Assembly (NCBI GenBank): GCA_032433595.1
Contig: JASWJB010000171.1
Location: forward strand, 1-64,000
Length of the DNA: 64,000 nucleotides
Direction of reading: 5' to 3'
DNA from: Conoideocrella luteorostrata
Lineage: Eukaryota; Ascomycota; Sordariomycetes; Hypocreales; Clavicipitaceae
Positions 1 through 64,000 of this stretch are shown here, one piece after another; the first letter of the stretch is position 1; each line of letters opens with the position of its first letter. Under the pieces are notes generated by a model that saw only the letters and a program-made list of their open reading frames with translations, made no database searches and had not been told where the DNA came from. The translations under genes were made by a program, and so were the position numbers.

Positions 1-360
1 TTTTTTTTTTTTTTTTTTTTTGGCTAAATAGAGAAGCAGACCATAAACAATATTTGTACCGAACCATAAATATCTTAGATATTTAGCGCCTCAAAACACA
101 TAGGAAACGTAGCAGTGACAACAGGAGCCCGCGCCAACCTTTCTCGCGAGGTGTGGACAGTTTGCAATCATAATACGTGCTGTCAGTCTTAACTGGAACC
201 CTCCGCTATCAATATACCGGAGCCATTCTCAGCAATTCTTATCTACGGTGCTAAACGGGGACAGGATAAATGGAAATGTAGAGGCTAACAAGCTTATCCT
301 GGTTTGTATCTGAACTAGCAAGCCCTGATGCACAGCAAGCCGAGCCTGCGTTGAACTGAA

Positions 361-508
361 CGCCTCCTCCAAAGAGCCCTCTCCACGGGCGACAAGACTG
401 CAAAGAGTTGATAACGAATTCTCTAGATGGAATAAACGCCTCCTCCAAAGAGCCCTCTCTATGAGTGACAAGACTGCAAAGAGTTGATGACGAATTCTCT
501 GGATGGAA
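361..508. repeat. 76-bp direct tandem duplication (2 copies)
   Basis: The segment 361-436 is repeated at 437-508 with a period of 76 bases. Both copies share the core CGCCTCCTCCAAAGAGCCCT, then ACAAGACTGCAAAGAGTTGA and a CGAATTCTCT block. They differ by a handful of substitutions around 383-391/459-467 and near the end. The period is not a multiple of three and no convincing gene covers it, so this reads as a recent local duplication in intergenic DNA. Confidence 0.85.
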
Positions 509-1909
509 ACATGGCCGGCAACAACGACAGCAACGCCAGCAACGCCAGCCAACACTCAAAGGGGCTCAGTGCAGAGCCGACGCCCACGATTTATTATTCC
601 CGCATCTGCGGCACTACCTGCAGTGAGAATTTGGGGTCCTTGCATGCAACCAACTGACCGCGTCAGCTTCAGCCTATACAGGACGACGAAGGAGTAACCC
701 CAAGTCCATCAAGGTTGAAGGGCCGTCTACAGCACCCAGAGGCTTGACCTCGTAAGTGACCCAGACACGCCGAGAAGATTCTACAGCAAGACGGGGGCTT
801 CATCATTAATACCGCGGATCAGGAGTTGATGCGCGGCGGCGGCGTCACTGGCTGGGCGTAGATGCAGTATACAGAGATGCAGACAGCACAGCACGCACCA
901 GCATGCAGATGTACACACGCATAACGGTACCCACCAGCAAAACATGCCGCCAGCCAAGCTTTCGCTAAGTAGCTAGTCACTCTCTCGTTATCTCCGGCCG
1001 GGAGGGCGACCCGACGTTAGTTGGTGAGCGCAGCGCGCCGTACTGGATTGACAGACAGTGCAACGCTCCCTCCGTACGGGAACGCTAGCCGTTCGGGACT
1101 TCACAGCACGGAGTATGCCCGAGGACGAGGTTTGTACTCAAGGGCCTCACAGCCGCAGAGTCAGCCTTAACACGACGCTGCTCTCTCCGTCCATCCATCC
1201 GCCCAATACACATGCAGGGAAAAGTGGACGGCGCTCTCTCGCAGCTGTACACGTCCGCACATGAAGCTTATTCTCCCTTGTGACAAGACGCAACAGCAGA
1301 CGAATTCGGTAGCGGCCGAGAGTGTGGCAGCCCCATGTCTCGAAACCCAGCCTATAAGTGGCTGATCGCTCTTCCCCGCCCCCAGGGCCCCCAGTGCCCT
1401 AGCCCGGCGTTGACTCACAGGGCTTTGACTCAAGCGTTTACCTGCAGACTAGCTAACCGGTTTAGCGTATGAGCGCTGCCTTCTGCGGGGCGGCAACCCC
1501 AGAACGGGTCAAGTGCCTCCCCCCGTGGGCTCTTTCTTCCTTTTGTCGACGTGAGACGTGACGACTCTGATGCTCGCTGATGCTCACTGTTCCTGCGAAA
1601 CGCGTCGACTGGGACGTTGGCTGATATCCTTCCCCCAGGTGTGTGGACATTAGACACAACGAACAGTCATTTTGAGCAAACACTAGTTTCAAGCCTTCTG
1701 TTTGTTTTAAGCCCCGGTCGTATTTAGTTATACTTGGAATTGAGGCTTTTGATTCGTCGTTTGGGCAGCTGTGCGCGGTGCTGACGAGTCACACACACCT
1801 CATGAGGCTCCTTGTCCGGCGAATGTACAAGATCTGACCTCGACAAAGGGGGTGGTTAAAGAGGTTCTGAATTCCTGCTGTTCACAATGAGCAATTCACA
1901 TCCTTTAAT

Positions 1910-1948
1910 CTTCATCTTGTCTCTCTCCCTCGCTCTCTCGCTCTCTCT
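1910..1948 (+). promoter_or_regulatory. CT-rich core promoter tract
   Basis: A nearly pure pyrimidine run with repeated CTCTCT lies about 290 bp upstream of the start codon at 2237. Such tracts commonly precede transcription start sites in filamentous fungi. Assignment to the downstream gene is inference from position only. Confidence 0.4.
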
Positions 1949-2200
1949 GAATTTGGCTTACTTCCACACCCACATCCACTGCTCGTAATAATACACTTTT
2001 GAGTGAACGACCTGGCTCCTCTCCCAGTTGACACTTACACGCCCGCACGTTATATTCGTCCACGGGTACTCTAGCCGCCAACACAAGCAGCACTTCGGCA
2101 GTATTGTACGGAGCACTAGACTGAACTGCACCAACAAACGAGTCATCTTCAATTCGATCGCCGGGACAGGGAGCCCGTGCAGCACATACGCGCCAGGCAG

Positions 2201-2234
2201 CCATCACCGCCGCCATCACCGCCGCCATCACCAA
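2201..2234 (+). repeat. 12-bp tandem repeat next to the start codon
   Basis: The unit CCATCACCGCCG occurs at 2201-2212 and 2213-2224, with a third partial copy from 2225. It ends just before the ATG at 2237. An in-frame ATG at 2177 would translate it as a Ser/Pro repeat and add 20 residues to the protein; otherwise it is 5' leader. Confidence 0.7.
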
Positions 2235-2236
2235 CC

Positions 2237-3857
2237 ATGATGGGCACGCCAGCACATCTGCTTCTGCCTGTTAATGTCGGTCCCCGCGTTAACACCACAG
2301 CCCCGGGCACAAAAACCAGAAGCGCCTTGAGCTCTCATGCTCGCTCAAGTACTCAGCCTCTCCGGGGCGCTAGCCACATCCGCGCATCCCTGACTAACAC
2401 CAACACCGACGGCACCGGCATGTGCATGGACAGCCGGGCGATCCAAGAATCAGCAGATGCAAAGAAACCAGATCATAAGAAACTATACGGCTCCCTCTCA
2501 GGCATTCTCTCGCCATCAAGCAATCTCGCATCCAAACCGCGGGAGGAACAAAAAACCCCCCGAAACATGCTGTTACATCCCGACTCTCACTCGGCCTCAT
2601 CCAGCAGACGGCCCTCCGTGGCCGCCACCACCGCGACCACCTCGTCGGCCCGCTCATCCACCGACAACTCCCGGCGCAGCAGCATTGCCCTTCCCAGCCG
2701 GCGCATCTCAACTTCTGTCCCCGTGGGTGCCGAATCCGTCCCGCTGACTGTTCGGGACGCCCTTGTGGGCTTGATTGCTGCCTCGTGCCAGGCCCAATAT
2801 GACATTGATGAGTTGAATACCCAGCCGACGGGGAGGACGGCGCCGCTGAGGCGCGTGGGCAATGAGGTCAAGTCTCTGAAAATGACGGCTCAACTGCTGC
2901 ATAAGTTTCTGAGACGCTTGGAAAACGGACAGCTGGAGCATGCCGAGAGGGCAAAGCTCGTGGAGCTGGATGTCCTGGTTGGTGTGTTGACTGCCTCGAT
3001 CTTGACCCTTTCGGAGCTGGAGGGCCGGCTGGAGAATATGGTGATGCAGGCTGAGGACATGGGCTTGAGCCTCGAGGAGATGTGCCAAAGGTTGTCGAGG
3101 TCGTTGACCAAGGATGCAAACAGGATCAGCATGGTCGAGTTCACCATCACGAGGCTGCTCAGTGTGCTGCAAGTGTAAGTCGAAAGTCGGACCACCCTTC
3201 CTACCTTTCTACCTCCCTTCTCATGATGCAGCTCATCCGCGGCATACTAACTGAGACTCCCCCATCAGGAGCGACCCAGACGAGGCCCCGCGTCACCAAG
3301 CCCAAGCCAATCTTGCCGTCACAGACATGCTTCAAGCAGACATGGCCCTCGCCGGACGTATGCAGCAACTCCAAGACACTTCCCGCGGCCTCGCCCTTGT
3401 CCCCGAGCAGCGCCGCGCAGAACTCACCTCCCGCCCTCCCCCGAGCTACTCCGTCCCCTCACCAAGGAGCAACGACGAGCTGCCCAACTACTACGAAGCC
3501 CTCGACGACGACTCCGTAGCCATCCAACCCCGCGACTGGTCCATCTACTCCGGCCTCACCCTCGCGGACATCCCCACCCTCTCCAGAATCAACCTGCCCA
3601 TGATCCTGGGGGAGATCAAAGACGGATACTTCTACACAGCCGAGTACGCCGATGCCGTGTCCGAGAGGTTAAATCTTCTCGCTGAGACAAAGAGCCCGCA
3701 AAAGTCAAAGGCTCTAGCGCAGATTCTGCTCATCACCGAGCCAAGCAAGGATAGCAGAAAGACGACCGATGCGTCGGACCATGGCGGAGGTGGTTTGGCC
3801 CATCGACTGGCTCGGAAGATTGCTAAGAGTCGGTTGTTAGGCAACCCTGGCGCATGA
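2237..3857 (+). CDS. conserved-type fungal helical protein, unknown function
   Basis: Two exons, 2237-3174 and 3269-3857, give 508 residues. The 94-bp intron has a GTAAGT donor, an ACTAACTGA branch site and a CAG acceptor, and joins in frame. The first ~170 residues are Ser/Thr/Arg-rich and probably disordered. Residues ~170-370 are predicted mostly helical, with heptad-like leucines, and resemble the helical N-terminal domains of some fungal NACHT/ankyrin proteins; that likeness is weak. The C-terminal third has a conserved-looking block with LADIPTLSRINLPM. No catalytic motif, signal peptide or membrane segment is visible. The ATG at 2237 is preferred for its CACC-type context; 2177 is an in-frame alternative. 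I do not recognise the family with certainty. Confidence 0.75.
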
Positions 3858-4554
3858 GGACGGGGACTTTTCCCACATGTTTTCTTTTCTTCTTCTTTTT
3901 CTTGTTTCTTGTTTCTTCATATTCACATCCAGGATTTTGGTTTGTTTGGTTACATGTTCTTCTGGTCCGCTGGACGCAAGGCGCTATGAGATACCATTTT
4001 CTTTTCAGTTGGAGCGACGTGACTTGGCTGGCCGCATGGGATTTTTCGCGGCCGTGTTTTGATTTGATTGCGATGGAAAAGCGACGTCAGATTTTGTTGA
4101 GGGGCGTTTATGTTCCACTTGGGTTTTGTTCAACAAGTGTTCCTCGACCTGGTTTATTATGTTTCTACCGGCATCCTCCTATGCCGTAACTACTGTTTTC
4201 AATATCATGTTAGATGCAGCCAAAATAGATCACCGACCAAGCCATGTGCGACTACCTCCTTAATCGTCAATTCTATCACGTGTAACACGATTGTGCATTG
4301 CTGCAAACTCCGAAATCAACTTTCAATGCAAATATCGCATGACTAAGTGCCATTCTATCGACGCTGGATGAATCTAAATATGGAATATCTAAAATTTGTG
4401 CCCTGTATGCCCCCGTATGATGTCCTGTGCACCTCCGTCGGTGCTTCAAATATATACAAGTTAATAAGAAAAAGAATTATGTGCGCCTGTTGATGTTCTA
4501 ATTTACAAGTGAAACCCCAAATGATGCATCGATGCAGAGTTCTTTCAACCCTTC
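3858..4554. other. convergent intergenic region, 3' flanks
   Basis: This lies between the 3' ends of the unknown protein (+) and the WSC protein (-). It contains T-rich runs just after 3870 that probably belong to the 3' UTR and polyadenylation region. I see no gene in it. Confidence 0.6.
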
Positions 4555-7500
4555 TCAGAGTAGCGACCAATCAAGGCGCTTGGTGAGACTCTTGCGAGAA
4601 TACAAGCTGAGTCTGACACCGGCACCGCAGTACTCCGTATTATTACCAGGGCACAAGAAACTGCACTGTGAGTCTGTGACATTTTTGCCGGGAGTACTGG
4701 CTTGGCTGCCGGCATAGTTCACCTTGTTACCACACCAACACTCTCGGCCATACTCAACACCAGCGTAGTTGTATTTCCAGCAAGTTTGTAAGCACATATT
4801 GATTGTCATATTGACGGAATTCAGAAGCTGAGTGTCAAGAATTCGCCCGTTGTTCGGCTCTGAAACACAGGCATAATACGTAAAGTTGGCATTGCCATTG
4901 GAAATGACTGGCCCGGTCGGGGTTGGTGAGGCTGACTTGGTAGATGAGGTAGTAGTCGACGATGCTGCTGATGTAGTCGTGGCACTGGGGATCGAAGTGG
5001 AGGCCACAGAGCTGGCAGAAGAGCTAGAAGAAGAGCTGGCAACTGAGCTGGCAACTGAGCTGGTGGTGGCAGGTGCAGTGGAAGAAACAGCGGCGACTGA
5101 GCTGAAGGCAGTAGAAGTCGAACTGGTGGTGCTTGAGACTGTGCTGGAACTTGAGGTCGCTGAGCTGGTGGTGGCCGATGTCGAGGCAGAGGATGTTGGG
5201 GCCGAGCTGGGGCTAGTAGAGGCTGAACTGGTGCTTGTGACGGCGCCGGAAGTTGTGGCAACTGAGCTGGTGGCCGAAGTGGCGGTTGTGGGAGATGTCA
5301 CAACAGTGCTGGTCGATTGGCTGCTGGATCCGGTGGCGGCCATTGTGGTTGAGTTGCCGGACGTGGTTGCCGTCGCTGTCGAAGTGGTTGTAGTAGAGCC
5401 GACACTGTTAATTCGGTCATCAGGCAGTGATGGCGTAGCGGACGAAGATGTCGCGACCGATGATGATGTTGCAACAGATGAAGAGCTGATCGAAGTTTCG
5501 GCAACACCAGCCTTATACAACTCCAATCTCACACCCGCTCCACAATACTGTGTCTTATCACCAGGGCACAGGAAGCTACAGTCGGCCTGGTTGGTAGCAT
5601 TGACACTGCCTGCTTGAAGTACGTTGCCACAGTAGCACTCGCGTCCATACTCCACACCGAAATAAGTCAGGCCGTCGCAGAACTTAGCACACGAGTCCAG
5701 AGTCATGCTATCATTTGCATATGTGCGATCCATCAAAGCACGGTTGTTTGTGGCCTCTGTCCAACATCCCTGGTAGTTCCAAGAGCCCACCTTGGCTCTC
5801 CTGTATGGTGCGGTTGGGGTTGGTGTAGAAGAAGTACTTGTGGTAGATGAAGTAGTAATGACAGTGGCTGATGTCGGGTTAGTCGTGGTTGTGTCGAAAC
5901 CAGTCAAGTTGGAGCCAGAGGTGGAGGACAATGATGTGAGTGGCAGGGACGAAGTGGTTGTAGTCATGGTCGTAGTCGTGGTAACTCCGTTTCCAAGCTG
6001 GTAGGCATTGAGACGAGATGGTCCTCCACAATACTCTGTCGAATTGTCGTTGCATGTCATTGAGCAGTCCTTATCAGCGGCGCGAATAGCTCCAGTTCCA
6101 AATGTATTGCCACACCAACACTACAGAATATATTAGCATACCCATCAGACAAAAAGTAGTAGGATCTTCAATTACCTCTCCTCCATACTCCATGCCGGCG
6201 TAAACGTAGTTGCTTGCCTTGCAAGCATCCACGCAGCTCTTGATTGTTTTCTTGTCAGTATTTTTCCCATTGGGCAAGGCGCGACCGTTGGTAGCCTCCG
6301 TGTAGCAACCAATGCTAGAATATCCTGACACGCCAGGATTGACAATAGGCCCTGCAGGGGGAGGCGGTTGCGTAGTATTGCCATCCCACTTCAAGGTGTC
6401 CCCAAAGACAGACATGTAAGTGCCGTCATTGCCATTGTCGCCGTTGCCGCCACAAACTTGCTTCAAGTCACCTTTGCAGTAATAGTTGCAGTTTACGTCG
6501 TCTACTTTGACGCTAGGAATAGTGTTACCACCCCAGCATTCACGCTGATATTGCGTGCCGCAGAAGGTGTAGCCTTTGGCAGAACAGGCTTTGATGCAAT
6601 CTGCGTTGGTCATGGTGTCGTTTGCATAGACCTGGTCAGGCAGCTGGCGACTGGGGGTGTTGTCTTTAAAGCAACCAGCGTACCTGAGCTGACCTAGGCC
6701 GTTCGGCAACAGTGGTGGTGCTTGTTCTGCAACAGCGTTGCAGAAAAATTGGAAGAATTGCTTTCCGGATGTAGGGTCGTTGGTGTTTATCGTCCACTGA
6801 GCAGTTCCATTGTAGGGCGCAGTGTTCCATTGAGCATATGGAACATTGCAAATGAGCGTGGCGTTAGCACTTTCCCCTGGCGCCAAAGAAGTGCCCTCAG
6901 CAAGATCAACCTGATTCAGAGCTCGGACAAGTCCCGCGACGCCAAACGGAGGCTTAGATACAGTCAATGATAGAGGAACGGCGCCTTGAGGGGCAGCATT
7001 GGTCACACGGAACTTGAGCGACTTGGAGTTGTTCTCTGTCACATTTCCGAAGGTGAAAGGAGTGCCGGGCGTGAATTTTACCCAGTCACTGCCGTCGATT
7101 GTCTGGAACTCGAAGAGTGCCGCGGCCGCAGGGCCAGCGGACGCAGCCACAGAAACAGTCCGGTTACCACCATCTGAGACTATCTTGATGTAGCAAGAGT
7201 ATGTGCCACTTGCAGAGGTGTCGAATTTGACGTTGATGCTGGAAGCACCATTGGGTGCAATTGTAGCAGGAATATTCTGGAGCGTGAACCTGCCAACCAC
7301 CAAGTCACTTTGGCCGTTCCAGCTTTCGAATGGCCCATCAGTGCTGGTGGTCGAGTAGAGCACGGAATTTACTGTGAGCAATCCATTACCCAAGTTGGAG
7401 ACAAGGACTGGTTCCGAAACCCCGTTTGGATTGTCTCCAGTAACAGACTTCTTGAACGTCAGGATGATGGGACTGAGCTGGAGCAGAGGGCCGGCACTTT

Positions 7501-9532
7501 GTCCTGTGCCGGTAAGACGAGCGTGGGTGCTGGTGCTGTATCCGCCAATGCCATTTGTGGTATTTACAAGGATATCGTTGGATGACAACCCAACACTAGT
7601 TGGAGAGAATTTGGCATTGACGGTAAACGTATCATCAACGGCCATCTGCAGTGGCGTAGTAGGCAGGCCTGAAATGGTAAAGTCTTTGCTTTTGGCGTCG
7701 TTGAGCTCGATTCCCGTCACAGTCAGAGCAATGCGGGCCTTGCAAGTAACAGGCTTGGTCAAGCTGTTGTTCCTAACATTGACGGTTCCAAAGTCCACGG
7801 GCGAAGTGCAGTTGAGAGGAACATTAACTGGCGAACCGAAACCGTACACATAACCTTGAAGCGTCCCAACGTAAACAATACCGTCGCCAAAGACAGGTCG
7901 AGTAAACTTGGTGACGCCGGGAATATTGAAGGATTGGATCATATTGAGGCTGCCAGCCTTGGGTACGGCGTCGTAAATGCGGAGGCCGAGACCTTGGACA
8001 TCGGTAACCCACAGCAAACCGGTACCTTCTTGGCCGTTTAGAGACGTAGTCGCGCCGTGGCTGACACCGAGAATATAAGAATTACTGGTAGGGGCCTCGG
8101 CGACCTTGGTAAAAGTAGGAACGCCGCCGTTGCAGGAGAACTTGAAGACGATGGTCGGGTACTGGATAACGTTGATGTAAATGTACCCACCTTCCAAGGG
8201 GTAGACGCCGGCGCCAGCATACACGGAGTTCAGATTCTCATAGACGTAGATGACATCGTCCAGACCGTCTTTACCGTTCTTATAGCCACCGAGGTTGTCC
8301 AGATTGAGAAAATATGTCTTGCCGCTCTTGCCCGTCACAACACCGATTCTCTTGATTGCCCCACACGAAAACTGGCTGGGGAGAATCTCCAATGGACTCG
8401 TTCCCAAGTCCTTGTCTGCACCATCCAATGCTCGTTTTTCCCAGGGCATAAAGAAATCAACCAATCGAAGACTTCCGTCGCCATTGATTGTCATGTGCAG
8501 CGCAGCCTCTTCCAAAGAAGTCGGCGGATTGAAGCCCTTGATGGGGACGTCGGCTTGCTGCGAGGCGTATCCGTTTCCAGTGGCCAAGAACAAGGAGCCA
8601 CTGTCATCCGACGCAATACCACCACCAGACATCCAAATACCGCCGCCCGGGGTGGTGTTGGGGATGCCCTGTCCTTCGGTAGCCCATTTTTCGACAATTT
8701 TACCCGTTGTTTTGTCCCATCCAATGATCCACCCGGTGAAGTTGTACTGCACACAGTGGGATGCAAAACCGGCATAAATGAAGTTGCCGGCTTGCAACAG
8801 CCCGGGGCGCTGGTGGTGAATGCCACCTTGGAACATACGCACAGGGGAGTTGTTAGCAATCAGACCCTCAAGGTCGACAGGGAAGTTAGGACGCTCTGAA
8901 AGGTCATTCACGTCGAGAGCATGGACGTAGTATCGACCGGCAGCCTTGCCCTGGGCCTTTGTGCCTCCATTCTGGTCGACATACGTCTTGGCAGTCAAGT
9001 ATAAGGTATCGGTGGTTGGGTCAATGACACCGGTGGCAGTAATGCCAATTGTCGGGTTGATGTCGACACAGCCGTCCAGATCAGCAGTCAGGAAGGGTAT
9101 ATGCAGATTTCGCGACGCGACAATCAGGCCCGTCTTCGCATCGAGCTTATATACGTTGTTCTGGGTCGTGGCGAAGTACACGAATTGCTTGTCGCTGCCG
9201 GTCGGGGTGTAGACCAGAGGTTGCGAAAAGACCTGTTCTGCTTGGCCAACGTACATGCCTGGCAATGTTGTGCGGAAGAGTTGCCCAAACTGATTGCTTG
9301 CAACTACGGCAGGGTCCATATTATGGTTACTGCGCAACGTCTTTGTTAGAAATTCCATAAGAGGCTTCTTTTCCGTCCATGATAGCATGTTAAGATCATT
9401 ATCAAACCGGACTTACGTTTCGTAGCCGGCTCTCGAGTTGCTTCCTCCCCAGGTGATTGTGTCTGTATCGGCAATGCCATTGACCAGGCTGACGAAGGCC
9501 GTGGCCGTGATCAATAACGCACGCAGAGCCAT
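4555..9532 (-). CDS. secreted multidomain protein: PQQ-like propeller, ASH-type domains, four WSC domains
   Basis: Three exons (9532-9417, 9329-6176, 6120-4555) encode 1611 residues. The 87-bp and 55-bp introns are framed by GT..AG and restore domain continuity; the second interrupts a WSC domain exactly before its CWCG motif. Residues 1-20 form a signal peptide (MALRALLITATAFVSLVNG). About 60-540 is a beta-propeller of the quinoprotein dehydrogenase-like type, 540-900 holds beta-sandwich repeats of ASPM/SPD-2/Hydin type, and WSC domains lie near 922-1015, 1040-1133, 1203-1295 and 1502-1601, each with the cysteine pattern and YxGxEYGRECWCG-like core. A ~200-residue Ser/Thr tract separates WSC3 and WSC4 and is probably heavily O-mannosylated. 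There is no GPI signal or membrane helix, so it is likely extracellular and carbohydrate or cell-wall binding. Enzyme activity of the propeller is not shown; it may only bind. Confidence 0.88.
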
Positions 9533-12500
9533 CATAACACCGACAGTGGATTTGTCCGTCCCGGAGAACAGGTGTCGAGTTGATTGATGATGAGTGCAAA
9601 TTGTGCAACAAGAGGAGCGGACGGCCTAGGACATATACCACGAAACCATGCTACCAGCAACAGTTCGGCACCAACACTCACACCAGTTCGCCATAATCCT
9701 ACTCGGTGTTTAATATTAATAACGGGATTGCAAGCGGCTACCGGAAAGGTGGATACCACAACCGAAAGACCTGAAGGAGTTTACTATTCTGGAAGACCTA
9801 GTCCAAAGAGTCAACGCTAAGACCCAGCGTCGACAAGGTTTGCTAGCCATGGCGTTGAACTACCAGCTGACTATTTCCTCCAGCTGTGGGGCATCGTGAA
9901 ATCTTCAAGGCCCTGTCATCTCCAGCGATTGTCGCAGCTTCAGCTTTCTCTCAAGCTGCCGATGAACCTTTACAACTGAGCGTTCTTCTGCAAATGCCCC
10001 CGGGTCAATGTTACGATGCGTTGCGGGGATGCGTACAAGGGAGACCCAGAAGGACAGGAACTGCCGCGATGGCCCCGAAACACACATGTTGGTGGAGGAT
10101 GCTGGCTAATTAGCTGTGTAGTACAATATGCTGCAGCCCGACATATCCGTGAATAACCAATTCCGAGTTGTGATGCTGTGCTCGCTACCGCGCTGGGCGG
10201 TTGGACGGAGGAAAGAGAACAGGGGAATAAAAAGAAGCTAGACCGGCGAATGTGGGGTGAGATGGCGAAGCCACTCGATGGATGACTGGCATCTGAGCAT
10301 TTGTGCCTGGGCGGTGGCGCACACGTGCACATTGGGCTAGTCAGGAGCCGGATGTGTGGAGTGGACCTTTGTCACCTCCGGCGTCCAAATGCGACGCCTG
10401 CAGTCTCTTCGAGTTCTCTCAGTCCTCTGAGCACAGCCTGGCTCAAGCCTCTGGCCCAACTCTGAGTTACGGGCATGGGCCCAAACGCTGGTGGTTGACA
10501 TTTGAGAGCAAGTGGGCAGTTGGTTGGCAGTGGAGCGGCTGAATCGGGGCCAGTCCGCCTAGCGACCTCGCGAGTCCTTTCCTCGTTCCGTCCAGATGCC
10601 GACTGGCAGGCCTGCGATTTCGACGTTGGCAAGTTGCTGCCCACCTGGAGGGCGCTTCTAGGCTTTCGGAGTCGCCATCTGCTCTGGCTTTTGAAGTGCG
10701 TTTTTGGGCCTTCCGGGTTGCCTGGCGGATTGCTTGGCGCCCAGCCCAGGACCATGTCATTGCCCCTTTCGCAAGACACCACCGGATTAATGCCAAATAA
10801 TACTAGTATGCGCAGTTTGAGCAAGCTAGCTGGTTGGTTAACTACTGGTCGACTCTAACAGGAAGCTGCATTCTGCAATCAGCGGCAATCAATCTGACAG
10901 TTTGTTAGATCAACGCCAGGCTCGATTCCAGGCCGCGCAGGTACAGTGACAACTTATCAGCTGTGAAGTTAACAGTCAATTGACCTAACGTTGTCTCTGT
11001 GTATGATTCCGTCCCTTGCGAGACAACCGCCCGGCTGTGAGTCTCCGTCCGGGCTGCTTGTGAACTCCTCCTTGGGCCTGAACGGCACGCGGCATAGCTA
11101 TTGCACAATACTGGCACTGGCACGTACGGGAAGAGGGCGGAAGCGACAAGGACATGCATGACCAGGAACGAAAAAATCTGAGGCGCTAACGCCCGACAGT
11201 TCGTATTGCACCCACCGCATCGCCCCCACCGTAGCCTCTAACGGGAGTGGCTCTTCCGGACCTGAAAGCCCAGCGCCACACCAATAGATTTCGCTCGTTG
11301 ATATCCGCAAGCCACGCATCTGCCTCTTTATTTATTCCCAATAACTATATTTCCAACACAGTCAATTGGACTCTGCATCACCCTGGTCATTTGCCAGACA
11401 CAAGGATGCCCTCAGACTTTTCGGGATGTCGTTCCGGGTTGGTCCTCCCGTGTCAGTTGTTTGTTTCGGCGGGTCACGATGTCATTTCGAAAATATTCTT
11501 CCCGCCCTCATCACCTTGTGTCAGGGTCTGTGCCTGAAATTCAGAGACAGCTGCATCTGGACAAGACATGCTATGAATACATGGCATACTCCGTGTAATA
11601 CGCTCTCATGAAACATATGTAATTGTTGTTACACAACCATGGTGTTTGCAGATTCTGGATTTCCTATCAAGCACAGGCTCCTGCACTACGAAAATACCAG
11701 AGCAAGATGCAGTACCGCAGTAGCTAATGTCGGCTAAATCCGTTATTTGCTTTTGGGTTGCGCTAGCCATCTCGCCCAATGCTGCGTGCATGTACGTCTA
11801 ATAATACCCTCTCGCTAAGCACCGCATCTTGATTGTCCCAGAATTTGCCCATGTCGTTCAGCTCTGTCTGCCGGTGTTCTAGGCATAAACAAGATGGATC
11901 TCAGTTCACGGTAAGTCTGGTCTGTATTGTCTGATAAAGGCACTAGTAACTACAGGCCCTTGTCCTCAGATCTCGACCATTCGAGGCCCTAGCATCTTTG
12001 GCCTGTTGACGGACACCGCCACAACTACTCAGGCTGGAGTGACAAGGCCACGCGGAATCGGTCGTCAAGTCAATAGTTCCTAATTATTGTCTCGTTGGTG
12101 GACGTCCAATTTCCCTGTCCCATTGGGCGCGCGACCTCATTGTAAGGCTGAGGAATAAATTGACAAGGTCCCCATAAACTCCCTTGACTCGCGCGTCGCA
12201 TTATTGAAGATAACCAGGCATTCAGCAGCGCCTCTTTACTTGGCGTGTAAGTGAAAAGTTGCAGTGGTATTAACGTCTTCTCATCCCTCTTACGTGACAT
12301 GGTATGTTTGCTAGTCGAAATGCAAGGTTGATGTTGGCAACGCACGGCTCACGTAGACAGGCCGTCAAAGCCAGCTTGTTGTTTTCTTTCGGGGTCCGCT
12401 TAGGCGGCCCCTTGTTGTCGGCATTCAGCCTCAACAAATAGTGGCTTCTATTCTCATTTCGTCACTGCAGACAATCCTGAGACACCTTGGTCCGAGGAAG

Positions 12501-15500
12501 CAAAACCAGCAGCCGACTTTACTTCTGATGTCGTACAGATGACTTGGATGCGCAACGCTGGTTTTAGCCATCGAGACGGACAGCCTGCAGCCTAAAATTT
12601 CGAGCTGCAGGTTAAAATGCCGCAAGGAACGAGTTATCGCATCATATGTAGCTACCAACCCCAAATTGCGATATTATTGGGATTGTGCCATAATACTGCA
12701 ATGAGCAGACTGTGTAATACAAGCCACCGTACGAAATAGGTTCCTTTTTGCTGCAGGAATTCAGCGCGAAGTTGAACCTTGTCCAACGCGTGCAAAGGAA
12801 AACAGTTCTCACACGCGTGTCTTTTAAGTTTTACAGCACTTGACTTATCTAGAGTGAAGCACAACTTTGGATGCCGAACAAACTTTGAGATATTTATGAA
12901 TTAGCTCCGTAAAGGCATAATGTGCCAACATCCCCATTCTTGAATGCAAAGATGTGGGTGAACCTTGTGGACAGAAATCTCGCCGACACATGACTGGATG
13001 AGATGTTGTTGTTTTAGGGGAGACCCGACCAGCGCGAACTGGTTTACGACCAGATTGGACATCTTCCTTTCGTAGGAGTCGTAAGTTTTATAGGATAAAT
13101 CTAGCAGTCTCCGCCGCGAATTATGATTTAACATTATTTATAAATAAATTCCTGACTGATGTTTCCTGCGAATCAATAACAATAATAACATAATTACTTT
13201 ACAATATTAACAAAATCCTCTTTATTAGGTAGAAACCTCCTCAGAAGATATAGTGTCTTTATAGAGATCCTGTTGAGCAAAGTGTGGTTGAGACGAATGA
13301 ATGCTGTCGAACAACACGGAGACGATAAACTGATAATCACGGGAAAATGGGGGAGCAACCCAAACACTTCCAGTTTACCCTTGTGCATACTTGTTTCAGC
13401 AGATATCTTAGCCCCAGCGCTCTAAAGAAACTAAGCTGACCAAAAGAGTAGAGTATTAGAAGATAAGGGAGAGATACACGGGATGTCGGAAGCTGTGGTA
13501 CCCTGGAAACCGCTTCATAGGGTATCGGGGAGCACGAACAGCCCTCTAAACCATCGAGCAGAATTGAAAGTATCCTCCTCTTAAAAAAAAAGGAGATGAG
13601 CTGGCATATATGTTATGTCTATTGCGGTAAAGTTTGCCATGTTACCCTCTGCCCAATAATTGTGAATAAGTCCAATAATCGCGATATTTATTTGGTTAAC
13701 ACGTTCCTGTAGGCTAGCGCTTGTTTGATTAAAATCGGGCAGTAAATCAGAGTCTATCATTGATTTTCATGTTGATTTGGACATTCTGGGTAGGGTCAAT
13801 AGGAGGGGATTGTTTATTGTCACCATCGTAGATGCAAGGTACACCTGTCCATTTGCTTTCTGCAATCAAGGCGACTGGTTCGAGGAGACGTCCTGCCTCG
13901 TCAACGATTCAAGTGCCGGAGAAAACATGGGGTAGTGATTGGCGATTTCTGCGGCGACCACGGCAGTCCATCCATCTCCCGTCAGGCTCGACCCGTACAC
14001 TATGCACGGACGCCATGTGAAACAAATCACAGTAGGCTTCCCGTGCAAGGTCTCGCCCAAAAGACGATAGTTCGGAAGTCAGTGCGATCGCAAAATAAGC
14101 TAGAATGGAAATCTAATCCTGAAATGTATCTTGGTGTCGGGGTGAGCAAGCTTATATGACAGTTGAGGTCCTGAGCCATGTCGAAGAATGGGAGCGGATG
14201 TGACCCTTGCGACAAAAGATCATTCGACTCTGGTTTCAATGAATGCAGAAATAGTGTTGCCAGACGGAGGCGTGGATAAAGAAGCTTCAGAAGTTATATG
14301 AAGAAAGCTTCGGGAATAGTTTGACTCGAAATGGTACGAGACAGTGACGGCATTGGTAATGGGCACCAGGCAATTCCACCAGAGAGGAGAAAACTGATAC
14401 GGCGTCGCTCTTTCAAGTATCGGATTTGAGAATAAACAATATTCTACCTGGGGCTGGACAAATCTTTGGCGGAATCTGTACTTTCGGATACCATGCCCGC
14501 GAAGTTGCAACAGGGTACTGGGACCAGAATATTCAGAGGAACGTCGATGGAGGTTATCGTTTCCTTAGTCCGTTGTCGAACTGTTGACTTTCTTTGATGT
14601 AGATGTACTAGCACCACAAACTTCGTTAACAATTGTTAAGCGCCAGATCGCCTCGAGATTCTTCGTCCCTTACCCATAGTAGATTATCACTTTTTTATAG
14701 CACACAGGAATTGAATTAGACCGGAAGATATAATCAGGCTTCTTATGGTACGCGCCTTCCTGTGTAAAGTTGCTCATTCAAAGAATTGTTGTCCCCGCCA
14801 ACACGCACAGTTCTGGCAAAGGCGTATTGATAGTAGGTGTGGCGGAAGACGATCATTTATTCCTAGCCATCTATCACTGTGCCGCCTATATATGCCTCAC
14901 GGGCTGTTAGCATTCGTCCCGAGATTAGAGCACAGTCTAGAGAAGCTGCTTATCAACCTACAGAGACGCAGGAGCTCACGTCATAGCAACGAATTGATAC
15001 CTCGCTGAGTCCCGACACCACTGCATCCGGGTCGGAGGTTAGTCTTGGGCGGTCACCTGACAGTTTGCCGCCGACGATAAGATATCATCAATGTTTAAAA
15101 TAGGTCTTATCAACCAAAACTAACTCCGCTTTTTAGCATTAAACAAGAATGGTTGCCATTGTCAAAAATACATGCCCTATTGACATTATGATACAAAGCG
15201 AATATCGTTGCACGAAAACCTTCCCATCTGTCATTCCCAGTGATCATTTATTTATCCTCGTAAATATTTTGAAGCATTGACTTTGCGTCGCGGGAAGAAC
15301 CAAATACAAGTATGGCGTTTTTTCGAGGCGCAGACGCGCATTCAAAAGTTTCCTTTGGCGCGTGTACTGTAAGGCCCCTTGAATAACAGCAAGCGCCCTG
15401 CATGGCAACCGACGGCGGGTATAGTAACTTCCATCTTGCATCATGGCCGTAAACTAGTTTTGAGTCATTCCTTAGGTGTAATTGACAAGCAATATTCTTA

Positions 15501-15617
15501 GAAACCAATATATATATATACCACCGTCCAACACCATAAGTAGATAGTTCCTTCCATGACTTGTTGCCATTACCCAACCTACATAGCTCAACATCTCCCA
15601 CCCCAACACACCTTACA
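9533..15617. other. 6-kb gene-poor region
   Basis: Open frames here are short and have no recognisable domains. About 9.8-12.0 kb has ordinary base composition; about 13.1-13.8 kb is markedly AT-rich (for example 13135-13230). I found no terminal repeats, transposase-like frames or RNA genes. The left end probably holds the promoter of the WSC protein and the right end that of the NLP gene. Confidence 0.5.
15511..15520 (+). promoter_or_regulatory. TATA-like element upstream of NLP gene
   Basis: An uninterrupted TATATATATA lies 98 bp before the NLP start codon at 15618, a plausible core-promoter distance. Between them is a C/A-rich leader typical of fungal mRNAs. Confidence 0.5.
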
Positions 15618-16615
15618 ATGGTCAACATGTTCCTCCTTGTCATCCTTACCCTGCTATTCATTACAGGATTAGCATCACCTCTCTTCCCAACCTCCCCGGG
15701 TTCCCGTCACGCACTTCCAGAAGCGGCACCCCGTGATGCACTGCGGTACCAGCCCGTCTTAGACTACGACATGGACAGCTGTTACAATGTCCCCGCCATC
15801 GATGCTCAAGGAAACGTCAATAAAGGTCTTGGGCACTCGGGTACGACAGTTGCGAAATATTGTCGCGACGCGGAAGATTTGGATGACCAGAATGTGTACG
15901 TAAGGGCAAGGTGCAACAATGGCTGGTGTGCTTATATGTAAGGACTGTGTGGCGTGACGCTGTCTCCCCGGTAGTAGAAGAAGACGATGAACAAGCGCGC
16001 TGATAGGGCATGACGAATAGGTATGAGCATTATTTCGAGAAGGATATTGCGGTGAGCTACGTCGACTGCTGTGGTCACCGGCATGAATGGGAAAACATTG
16101 TTGTCTTTGTGCAGGATGGTCAAAGAAATGCTTCGTTTGTGTCGGCGTCTACGCACCAGACGTATATAAGAAGGAATGCTTCTGAGGTTCGGTTCCAAGG
16201 TATGTGGTTTTCACATCATCGTCATCATAATCATTAGCAAACATTCTGTGAGAGCAGTCCAGGCTAATGATAGGGATTAGGGTCCCACCCCAAAATTGTG
16301 TACCATAAAGACGGTATCAGTACGCACTGTTTCCGATTTGCCGTTGAAAAGGACGATAATGTCGAAAACCATAAACATGTCTGGGTTCGCGGTGCTCTGG
16401 TAGATTGGAATGGGTACCCGTCAACAATGCTGCGGGACACGATGATTTCGGCGTTTGACGAGAATCGACCGAAAATTGACAATGAGCTTTTTGGTGGGGC
16501 CTTGAAAAACGCTGTTGGAAACATGGTAAGTCGATGCGCACTATCGATGTGAAAGGCGTTTGAGTGCTGACTTGAGGCGCAGATTCCGGATTTTGATCCT
16601 TATGCAGAGGGTTAA
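15618..16615 (+). CDS. NLP / NPP1-family necrosis- and ethylene-inducing-like secreted protein
   Basis: Four exons (15618-15937, 16021-16199, 16281-16525, 16583-16615) give 258 residues; introns of 83, 81 and 57 bp all have GT..AG ends and keep frame. The N-terminus is a hydrophobic signal peptide of about 19-20 residues. The family's heptapeptide appears as GHRHEWE at residues 125-131, just after the YFEKD acidic site; in characterised NLPs these residues bind the divalent cation needed for membrane damage. Further family landmarks (VYHKDG, the central HxWVRG region) are present. NLPs are cytolysins that act on eudicot plasma membranes through glycosylated inositol phosphoceramides; many family members are non-cytolytic. 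Whether this copy is active cannot be told from sequence. No break is seen. It is convergent with the DUF427 gene. Confidence 0.92.
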
Positions 16616-16737
16616 AGAAGAGAAAGACATATATAGTAGTAGCGCAGGATAACGATTGTATTGGTCATATAAAGATCATAAGCTCGTAATGGTTCTTCAC
16701 AAGTGCTTCTCCGTATTCATTTGCCATCACCAAATCA

Positions 16738-17650
16738 TCATCCAAACAAACTCTCTGGTCTTTCTTGGAGCTGGCCGTCGAGAAGAATGTCAACTTTCTC
16801 GTTGTAGAAACATAGCAAGCCAGCTATGGCTGCACTTTCGTGGGTAGGATGTCTGTAGTACCAAACCAAATTTTTGTACTCTTTTCCATCAATAACCAAG
16901 TCGTAGTACTCGGCGTCCCCTTTGTAGGGGCACTTGGTGGTCAGCTCGCTCTTTCTCAATATAGCGGGGTCCACAGCCCCTGGGGATATGTAATAGCGTG
17001 CCGGAAGACCGGTTTCAAGTAGGAGGACTGATGCCACGGCCTTGGCCACGGTTTTACCGTCAACTCTGACTTCGACTGACCGCGAGGATTGAAGAGTATC
17101 CACGCGTTTGAACGGGTCTTTGGGATGAACATAGATTGGGACGTCCTCCTCAAGCCATTGATCTAATGTCTCATTGAGTCAGCCACTAGAACAACCTCAG
17201 CGGGGTGATTTGGCAGGGGAAAAGGGGCATACCCATTGATCCGAATTCAAGCCGTATAAGACCGGCTAGGGCTCCAAGACTTCTATCATCCGTAAAACGG
17301 ATTACGCGATCCGACTTGGTCTCTTTGGCTCCAATCCTCGCCGGGAATGTGACTTCCACAAGAGCAGCCCTCGCCACACCATCACTTCTAACCAACTGCA
17401 CATCCCTACAGGAGCAGTTTTTCAACTCACTTATGGGGAAATAGAATTGCGGATAGCCGTCATGTTCCCACACGTGAACTGCCTTGGTAGTGTCTACGAT
17501 GGTAACATCGTTGTGAACGACGCGCACGCGTCGGGATGCAGGGAATATTTTGCGCGGCCCATTGGTGAGTATATACCTGGCCAGATCGGCAAGACTGCCC
17601 GAGAGAGGTGTGAGTGAGTCTGGCAGAGCAATCATGGGAGGGTGTGACAT
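16738..17650 (-). CDS. double DUF427 (NTP_transf_9) domain protein
   Basis: Exons 17650-17233 and 17162-16738 encode 280 residues; the 70-bp intron has a GTATGC donor and a TTAG acceptor, and joining it completes a family-typical WLEEDVPIYVHPKDP segment. Two copies of the small DUF427 beta-barrel are visible. The first spans about 25-130 (RRVRVVHNDVTIVDT, WEHDGYPQFYFP) and the second about 170-270 (RSVEVRVDGKTVAK, PARYYISP, TKCPYKGDAEYYDL, VWYYRHP). The function of DUF427 proteins is not established. There is no signal peptide or membrane segment, so it is probably cytosolic. The start at 17650 is the first ATG directly ahead of the conserved part. Its 3' end lies 122 bp from the NLP 3' end. 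Confidence 0.85.
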
Positions 17651-20600
17651 AACGACCACAGTCGCCCCCGAGCGGGAGCTGAACTGGCTCGCTAGAAACG
17701 AGTTCGGCACACTTACTCTGACCCAAAAGCCCCCGGTCTTGTCATGTTTCCTTGCATGCGATGTCGGCTGTGAAATTATCCCCGAGTGTGGTGCTGTACA
17801 GGCGACGAAGTAGTTGATGAGAGAAAAAGACAAACATGGGGAGCTCTGGTTTAATATAATCGTTCGTACGACATTATAACATTGGATGACATATCTGGAG
17901 CATGCATGTGCGGAATCATGCATCCATGTACACACCCATGCCGGAACTTACCCCGCAAGGGTCCATCGCTCACTGGCGGCGGGCGCGGGACGCTTCTTCA
18001 TGACGCAACAGCTTGACATTTGGTGCGAGACCAGCGAAGCAAGCACGGTCAGCATGGCAGTCTAGCTCGCTGCTGGCAGGGCGTTTCCAGTGACATCGCA
18101 CTGCCACAATAGCAGCTTTCCGCTGCCGTGGCGCCTGCAGAGGTGCTGTGTGCACTTTGGCCCAGGTGTTGTTCGGGCTGGTTCCATACTTGGCATGGCA
18201 TCGCACCACAAGGCAGCCAGCCATGCCATGCATTTCCGTGCAGGTATTTCGGGTCCTGGATCATTTGCCAAACATCGTGGCGGATGGGTCCCTATTGGAT
18301 GAGACGAACCCAAAGGGGCTGCCGGGCAGTACAATACAATAACTGGTGGAACGGCAGATTGTGGGTTTGGCGTTAATAAGTGGCGATGAAGGGCAAGGAT
18401 GGCTGTGGTGTTTGATGGAGTCGGTGCATGGTCGTGTTTCACAGCCGCCAGCTGGTAATTGCTAAGGGACGTGGCTGTACTGGTATGGACTGGAATGGCA
18501 GTGTGCGGCAGTGTAGTTAATCACTGCTCCTCCTTCTTTGGTTCTTTGGTTCTTTTGTTCCTTCGTTCCATCAAAGTTCTACGCCTTGCCGGCCATGCAC
18601 ATCAACATGCCTGCCCTTGTCGGTCGGACTTTGGACTGGACTTACGCTACTTGGGTTTCAGACCCTTGGCGACATGACTGAGAATAGCTGACTCTCGTCG
18701 ATACTGTGGCACGAGTTTGAGTACACAGCCCGCATGCACAGATACCAAATGTAAGCCAATCAGCTCCCTCACTGTTATTTAGAGAATCGCCTCTAGGGAG
18801 ATCGCCGAAGCGACTACAAAGTAGTCGATGGTGGAATGGACGAGGGATGGACACGTTGCTTCATTATGCGGCATCGTCGACTGTGCATATTTGTATTCCA
18901 CCTCCACGCATGGCAACCCAACACATGACGCGCCAGCTTCGACTGCTGTCTCCGTGTAGCCATCAAAGCATGGTCACTTCCCGTCCGAACAGTCTTTCGG
19001 AAGTTATGACGTTGTGTCGAACGCATGGACCAATTCTGCCCTTCTCCATGCGAAGTAGCGTGGAGGATCTGTGTTGGACAGAGCACGCATGAAGCAATCA
19101 CCTCTAATCAAATGACCAGTCACCAACAGCATTGGAAGACAGACTGCTGTCAAATTCCAGGCGGTGGCGGTGTTGGGTGATATGCGCGATTTGTAAAACG
19201 TTTGGGGACCCTGCATCGTACTGCTGTCGTGGTCCCAAAAATATCATTCATCATCCTCGCTGGGCTACTCATAGCAAAGTGGTCGTGCCTACGTGAAAGT
19301 AGGTACGTACCCAGAATAGATCACAATTGTCAAAGGAGCCGGTTGCGAGACGCTCCAGTGCTCTGAGAAACGTCCGAGGTGGAATGAGAGTTGGCTCGGC
19401 CCTTTCGCGGCCCGTACGACACATGATGTGTCGGGAAGACAATGAACTAGTTGAAACATTCTGCCACAATGGAGGAGAATGATGTTTTACTTTGGCACGT
19501 GTCAAACATTACATTTTCAGCGTGGCGCGGCCCAGAGCTAAATGCAGTGTACTTGCAGACCGCGCATATAATTGGAAAACTTGCAACGCATCGCGAACAG
19601 GCCGTTTTGCAAGGTGAAGACACACCAAGCTAGAACAATGTCAGCTAGATATATCTCAATAGAATGAAAAGCAGGCAAGTGGTGGACTGAACCACATCAG
19701 TCAAAGAGTGAGTGCGGTGGCGTAATAAAAAAAAAAGGCTACTTGTTCATTCACCAAAATATAATTAAAAACGATAGGCGTCTTAGTTTCTCACATTGGC
19801 TAGTACGAGCAACACATCTCACAACACAAACACCCACATCTACCCTTTGGCCATCAGCAATCATTGCTTGTTATCGACAAGCGTGACAACTCATACTGCA
19901 AGCGTTGCACTAGAAGGAGACACTGACAGCTGTGCCCAGTGAAAAACGCACCATTCAATGAACAATGTCTGGGCAAGGATCGTTCGATGCTCGCTCGAAA
20001 AAGAGCTCCATGGATTTGCGTTTGCGGGCATTCATAATGAGTACTCATAAGATGACCAGCTGAAGAATAACCAGAGCGGGTAGAGAAAAACAATGATCTA
20101 CCGTCTTCAACAGTTTCGCGAATTAGTCACTTTGGAGGGCAACAAAAATAATGTTCACATTATGAATGGAACGGCATAAGTCTCATCTACTGCATGTTTC
20201 AACGTGACTTGTGTCGCTCGCGAGCAGAGTACATACAGTGAAACTGAGCCAGCCACCCTAGAGCGTCTTTCAACAATCAAAATCAATCCGGCACCTCGAA
20301 TTTTCAACCCCCCGTTTGATGGCATCGCGAATTCGCATTATGATAGCAAGAGCACGGTTTCTCATAGACAGAAACAGAAAAGTACCCAGATTAATACATC
20401 ATGTTATATATGATTACTTGTCACTGTTCTATGAACAACGATTTAGAGCGCCAATGCCAGCTAGCCATGTTGAGTTATTTTAGCGAACCTCTCTTTCCAA
20501 ACCCATGTAATATCAACATGTTTTTCATGCACGCCATTGCTAACAAAAAGTCAAATGAAATTTATTTCTCTGATCGCGAAACTTATGTTGTTCACGTTGC

Positions 20601-22064
20601 GGCACTCTATTTATGGGGACACATCGTGATGATGTGTGGACTTGAACGATACAGAGCGGCCATTCTCTAACCTATTAGGCAGCAATACAACCTGTATTAC
20701 AACCAGATACTAGACTGCCAAGTTAAAGTAGCCTTTGTCCCCCCACTGAACACTTCGATAGACTACGAAGCAACTGGTCACTGGTCATTAATAAAATATC
20801 CCGCCTGTCGATGACTCCGCACCCACCCTCCACGCTCGGGTGTGCCTGGGGAAGCACTGGGGGGAAGGATCACGTAGGGCTGATATAAGACATTGGTTCC
20901 CGAATCCTAGGCCGAGGTCGGCGGAAGAATCCTCAATGGAGTGGCCTGTTCATCTATCAAAACAAAATTGCGAGCTGCCGTATCTAGATACCATCGTCGC
21001 ACGGCCTTGGAAAGGCGTGGTGCACCTGATGAGCCGCCTCGTCGGATCAGTTGGGTTGCACAAGATGCCCCACGAATCTTCGCTCACCCAGCCCGCAGAC
21101 AGGGCCACTGTTTGGCAAGTGCCAAGAGACGCAATTCAATCAAGAGCACCACTCACCCAGCCAAGTGTGCCAATCATCGTGCCGACACATTGAACGTTGG
21201 AGCTCACGGGCGTCGGGAGTTTGGGGAGTGATTGCATGGAGTAATACTCCGTCGTAGATAGACTACCGACCTGGTGCGGCGAATAGGATTTCTGCACTGT
21301 CTACTCCGTATGCTCGGAAAGACTCAACGCGTATGAAACTCGTTTTGGCACCGCTTTTCTAGCCCCGTTTCCCCACTGGTTTGTTGAGTGAGGCATTATT
21401 ATCAAGGCGTGTACGCATACTCCGTACTAGTTATGGTAACTGCAGCCTGTACTGGGGTCGCCGCCAATATCCGGAACCGTCAAGACATGGATGGGGCGCT
21501 CAAGGGATGTCCTTGTCCTTGCAATTGGAGCCAGACTCACTGTCTTGATGTTGGGCCAATTGGCTTGATCTTGGCGGGATCCCTGATCTAGTAAAGCCCA
21601 GCGGGCACAAGCATAGGCACGAGTGAATAATGATGAAGGATCCGCTCGCAATGTTGCGTCCTCCAAGCGCTGTGTAGTTAATTGCTTGATGACCTTTCGA
21701 GAGCTGGTGGCTGATCTTAGAGCCCCTCACTTGCTGCTGGATGAGTGGTGGCTATCACAAGACACAAGACAACAGTACTCCGTTTTCCGGCGCTGGGTTT
21801 AAACTCTGGGAGATTGAGAGCCGATGTAGAGCGGGATTATCCACTGCTGAAAATAAAGTGCACAAAGACAGACGATATAGCTTGTTTCTGTACGTGTCAC
21901 AAGCCGAGTAGATCCTAATCCTCACCATCTTGGCGGGACTTACCTACCGTAACATCCCCAGCTTCGACTGACTGTCCCCCCTCCCATCCCCGGACCGTTC
22001 TTTCCTTCCCAGAATTGTGATTTTGAACAAACGCCGCCGCAACACAATTCTGCGCAGGAGAAAG
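17651..22064. other. 4.4-kb divergent intergenic region
   Basis: This lies between the DUF427 start (-) and the bioB start (+). No open frame looks like a gene. There are homopolymer and AT-rich runs near 19720-19770. Near 21245-21784 the 9-mer TACTCCGTA and close variants occur four times within 540 bp. The last few hundred bases should contain the bioB promoter. Confidence 0.5.
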
Positions 22065-23443
22065 ATGCGGTCGTCAGCTGTTACCAGCGGCCTCAGGTCG
22101 TTTCGCTCGGCTGGATCTCGACCACGAGTTGTCTTTCAAGCACCATGGATGACCGCGGCTGTCATCGCCCGCCCGGCGTTCCAGTCAATGGAGCAAGCCC
22201 GTACCGGCGCGACCATGGTGGACACCCCAACTGCCGCTCATGATCAACCTGAGATTGTTGAGAACGTGGCCAGACAAGCAGATGCGAAGAAGATTTTGAA
22301 GGATGCTGTGTCTGCCACAGCTGCTAGACAGAATTGGACGAGAGAGGAAATTTCGGCTATTTATTATCAGCCTTTGTTGGAATTGGCACATCAAGCTGTG
22401 AGTCTATCTATGCCGCCATGGAGCACCGCACCTCTTGCGGATTCCCCAACCCCACCAACATCGGGTGTCTCCCAGACATAGGACGTAATGACAAACTGAC
22501 AACGTGATTCCAGAGCTTAGTCCACCGTCGATTTCATAGCCCCGGCGAAGTGCAACTGTGCACTCTCATGAACATCAAAACTGGAGGCTGCACCGAGGAT
22601 TGCTCCTACTGCGCTCAAGCTACTCGCTACCAAAAAGGCACTGGTCTCGAGGCGAAGCGTGTCGAGAGCGTAGAGTCAGTTCTCGCAGCTGCTAAGACTG
22701 CTAGGGAAAATGGCAGCACCCGTTTTTGTATGGGTGCCGCATGGAGAGACATGCGTGGCCGTAAGAACAGCTTGAAGAATATTACAGACATGGTCAAAGG
22801 TGTAAAAGCTATGGGCATGGAAGTCTGTGTGACGCTGGGCATGATTGACAATGAGCAAGCGAAGCAACTCAAGGAGGCAGGTCTGACGGCATACAACCAT
22901 AACGTTGATACGAGTAGGGAGTTTTACCCAAATGTCATTACGACGAGGTCCTACGATGAACGTCTCAAGACTTTGAGCCACGTTCGTGATGCGGGCATCA
23001 ATGTATGCTCTGGCGGCATTCTTGGCTTGGGAGAATCTTCCGAGGATCGGGTCGGTCTTCTTCATACGGTTTCTACGCTACCTTCTCACCCGGAGAGCTT
23101 TCCCGTTAACGCTCTGGTGCCTATCAAGGGCACGCCCTTGGGAGATACCACGCCAATCGCATTCACAAGCATGTTGAGAACCATTGCGACGGCACGAATC
23201 ATCATGCCTGCTACCATTATTCGGATTGCTGCTGGAAGAAAATCCATGTCGGAGGAGAAACAGGCACTGTGCTTTATGGCTGGCGCGAATGCAATTTTCA
23301 CTGGCGAGAAGATGTTGACGACGGACTGCAACGGCTGGGATGAGGATAATGCCATGTTTGGAAGATGGGGTCTGTTGCCGATGAAGAGTTTTGATAAGAA
23401 GCCTGTGGAAGCGGCAGGCGATATTGATGCCACGAGGTTATAG
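22065..23443 (+). CDS. bioB: biotin synthase
   Basis: Exons 22065-22397 and 22514-23443 give 420 residues, about the usual size for fungal biotin synthase (BIO2). It inserts sulfur into dethiobiotin to make biotin. The radical-SAM cluster ligands CxxxCxxC are at Cys137, Cys141 and Cys144 (GGCTEDCSYC). Other landmarks are the YNHNVDTSREFYPNV block, the GGILGLGES segment and the late GANAIFTGEKMLTT motif, which is part of the [2Fe-2S]/substrate region. The first ~45 residues are rich in Arg, Ser and Ala and read as a mitochondrial presequence. The 116-bp intron (GTGAGT..CAG) joins HQA to SLVHRRFH in phase 0. It is the first gene of a biotin cluster and its stop lies 79 bp from the bioF stop, tail to tail. 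An AATAAA lies near 23461. Confidence 0.96.
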
Positions 23444-23522
23444 ACAATGCCGCTGTGCGAAATAAATTGCAATAAGTAGACTTGCGTCACGTAGTAAACA
23501 ATTTTATTTAGCTTTTGGTAGT

Positions 23523-24958
23523 CTATAATTTGCTTACACTACTTATTAATACTGCCTCATAACCTTGCGGGCTGGTTACAGCTGGTACAGGAATCAGATC
23601 CGACTTCGCAGCTGCATCTTCTGTGAGCTGTGTTTGAAGCCATTCCTCGATTGCCATACACAAGCCTCGCACTTCTGCGTTTGTATTCGCAGCATGTAAA
23701 CAGAGCCGAACCCTGTCACTGCCATCCGGCACAGTGGGAGCCACGATCGGACGGACCATGTAGCCTCGCTGCTGGCAGTGCGTAGCAAGACTCCTAGCCT
23801 GTCCCGAGAATAGAGGAATAATTGGTGATTCTGGAGGCGCGCTATTGATTCGAAATAAATGCGGCGGTGGGTTATATTTGTGCGATATAGACAAAAGTAA
23901 TTGGAATGTTTCATCCATCAATGTCAGCAGGCTCTCAAGAAGAGAATCTGCATGTCCCGCTTCAAGATAGTTGTAAGCTGTCTGAATAGCTGTGAGCATG
24001 GGAAAGCCCATGGCGGTAGTGTAAATGAGACTACGTGCATAGTTGATCAGATATGCTCGTGTTGTAGGTGTACACAGAATGATGGCTAGTTAAGAAATGA
24101 GAGTGTTAATACTGACGACAGCGAAGGAAACTGTCCAAGACTGTCTTGCTTACCTCCAGCACATCCCATGGCCTTGCCAAAAGTATGTAAGCGAGCCCAT
24201 ATACGGCCCTCCAGTCCTAATTGGCTCACCAGTCCTCTCCCCCGATCTCCCAGCCAGCCCGTTGAGTGAGCCTCATCGACAATGACATGCCCGTTCCCAC
24301 AGGGGAATCTGGTTTCCACACATTCCACAATGTTCTTGAGGGGGGCAACATCGCCGTCCATGCTGTACACTCCCTCGACAGCAATGAACACGTTCCTCAA
24401 ACCGCTGGTTACTTTTGCGCCATCTTTACCATTGGTCAGAGCAACCAATACCTCGTCCAAGCTTTTCAGTTCCGATGAACTCGACACATCGGCTTTCCTT
24501 ACGCAATTATGGGCGAATGGAATTGTCCTCGCTCTGCTCAGCCTCATACCATCATGGACACTTGCGTGAATCAGCTCATCGTACACCACATAATCTCCTG
24601 GCTGTGGTGCACAACTGAACAGCCCGGTGTTGGCCTCGAACCCTGAATTGAAGAGAAGTCCTGCTGGCGCTCTGTGAAACGCCGCGATATCAAGTTCCAA
24701 CTTCTCCGCCATTACTGTGTTGCCGTCTAGTAGACGCGACCCGCACGATCCTAATGAGAATTCATGATGTGATTTTTGAAGCTGTGAAATGTACGCGTCT
24801 TTAATGTTGGGATGCGTGGAGAGAGATAAGTAGCCGTTGGACGAGAAATCCACTATGCCGGGGTCGCGCAAGGTGAGACGGCGAAGGCGGTTGTGGGCAT
24901 CTCGACGGGTGAGGAGGGACTTGTACGTGTCGTCTAGAGAGGTTTTGGGGTTGACCAT
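23523..24958 (-). CDS. bioF: 8-amino-7-oxononanoate synthase (KAPA synthase), peroxisomal type
   Basis: Exons 24958-24154 and 24085-23523 encode 455 residues. The enzyme condenses pimeloyl-thioester with alanine, PLP-dependent. Visible landmarks are the FSSNGYLSL N-terminal block, GSCGSRLLDGN, the DEAHSTGWLG aspartate region and the PLP-lysine segment HTFGKAMG (Lys262), followed directly by the 68-bp intron (GTAAGC donor, CTTAAC branch, TAG acceptor). The protein ends in SKL, a canonical peroxisomal targeting signal 1, which agrees with the established peroxisomal location of fungal BioF. Start at 24958 is the first ATG of the alignment-worthy region. It shares a 774-bp divergent promoter with bioDA. 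Confidence 0.95.
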
Positions 24959-25732
24959 GGTGAATATGGAGTCAATTGGCTCATTATTCGAACAAGGTTA
25001 CTCTTGGTAAATGCACGAGAGAGGAATGGGTGCTCAATGGGTGCTCATTGGGGTGGTATTGATTGAGATCTCTGTGCGGTTGGTCTGGGCTCTGGAGAGT
25101 AGTCAATGGGCGACCATGGATCCCTCCATCCCCAGCAATAGACGCAGTAATATGGTTCTTACTGTGGAAACTTGTGTGCTGCAGGGGCCGTTACACTCTG
25201 TCTTTGCTACTGAACACTGCTACATGGCCTGCTGCTGGCTGATCCTGGCCAAGGTTTCACTATCCTCTGGGCGGCGCGTGAATAAAATGCGTCTGTGGCC
25301 GTGTGTGCGATTTCGGCCGTTCGACCGCACATGGACTGCTAGGGCGGCGCCATGTTGACGGCTCGAACGGACTGCCAGGGAACTTCGGCTCAACCATTTC
25401 ATCTGGCGCGGCTTAAGCCCTCGGTTAAGATTGAGGGACGCGCCAGACAGCCCCAAGATCCGCAGAGGATCCACTCCTCTGTGGACCCCAACAAAACACG
25501 CTCACTCCAATGCCGGAAACTGGTAACTAGCTAGTTACCTCCACCGCGTGTAGTTATCAATCGGCGTAACAAGTTCGGAGCATGTCGGTGCCGTTTTCAA
25601 TATTCTCTAGGTTTCCTTCCGCACTACCGTCTGCCGCGCTACCTTGTTGATTGCTGGAATGGGGGATTGGACGGCGGCCCATCTGTGACCATCAACTGCA
25701 ATCTGGCAAATTGCTAGCCAAACGAAGTCGTC
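24959..25732. promoter_or_regulatory. shared divergent promoter bioF / bioDA
   Basis: This 774-bp stretch separates the two biotin genes transcribed away from each other and must hold both promoters. I see no gene and no operator I can name. Co-regulation is inference from the shared arrangement. Confidence 0.5.
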
Positions 25733-28419
25733 ATGAAGTCGCCGTTGGCTTCCATGCTCTGGCGCTCGCTTCGGGTCTACCAAGTATTCGGGGCCAACAC
25801 TGATGTTGGAAAGACCATATTCACGACGTTGCTGGCCAGAACGGCAAAGAAGCTCTGGGCCGATAACCAGGTGACCTTTTTAAAGCCTGTTTCTACCGGG
25901 TCGGCAGACGACGCTGATGACAGGTGTAAGTCCCTTATTCGATTGTTACCCTGAATTTCAACTGCAGAACGTGTTTCGTTCATGATGAGTCCAATTTGGT
26001 TAACAGGTGGTTGCAGATGACTGAAGAGATTGTATTGGATCAAATCCCTCGTTTAATTGTATCTGACGAGCTATTACAACAGACACATAGCTCGATTTGC
26101 ACCAGGTGCATCCCGCAACACCCTGTATCAATACGATATTCCATGCAGCCCGCATACTGCAGCACTAGCATCAGGACGAGTAGGTGGCATTACCAACTGA
26201 GCATCCATGAAGGAGTCACCGCATCTAACATACAAGAAAAGCCAATACCGTCAGACGACGCCCTGCTTGCCGGATGTCGTGACTTTGCAGCTAAATGCGC
26301 CGCCAAAGACAGAGGCTGGCTATTTATGGAAACAGCTGGAGGCGTGCACTCCCCGGGACCTTCGGGCAAGACCCAAGCTGATTTGTACGTCCCGCTCCGC
26401 GCTCCGTCCTTGCTTGTCGGTGACTCTCGTCTCGGGGGTATCTCTCAGACAATCTCTGCGTTTGAGTCCCTCCGCATCCGCGGATATGATGTCGAATCTG
26501 TACTTCTGTTTCAGGACAGCACCTACAAGAACTACGAGTATCTGGCGGAGTACTTTCAGAAGAACTATGGTATTCCGGTAAGCAGCTTGTTGGAGCCTCC
26601 TCTGCGGCATCAGAATCAGCAGAAGGATGAGGACGCCATGGAAAAGTACTACGATAGAAAGGATTCTGAAGAGATTACGGGCCAAGTTCTGGAGACTTTG
26701 GACAGAAACCATCAGAATCGCCTCTCGGCGCTGGAGTCGATGGCCACAAAGGCCAGCCAGCATATTTGGTATCCCTTTACGCAGCAAAGTCTGGTTGGGC
26801 CCAAGGACATTATGACGATTGATTCGGCGCACGGCGACTACTTTCAGACGCTCGCTCCCGCTTCAAAAGATGGTGTCTCGTCCGAAACACCGGTCCTGCG
26901 ATCATCCTTCGATGCTTCTGCGTCGTGGTGGACCCAGGGCCTCGGTCACTCCAACCCCAAGCTCACTCTCGCAGCTGCATACGCCGCTGGTCGCTACGGC
27001 CACGTTATGTTTGCTTCTGCCATTCACCAACCCGCCATGTCTCTTGCGGAAACGCTCCTCAAGGGCATGAAAAACCCCCGTCTGAACCGGGTCTTTTATT
27101 CGGATAACGGTAGCACGGGCACGGAGGTGGCTGTCAAGATGGGTCTGCGTGCAGCGCGCAAGCGTTACGGCTGGGATGCGAACCAGAAGCTGGGGATTCT
27201 TGGTCTGAAAGGTGCTTACCATGGCGATACCATGGGTGCTATGGACTGTGCAGAGCCTGGGATCTACAATGAGAAGATTGAGTGGTACGAGGGTAAAGGG
27301 TACTGGTTGGATTATCCGACTGTTTTGTGCAAGGACGGCAAATGGAGCGTGACGGTGGCGGATGGGCTCCAGGAGAGTTTCGGCCAAGAGCGAGCATATG
27401 CCTCCCTGGCGGATATTTTCGATGTCGAAGCTCGTGAAGCCTCAGGCGAGCATAAATTATACGAGGAGTATATCACCTCCACGCTACAAACTTTGAAAGA
27501 TCGAGGACGCAAATTTGGAGCTTTGATGCTGGAGCCCATCATCCTCGGGGCCGGCGGTATGGAATTCGTGTAAGTAGTCTCGACCTTTGCCAACCCGCGT
27601 CTCCCCGTCTATCTCTCATCGCGGCTAACGAACAACCATCCCAGTGACCCTCTTTTCCAACGCACATTGGTCAACGTGGTCCGCAAATCATCCCATCTGT
27701 TCGGAACATCCACCCAATCCGCCGCCCAACTCACGCAAGACCCCAATGAATGGACCGGCCTACCCGTCGTTTTTGATGAAGTCTTCACCGGCCTGTATCG
27801 CCTCGGCCGCTTCACACCCTCCTCGTTCCTAGGAGTTCATCCTGATATATCCGTCCACGCGAAGCTCCTCACCGGTGGTTTGGTGCCGCTCTGCACGACG
27901 CTCGCCTCAGAAAACATCTTCAAGATCTTCCTCAGCCCCGATAAGACGGATGCACTTCTGCATGGCCACAGTTACACCGCACACCCCATCGGGTGTCAGG
28001 TGGCCCTGGAGTCTGTGCATGAGATGCAGGCTATGGAGGACAGGGGAGAGTGGGACTGGGCGAAAGCGCAGGGGTGGGCTGGCCAGCAAGAGCAAACTCT
28101 CGATGTGTGGTCTACATGGCCACGCGGGTTCGTGGAAGACATCTCCCGCTTGACGGACAGGGTTATTGGTGTTTGGGCGCTGGGCAGCGTGCTGGCCATT
28201 CACCTGAAAGATGCGGCTGGCTCGGGATACAGTAGTAACGCCGCGGTCGGTTTGCGGGAGAGCTTGAACAAGGGAAGCCTGCATGGTGAGGGAGGGCCGT
28301 GGAACGTGCACAGTCGGGTGTTGGGGAATGTGTTGTACGTGATGGCCAGTCAGGTTACGTCGGAGACGAGTGTGAAGCAGCTTTCGGAGCTGTTGATGGA
28401 GGGTATTAGGAAGAGCTAG
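25733..28419 (+). CDS. bioDA: bifunctional dethiobiotin synthetase / DAPA aminotransferase
   Basis: Four exons (25733-25923, 26083-26179, 26242-27569, 27645-28419) encode 796 residues. The N-terminal half is BioD with the P-loop GANTDVGKT (residues 20-28), ETAGGVHSPGPSG and the LVGDSRLGGISQTI segment. The C-terminal half is BioA, a class-III PLP aminotransferase: HIWYPFTQQ start, SDNGSTGTEVAVKMG, GAYHGDTMGAMD, VFDEVFTGLYRLG and the HAKLLTGG lysine block. It performs the DAPA and dethiobiotin steps. Introns are 159, 62 and 75 bp. Intron 2 is placed with donor GTAGGT and acceptor AAAAG because only this gives the conserved LASGRPIPSDDALL junction; a nearby CAAG acceptor would break frame with that donor. 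Intron 1 uses a GTGTAA donor chosen for frame. Fungal homologues act in mitochondria, but the presequence is short here. Confidence 0.94.
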
Positions 28420-28768
28420 GGGGTTTGTTATCTCGCTAGATGTGATAGACATGCCCAGACGGGCCACAATGTTTTACTTTGGAGTTCCTTTTGCCATCTT
28501 ATTGCTGCAGATTGTACGGAGTACCGCTCGTGATATGCAAATGAAATCGGAGGTATCATGAATACTACAGGACATAGATGAACGCCTCCAGCATTTACAT
28601 CTACATGTAGGGGAATAGTATCTCTCTAAGCGATATAAAAGTGTCTCTGGAGCCCGCTGCCGTCATTTCCAAAAACAAGGGTGATGTAGAACATCCAAAA
28701 ATGCTACAAAACTAACTCGCCAAGAAATAAAACGCCCAAACTCCCTGCACAGCTTGCAATCCAAGAGA
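28420..28768. other. convergent intergenic region
   Basis: This lies between the bioDA stop and the sphingomyelinase-like stop, tail to tail. It contains one TACGGAGTA motif at 28515-28523 and a TATAAAAG string near 28635 that is unlikely to be a promoter in this position. No gene seen. Confidence 0.6.
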
Positions 28769-31178
28769 TCAAAGGGCCAACGCAGCAAGCGCAATCATAA
28801 CCCAAATAGCTCCTGGCACAAGCTCACCGGCCCCATTACCCTTCGTACTCGGCGTCGCTCGCGCGTCACCAGTTGATACGGTCCCGCTAGGTGTTCCAGT
28901 GATCTTACAATCAACCGCCGTCTGGGTGGATCCGTGTGCGGCAGAGGAAGAAGAAGAAGATGATGATGATAATACGGGCTCCGCTCTTTTTACAATCGGT
29001 TGAACCTTTCCCCCAACCTCCAAGAACCTCTCCTGTACCATCTCGAGCATATCCTCTCTTCGAACTAGAGCGCTCAGCCACTCTGCCGAGACGGACACGC
29101 CGCACTCGTCATGTTGGCCGTGGTTGTGGTCTGTTGCGTCACGTTTGGAGAAGTTGACTCCGGGCTTGGGCTTCCAGCAATTATCCTGGCTACGGGCAGC
29201 GCGGAGAGCACATATCTCTTCCTTCATGCAGTGACCTCGACACTTCTTCTTGTCTTTCCAGCCGCGGCTTTTGCGAGACATGTATTGGTCAAAGACGGTT
29301 TCGTTCTTCTCCAATGCGACGGTGACGTTGTGCCAGAATGCAGGGGACAGCTCGGCCTTGGAGTCGATGAGCTGAGGGCTGGTCGCATGTCCGTAGACAT
29401 CCTTTGCGGAGTAGTATCTCTTCCAGAGCGGGCCGGAAGGCTGAAAGCCTTTGTCTTCCATGTCGGCGATGTAGGTGTGTGCGTCGATAACGGCAAACGT
29501 CTCCGGGTCGACGTCGTAGACTCTGAAAGACGGATTGCCGGAAGTGGGCGTCAGTGACGGACATATGTATGAAACAGCCAGGGCGTTTGCGTGACTTCGC
29601 TCGGCGTAGTTGGAGTAGCTGATTTCAAAGTGATCGACGTGGGTATGACCAAAAAACATGGCCTTGATTGTTGAAGAGTACCGCTTGACAATCTGGTCAA
29701 AATAGTTGGAGCTGTTGGGCAGCGTGTCCGAGACGCCAAACGACATGTGCCCGATGATGTACACATTCTCCCCGGCCTTCTCGGCAGCGTCAAGCTCCTT
29801 GACGAGCCAGGCAAACTGGCCGTTGGGGTCCTTCTCGAGAGCCCTTTGGTAGAGAATGAAGTTGAAACGGTAGTACATGTTGGTGTTGAGCGAGATGACG
29901 CGCAGATTACCTTTGGGGTACTTTGTTGAGTAGGCGCCGACGGCTTTTGCTTCCACCAGCGAGGAGTTGCTAACCCACCGCGACCACTCCTTGGCGAGGC
30001 TGTCGTACACCCATTGGGTGTCGTTTCCGACAGATTGGGGCTCAAAGATATTGGGAGGATGGGCTTCGTGGTTTCCAGCGGTACCGTAGACGACATCTAC
30101 GTGTTCATGCATCATGCCGTACGTGTGTTTGACTTTCGCGGTGTTAGACGGCATCGGGATTACCTGGGGATGATTATGTGTATTTCGCCACGGATAGTAG
30201 ACTTACTGAGGTCTTCATTATATGACTTGCTTGTATTGTACAGGCCGTGATCGACAATATCTCCAGTAAATAGAGCGAAGGCCGCTTTCGGGAATTCGCT
30301 CTTGATGAACTCATACATACTCTTCTCCAGGGTCACAGGCGTGTCGCATTTGTGGTCTCCGAAAGGTCCGGCAGGGCTCCTTTCGTGGCCGGCCTTTTTG
30401 CCTTTCTTGGATGGCCTGTAAACAAAGCAGTCAGCCATAATTCGGCCAACCAACATGGAGCGTTCGGGCTCAAACAAACCTGCAGCAGGTAGGCTTCTTG
30501 CACTTGGTGCTGGCGCCCTCCTCGTACAAGGGATCGATATGTATATCGGAATACTGGATGACCTGCAGCGGCTTCTTGCCGCTTACCGCCTTACCCTCAG
30601 CGGCGCAAGACTCCTTAGCCGGCAAGGACACAGACCACTCGTCCACCTTGGGTACATCGCAGACGCCGAGGAACGACACGCAGAACTGGATCGAGGACGG
30701 CGATCCAGCCTCCATTGTGCGCACAATGGAGGCGATTGTGGGGGCCTCGCGCTCGACAACCCCGTCGCAGAATTGCTCGTCATAGTCCTGGGGGGATGTG
30801 GTGAGCGGTGAGTAAAACGAAGGTAATCCATACGGGGGATCAATGAGTGCGGGTTAGCACGAACAGTACCAGACTGGCAGAGCTGCTTTCCGAGACTGAT
30901 AAAGGTCTCGTCGCCACCGGCGACAATGCCCTTGAGCACTCCCAAGATATTCTACGAGTTGTTAGAGGTTTTGCCCCGCCGGGCCACAAACGATTGAGAC
31001 TGACCTGGCATCCATCGCACGTTTTCAACATTTCCGCTATGTCTCCCAGGCCAGAGCGCGTCTCGTGGGCCCACGTCCGCGCCTCCAAGGACCTTTGGAT
31101 CTCCTGGTGGTCCAGGTCAGCGGCCGCGATACCAAGCAGGCACGCGGCAAGTGCTGACGACGTGATAGGCAGACGCAT
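28769..31178 (-). CDS. acid sphingomyelinase-like phosphodiesterase, GPI-anchor type
   Basis: Five exons (31178-31005, 30951-30865, 30787-30480, 30415-30207, 30132-28769) give 713 residues. It starts with a signal peptide (MRLPITSSALAACLLGIAAA), followed by a saposin-B-like cysteine segment (~40-130) and a metallophosphoesterase domain. That domain has DIHID at ~168-172, GDIVDHG at ~241, GNHEAH at ~280 and GHTH at ~421, the expected metal and catalytic residues. A long Ser tract precedes a C-terminal hydrophobic stretch with small residues, which fits a GPI signal. Family members cleave sphingomyelin or related phospholipids; fungal substrate is uncertain. Intron 2 (30788-30864) must use a GTTCGT donor, because the stronger-looking GTACTG five bases upstream breaks the frame. 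Intron 4 uses the AAAG acceptor just after TCTAAC, because only this joins in phase. Confidence 0.88.
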
Positions 31179-32318
31179 TTTCCTTGTTGCTCATACAAGG
31201 CTATACAGACAGCTGGCGGCGATGGTAGAAAAGACAACGAGGCAAGACAGGCAGATCCGGGTTTGGATCGCTGATAATAGTACAGAGTAGATGGCCAGCC
31301 CTACCACGAAACTTTCCCTGCACGTCACAACTTTAAAATATATAACAAATCAGAGCATCCCAGCCAGCCGCGGTCAATGCAAACCTTGGCAGCGGCGCAG
31401 CGCATTATCTGGATTCTGGACAGTCCGTAAAGGAACTGCTTACCCCGGATCGTTGTAGAATTCTCCGTCATGAACCCCAGGAAGCCTCCGCAATAGACTG
31501 ATGCTTGCAGGATCTTCAGGGGGTGCGTGGGCCCCGAGTGGTCAATTCGTCTGTTCGTTTTACCACTGGTGCCTGTATCTAGTCCATACTAGCATCTAGT
31601 TAGGTGTCCTTCCTTGCTGGGACGCCCCTGAGCCGCTAGTAGGCACGACATCGGCCTGTGACAGCTTCGCTGCCGGGGAGCGTACGAATGCGCCAACCAA
31701 AATTCGCCGCAGCAGAGATGGGACCCGCCTAGAGATGTCGTGAAGTCGAGCAGTAGTTCACCGCAAGCGACCGGCGAACACGGCGGAAGCCGCACTGAGT
31801 TTCCACTTTCTACGGAGCAACCTACTTAATACCCACAGTTGTACGCAGTAGAGATGGTGAGATGCACCTCGCTTCCAGGCCGATGCCGCAATCAATTAGT
31901 TCTCAGTTACTTCCGTACATTCATAGCTCATGTTTAGCAGACCCATTAATAGCACTCTGGCCGTGGCTAGTCTTTCATTGCGTTCAAAACCTATAAGAAA
32001 CATTAATGCTCAACTGATCCCTCCCAGCCCGTATCATCCATGTTCTGCGTTGGCAGCGCCTCGGCACAACATCTGAATATTCCTCTTGTACAACTTCAAT
32101 GCCCGCCGCCCGGCCAATTGGTTACATGACGCGGTCCCAGACGCTCTGAACAGTCAGAGGCGCCGCTAGCCTTTCTTTGCAGCCCCATGTCTTGTGGGCT
32201 TGATGTCAAAAAAAAGAGCCTGACTCTTCATGTGATATATTTTGAATAATTTTTCGGAGCCGTTTCGTTTTCTAGTACGCCCGGTTCCGAGAAGCTGCTT
32301 CGATACTCGGGCGTTTGG
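31179..32318. other. intergenic, no gene seen
   Basis: This 1.1-kb stretch holds the promoter of the sphingomyelinase-like gene on its left and the 3' flank of the Zn2Cys6 gene on its right. Only short, featureless open frames are present. Confidence 0.6.
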
Positions 32319-34143
32319 TCAGTCAAGCTCCTCTTGCAGCCATCCGCATTCCATCTCATAACCTATGTTCAAGTAGGTGACCTCTGGGCCGGTATGAACT
32401 GCAACTCGCCGCACCCTGGCCACATCATCAATCTCATTGCTGGATTTGACCGTGAACTCTCCTTCTTCCAGCGCAATGACTCTTTGCGCTACCTTAGCCG
32501 CCATCTTGCTGTTCCAGATACCTTCCTGGATGTGGTTTGATTGCATGATTTCGATTGCTCGACGGCGAACCTGGGGATCCCGACATTTGGCGCAGAGGAA
32601 GAAGAGTGCAGGAAGTATGCCAATCTCCATATAGAATTGTGGTTGCTGATTACACTGACTTTGTCCAGTTTCAAGTCCTCCGGCTTCTGTCGCATAATCA
32701 ATCATTTCGCGAAACTGTTCCGTCCACTGATCCCACATGGATGGGTCTTCCCGATCAACCTGGTTCAACGCGGCAATGTTGATGTACAAGTATCGCTTGT
32801 GTAGCTCTAAAAGAGCCATTCCCCTTTTCTCTATTTTACTGAGACTTCTACGATGGAAGGTTTCCCGAAACATATCAAAAGCCTCGGCCCAGGTGTCAAA
32901 TCGACCACTCAGAGCCTGGGAATCAGTCATGCTCAAATTACTCCGGTATTGCAACGCCAGTTTGAGCAACGAGTCTCTGGCTTCTGGTATCGACGACAAA
33001 GTCAGCTTTGACGTCATGGTTACCGCGCGAAGGTTCAGCATGGGTGAGATGATATCGGCAAGCTTATGGTCAATATCCCCTCCAATTGCCTGCCGTTGCG
33101 TCAGAAGTTGAAACACAGGATGGATGAAGAATATAACACTCCCACAGGATCAATCTTACCAGAAACACTTGGGTGGAGATGCGAGCAAAGAACGCCTCTA
33201 CTAGTCGCAGAATGGGCTCTATCGAAATGCCCGTAGCACTGCCAATATAGCCGCCCTTCTTCAGCTGCTTCATGGCCCCCTGGATCATTCGACAGCCATA
33301 TTTAAAGAGATATATGGCATTATTAATGTTTCTTCTCAGTATCTGAAGATGGCATTAGTATATACCCACATGGAGCTTGGTAGGACAACCCGGGAGCTTG
33401 TCACCTCAATACAGATGAAAATTGTGCAAGAGACCAGTTGGATATGTAGAAAGGACGGCCTATCCGCACCAGCTTTCACTAGCTCTTTGATGGCCAGGTT
33501 GTACTGCCGTAAGCCATACGTGGTTTCACTGCCAACATCACGACTCCAGTACTGTTCATGATATGATGACAGCGCGACCAGCGCATGCCGAATGCAGCTA
33601 TTGGAGTGTGCCAGTTGCAGTACCCGGTTGCTCCACAGGTCATCAGGCATGAAGGTGCCAAACTGTACGGCAGTGCGCTCTACGAAGAATTGCAATGCTC
33701 TCACCTCTTGTGAGGTGGTTGATGAATTCGCGATGCGAACCAGAGTCGGGGATGGATTTTTCACTATCTGCGATGGTTCAATATCGTAACCATCACAAAT
33801 GCGACCAGTTCGAGAACCTATTGGTGTTGTGTCAATCAATCCATTGCAGTCACATCGCGTATTCTGTCAGGCGGGGAAACTAACATCTATCACAGGCTGG
33901 ACGAGCCTCATCGCATTTGATTCTCCGAACTACCCACGCGTGTAGTGTTAGCATGTCGGCTAATTCTTGAAAGGGAATAGCTGGAGTCGTTTCACGGACT
34001 TCTGTTGTACGATATGTTAGCGCTTCGTGTCTCATTATCAACTGGGAACTGACGTAGACCGTAACTGACTTGCATGTCTTGCAACCTGTTCTCACTTTGG
34101 GCGCCATCACCCGTTGGCGCTCACCCGGTTTTACTCGTGGCAT
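32319..34143 (-). CDS. Zn2Cys6 fungal transcription factor, zinc-cluster junction abnormal
   Basis: Proposed exons are 34143-34070, 33922-33885 (start uncertain), 33817-33405, 33342-33160 and 33089-32319, about 492 residues. The zinc cluster has TGCKTCK in exon 1, then RIKCDEARPACDRC in exon 2 and SRTGRICDGY in exon 3, so all six cysteines exist. Introns 2-4 (67, 62, 70 bp) splice cleanly. Intron 1 does not: from the GTCAGT donor the natural TAG acceptor (exon at 33929) puts translation out of frame and hits a stop, while the in-frame acceptor at 33924-33923 shortens the CX6C spacing to CX3C. The frame is also open straight through the intron. Residues after ~60 form the usual helical middle-homology region of fungal regulators. 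It may be a functional regulator with unusual splicing or a recently damaged one. Confidence 0.75.
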
Positions 34144-35434
34144 GATGTTAACGAGGCTGCGGTCATCGAGGCCCTTTGTCTCAACAACATGTATCTTGTA
34201 GGCAGTGCGAACTTAATTCTTGTCCGACCAATTTTTGATTGTACACATGCCATACAGAATCCTACACCGGGGGACAGCAACCCATCAATAGGTTAGGGAG
34301 TGAATGTTGTTCCGGAGATTGATTGTTCGCAGTGGTAAGCAACCTGGCCTCTCTTCTCCACCCAATTCCCGTCAGTTATTGGGGAGAACCCTGCCATTGC
34401 TGTTCCTCTCCACTTCACGTGTCGAACTACGGCGCGCTCCGGCCGGTGCGGAAGTTCTCAGAATCTGCAAGCATCTTTACTAGTACGAGTTTTTCCTTTG
34501 TACGAAGCCTCGTTCTTGAACTACCCCCACGCGTGATTGGCTCAGAGCGGCGACTAACGAATTCTAGAAGGTTTTGAAGATGCCATCTTGTCTCAACCTT
34601 CACCATTGGGTCCCGCCACTCTGCTCTGTACCTCAATAGCTAGTAGTCGCTGTGGTTGTGTCGGCTGTGGCGCAGTACATTCGGGCATGCTGTTGTTGGG
34701 AAAATTCCGAAACGAAACAGCGTCCTGCCGGTGACGGGGTGTTATTTAATTGTATGATTCGACAAGGAATGGTGATGGGTCCAGGCTGAGGCACAGAAAA
34801 TCAGGCGATGGCTGCGACGGAGGCCGTTGAGCTTGCATATGGCATATGGTTTCGCAATGCTAGATGAAGTTCTTCAGATCGTTATTAGGGGTCATCACGT
34901 GCTGCTATAATACGTCAGTTCGGCGATTTTTGACCACACACGCGTTATTAAATTCAGGTACGGGCGGGCCAGTATGACGGATTTCTAACAGCATCCGGCA
35001 CGGCATCTAGCACGGCATTCGAGACAGCGTGATCGGAAGATTTAAACTGTCTCTCATGGAGCTGGCTATAGTTGAGCATAACAAATAAGCTGGAAGGCGT
35101 GTAAATGCAAGGACACGAAGCCGAACCGAACCATGTGCCGTGTGCTACTGCACGTCACTTATTCGAGCCAGACGCGAGAACAGTCGGCTCGCCCAATGGG
35201 AGTACGGAATATCGAATGATGTATGAAGTACTCCGCGGTCAGCCCGTTGTGCCTGCCAGTTGACAGGTACTATAGGGTATAGGTAATGGGCGCGGTCTTG
35301 GAAGTGCCGTTGAATGTCGCCGTGTGTATTTGAAGCTGCTCTCGCCATCGGATGAATGGTCCACCAATAAGAGGATTAGACGGCTCGCCGCCACTAGGGC
35401 AAGGTTGGGCTTGCCGATTCGCATTCCCGGCCAT

Positions 35435-35489
35435 CCAACCCTTCCGCCAACCCTTCCGCCAACCCTTCCGCCAACCCTTCCGCCAACCC
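35435..35489. repeat. 12-bp minisatellite, about 4.6 copies
   Basis: Four perfect tandem copies of CCAACCCTTCCG (35435-35482) are followed by a partial copy. The array is intergenic, about 620 bp upstream of the P450 start. Confidence 0.95.
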
Positions 35490-36029
35490 AGTACGTTATT
35501 TGCATTCCCCGCATTACACCATTACACAGCATGCTCATGTGGACCTAAAACAAGAACTAGCTGCAACAAATTATCCTGCCAACTGCCAACAGACTCGCAC
35601 GGAGCAGTTACGGCGCGGATTTCTTACGGCGTAGTTGGGTCAGCCGATTGTTGCGATCAGGTGGCGGCCTAGTGACAGACACTGTGCAACTGCCCAACGC
35701 TTGCTTGCCTGGCAGCTTGGCTGTCCGGGACACTGCCAACACGTAATTACTCCGTAGTTGGGGGAAAAGCGCGGCGATGTGACGACTAGCTACCGAGCTG
35801 TGGGCCGACACAGCGGAAATCTGCGCTTGCGGGGTCAAGTTGGTAAATGGAAAGCCACGATTTGCTAGTGGCAATGGGTAATCGGCAATAATAAGAATGC
35901 TGCTATTGTTGATGCATTGAATTGGCCAGGGTTGCTGATAAGAATCTTCCGAGTATGGTGGCGTTTCCATCACAAGTTTGCCTGTCTATGTGAGTCTCAG
36001 CGTCTTTCTTGGAGAAGCCGCAGCAGACA

Positions 36030-36035
36030 TATAAA
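36030..36035 (+). promoter_or_regulatory. TATA box of the P450 gene
   Basis: TATAAA lies 79 bp before the start codon at 36109 and is followed by a C/A-rich leader (CAACAACTATCTCACCATCA). Confidence 0.55.
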
Positions 36036-36108
36036 GTCCAGTCGCAATCTAGCCTGCCTGCTAGTCTATCCAACAACTATCTCACCATCACAATCACACC
36101 ACTTCAGC

Positions 36109-37751
36109 ATGGCGTTGATAGAGTACGCTTTGTCACCCTGGGCGGTCCTACCCCTTCTTTGCCTCGTGTTGTCCTCGTACCTGTTTGATTACTTTGTCAC
36201 AAATGCACATCTCCGAGAGATTCCATCTCCATTCGGCGCGCAATTCACAAACTTCTGGCTGCTATCGGTCTGTCGGCGTGGGCATCGCTACAAAACTGTG
36301 GACGAATACCACGCCAAGCTGGGAAAGGTGATTCGCATCCAACCTAATCATGTTAGCATCGCAGACGAAACAGCTATTCCTGTCGTGTACGGTCATGGCA
36401 ATGGCTTTCTGAAATCGTGAGTCTGCCTTGCTCTGCCTTGCTCTGCCTTGCTCCGCCTTGCGTTCTTTTGCCTCATTCGAAGTCTTCTTCCCTTGATTGC
36501 TCACCATCATTTTGCAGCGAATTCTACGATGCATTCGTCTCCATTCGTCGTGGTCTGTTCAATACAAGGGACAGGGCGGAGCACACCCGCAAGAGAAAGA
36601 TGGTATCGCACACCTTTTCGACCAAATCTGTTGTCCAATTTGAGCCGTACATCCACGAAAACCTCGTTTTGTTTGCAAAACAGCTGGACAGGTTGATTGA
36701 GCAGAGTCCCCACCGCACCAAGTATGGCAAGAATGAAGCCCATATTGACTCACTACTATGGTTCAACTTTCTCGCGTTTGACGTGATTGGCGACTTGGCT
36801 TTTGGTGCACCTTTTGGAATGCTTGAGAAGGGCGCCGACGTAGCCGAGATCAGGTCTTCACCGAGCAGTCCACCCGAGTACGCCCCTGCAATTGAGATCC
36901 TTAACCGAAGAGGAGAAGTCAGCGCAACGCTTGGGTGTTATCCGCAGCTCAAGCCGTATGCGAAATGGCTCCCCGATGCTTTTTTCAGCAAGGGGCTGGA
37001 AGCCGTTCAGAATCTTGCCGGCATTGCCATTGCCCGCGTAAAGAGTCGAATTGATAACCCGCCGGATGTGGCTCGCAAGGATCTTCTTGCTCGATTAATG
37101 GAGGGCAAGGATGACAAAGGAGAGCCGCTTGGACGTGAGGAGTTGACCGCTGAAGCCTTGACGCAGCTCATTGCAGGAAGTGATACGACTTCTAATTCAT
37201 CGTGCGCTATCATGAATTATCTCGTTCGTAATCCGCGTGTCCTGAAGAAGCTGCAAGAAGAGGTAGACGCCGCGATTCCTGAAAACTTTGCGGTACCTAC
37301 ATATGACATGGTCCGTGACCTTCAGTACCTCACATGGGTCATTGACGAGGCACTTCGCCACCATTGCACCTCAGGTATCGGCCTACCTCGCCAGATACCA
37401 CCGGGATCCTCAGGCGTCACTATCCGAGATCACTATTTCCCGGCCGGTACCGTCCTTAGCGTACCTACCTATACCATGCACCACTCAAAGGAGATTTGGG
37501 GAGATGACGCGGAGGAATACAAGCCGGAGAGGTGGGAAAACGCCACCAATCGCCAGAAGAATGCCTTCATCCCGTTTAGCCATGGCCCGAGAGCTTGCGT
37601 GGGGCGTAACGTGGCCGAGATGGAACTGAAATTGATTGTAGCTACCTGGGTGAGGAGATATGCAGTGACTCTCAGACAGGGAGAGATGGAGACCAGGGAA
37701 GGTTTCTTACGGAAGCCATTGAGTTTGCTTGTTGGTCTGTCACGAAGGTAG
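36109..37751 (+). CDS. cytochrome P450, benzoate 4-hydroxylase-like (CYP53 type)
   Basis: Exons 36109-36416 and 36518-37751 encode 513 residues, a normal P450 length. An N-terminal membrane anchor covers about residues 10-30. The I-helix motif is AGSDTT, the K-helix ExxR is EALR, and the heme loop is FSHGPRACVGRN with the thiolate Cys463. The text around FNTRDRAEHTRKRKMVSHTFS and PFSHGPRACVGRNVAEMEL is typical of fungal benzoate para-hydroxylases. Those ER enzymes open benzoate catabolism through 4-hydroxybenzoate to the beta-ketoadipate route. The substrate is inferred. The 101-bp intron (GTGAGT..TTGCAG) begins with a 10-bp tandem repeat. A Zn2Cys6 gene is transcribed divergently 2 kb away. 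Confidence 0.92.
36421..36460 (+). repeat. 10-bp tandem repeat inside the P450 intron
   Basis: Four tandem copies of a ten-base unit close to CTCTGCCTTG start four bases after the intron donor GTGAGT. The last copy differs by one base. Copy-number change here would alter intron length, not the protein. Confidence 0.85.
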
Positions 37752-37909
37752 TGGCACTCGTGTTCTAAAAATTGCGCACCTACTTGCCTCTTACAGGTGG
37801 TTGCTATTATTGTAAAATGTCTATATCTAGATCCTGGTGATCCACACACTGCATAAAGTCGTGATCTTTTGTTGGTTGTAGTCTGAAGCTATCGTTTTTA
37901 TTTATTTCT

Positions 37910-39442
37910 CTATTCGTCAGAGCCGTCTAGCGGGTGATTAGAAGCAGAAATCCATCTTGCTTTCAAGTTCGGCTTGTCCTTAAATGTCTTGTCAAACGGC
38001 CACATCGGCCGCCGAATTCTATGATGTCCCAGTCTCTCCAAATCCTGATCCACGCCACCAGGGGTCAGAGCCAACATCCACCCCTTAGACATATCGTACA
38101 GCTCTGGTTCTAGGTATCCGATCTTGACAATCACAATATCAGCTTCTCTAGGTTTGAGATCCAGTGCCGTGAAATCTCGTTCCTTGTGGTACGGTTTCCG
38201 CAATTTAGTAAGGATAGCGTATACAGCGCCTACTCGCAAAACTACCTCTGTCTCGGCGTCTCGGTCACCGTGCTTGATGGAGTGAACCACACCGGTCATA
38301 GTGAGAGGTGGCGCATGGAGGTTATCCACAGCACCGCCAGCCGTGACAGTGACGGTTGCGCCGATCCCAGCCTCTACGGCTGTGGCGATCGCCTCGGGAC
38401 CAGGAATACTAGCATATATAACCGTCTGTCCGGAATCAAGTGCTTTGAACTCTGGACGGTTAAGAAGCTGCGTCAGGCCCCATGTTACATCGCCGGAACC
38501 ACCTGCTGTAGGATTATCGCCAGAGTCTGAGATGAAGAACGGGCGGTTTTGTGGTGGAGACCCGACGGCCTGGTCGAGACACTCGGCATAGGAGCCCGTT
38601 GGCGCGACGAATTCAAAGTCAGCGTGGGCATCCCAGAACAGCGTCGCAAGGTGCTCTGCACCTTTGGTCAGGGCATCTTCATCCCAGCCTGTCGCCATGA
38701 CAATAGCGCGATTCCGTCGTTCGTCTGCCCAAGCATAGCCAACCCAGATGGCTGCATCGATGACCCCATCTAGGGCTTCTACTTCCGGTACCGCCGCGTA
38801 AATGTGCTTCGCGGGCTCCATCCTCGTGGAAGTCTGCTCTCCGGGAAGCAAGATGGGAATCGGGATCCAGGCTTTCAGCGGCCGAGTGCCAGCCGGCTTG
38901 GACTGCAGCAAATCAATAAGATTACGGCATGCGCGCTCTTTGGTCTCCATGGTATCTTCGTGAGGCGCCATTCGGTAGCAGGTGATCAGGTCACACATAT
39001 GTGCCAGTTCCCTAGATACATTGCCGTGGAGATCCATGGATGCCGAGACCATGACATCCGGGCCAATCACTGAGCGAATTCGTCGCAGCAATTCCGCCTC
39101 TACGTCTTCCAAGCCTTCCACGACCATTGCGCCATGGATGTCGAACCAGAGCCCATCGAGCTTTGTTTGAGAAGCGATCTCTTGGAGGCGTGTCAAGATC
39201 TCGGTTGCGAGGGTCTCGAAGGCATCGCGGGTGACGACACCGCCGGGGAGGGCGTGGCCGATTAGGGCGCCTTTCCAATCTGCATTTTGGCCGACTGGTT
39301 GGTCCGGATGGAGGAATTGGTAGCGCTGGATGATTTCGTGGCCGCGCTTTGGGTGGAAGGCGGGTGCGAGGGTGCGTGATGGGGTGAAGGTTGAGGTTTC
39401 GCAAGCAAGGCCAGCGACTGCGATGACGGGACGACGGAGCAT
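37910..39442 (-). CDS. M81-family metallopeptidase, MlrC-like
   Basis: A single exon of 510 residues with no intron. The N-terminal half matches the M81 domain (AVAGLACETSTFTP, LDGLWFDIHGAMVVEG, SASMDLHGNVS, TCYRMAPHEDTMETK), with His/Asp residues placed to bind zinc. The C-terminal half is the MlrC domain (SDSGDNPTAGGSGDVT, IPGPEAIATAVEAG). The family is named after bacterial enzymes that degrade linear microcystin; fungal members are of unknown substrate and often act on small amidated compounds. No signal peptide is present, so it is likely cytosolic. It is convergent with the P450 gene, 158 bp apart. The start at 39442 gives MLRRPVIAVAGL directly ahead of the domain. Confidence 0.9.
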   Translation of the reverse strand: MLRRPVIAVAGLACETSTFTPSRTLAPAFHPKRGHEIIQRYQFLHPDQPVGQNADWKGALIGHALPGGVVTRDAFETLATEILTRLQEIASQTKLDGLWFDIHGAMVVEGLEDVEAELLRRIRSVIGPDVMVSASMDLHGNVSRELAHMCDLITCYRMAPHEDTMETKERACRNLIDLLQSKPAGTRPLKAWIPIPILLPGEQTSTRMEPAKHIYAAVPEVEALDGVIDAAIWVGYAWADERRNRAIVMATGWDEDALTKGAEHLATLFWDAHADFEFVAPTGSYAECLDQAVGSPPQNRPFFISDSGDNPTAGGSGDVTWGLTQLLNRPEFKALDSGQTVIYASIPGPEAIATAVEAGIGATVTVTAGGAVDNLHAPPLTMTGVVHSIKHGDRDAETEVVLRVGAVYAILTKLRKPYHKERDFTALDLKPREADIVIVKIGYLEPELYDMSKGWMLALTPGGVDQDLERLGHHRIRRPMWPFDKTFKDKPNLKARWISASNHPLDGSDE

Positions 39443-40448
39443 GGTTTCAGGTTATTATTGGTGGGAGAGAAAGGCAGTTTGTAGCTTCGTACTGTAGTAT
39501 CCAGCATGAGCTAGGTTGTTAATATAATTATTTGCTGACTTATTAGGGTGGCATGCAGATATGTCTTCGCAGCTCCGACTGTCGGCTGTTACATTGGAGA
39601 GTCTAATTACATGCTTACTATGGACTAGCTATAGGTACGTACGGAGTAATAAGTAACTGTGTAGGTAGTTACAAGATAAATTCCCGACGGGTGTTTTGGG
39701 GCGTTTGATGTGTTTTGGTCGGCCCTTGTGGGAATTCATGCTACCCTCGAGACTGCGGGGTTTGGCATACAATTCAAATGCGGAGTAGATTTGATAACGA
39801 AATTGCCTTTTCACCAAACTCGATAAGGAATGATCATCTCACTGATGAGTGGGATCCCTTGAACACTCACCATCAACAGTATGAAAAGATGCATCACCTG
39901 CCGTTGACCATCATGACTGCCTCTAAATTCCCCACATCGTCAACCCCCAACTAGGCGCCGCGCCGGCAGGCATTTCCGCGCCACCACAGTTCTTTCCACG
40001 CCTTTCAGCATGAGATACGCGCTATTACCGAGGGATAGGACGATGCAGACCATGAAAATCGGCTCATCGCTTCAATATCCGTGGGGGTGTAGGCGAGTCG
40101 GCAAGCAAGACAGTCAGATAGCACCAAGTTTTATCTGTCCTAGCTAGTTTGACCCCGCGCTCGACATATCACGGTTGTAATCACCAACCTGGCGTGGCCG
40201 GTTAACTTACCAGCAAGCAGCTGACATGGTTACATCGATCCATGCAATATAGATAATCCATGGCTTCCCCCAGAATTGAATCTCTATTTTTGACTTTGGC
40301 TACTGCGAGAGCCCGAGGACAGAGCTACCTCTAGAGTTAACTTAACATCGTGCCGGCTCTGGGCTTCGAGAACGCTTAAGCGGCTGGTCGCTTCCCTTAT
40401 CTTTCGAACAAATTCTTGATTTCAGACCGTGCTCGTCACATCTTCATC
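39443..40448. other. divergent intergenic region M81 / MFS transporter
   Basis: About 1 kb with promoters for both flanking genes. One TACGGAGTA motif lies at 39640-39648 and a near-match (GCGGAGTA) at 39780. No gene seen. Confidence 0.55.
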
Positions 40449-42239
40449 ATGCTGCGATCCACGCCGTCGGGGACGTGGCTTCCCTCTTGGATCCCCGAAA
40501 GCACCAGCACGCTGTCTGTCCTCCTCATGCTGTGCTCCGTGGTGCAATCCACTACGGGTGGTTATGACGGATCCATGCTCAACGGTCTCAACATTTTGCC
40601 TTCTTACACAGATTATTTCCGCCTCACCTCCGCGACCAAAGGTCTTAATACGGCCTCTGTCTTCATTGGCGGCGCGTTTGGCCCCTTCGTCGGCGGCATC
40701 ATGTCTGATAAGTTCGGGCGACGAGTCACCATCTTCTGGGCGAGTGTCACTACGATCATCGGCGTCATTCTGCAAGGCGCCGCGCAGAACGTCGCCATGT
40801 TTGTCGTTGCTCGCATCATCCTCGGATTTGGAAACGGCATCAGCAACGTTGCTGCTCCGGTGTACCTCAGCGAAACTTTCCCCAGCCGCTGGCGAGCATG
40901 GGGTGTCGGCGTACGTATTTCTTTCATCGCACGCTTAGTTGATAACTAAATGCTGAGTAAACTAGCTCCTAAACAACTTCTACTATGTCGGCGCATTGAT
41001 CGCAGCAGGCGTCACTCTTGGCACCGGAAAATGGGAGTCTACATGGGCATGGCGCTGTCCGTCGCTGATCCAAGGCGTCTTCTCCCTTGTGTGCATTGCG
41101 ATCCTTCCATATGTACCCGAGTCTCCGCGATGGCTTATCCGTCAGGACAGATATGAGGATGCTCGATTGGTGGTTGCGCAAACCAATGCAAATGGAAATC
41201 TGACGGATCCAGTGGTCATGGCCGTGTACAAGGAGATTGTTGACAGTCTCGAGTGGGAAAAGAAAGAGGGCCGAACTATGAGTCCAAAGGAAATTTTCAA
41301 GAATCCCGTCTCTCGCAAGCGAGTCCTTATCGGTGGCTCGGCGGGTCCATTTTCATGCATTGCAGGAAACATCATTGCGTCGTATTATCTGGGAAACGAG
41401 TTGGATACTGCCGGTGTTACAAGCTCTGACGACCAACTCAAGGCTGTAAGTCTTTTCATGCATTTATTTTTCTTCCTTCATGTGCGCGCGCGAAGTTATT
41501 AGCCGTGTCTAATGTGTTCGTAGAACGTTGTGTTGAATGTGTGGTGTTTGGGCTGCTGCCTGGTTGGCACTCACCTCGCTGCTGCTTGGGGCCGGAAGTC
41601 AACTGCTTTGCTTTCACAAACGTTGCTCATTGCCTGCCTCTTCATAATCGGGGGTCTTTCCAAGATATACGCCGATAACCCGGACGGTGCATCAAAGGGC
41701 CTCATCTATGGCGATGTTGCCGTCATGTTTCTGTTTCAGGGGTTTTATTCCATTGCCTGGACTCCACTGCTTACCTTGTATCCGCCCGAGGTTATCGACT
41801 ATCCTGCCCGAGCGAATGGCGTCGCCTTTTCGCAGTATACTCTAAACGCACTTGCGTAGGTTGCCGTCGCGGCTCACCATCCATGAAAATTGCGCGCAAT
41901 TGCTGACTAAAGTACAGAATGGTTCTGGTGTTTGTTATGCCCATTGGATTAGAAAATATTGGTTGGAAGATGTACATGATCAACGGGTCTTGGGACATCA
42001 TCACTCTATTGCTCATTGTAAGTGCCTTTTACCTTATCTAATTCTGATGATGTGGCCATGCTGACTGAGCTCAGGCAGTTTTTTGGGTGGAAACAAAAGG
42101 GAAAACATTGGAAGAGATTGACGCCATGTTTGAAGGCGGACGACAGCTGTCGGTACCAAATGTTGAGGATGTCAGGAAAGGTATCAAGACTGTGGATGTT
42201 GTTCAAATTGAGAAGCAGTTGCAGCATCGAGATGAGTAG
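40449..42239 (+). CDS. MFS sugar transporter, lactose-permease-like
   Basis: Five exons (40449-40910, 40966-41445, 41524-41855, 41918-42017, 42075-42239) encode 512 residues with the 12-helix major-facilitator plan. Signature blocks are SDKFGRR (loop 2-3), ARIILGFGNGISNVAAPVYLSE, PESPRWL, the paired AWGRKST motif and the C-terminal VETKGKTLEEID. All four introns are 55-78 bp with GT..AG ends and close in frame. Exon 5 is placed at CAG|GCA to give AVFWVETKG. It is a plasma-membrane H+/sugar symporter by family; the sugar is not predictable. Confidence 0.93.
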
Positions 42240-42562
42240 ACAGGGTGTTCGTCGTGTCATCTTGTTGGTTCACAACTTGACAACTGATAGTTTATGATTA
42301 TAATTGACATCTAATTTTTACTTGGATGAAGAACTGGGTGGCACAAAATGTATGAATTGAATGACAGCTGGCCAAGAAATACGTATCGGAACCGAGCCTC
42401 TACACTCGGTTTCATCACTATATTTCCACAGAGCTCAAAGGGATACAACCCCCCCCCCCCAACACCCCCTCACCCCTCCCCCTAATTATTAACAACCAAA
42501 TACATAACAGGAAATCACCTCAGGCGATTACAAAATAACAAATAATCCAACTAGATAAAGTT
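42240..42562. other. convergent intergenic region with C-rich tract
   Basis: This lies between the tail-to-tail stops of the transporter and the Ca2+/H+ exchanger. It contains a run of 12 C (42449-42460) followed by three more C-blocks up to about 42482; no gene seen. Confidence 0.7.
42449..42482 (-). repeat. C-rich tract, potential G-quadruplex on minus strand
   Basis: C12 is followed by C5, C4 and C5 blocks separated by 2-3 bases. The complementary minus strand therefore has four G-tracts of four or more, the pattern needed for an intramolecular quadruplex. Confidence 0.7.
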
Positions 42563-44823
42563 TCACGTTTCCTCTGGTGCAAAAAAGGCACCCAGTCTGC
42601 AAAGACCAACATGTTAGACAAGCAACAAGTATATGATAGGTGAGATCGGCACTACTCACCCAATGATACAGTAGCAAACGCACATCAAAGCACCCTTCAA
42701 GCCACTAGTTTCGAGCACGCTGCTCGTATTATTAAGAACCAACAAGTTCACAAGCAGCACCGTCCCAAAAAGAATGACCATCTCAAACACATTAAATGTC
42801 AATGCAAAGTCAACCTTGAGGGCCCAGCCCGCGATGACGACCAGTGGCGCCACACACAGCGCGATTTGGATGGAGGATCCCACGGCAACTGCAATGGCGA
42901 GATCTAGCTTATCGTTGACCGCAACAGCGACAACCGTGACATATTCAGATATATTGCCTACGATGGGGAGGATGATGAGACCAATGAAAGCCTTGGACAA
43001 GCCGATTTGCTGCGTTACCTCGTCGATAGTCGACACGAGCAGATCCGCGTTCATGGACATGAGAACCGAGGCTATTACGAGCACAAACAGCGAGATTAGT
43101 AGTTCTACTCTGGAGCTGATGCGCCTGGGAGGTTGATCGTGGTCATAATCATGCTGCAAACGATTATTTCTTATGAGGTGCAAGGATGCCAAACCAGATC
43201 TGGCAAAAGTCCGCTCACCACTGATGGAGGAATCGCGACTCAGGGGCCGTATGCTTGACGTCAATGATATTGAACGGGAATGAGCACGTGGTTGCATCGA
43301 TGCTTGGTGATAACCTGACGTGGATCGAGATGTTTCTGATCCAGAGCTAAGACGGCGCCCACGACCATGACCTACGGAACTGTCTTGTTCTTCGTCATCG
43401 GTACCTTCATCGTCGGCTTTAGTTGTGGCAGAGCCGAGTTCGAAGCGGTCGGCTTGCTGAGTTGCCGACTCTTCGGCCAAGTCAGCCGAGTCTTCATCTG
43501 CGAAACGGATCGTTCGAGGAGGAAGTACGATCGAATTAGTGCGGTAGCCCGCGCCGAGTCCTCGCCGAGGTTCGCTGTGCTGATTTCTCTCTACATCCGA
43601 CTGTGCTCTGGTGTACTCATCCTCGGATGGAGCCTTGTTGTGCCGTATCTCGTAGATGAAATATACCACATATATGCAGAGGATTAGAAGGGACGACAAT
43701 CTCGTCATTTTCAGCACAACGCGGGCAGTTTCTGCATTGTTACCGAAGGCTCGATCAAATGCGCTCTGGATGAGGCTGTTAGAGACAACAAAAACAATAA
43801 CACAGCCGGAAAGGTCTTACGGGCATGATGAACGTAAATACCGATACGAACAACAGGCACGCCAAAAGCTGCGCCTCCGTGGTGTTGTAAAGCGTGAGAG
43901 ACTTGCTGGCGCTGGCTGCCAATAGAGCAGAACCAAGGATCAACATCAAATTGACGAGAACTGAGCCTAGGAGAGAGGCTTGAACGACCCGAAATTGATT
44001 GTCTGCCAGCGCGACGCTATTGTATAGTCAGCGGCAGGAGCCTCTACACACCGGGTCGTCGTATGCAAACTCACATCCTAGGCGCGAACGAGTCAGCAAA
44101 TATGTACTATCGTAATGCTTCACATATTTTGTCTTACAATAGTATGAGCTCTACTATATTACCGAGTGTGATGTTCAGCAAGGCTCCTAGTGAATCTCCA
44201 GAGTGGGCGGCAATGCGCTCCGTTGCATCCGTCAACAGTGATGACAGAGGTACAATGGCAATTCCGTTCACAATGAAACTTGCCAGTGGAGTTGTTTCCA
44301 CGAAGTAGCAAGCTAGACCTATGGGAACAAATACCAGTAGCAGGTTTAGGCGAGACGACGCAAGCATTCCGCAGGAGGTGTTGACGGTCTCTCTGTACCA
44401 CGTGATATTTGGTACAGGCTCAAACTCGTCAAAGTTCTCGAGCGTATGAACCGCGGGGGCAGGCTCATACTGTATCTTCGCGAGTTTTTTGTTACGGATC
44501 ATCGATATAGGTTTGAAGTACAGGCGATTGATGCCTTTGAAAGTTTGTTTGAAGACATGTTAGGCTAGCGTATAGTGTCTGGCCATCAACGATAAGGTTT
44601 GTACAAAAGATGACGAACCTTTCCAAAACTTATTCAAGGAAGAATCCGCTCGCTTTTTTTGATCTGTGACAAAGGTTGAGTAATGCAAATCGTTGGATGC
44701 TCCCAGCACAGCGCGGGTCGTACTCCCCCCAAAGACGTCGTCATCATGTCGGTCGCTGGGACCCCAGCCATTGTTGCTGCTGCAGCCATCCGTGCGAGGA
44801 ACTCGATACCCATTATCGTCCAT
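42563..44823 (-). CDS. Ca2+/H+ antiporter, CAX/VCX1 family
   Basis: Six exons (44823-44619, 44534-44138, 44077-44075, 44016-43821, 43765-42660, 42596-42563) encode 646 residues. The two alpha-repeats are clear: SLLTDATERIAAHSGDSLGA to GNIVELI in the N-half, and PIVGNISEYVTVVAVAVNDK to AVGSSIQIALCVAPL in the C-half, with the conserved glutamates in GNxxE. About eleven hydrophobic helices are expected. A ~200-residue acidic, Ser/Arg-rich loop separates the halves. Family members load Ca2+ into vacuoles in exchange for H+. Exon 3 appears to be only GAT (3 nt), which restores the family's usual spacing between VELI and VAL. Intron 1 uses a GTTCGT donor forced by phase and gives FWKGINRLYFKP. The last 34-nt exon supplies GLGAFFAPEET. 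The start could lie further upstream. Confidence 0.9.
44075..44077 (-). other. candidate 3-nt microexon (GAT) of the CAX gene
   Basis: On the minus strand CCTAG, GAT and GTGAGT follow one another. The upstream intron (44078-44137, 60 bp) has GTAAGA, a GCTGAC branch and TAG. The downstream intron (44017-44074, 58 bp) has GTGAGT, a GCTGAC branch and TAG. Inclusion changes the junction from F to LI and keeps frame. Skipping also keeps frame, so frame alone does not prove it; the complete splice-signal sets and the helix length do support it. Confidence 0.75.
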
Positions 44824-46074
44824 AAATAAAGGGCCAGGTGTTATGAGCCAGGCACAGTTGAAGTGGCCTCCAAGTCGCTGGGAACTGCTGGGTCACGATA
44901 AGTAAGTGTGATAACAAAAGAACACACGACGCCCATGCGCAAAACGGGTGTGGTGCTCAGTTATAAGTAATCAAATTTCTATACACCTTTATTGCTACTT
45001 GTGAAGGCCTTGCTAGTACGTTTTACCCGTGCGAACCCGCTATACCCAGCAAGCGGCCACGTCCTGAGAGAGGTTTGGAGATGGCGACACAGGTATCGCG
45101 CATTTTTAGTCAGTTGTTCCACCCTGCCGCTCTTGGTTTAATTGAAGGTGGGCATATGACGTATTTAAATGCTATTGAAGGTCTGTAGTGGAGGAAAACT
45201 ATGGAGGAGAATTGTGTCGTGAGGGTGACGCGGGGGCCGGACGAGGGGTGCCGGCCGGGCGGCCGCTTCGAATTGCGAAATATACATGTGCGAGGAATCC
45301 ATGGCACTGTTAACCTTAAATTCAAAATGCTATAGCTAACTGAATATAGTTACAAGATTCTAACTGACTGCTTAACTACTAAGTTAAAAAGACTTAAAAA
45401 ATGGTCCTAACCTGCTATAAGCTGAAGAGAAAATTTTCTTAGGAGTATAATAGTCTTTGGACTAATTTCATATCTATATACATATGTACTAGTTGTCTTA
45501 TGCCTTAAACGAGTCCAAATGGTTGGCAGTGGTTGCGGGTGGCATTAATCAACTGCTGCAATCCAGCAATTTCTTCCTAATCGCGCATTTTGCAGCTTTT
45601 CGCATTTCGCAAATTTCCGTCATGCCAGCATTTGACGGACCTTTAAAGATGTGTCACCGGACTTTGTCGACCCAAAACACAAATCCACAACTCTCATAAA
45701 ATGGTGTCTAACACACAACCAGCAACGGAACTTCAATTGGATGGTAGGTCATACTAGAGACCTGAATCAATTCGTAGAGAGGTTACATAACAGAAGATCA
45801 GATGGTTCAATTGCCCAAATGAAGATTACCGGGCAGCTATGCACTTCAGTAAAGCAATTCAATTATGATAGGCACTAGAGCAGGGCTCCGAACAAAGACA
45901 TAATTCAAGTACGAAGGGAAACTTGTTGATCTTCTTGAACAGCCGGGCTGGAACCCTTCTTATAGCTAATGTAATTGACTCGGCCACATTGGTCAAGTCT
46001 ATATCTCACGTGAGAATAATCCCTTCAGCAAAGGAGGCTCTTTCCCGTCCATACAGTACCTAATAAATGCATCA
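44824..46074. other. intergenic region with CpG-free AT-rich island
   Basis: About 45296-45508 has no CpG dinucleotide and many TpA steps, abutting a GC-rich patch (45225-45270) with a GGCCGG/CCGGCC inverted pair. This contrast looks like a relic altered by repeat-induced point mutation, but no element can be named. No gene supported. Confidence 0.5.
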
Positions 46075-48750
46075 TCAACCCGGTAATCGAAAAGCCAATG
46101 AAATGAGACTAAGAATATACAAGGGTCTTGCATCTGGGTCGTCTTCCCACATGAGCTTTGGGGAAAGTATTCTTAGCCCGTTTCGATCCCGGCATATATG
46201 CTCCAGAAGGCGTCCCATGCCTCTTGTACTCCGTAACCGCCGTTCCTTTGACCGATCAAGCCACTGACGTTTCTGTTCTGGTGACCATGTACTCGTTGTG
46301 TTGAGAAACGCTAGAATCATGGCAGCCATCCCTACAGCAATAGGTGTTGCTACTGATGTGCCGCTCATTGGGCGAAATCCGCCGCCTAATTTCGTAGGCC
46401 ACTGGCTCCATACATCTTCGCCGTGAGTGATAAAGACGGGTAGAGTTTTGTTACCGCTGGGAGCGAAACGAGAAAGGTTGCCAAGTTCATCACCCGATGT
46501 AACGCAAATTGCCAAGTCTCGGTCTCGAGCTGGCCACGCTATTGCCTCTCGATTGCTGTGGTTAGCAGCTGCAGCAAAGACTATGATGCCCTTGTGATTC
46601 GCTTCTTCCAAGGTATTCGTCAGGTCGTATGAGCTTTCATAAGAAAACCCTAGCGAGAGATTGATGATATCAACACCTTGCTCTATGGCCCATTGCAGTG
46701 CCTATTTGCAGTCTTGTTAGAAGGGCACATACTTAAAAAGAAGTTGCTCTTAAAATGAAAATGAAAATAAATACAATAAAAATATAAGGACTGAGAAAAG
46801 AAGAGAAGAAAGAGAAAACTTGGATTCAAAAATAGCGGACGATCCACTCAGCCTACCTCTTGTACAGGGCGTCTAGTCTTTCTTCTAACACCTTCTTCCG
46901 TGTGGCTGCCTTGTTTCGTCCGTTGTTGGTCTTCTCCTAAGCTCGTTTTGGCAATATACAACTCGGCGCGCGGGACGGTGCTCAGAATGATGCCCGCAAT
47001 ATGCGTACCATGGCCGACTAAATCACTCACATCTTCTTCTTCTCCAGGGCCGCCGACAAAGTTTCTGTATGCTTTGATCCTTTTCCTTTGTGGCACTTCA
47101 GGCAGTCTCTTGACAGCAGCATTTCCGAGCTTCGATGTACGCCTCGCTGGGCGCTGGAAGTCTTCGTGCTCAAGGTCTATGCCTGTGTCAAGGATGGCAA
47201 TTTTTACGGGACCAGACCAATCGGGACCATGGCTCTTTCTGCGGTCATCTTCGGGACTCCATTGGATTTTCTCGTACCATGTGCGCTCTAAATCCGAAAA
47301 AAGCTTCTTTACGTGTTGCGCGCTTCACAGGAGTGAGCATGACGTCGTCAAAAGGAGCAGCTGGGGCTAACTAACTTCTTGGGAGAGGGGTTGGAAGCTT
47401 CACCCCTTGTTGCGTCGCTCAGAGCGTAGAGTTCACCTGCTAATTTAAGCACAGGCTATTTCAGATATCCATAATTGACGTACCTTCTGGCTCGGCGTTC
47501 CACCCTGGAGATGGCGCTCGATCATTCTTGGAACCGTCTGGAACCGGCAATTTCTTACCATTATCGACGGGTTTATCGTTGAGTCTAGGGACTTGATCAC
47601 TGGGGACGTGACGAAAAGTAGGTAGTAATCCAGGAATCGAGAGGCCAGACTTCATTGCCAGCAGTGCCGCACTGTTGCCATCTTTGTTCTTCAACATGAC
47701 GTTTGCTTTGCATTGCAACAACGTACGAACAGCATCGCCATGACCGTGCTCCGCAGCAAGCATCAGAGGCGTCCAGTCCCTTCTAGCCTTGCAATTGACC
47801 TCGGCACCATGGTTAACAAGTATCAATATTTGTTCAGTGAGGCCGAGTTTGGCCGCAACGTGTAGTGGGCGATACAGACCCCCGGGGCTTTTAGCCTCTC
47901 TCAAATATGGATCCATATGCAAAAGATATATGACGGCTCCTCTTAAGTCCTTCTCTACAGCCCTGTGGATGGCTCTGGGAAGGTCCGGGTTGTTTTTGTC
48001 ACCATCAATACAGGTGATGAACTGTTGATTGGCGTCGGGTACCCAGCAATTGAGATGATGCTTAAACATTCCCTCTCCTGCATTTAGAAGCTCATATATA
48101 AGATCACGCGGCGACTCTCCGTTTCGATTCGTGACATACATCGACGCACCGTGGAAGCGAAGGAATGAAATTGCAGCGCCGCAACGGGCCTTGACTGCAC
48201 AATGTAGGGGCGTGTCACCATCGGCTGTGGCGACATCAACTCTGGCACCATGCCATAAAAGCTGCAAGAGAGTGGCCGGAGATTTTAATTCTGCCGCAAC
48301 ATGAATGGCAGCTAATCCTGCCCTATCCCCGTCTCTAGCGATCTCAGCCTGCGCGTCAATGGCGACATTATGCTTCAGGAGGATCTTGACGGTTTCGGCT
48401 TGGCCAGCTTGGGAAGCGAGAATAAGAGCGGTCCATTTTGCTTTCGTTTTAGCATTCACGTCTGCACCACTTTCGAGAAGGGTGGTGACGATGGCGTTGA
48501 AGCCAAGCTGCGCGGCATTTTGCAGTGGTGTGCGGTTTTTTTTCTTCCCAGCTTTGTCCCTTGCATTGAGACAATCTTCGCGATACAAAGCCAGGAGTTC
48601 TGCAACAGCGCCATGCTTTTCTTCCAAGACGGCGAGGTGGATTGCTGTTCCCCTGTCATCGCGCCTCTTATCGGGGTCCAATTTGTTTTGTTTGAGAAAG
48701 TCCGACAAGGCTTGAGAGACCGGCCTTGCTTTTAGGTCCGGTTCAGGCAT
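46075..48750 (-). CDS. ankyrin-repeat / subtilisin-like (S8) serine protease fusion
   Basis: Four exons (48750-47484, 47436-47376, 47322-46857, 46701-46075) encode 806 residues; introns are 47, 53 and 155 bp, all GT..AG and in frame. Residues ~30-400 hold about eight ankyrin repeats (for example TALILASQAGQAETVKILL, TPLMLAAEHGHGDAVRTLL). Residues ~475-780 are a subtilase domain with the triad Asp488 (ILDTGID), His547 (GHGTHIAG) and Ser714 (GTSVATP), plus the oxyanion Asn in AANHSN. There is no signal peptide or I9 prodomain, so it should be an intracellular protease whose ankyrin part senses a partner or folds over the active site. It is divergent from a gasdermin-like gene 406 bp away, the pairing known from HET-Q2/HET-Q1. 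The likely job is cleavage of that gasdermin; this is inference. Confidence 0.9.
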
Positions 48751-49156
48751 GATGTCTGTCTGGCCCAGCTTGCGTCAGTGTGTTGACAAGCCGCAGGCGT
48801 CTGCGCACTCGCTATCTGCGCAGACAAGACGTTTTTAATCGTCGACTGATGATGGAAGACACCGATCGCCAAAATTGGCCAATGATGGATGCGAGCTCAT
48901 GTAAGAGTCTGTTTCTATTCCTTGGCTAACTAGTTTTCGGTTGCAGGGGGGTTTGGAACCCCGCATGGTGAGGCTGACATGCATATCTCCGGATCAGCCC
49001 AGCAACTGATGCAAGTTCGAGACAAATTTTTTTAACGGTCAGTAAATGAGCTGTTTGCAGGGAATCATTCCGAAACCCTTGGTCAAAAGAGGTGTATTTT
49101 GCGCCTAAAATAGCTCGGCCCGCACCAATCGCTGCGAAAATTGCGCAACAAGGAAG
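48751..49156. promoter_or_regulatory. bidirectional promoter protease / gasdermin
   Basis: These 406 bp contain everything between the two divergent start codons. There is no TATA box I trust. The short shared promoter would allow co-expression of the pair. Confidence 0.5.
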
Positions 49157-50014
49157 ATGCCGTTCGGGAACAAGTCCAAAAAGTACTGGATTGTTCCGCA
49201 AGAAGCTCTTTCTCCGGATGATCTCCAGCTCGGGAGTCTTTTAAAACGACCAAATGACCCGATCGACCTGCTCAACAGAAATGCTGTGGAGCAAATCGAG
49301 GCCAAGAACATTGTTAAGGAACGCGAGCAAGTCACCAAAAGCCTAAATGATGCCATATCGAATGGATTCGGCATCAATTTTGAAGCTTCGTCCATATTGG
49401 CTGCCGTTTTGGGAGCATCACCAGACGTAGGCGCTGAGCTGTCAAGAAATAAAGGAGACACCATCGAAGCAACAAGAGTCAGAGCGCAGCACTTCATCCC
49501 CCCAGAAGAATATATGAACAAGGCACTTTCTACGCAGCAGGTTGTCGAATATACCAGGCAATCATTCTTCACTGCTCCGGTTTACATGGTTGTCGGTGTA
49601 GCTGTCGCTAGGACGTTGGTCAGAACAGCGAATAATTCTCGCAACACGGAACTCAAGGGTGGGTTTGGGCTTGGCCCCCCGGGCACTGGGATCGAGATAT
49701 CTGCGAACATATCCGGGAATCATGGAAAGGAGTCGGTCTATCAGGATTCGGTAGATGAAGATGTAGTTCTGGCGTATCGTTTGCGGCGCTTTCGCTACTC
49801 CAAAGTCCGCGGTCGACATATCAAGAAAAAGACAGACGAAACCGGTCACGCAATGTACCGTTACATCTCAGAGGATGTCAGCTCTGATGAGGAGAAAGAG
49901 GATCCAGAATATAATCCCGTCTTTTCGTACTTTGAAGACGACGATGTTGCTGCAAGAGATGTAGGCATGGAAGGCTTTGTCGAGGCCGGTGAAGAGGAGG
50001 AAGAGGACGAATAG
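49157..50014 (+). CDS. gasdermin-like pore-forming protein (fungal HET-Q1 / RCD-1 type)
   Basis: One exon, 285 residues, in the size range of fungal gasdermins. The N-terminal part has features I associate with the family: an aromatic-rich start (KYWIVP), an LGSLLKRPNDP block, HFIPPEEYM near 112-120, and a hydrophobic strand FFTAPVYMVVGVAVA (137-151) followed by variable strands. Residues 208-225 are strongly basic. The tail from about 237 is strongly acidic and ends in a Glu/Asp run. In characterised fungal gasdermins a protease removes a short C-terminal peptide and the N-terminal domain then makes membrane pores that kill the cell. No signal peptide is present (cytosolic). The family call rests on pattern plus the neighbouring S8 protease and needs a profile search. 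Confidence 0.75.
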   Translation: MPFGNKSKKYWIVPQEALSPDDLQLGSLLKRPNDPIDLLNRNAVEQIEAKNIVKEREQVTKSLNDAISNGFGINFEASSILAAVLGASPDVGAELSRNKGDTIEATRVRAQHFIPPEEYMNKALSTQQVVEYTRQSFFTAPVYMVVGVAVARTLVRTANNSRNTELKGGFGLGPPGTGIEISANISGNHGKESVYQDSVDEDVVLAYRLRRFRYSKVRGRHIKKKTDETGHAMYRYISEDVSSDEEKEDPEYNPVFSYFEDDDVAARDVGMEGFVEAGEEEEEDE

Positions 50015-50417
50015 TTTCGCGAACTTGATTACCTAGGACTATTGAGAGACGCTTAGAAAAATAAGAAATGAAATTGAGGACAGAAAGGAACACCCGATTG
50101 CTGGGGTTGCATCTGCTACACGCTACCCGACAAGTGTATCTTTCCGGTGAGCTGGTTGCAGTTGGAGCGCACTCATAAGCCTTATTATTTATTATCGCTT
50201 TTTATTGTTATTGTCCATTGTGTCACTTCTTTGTTTATCCTATGGCTCTACTAACACCATAGTCCGACACTCACGCCGCGCCACACGCTGCTGCCACACA
50301 ACGCAAATCTGTAAATTACCGACACGGTCTTATCTGTGAACCCTCATTCAATTCACGTCAAATAATCTGCTGGTTGGCGGCCTAAAACCTACCGCGTCTA
50401 CTTAAGCATCACGGTTC
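50015..50417. other. convergent intergenic region
   Basis: This lies between the gasdermin-like stop and the MFS stop. T/A-rich runs near 50180-50240 suit 3' ends. No gene seen. Confidence 0.6.
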
Positions 50418-52657
50418 TTACTTCTGAAGTGCACTTAATGCCCCCTCGCCGTGATGCGTTGCAGGTTCCGTCTTTTCACTCGCATGCAGCTCATCCTCCG
50501 CAAATTGGTATAATGGGGGGAATGGGCTGACGTCTCGGCGCAAGATGTGCTTGTTGAGATACCAAGGTAGCTTCCGGAGATAGTAGGCGCTGTGGTCGCG
50601 GTTCTTCATGCTGAACACACTGTCGAGCTCCTCAAGTGTGAGGTTCTTCGTCTCGGGCAGCATGAAGTAGCAGAAGACCCAGCCGAACAAATTCCAAGCA
50701 GCATACCAGCAGAACGCTCCAGTGTTCCCGTATGCTTTCAACAGGGGAGGCCAACTCAAGCTGATGATGAAATTGAATCCCCAGGTGATGGCCGTGCTGG
50801 AAGACATACCGATGTCGCGAATGTGCAACGGAAATGCTTCAGCGCTGTACGTGAATGGCACAGGACCCTCGCCTGGTGAGTAGACAACCATGAAAAGGTA
50901 CAAGCCGGTGGTGACGCAAGCCAGCTGCGCACTGCCAGGAACGAAAAACGAAAACCCGGTGAACAGCATGCAGAGAGCCATGAGCGGGAAGCTGGTCAGC
51001 AAAAGGTTGCGTCGGCCGAAAGTATCAATGGTGTAGATGGCTGGAATGGCAAAAACCCAGTTGATCAGACCGCCGCCCATGGATGCCAGCAGAGCCTGGG
51101 AGCGGCTATAACCGGCACTTTCGAAAATGCTGGTTGAGTAATACGCAATCACGTTGACTAAATGAACTGCTTAGCTATTGCTATCTCATACTCGGATGCT
51201 TGAAGGAAGCAGGAAACGACTTACCTCCACAAAATTGCTGCATAAACTATGATGATAAACGGCATTTAGCTTACAGATGCCAACGAGATAAAACGTATCG
51301 CTGTCAAGTGTACTCACCATGGTGAACCATGCGCTCTGGGCAGCACGTCGATTTCGACGCACGGTGAAAAACTCCTTCAAAAGATTTCGACCTTCTCGTT
51401 CCTTTTGCTCAACATGAAGAAGTTTGTATGCGTAGTACATGTCGCGCGTGGCCTGTATGGGATGGTGACGAAGACGTAGAAGGGATCGGAGCGCCCTGTC
51501 ATACTTGCCCTTCTCCATATACCATCTAGGGCTTTCGGGACAAAGGTAGACTTGCAGCATGACAAACAAAGGCGGAATTGAGGTCGAGCCCAGCATCCAT
51601 CTCCACTGAGAGTGTTCTCCCAAGAAGTTTGTATTCTGGAAAGCTACCGAGGCCACGAAACCAAGGACGATTCCGAACGCTGTCCACATCTACAAATGTC
51701 ATGTTAGCGGAAAGCCGATGTTGACTCTTCGATCGTCGTGCTTCTTTACACACCTGCCACATCATGGTGAGCGCTCCTCGGATAGTCTTGGGAGTGCACT
51801 CGGCAGCGTACACTGGAGTTGTGCTAGATTTGGCTCCAACAGCGAAGCCGAGCATGAATCGAGCGGCAAGCAAGTTGCCGTATCTAGACGCGGGGTTAGA
51901 TCTTCGTAATTGTTATTGCATGTAGACGAAATGGTTAGCTTACGAATCTGCAACCGCCATCCATATGCCAGTGACTACAGAAATGAAACAAGAGATGAAA
52001 ATTGTGAACCTTCGGCCTCCGATCTTGTTCAGAAATGGATTTGTCCAACAGCCGATGAGTGCAGAGCATAGATAGGGGGCACCATTCATGAGGCCCTGCA
52101 TGATAGGATCTGTTATGTGAAACTCCTGATAGTAGAACACCTGAGATGAAACATTAGCTTCTACTCTCCAGTGTGGAGTGAAAGGGATTTGGTATTAATT
52201 CGATCAGTCATGTGCTTACCTGTGCGCCATTGACAGCAGTCTGATCCATTCCCTGGACAATAGCAGATCCAGCACACAGTGTGCAAAGAAAGTACAGCAT
52301 AAATGGCTGGCTCCAGCGATGAGTTACCTCACGCCGAAGAATGGCCTTTTCGTCTTCATCCAGTGTGTCGACCTGTTCGAATCCATTTTTGGAATTCATC
52401 ACCTGTGCAACGACAGCTCCTTTGCGGAAATGCTCACGATGGTCGGCGAGCCCTTTCTCATCCACAAATGCGTCCACATCAGCAATCAATTGCTCTCTGG
52501 TTAGTCCAGAGAGAGGATTCCGCAGTAAAGCAGCTGTGGATTGTTTTCGCTCATTGGTGTAGTTTTCTGACTCGTCACCATTGCTAGAAGAGTTGCGATG
52601 GAATGCAGCCCTTTCGCCGGCGTTGGGAGATTCTATGTCTTCCCTTGGAGGAGGCAT
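50418..52657 (-). CDS. MFS sugar transporter with long N-terminal cytosolic region
   Basis: Six exons (52657-52220, 52140-51944, 51883-51754, 51689-51318, 51246-51225, 51157-50418) encode 632 residues. About 110 polar residues precede helix 1 (FMLYFLCTLCAGSAIVQGMDQTA). Signature blocks include NKIGGRRF, RFMLGFAVGAKSSTTPVYAAE, PESPRWYMEKGK, QQFCGVNVIAYYSTSIF, DTFGRRN and PETKNLTLEELDSVFS. The QQFCG motif is encoded by a 22-nt exon bounded by a TAG acceptor and a GTAAGT donor. All introns (60-79 bp) keep phase. By family it is a plasma-membrane sugar or sugar-alcohol porter; the substrate is unknown. It is convergent with the gasdermin-like gene and probably not functionally tied to it. Confidence 0.93.
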
Positions 52658-53265
52658 CGTGCTTATCAGCTATCCCTTTTGCGAAAGGGGGAATTATAAA
52701 GACTCGTGGCCCGTTGACTAGGTATCGAAAATTGGTATATCGACATACAAGAGTCACAACAGGTTGTAATATCGGCACCGCAGAACCTGGCGTCCTTTAA
52801 AGACAATGACTGTTAATTCGGAAAAATTATGAAGTATTGCATTTTTTCCAAGTATGGGGATGACGCTCCAATTATCTACTTGGCAAGACCATGGGGCATT
52901 TTCCGGAGAGAGTATGGGGAAGTGGACGGAGCAACTCGTGCCAAGACGACGGACGATTCTCATCATATTCTACAAAAAGGTAAAATTGATCTACCCAGAG
53001 GCCAAGAAGTGGAGATTGAAGCGTCATGTGGATAATCAAAGTCTCGGCACTGAAGGAAAAATATCAAGATAGGTGAGCTTCATAGTGGTGAGAGACGCCA
53101 AGACTTGGCTGAGATGAAAGGGCAGTTGTCGATCCTTGAACCAGTGAAGCCAACTGTGGGAGGGCCACAGCACAATGATGTAAGGAAGCATAGCCAAGAC
53201 GCTGCAGCCTAATTCATAAGATAATTTGAAAAGAAAAAAAAAAGGCGGGGTGGAGGAAAAGAAAT

Positions 53266-53286
53266 GAAGAAGAAGAAGAAGAAGAA
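53266..53286 (+). repeat. (GAA)7 microsatellite in a purine tract
   Basis: Seven GAA triplets sit inside an A/G-rich stretch (53228-53296) that also holds two poly-A runs of ten or so bases. Confidence 0.9.
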
Positions 53287-55509
53287 AAAAAAAAGGACTT
53301 CAAGTCAATTGCAGATGGTTTGGCCCTCCTGTCAGTTGTCGAGGCAGGACAAGCTGACGGCACGGATAACTATATGCCACATTTTATTTGCGGCAGCGAT
53401 ATAAACGACATCTTCTTAAAACGCCAAAACGGCATGAAAAGAAGGAGTGCGGTTGATGGCGCCGAAGAGAAACGAATCTGTCTACCAAGGCCGCAAGACG
53501 ACTCGGCGCCGAAAAACACGACTCACGCTGGCAAGTTGACCGCCGGTTCGGTCGTGCCTCGATGATGAATGCCAAGCAGCACGTCTCCAGGATGCCAAGT
53601 AACTTGCCAACAGCCACGGTCGCAGGGCCCTCATAATATAGTTGAATTGGGAAATCCTGCTGCCTGCCAGTCCAGAACCTTGAACGAATTAAGCTTATTC
53701 GTCGCGCACGGTCGAACAACTCCACTGCCGAGCATCTTGGCCAGAGCCTCGGATTCTCCAAAGCTCGGCGCCGCCTCAGTCACTGTGGCAGAGGAAACAG
53801 GCCCTGTTTTCATCGACGATGCAAATTATGACGGCGCTGTGACAGTAGATTCATCGATCTACAGGCCGTGGCTGTCGCCCTGTTTAAGCCTTGTCAAGGC
53901 TAGTGGTCTCATTGGCATTGTTTTATGCAGCCAGAGATCCGCTCGCTAATGCCAAGCATGATACTAGCTGTGGTGTCGCTTCGTCCAGCTAGCAAGAGTA
54001 TGACTGCCTTGATCAGGGCGTTCTAGAAAAATTCCTCAATAAGCGTGGATCGTCGCATGGTATGTTTCATGAACGGGCTTGCAGTAACAATAAGGCTGAC
54101 TTGGGATAAGAGCTGAAGATAGAGGGACTTGGGCGCCACCTCAATTAGTGAGCGCATTGGTGCTGGCAACTGTATCAATTACAGAGATAGATGTTTTAGT
54201 ATAATGAAGTCTAACTATGCTAAGCGATGAAATGTATTGTTTCGGAGCAAGGAAGACAAGACTCAATCAACTTGGCCGACCAGACGGCTGTTTCTCCGCC
54301 GGCCAGTTCTACCTGCTGTCATAGAAGAAGAATTTTCAACGGCTACTCCCGCTGATGGTGACCCCCTTTTTTCCCTTGTCGTATTTATATAAATAGCTTT
54401 ATTTAATTTATAGCTGCATGCCAGTGACTTTACTAATGCGACGAAAACTGCTATGGCAATCTTTTTCTTATGAACCGACGATAATATTCGTTGTTATTGC
54501 TATGATCCCAACCAGCCCGGCGGATATGTTCTGATCATCCTATCTACAACGTCTCGGTTTAAGGTACGGTTATTGCGTCATATCATGAAGGTGGGTGAGA
54601 GGAAGGCTGATCCGAGCGGCAGCATGGAACTCCAACTCAATCACAGCAATTCGCTGAATCATCATTGGCATGTCCACGTTTCATACTCGCGGCCCCTTGC
54701 AGCGTCCTTGCATCCCATCCGGATTTCGAATCAGCGGAAACCCCGCCATACCAGTCACTTTTCCGCAGCGTGTAGCCAGCCGACGCATCATGTGCCCGGC
54801 GTTGCCAGCAAAAAATGGACTTTGTCTCGTCACCCGGTGAATTGCCTGCCTCTTTCCATCGAATTTGCCATGAACTGGTGAATCACTGGCAGAAGTATCC
54901 ATATTCACAGGTTGGGGAGGGCAGGGGCCAAGAATTACCAATCGTTGACTTGTGCGCTGTTGACAGTCTGTGAATTTCCACAGGATCTAGGTAACGTCTA
55001 TCATGTGCAACAAGCCAAACTGCATGCTCTACCCATGAACATCCACAATCTCATCGGCATTCGCCTTGTTTGTCGTGATTTTCTCAGCATTCCTGTCTCC
55101 TATAATGACTCGCTATGTGACGGCAAATTACCACCAGCAAAACACACAAACGGATCACTCGACGGCAAGCGATGATCAAATTTCCACAGGTGTAACCAGA
55201 AAAATTTACATGACAAGATCGACGAGACAACTTACGAAGGTGCGAGCAGATATGCTTTCACACTCTCTGCCGGTACAGTAGCACAAAGTACGACACACAA
55301 GCCAAGCAGGCAAGCAAGCAAGCAAACCCTGCCGGAGCTTCTGTCCCTTTTATCTGAGTTCTCACCCCCAACAAATTACTCTTCACTGCAGCTACGCCAC
55401 ATCTTCCCAGAACAAACTACATCACCGACAGTAGATAGTCACTCTCTCATATGACAAGAGCGTTTCAGTTTCCAACAGCACCGACAATCCCATCACTCGA
55501 GGTAACAAT

Positions 55510-55517
55510 TATAAATA
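55510..55517 (+). promoter_or_regulatory. TATA box upstream of the 55605 gene
   Basis: TATAAATA lies 95 bp before the ATG at 55605, which supports that open frame as a real gene. Confidence 0.55.
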
Positions 55518-55604
55518 GAGGCAGGACACCAGCATAAAAAATCCTCTCAGAAACGCCGATACAAATAGTGGGAAAACCATGCAAACTCATCTCACTCTCG
55601 CATC

Positions 55605-56405
55605 ATGGAGCAACAGTCGGAGCAGCAGGAGGACTTTCAAGATGATCCTACTCCCCTGAGCGATGTTACCAAGGTCATTCACTTACGGTTAGACAGAGCG
55701 GCAAGGGCGGGCTCGAAACGGTTGACACGAAGAGCAGTTTTTGAGAGAGACTGGCTTTTCGGCAGGCCCGATCATGCACCGGTCATTTCGTCACCATTGA
55801 GGCAACCTAGCTGGGATCAGAGTGCAGTTCCGGCATCTACAACGCCACATGCTGCAAGCCTTGAATATGATGATCGGCCTTTGCTTTCGCGGGGCTTGGA
55901 TGATGAGCCCGTCGTTTTGCATCCCCCCGGGTTGGAGAGAGTATCTCCCGAGATATGGGCGAATTGGTATCTTGATGATCTGCAATCTAATGCTGCGGGT
56001 CCGGAGACAGAGCCCGACGAAGAACAACAGCCTTCGTTACGGGAGCTCTCTGAGGCTGCAGATCCGGATTACTCGAGCAGCGCATATCCGCTGAGCATCT
56101 TACAGGATCCGGTGGGTTCGGCTCGAGTTTCTCGGAGTGGCGGCCCATCATCCTCACAAGATCCGATGTCGTCCAATTTCTCGACGCCTGATCTGCCCAG
56201 GCCCCCGTCAGGATACCCTTTTAGCGCGCCAACTCCATCGCGATCTAGAGGTCATTCAAAAACCCCTTTAGCAACAGAGTTGTATCATTCGCAAGGTGCG
56301 AGTATAGTTCGGCCGGGGACTCCGCGACAACGCACTTCAAGTAGTCGATCTGAAGGGATATCTGCGGAAGGCAGCGTTCAGCCCTTCTCGTACGACGTGA
56401 AATGA
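55605..56405 (+). CDS. orphan acidic, disordered protein of unknown function
   Basis: A single-exon frame of 266 residues starts in good context (CATCATGGAG) and has a TATA box 95 bp upstream. The N-terminal ~60 residues contain a possibly structured stretch (VTKVIHLRLDRAARAG, RRAVFERDWLFGRP). The rest is rich in Ser, Pro, Glu and Asp and almost certainly disordered; an aromatic patch (SPEIWANWYLDDLQ) near 125 could be a short binding motif. No signal peptide, membrane helix or known domain is visible. I do not recognise it, and an artefactual frame cannot be excluded, although its length and promoter argue against that. Confidence 0.55.
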   Translation: MEQQSEQQEDFQDDPTPLSDVTKVIHLRLDRAARAGSKRLTRRAVFERDWLFGRPDHAPVISSPLRQPSWDQSAVPASTTPHAASLEYDDRPLLSRGLDDEPVVLHPPGLERVSPEIWANWYLDDLQSNAAGPETEPDEEQQPSLRELSEAADPDYSSSAYPLSILQDPVGSARVSRSGGPSSSQDPMSSNFSTPDLPRPPSGYPFSAPTPSRSRGHSKTPLATELYHSQGASIVRPGTPRQRTSSSRSEGISAEGSVQPFSYDVK

Positions 56406-57596
56406 CGATGATATGGGTGACGTTCTCCAACCGAATCGAATTATATAGAACAAATTTGAGCTTCTCACCCAATTATTTCTTTATTTATTTATTTTGAGAA
56501 AAAGAAAGTCCTGGAAATGGCAAGGTCTCTGTTGATAGGGATATATTCGGCCTGTTCATAGTCATTAGCGATAACTGAATGAATACCACAATGAAATCAG
56601 AAAGAAACTGCCTGCAGGTGTCCGGATCGTCCTACCTCTGAGTCCATATCAGCAAGGGTTTTGTCGAGACAGCAGTCCGCAAAACTTTCTTCGCTGTACC
56701 ATAAGCAGAGCAGTCAGTCTTCTAGGTTGCATGTTCCACCTCAAATTTTGCTTTCTTCATAACGTTTCAAGACTTTAGACCCAAACGACAATGGTGAAGT
56801 GAGTCACAATTAAAATTTTAAAGACAACAACCCCTCTTCAAACGCACGTAATCGTCCAGAAAAACAAATGCATGATACCCTCCAAATCCTGCATATACAC
56901 GTCTCCATCACTCCTCAAAACTCACCCACCTGGGCACCAACACCCTCCCTCGTATTACCAAACATCCAAAACGTCCACTACGGCCTCGTATCTCCTTTGA
57001 ATTCCGAGGCCATCTCCGAGCGCCCAGCCCGACCAGCCCGCGTGGCTAACACGATTCCCCTGAAGCCTAGAAAGCGCCGTTTAACGCCTCGCTGAGTGCC
57101 CGGTTTGACCCGGACTCCAGCTTTCTAGCTTAGGTCCCGGTCGGTGCTAATTACCCCGGAGCTATTACCCCGGCTGGGGTAAATATGTGGGGGATTGCAG
57201 TGCTGATATGTATGGGAGGTTTGTTGGTAGAGACCCTGCAAGTGCGTGCATACGCCCCTTTGTGTAAGACATGGGGAAGACGTACACTGCCGCAGATCCG
57301 GCAGAGTTTAAGGTTGGAGATTAGTATGTATGCCGGGTGGAGGTGCAGGATTGGTGTTCTTCGCAAGAGAGGGGAATCTGGAGCTTATTGTTTGGTGGTG
57401 TCTGGTCGCCAATCACGATGAATACAATGTGTCTAGTTTGGTTCTCGCCGTGTTCTGTGGACGTTTACTGTCCTAAGCTGGCGTTTTTCATAGCTCAAGG
57501 CAATTGATAATACGCAAAATGACATATGACATTTCATTCATAATTCAATTCGTAGCATACTAAGCTTTTCTAACAAAATCGTGATATCAAGTTCAA
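56406..57596. other. intergenic, no gene supported
   Basis: A small open frame (56868-57095) is present but shows only low-complexity Pro/Arg-rich text. A GGAGCTATTACCCCGGCTGG-like GC-rich patch lies near 57160. Nothing else stands out. Confidence 0.5.
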
Positions 57597-59669
57597 TCAC
57601 ACATGTATTTCCTTCCTTTCAACATGCTGACCCGTACCCTGGGTCTCTTCCGCAAGCCGCTGCTTCTCATCATACGCCATATCCTGCTGCTCGGCATCCT
57701 TATTGCCGTAAAGGCCGATCTTGTACCAAGGCAGATCAAAGAGACGATCCATGCTTTCCAGACTGCGTCCACTGGTCTCGGGGACAGAAAGCCAAACCCA
57801 AGCACCGCCAAGAATAGTGACGGCAGCGAAACACCAGAAAGTGCCTTTGGGGGAAATACCACCATCGGCAGCAGGTAGAAGCATGTTGGGGACAGCTCGC
57901 GTGTTGCCGTACTGATTGGCAAAGTGAAGTGTCATGGCCCACGACGTTGCAAGGGCACGGATTCGGAGAGGAAACAGCTCAGCAGTGAGCAGGTACTGCA
58001 TGGAGTTCCAGCCCATGGCCCAGCCGCAGCCAGAGACGTAGATCATGGCAATGGCGCCACGGCTGGCACCGACTTGAGACTGGGGTAGAACAAATTTCTT
58101 GACCGTGCCCAGCTGAGGAACGGCCGTGAGGAACGCAGCAACGTAGATCATGGAGATGGCCTGCAGCGTGATGCCGGTAAGAAGAGCGCGCTTCCGGCCA
58201 ATGACATCGACCAGGAAGAGAGCGCAGACAAGAGCCGATACGAGCTTGACGATGCCAAATACAGCAGTGACAAGAAGGCCTTCTTCTTCGCCACCAACGC
58301 CCAGGATCTTGAACAAATCAGGCGCGTACAGGGTGATGGAGCCGGCGCCAGACCATTGCGACAGAAGCTGAACCATGGTGGCCATGTAGACTCGGTAAAG
58401 GTTGCTCTTATTGAGGAACATCTCCTTGAGCTTGCCGAGAAAGCCAACTCCCCTAGTAGCTTCAAGCTCGTGGTCTAAAGCAGCCTGAATGGTGAAAATT
58501 TCTCGAACAATATACTCGCTGTCTGCAGGCTGCTTGCGCAAACGAGCCATGACCTGGGAGGCTTTCTCGCTCCTACCTTGTTTCACCAGGAATCGCGGTG
58601 ACTCGTACTGTGCAAACATGAGAACGAAGATAAGACCAGCCATGATGAGGTGCAAGCTGGTGGGCACAAGCCACTGCTTGTGGCTGGTGTTTGCTATGTG
58701 AATCTTGGCGCCATAATTTGTGAAGTACGCCAAGACGATGCCAATGTACACTGCACCGGTGAAAAAGCAGGTGCAGAGACCTCGAATGGACGCGGGCGCA
58801 ACTTCGGCGATGTACACGGGCCTGTGTAAGCGAGGGGGAAACTGTCAGCGAACGAGAATTCCTCCGCAACAATCAATGTTGGCGTGTTGGCCTTCAAACA
58901 CATCAAACAACAAGCTCAAGCCCAGGCTCAAGGAACCTTTGGCTCGGCCGGATCTGTCTGTGCGCTTGGCATGGCCAAAACAGAAGCACCAAGCCGGGAC
59001 AAGAGATGGAAACTTACCCCACGACAGGGGTCTGGCCCACGCCAAGACCTGCAATGAACCTCCCCGCATAGATGGCACCCAGATTTCCTTTGACGCCGCC
59101 GACCATGAAGATGATGATACCGACAATCCAGAGGACGCAGAGAAATCGTGTCGCCATGATACGACCGATGCGATCACAGACGAAGAAGGCTCTGTATTGG
59201 CCCCAAAAAGTCAGCGCAGGAACACATTAGCAGCCAAAATACTAATCAAGAAATCATCCAGCTTGATTGACCCCAGCTCCCACCACCAGCTCACGCGGAC
59301 GCTGGCAGCGGCTGACGTAGCATTGCAGAAAAGTGTCAGGTGGAGACGCAAGAAAAAACTGATTCATGCCAAACATCCGCAGCTTACTTACATGAGCGCA
59401 CCACCAACTGAGCCAATCTGAACCATGGCTGACACGTTGGCCTTGATGTTGGCTTTTGCCACGTCAGAGTAGCTGCCATAATGAATAGACTTCTGGAAGT
59501 CTTCGGAGTTGAAGGCACCGGATATGAGACCTTCATCGATGCCACGAGCTGCTCCCAGAAGACCGAAGGAAATAACGGCAAACCAAAGACGCCAATTGAA
59601 AGCGCCTTCGGGCTCGCCAAGGTTCTTGAGACGGAAGATGTTGACCGGCTTCTTAACACCGCCCGCCAT
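57597..59669 (-). CDS. MFS sugar / quinate-type transporter
   Basis: Exons 59669-59392, 59191-59018 and 58821-57597 encode 558 residues. The start MAGGVKKPVNIF is typical of this fungal subfamily. Landmarks are the helix-1 block with GAARGIDEGLISGAF, IAFFVCDRIGRI, AGRFIAGLGVGQTPVVGPVYIAEVAP, ESPRFLVKQGRSEKA, QLLSQWSGAGSITLYAPDLF, DVIGRKRALL and VPETSGRSLESMDRLFDLPWYKIG. The two introns are unusually long for this window (200 and 196 bp) but join exactly within conserved motifs. Substrate could be hexose, quinate or another small carbohydrate. The gene lies alone, with a 3.3-kb upstream gap. Confidence 0.93.
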
Positions 59670-62600
59670 GGCGACTGATTGCGGAGATGTGCGTTTGTGT
59701 GTGCGTTTGTGTGTGCTTGTTGTGATAGGAAATGTTCGTAATGTACGAGTTGAGATCTGGTAGGAGACGAAATAGGAAGCAAACCACACGCGAAAGCACT
59801 CTCTAGTGCGCGACACATACAAAAAAAAAGAATCTTGGAGAGGAGGGCGGGTTTTGGCCAGTTTAATATACTTAATTTTTTTTTTGGTTTTTGTTGGTCT
59901 GGCGATTCCTGGGGTCTGGGGATAACAAAACAGCCCGAAGCCCGAAGCCGGACACCACCAGGAGATGCAAGGTCCAGAGTGGGCATATCGTCTCCAACTC
60001 AACATCGACTGCGCCTAGTTTGCTCACATCAACTAACAAAAAAACACGAGTCCATCATATCCACCAACCACCAACGGCATACGACCAATAACCGGGCCGG
60101 CAACTGGCTTGAGCCTTCAGATGTGGAGGAGCAGAACATGGAGAAGCCAGACTACGGACCAGGGTTGGGATGGCAGAGAGCGCGGGGTGGGTGAGGCGAC
60201 CGCGGGTTCGACGACGCCATGCTTGACCTCAATCTTGTGTGCTTCCTACGTCAGGCTGTTTTTGTCACTCTGCAGGCCGCTCACGCCGCCAACCACAGGG
60301 AACCAGGATGTCGTGCCGTCTGTGTTCGGTTGAATATCTGGAGGAGCCAACAAAAGACGGCCACCCCCAACCTGCCGATCAGCTGCCATTGGATGCCGTG
60401 CCGGCTCCTAGCTGCTTACTGGCATTAACTTTTTGCTGAACACCTCCACAGGACAAAAGAGCGGACAGAAGAGCTCACAGTATCCGAAGCAAAGCCGGGC
60501 ATTTCGTGGCGCCGCCTCTTGCGATTGTCCAGCATGGTGCTTGATCCATCTTTGCGCCACGAGTATGGAGTAAAGGACGGAACTATTTACCCAGTACTTA
60601 TTTACCCAGTAGTTAGTTAGCTGCTCTCTGTTCCGTAATTACCCACCATGGCTTCCATAGCTGTGGGAGGGTTTCCCAACAAGGCAATGCCCAGCTGCTT
60701 TACCCCGGGAACAACTCGTGGAGAGAGTCAAGGCCAGCCGGTCAGCGCGAAGCACACCAGCCATCAAGGGCGGACAACCCTCCGAGCGGCAAGGGTCAGC
60801 GGGATGTGGTCCTCTTTTCCCTTATTCGTTATTATGTGAGTGCGGAGTATTGATATATATTGTACTCCGTATTATCAGCTTGCAACAGGGTGGTACTGGC
60901 GGACAGATTCGGGTTCGGGTTCAACTGAGAATGTAACTAAATTTGTACTTTTCGCAGCAGTGCTGCAGTTAGTCGTAGGCCTGGAATTGTGGGCTTCCAC
61001 GCGACAGAACCGCGGGCGATGTGACTTTGAGGATTTCAGACATCGGACGTCAAAGTGGATGAAGAGCCACTGAATGGGGGGAGTTGACATACCTGTGCGG
61101 CTGTATGAACCCCATATTTAACACGGACAATAAACCAAGTCCCCATGTTGAGACTTGTCGTTGCCCACGCGCGGATCCTCCACTTTCCCACCGAGGCTTC
61201 ACCTTTTACGCTGGTGGATCTCGCGTTTTCGCACTACCGCTCTGCCTACGAAAAATGACAAACATTGACACCAATACGGCCTCGTGTCAGGCTCACCGTC
61301 ATAACGTAGCACGGCAAGTACTCACGTCGTGACTCTTCGTTTGTGGAAGAGACTTGCCCATGCAAAGGGTGATCAATCAGACGCTGAGCCACCCGCAGCC
61401 ATTAACCCCACATCGCGGTTGGCTTTACCCCGCGGTCCACAGACTGGTCAGGTCACTCATCGTGAGGAACTGGCAACTAAGTAACTAACCCACAAGCCAT
61501 TTCCTTTCTTTGTGGAGATGGGACGCACGACCCATTGAACATAGGATTTTCTCGTTTACAAATGATCGGGTTTTGGCCGAACGGTCGCTTCGTTGGCAAC
61601 CGCCACGCGCTGCGGCTTGCGATGCCAAGATGTTTTTCCGTCGGTTAGGTCGAGAGATCCCACTCGCGAACCGAAAGCATGGATGGATTTTGGAGACACC
61701 AGTGGGGTGTCGAGCCGGCAATATGATCTGATTTCAGGAAATTTTGAACTTTAGCATTTGCCCGCCGCCAGCAAGGTTGCATGCAGATGCAAGAGAGGAA
61801 ACTGCAAATCATTACACTCGCAAATCGCAAGTCGTCTGATCAAATAGTTGGTACGTTTCAAACTATCGAAATTAAACTTAATTACCATAAACTGTAAAAG
61901 ATATGTAACAGAAGATGCTTGTCTAATACCCTTGCCTTTAGAACTGGCACGAAAGCGAGAATTGCGCCTTTCCGTCTCCGCAGGGAAATGAAGCGATGTC
62001 AAGATTAATTAAGCTGTCAACTCCAATTGTCCAATTGGAAGCAACTGACCATTCGAGATACAACACTTGAAGTCCTTCGTTCAAAGTGATCCACGGCTGG
62101 AGAGCAGCTTTACGCTGGATCTACTATGGGTTCCCCGGAGATCTGTGGAGGGGCCGGGTCCGTCCAAATGGCTTGAATAACCGTCAGGCTGATGGTCCCA
62201 TAGATTAAGAATCGAGGGTTTAGTGTGCATTGTAAGTAGCAGCCGATCTCCTAGTATATGCATGAGTATTATTATTGCACAACTGAATAACACTGTTGCA
62301 AGTTGTTCATGAACTACATCCGCGTTGGAGATGTCATATATTGAAAAGAAGCCAAGCTACGTAGAGATAGATATTCAAGACTACTTCGCGCATCCCCATC
62401 ACAGCAAAGATCCAGATCAGACATACCGCTCATGCACAAAAGGGGCTTTGCAATAAGCATTCGCAACCAACATGACGCCCCAAGACTTTGGTGGCTGCTT
62501 GGCACGACTGTGCAGGTCTCAGAGTTCATAAATGCAAAACACCAGTTGGCGTTAGCTGACTGACTTTGTTGCCACCGTCACTTGGCGATCCCCCACGGTT

Positions 62601-62963
62601 TGTTGGCTATGGGACCAGACATGGCGCCTGGATGCCCACTTGTTGGCGACGCCACAGAGCTATGAGTCGCCTCATGTGGTAACAGCTACACCGAAGGTGT
62701 CCGATTCATTTTCGCCGGTTTGCACTATTGGACTACCTCGATGCCTTTTGCCTATTGGCTGTCGAATTATTCCTTGTCCCTTGCTTGTGACAACATGAAC
62801 AGCCAGATATTTACAAGACCGTTACTCAGCTGAACATGCATACGGCTACGGCCTGGTCAGCAAGACCAGAAGATCCTTACGGTGTTGTTTGTTCTATAAT
62901 ATCTCTTCTATTGCGTATTATGCCGACTCTCCGCCATTACGTATCTTAGTCTCCCAACCCAAA
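59670..62963. other. 3.3-kb intergenic region
   Basis: Contains the upstream region of the MFS gene and the 3' flank of the PNKP gene. Homopolymer A/T runs lie at 59820-59830 and 59875-59886. An inverted repeat built on CGGAGTA/TACTCCG lies at 60843-60869. No gene or RNA seen. Confidence 0.55.
60843..60869. repeat. inverted repeat CGGAGTA - 13 nt - TACTCCG
   Basis: Perfect 7-bp arms flank an AT-rich spacer (60850-60862). The arms match the dispersed TACTCCGTA motif of this window. Confidence 0.8.
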
Positions 62964-64000
62964 TTATATCCAATACCGAGCCCATGTGTCGTACTCTTCC
63001 TTGGATCCCCGAAATTTGAACTCAAACTCCATTATGTCTTGAAAGCCTTCTTTCAAATGAGGTTCTTTGTATCTTGAGGCGAAGCCCGTAAAAGCCAACT
63101 TTGGTAACACTTGTCTTGATTCTGGATTTAGAGACTTGTTGTGAGCTCGAGCCGCGTCATTGTGTTCACATATGTAGAGTGGTGTTCGAAACCACACGCA
63201 TCGAATGGGAACTGTTGCCTTCTTGGCGACTTCAACCCACAAAGCTCGGGTGTCGGTGTCGGCATTCGTGTTATCTGGATTTTATCAGATGTTTGTTTAT
63301 CAAGTTTTTCATTGTGGACTCTCAACCTACCAATTGCAACTGAACTACCGTCCGCCAGGAGTTCCTTAGCGACTTGAATACACTTATCCCGACTCTTTAG
63401 AGTGTCCTGATTCACTCGCTCATATCCGAGGGGTTTGAGATACTTCCAAAAGAAGGTACTCTTGCCAGCTCCGGGCGGCCCGCAGAAAACAACAATATCT
63501 TTGGCGTTCTTCTTTTCAAATACAAGGTCAGGCTGGTCCGATGCGTCCGCATCTTCAAATGGGAAATCTGCGACGTCAAAATCTCGAGCAAAATCCCTGG
63601 GCTTCTCGCCCAAAAAATATTCTTCTGGAGTTTTATAAGAGATTCCGGCGTTGTGGGCGAAATTCCTGTCCGAGCAGCTGAAGTCTTTGGCCGCGGCGAC
63701 AACTCCTTGACTTGAGCGTCCTAGCCCGGCGACTCGACCTCCAGCATCCCCCACAAAGAAACTATTTTCTAAATCGACTTCATTCTGTAAGATATCGTAG
63801 TCATCGCAGACTTCTTTCCACATTCCTATTCTTGGTTTTCGATAGCAATCCCTCTCTGTTGCAGCGTAGACTGTTGTGGGAATATCGAGATTGTTGAGTA
63901 CCGCATTGCATTTCTGTTTAAACTCCGTGACTCGCTTCTGAGCATTTCCTTTGGGGCCCTTATACGAAGGATCAAAATGTAATGTCATGCCAGCTTGATT
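62964..64000 (-). CDS. polynucleotide kinase 3'-phosphatase (PNKP), 5' end beyond window
   Basis: Visible exons are 63331 to beyond 64000 and 63274-62964, 326 residues of the C-terminal part. The 56-bp intron (GTAGGT..CAG) joins VAI to DNTNADTDTRALWVEVAKK, a signature stretch of the kinase domain. The phosphatase half ends with YRKPRIGMWKEV and FVGDAGGR. The kinase has the P-loop GPPGAGKS, then NQDTLKSRDKC. Downstream IRCVWFRTPLYICEHND and the Phe/Tyr-rich tail match the family. The enzyme repairs DNA strand breaks by removing 3'-phosphates and phosphorylating 5'-hydroxyls, in the nucleus. The first residues seen (NQAG) belong to the start of the phosphatase domain, so the DxDxT catalytic loop and N-terminus lie to the right of this window. 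Confidence 0.93.

Follow-up and report, generated by a model that had tools for sequence, protein, structure and literature searches.

Does the divergent gene pair in a contig of Conoideocrella luteorostrata, in which a protease carrying ankyrin repeats lies head to head with a gasdermin-like protein, constitute a unit for regulated cell death? The window, that is, the whole stretch of 64,000 nucleotides that was analysed, lies on a 90,907-bp contig in a 46.4-Mb genome. The fungus is placed in the Clavicipitaceae (Hypocreales), and the available text of its draft genome announcement describes it as a pathogen of scale insects (PMC12352038). The nearest long frames flanking the pair match a sodium/calcium exchanger (42656-43816, minus strand) and the sugar transporter family (50418-51170, minus strand). 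Elsewhere in the window, WSC domains occur in two long frames of 521 and 1112 residues (4555-9412, minus strand). The pair itself is organized as follows:

46075..48750, minus strand: ankyrin-S8 protease gene (Q2L type), four exons, 806/807 aa (gene model and public protein P0038)
48750-47484; 47439 or 47436-47376; 47322-46857; 46701-46075, minus strand: protease exons
48751..49156, no strand: intergenic region, the 406 bp between the divergent genes, presumed to hold both promoters
49157..50014, plus strand: gasdermin gene, HET-Q1-like, 285 aa, single exon (open frame, HET-Q1 match, predicted fold)

The gasdermin and the protease

The gasdermin gene occupies an open frame of 301 codons, a run expected by chance at about 2e-7 given the local base composition. 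The ATG at 49157 yields 285 residues, the stop codon ends at 50014, and there is no intron. In a phmmer comparison, residues 9-233 match the HET-Q1 chain 9uv9 with an E-value of 5.1e-14, and the sequence match to RCD-1 is weak (E 0.02). The best matches of the predicted fold are solved gasdermins, RCD-1 (8jyz, 8jyx, 8jyy) being the top structural match, at low TM-scores (0.46 by query at the highest) and from a model of modest confidence (mean pLDDT 62.2, pTM 0.55; residues 217-254 and 274-285 under 50). A Pfam scan of the protein (P0001) returned DUF3822 as its best match at E 0.11, below the cut-off; HET-Q1 itself likewise has no Pfam match. Judged by sequence and predicted fold, the product of 49157-50014 is a gasdermin. 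A reading made earlier from the sequence only had assigned this identity on N-terminal features. The HET-Q1 match and a predicted fold closest to the solved gasdermins, rather than unlike them, bear the assignment out and rule out that it reflects a mere resemblance of such features. Thirty-six other proteins match the gasdermin at 44-64% identity; one of them, P0011 from Purpureocillium lavendulum (61% identical), is labelled 'dynamin family protein', a probable misannotation.

The protease gene runs on the minus strand from the ATG at 48750 to a stop codon ending at 46075, with introns of 44 or 47, 53 and 155 nt. An initial 774-residue gene model, built on an incorrect acceptor for intron 1, was replaced by one that matches the public record P0038 (QQS21_007927) of 807 residues. 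With the acceptor placed 3 nt downstream, the protease has 806 residues and the triad D488/H547/S714, and this form is favoured because no aligned relative has the extra Ala directly before GEL. The sequence-only reading had numbered the triad in the same way, and its coordinates, lengths and 406-bp spacing agree with the gene models as well. The parts of the protein are encoded as follows:

47644..48648, minus strand: ankyrin-repeat region, approximately residues 35-369 (Pfam Ank_2; helices in the structure model)
47411..47437, minus strand: GELYALSDA, a conserved interdomain motif at residues 424-432 in 807 numbering (alignment of relatives)
46246..47207, minus strand: Peptidase S8 domain, spanning intron 3 (Pfam PF00082, genome search, triad)
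47189-47187 (Asp), 47012-47010 (His) and 46356-46354 (Ser), minus strand: catalytic codons (exon table)

Pfam places Ank_2 in five stretches (1.3e-36) and Peptidase_S8 (PF00082, 1.1e-27) at residues 483-751. Of the four catalytic positions (807 numbering), Asp489, Asn646 and Ser715 are invariant across the 18 aligned rows and His548 is kept in 17; the sole exception at the histidine, P0053, is apparently misread around that position. The combination of ankyrin repeats with an S8 protease of intact triad, as originally described, is thus upheld by Pfam and by the alignment. So, by hydropathy alone, is the absence of a secretion signal: within the first 58 residues, the highest 19-residue mean is 0.94 in the protease and 0.31 in the gasdermin. 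The structure model of the protease has a mean pLDDT of 71.0, with most of the ankyrin part confident and the S8 part variable. A Foldseek search with this model returned ankyrin-type entries only among the best 50 matches listed and is therefore uninformative on the S8 part.

Pairwise identity averaged over 15 long relatives amounts to 0.66 for the S8 domain, 0.53 for the ankyrin region and 0.45 for the linker that precedes the interdomain motif. This motif lies between the two domains and is possibly a processing site; 16 of 18 aligned rows have an aromatic residue at its third position. Inspection by eye of the residues before the S8 Asp motif revealed no such motif in eight paralogous frames, six of which reach fewer than 62 residues upstream; as these six stop short of the place that the motif occupies here, its absence from them is not decisive.

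Predicted cleavage site and C-terminal tail

The available text of a review names F238 as the cleavage (P1) residue of HET-Q1 (PMC12881547). In the alignment this residue falls on Tyr234 of the gasdermin, which defines two further features:

49856..49858, plus strand: codon of Tyr234, at the position of HET-Q1 P1 F238, predicted cleavage site (alignment)
49859..50011, plus strand: predicted inhibitory tail of 51 aa with a net charge of -19; F256, F259, D263, G273 and F274 are conserved (alignment)

The Tyr234 position is aromatic in 36 of the 37 aligned close relatives, the query included (Y 34, F 2, G 1), and in 18 of 19 members of a wider gasdermin set; the glycine belongs to Ustilaginoidea virens (P0014). 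The 21 columns that follow are variable, with the commonest residue present in 16-62% of the 37 rows. Beyond them, F259, D263, G273 and F274 occur in every one of the 37 rows, within a segment whose aligned counterpart in HET-Q1 is PVFKEF. A cut at Tyr234 would free 51 residues, or 5.9 kDa. The net charge of the last 51 residues is -19 here and ranges from -10 to -25 across the 37 rows, whereas the HET-Q1 tail has 40 residues and a net charge of +1, so inhibition may work differently in the two proteins. The acidity of the tail suggests that electrostatics may contribute to its presumed inhibitory effect.

Gasdermin loci in the genome and the pair in other species

A search of the genome with this gasdermin recovered nine gasdermin-like loci, each with an S8 match no farther than 10 kb away and eight of them with one no farther than 3 kb. 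Since the zones up to 10 kb from S8 matches make up no more than 3.5% of the genome, the binomial p for these nine first-search loci only is 8e-14. Further queries extended the set to 13 loci (C171, which is the present one, C88, C30, C269, C492, C23, C291, C221, C203, C5, C105, C71 and C4). When the places of the loci were read against those of the S8 genome search, an S8 match was found within 10 kb of 12 of the 13. This proportion fits the roughly 80% of fungal gasdermins reported near protease genes in the portions of two reviews available to us (PMC10989679; PMC10197012). Two loci gave genome matches at E 0.25 and 0.017 (C4, weak) and at E 0.013 and 7.2e-6 (C5); in both cases, the gasdermin profile also matches the fetched locus. 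The one locus that departs from the pattern, C71:130330-130755, is a gasdermin-like fragment interrupted by an in-frame TGA; it lies near a 510-residue ankyrin frame, its contig shows no S8 match, and it is probably a decayed or orphan copy.

The S8 neighbours differ in what accompanies the protease domain. In nine of the 12 (C88, C30, C269, C492, C23, C291, C221, C203 and C5), DUF7580 is found either in the frame that holds S8 or in the preceding one; at C492 and C221 both domains share one open frame, and at the other seven a fusion is presumed. The literature search returned no paper on DUF7580. At C105 and C4, the frames scanned hold no other domain. Some dozen gasdermin loci of this insect pathogen have S8 matches nearby, and the present one is the only ankyrin-S8 type among the 12 in the frames scanned. 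C30 and C269, at 49% identity the closest gasdermin paralogues, are also the two loci whose S8 neighbours resemble each other most among the ten pairs examined, a pattern suggestive of duplication of the entire cluster. A mirror-tree comparison of the ten paralogous gasdermin/S8 pairs gave r 0.65 (p 0.003; with rounded distances r 0.62, p 0.004), a co-evolution signal that is not robust: omitting one or the other of these recent duplicates lowers it to r 0.27 (p 0.12).

Besides the query proteins, 36 close relatives were found for the gasdermin and 21 for the protease, relatives and orthologues being defined here by similarity. The 22 proteases (P0038-P0059) are the best of 722 matches to the 774-residue gene model; the cut was placed there because those ranking lower among the 120 matches listed are ankyrin proteins without S8. 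Pairing in other species was judged from equal printed contig sizes together with species names (eight pairs), not from coordinates, and 30 of the 37 gasdermin contigs entered the comparison, seven proteins from short contigs being left out. In 11 cases among the 22 proteases, counting the present one, the longest contig and the contig of a gasdermin relative are printed with identical sizes. The species agree in eight pairs, from Purpureocillium lavendulum, Moelleriella libera, Stachybotrys elegans, Clonostachys rosea and four Fusarium (Fusarium sp. MPI-SDFR-AT-0072, F. torreyae, F. austroafricanum and F. lateritium), and two further protease/gasdermin matches lie on contigs of 12,165 and 29,877 bp. 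Two pairs have consecutive locus tags (NW762_003432/003433 and ACHAP5_006279/006280). The remaining 11 proteases are uninformative on pairing because each row gives one representative contig. The other named species with the pair are members of the Hypocreales. That the two genes are kept together over this breadth points to a function as a unit, though a role in allorecognition would still be compatible with such breadth.

Proposed mechanism, alternatives and known systems

The reading that we favour, at a probability of about 80%, is a two-gene module for pyroptosis-like death in which an ankyrin-gated protease cuts the gasdermin near Tyr234 and frees its pore domain. The ankyrin domain would keep the S8 protease quiet or sense a cue; once activated, the protease would cleave the neighbouring gasdermin after approximately Tyr234 and so remove the acidic 51-residue (5.9-kDa) inhibitory tail, whereupon the freed N-terminal domain would oligomerize into a membrane pore and kill the cell. 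Cleavage and death by this pair are what we infer from the gasdermin homology and fold, the catalytic residues, the divergent adjacency, the nearness of S8 matches at 12 of 13 loci, the co-occurrence in other species, and the conserved site and tail. That the ankyrin domain acts as a gate or a sensor is suggested by the architecture and by analogy with the published model for the origin of het-Q, in which, as far as the available text describes it, a rearrangement left a constitutively active sensor (PMC10197012). One more detailed version holds that the pair is a stable, vertically inherited hypocrealean death sensor outside allorecognition, in which the ankyrin domain would read a conserved cue, the protease, with a single specificity for aromatic residues, would cut both at Tyr234 of the gasdermin and in its own interdomain GEL(Y/F)AL(S/T)DA, by the latter cut escaping the ankyrin gate, and the conserved acidic tail, absent from HET-Q1, would restrain the gasdermin. 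Taken as a whole, it is speculative and probably wrong in some part.

The same chemistry could also serve an allorecognition locus that is polymorphic or idiomorphic between isolates and causes incompatibility on hyphal fusion, like Podospora het-Q. This reading is compatible with the cleavage mechanism; HET-Q1 is a relative of this gasdermin, and het-Q is thought, in the text available, to derive from such a cluster (PMC10890737). In contrast to the idiomorphic het-Q, however, a single genome here carries both genes in intact form, and the pair co-occurs in several genera, which leans towards a general sensor. Some fungal recognition proteins carry highly similar repeats, whereas no two copies within the ankyrin repeats here come close to identity, the best ungapped self match over 33 residues being 42%. 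These observations come from one isolate and so weigh lightly against allorecognition, which we regard as unlikely without being far-fetched. According to the part of the review available, the vast majority of fungal gasdermins play no part in it (PMC12881547).

Far less probable is a gasdermin of the RCD-1 kind, activated by a partner variant independently of cleavage and with the protease as an unrelated neighbour. RCD-1 is indeed the best structural match, and the available text reports it to act without control by cleavage (PMC12881547); by sequence, however, the best match is HET-Q1 (5.1e-14, as against 0.02), with which the gasdermin shares the aromatic P1 and the tail motif, and both genes co-occur in other species. 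An ordinary housekeeping or degradative pair without any role in death is slightly less credible still, as the family and fold of the gasdermin and the genome-wide nearness of gasdermin-like loci to S8 matches run counter to it. Under the favoured death-module reading, a sensor, cleavage position and tail conserved in several genera offer a testable case, namely Tyr234 and the ankyrin surface, in a field where the activating stimuli of fungal gasdermin sensors are called a major open question (PMC12881547, in the text available).

The pair belongs to a described class, that of a fungal gasdermin with a HET-Q2-like protease, ankyrin-bearing ones included. The protease has an intact S8 domain, a gene less than 10 kb (406 bp) from that of the gasdermin and an ankyrin sensor module; the gasdermin has sequence homology to HET-Q1, the N-terminal fold and, by alignment only, a short segment after an aromatic P1. 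The literature matches listed, from a search that covered part of the literature, include no discussion of this locus or its hypocrealean relatives, and by title and the start of the abstract no Fusarium gasdermin paper is apparent among those listed for gasdermin and Fusarium. What the sequence-only reading made of the locus survives in its core, a gasdermin beside an S8 protease, and not in two of its particulars. It had taken Podospora HET-Q1 and HET-Q2 as cooperating neighbours, yet the available text describes het-Q1 and het-Q2 as idiomorphic alternatives (PMC10890737), so that the fitting precedent is the two-gene gasdermin/Q2L cluster. It had also thought the architecture possibly undescribed, but ankyrin repeats in Q2L proteases are already named in the accessible parts of three reviews (PMC10989679; PMC10197012; PMC12881547). 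A third particular, the suggested use in allorecognition, is qualified by the occurrence of the pair in several genera. Sensor modules (ANK, TPR or WD40 repeats) are reported, in the texts available, for a large fraction of Q2L proteases, not all.

HET-Q1 of Podospora anserina (PODANS_7_10775, PDB 9uv9) resembles this gasdermin in family by sequence, in length (278 against 285 residues), in the aromatic P1 position and in the short C-terminal tail, where a PVFxxF motif aligns. It differs in having 28% identity, a tail charge of +1 against -19 and a tail of 40 residues against the 51 predicted here. As far as the reviews' descriptions allow a judgement, HET-Q2/Q2L proteins are alike in being S8 subtilases that adjoin a gasdermin, with ankyrin-bearing members reported. 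HET-Q2 itself, at 388 residues (PMC10989679, available part) and idiomorphic with het-Q1, contrasts with the present protease, which retains a large ankyrin domain. The S8 neighbours with DUF7580 at nine other loci of this genome likewise lie near a gasdermin, with DUF7580 in place of the ankyrin repeats. RCD-1 of Neurospora crassa shares the gasdermin pore fold and differs in its weak sequence match and in its heteroallelic pairing without cleavage, as described in the available text (PMC12881547). Set beside these systems, what is new here is the co-occurrence of the pair across several genera, the specific predicted cleavage residue and the acidic tail.
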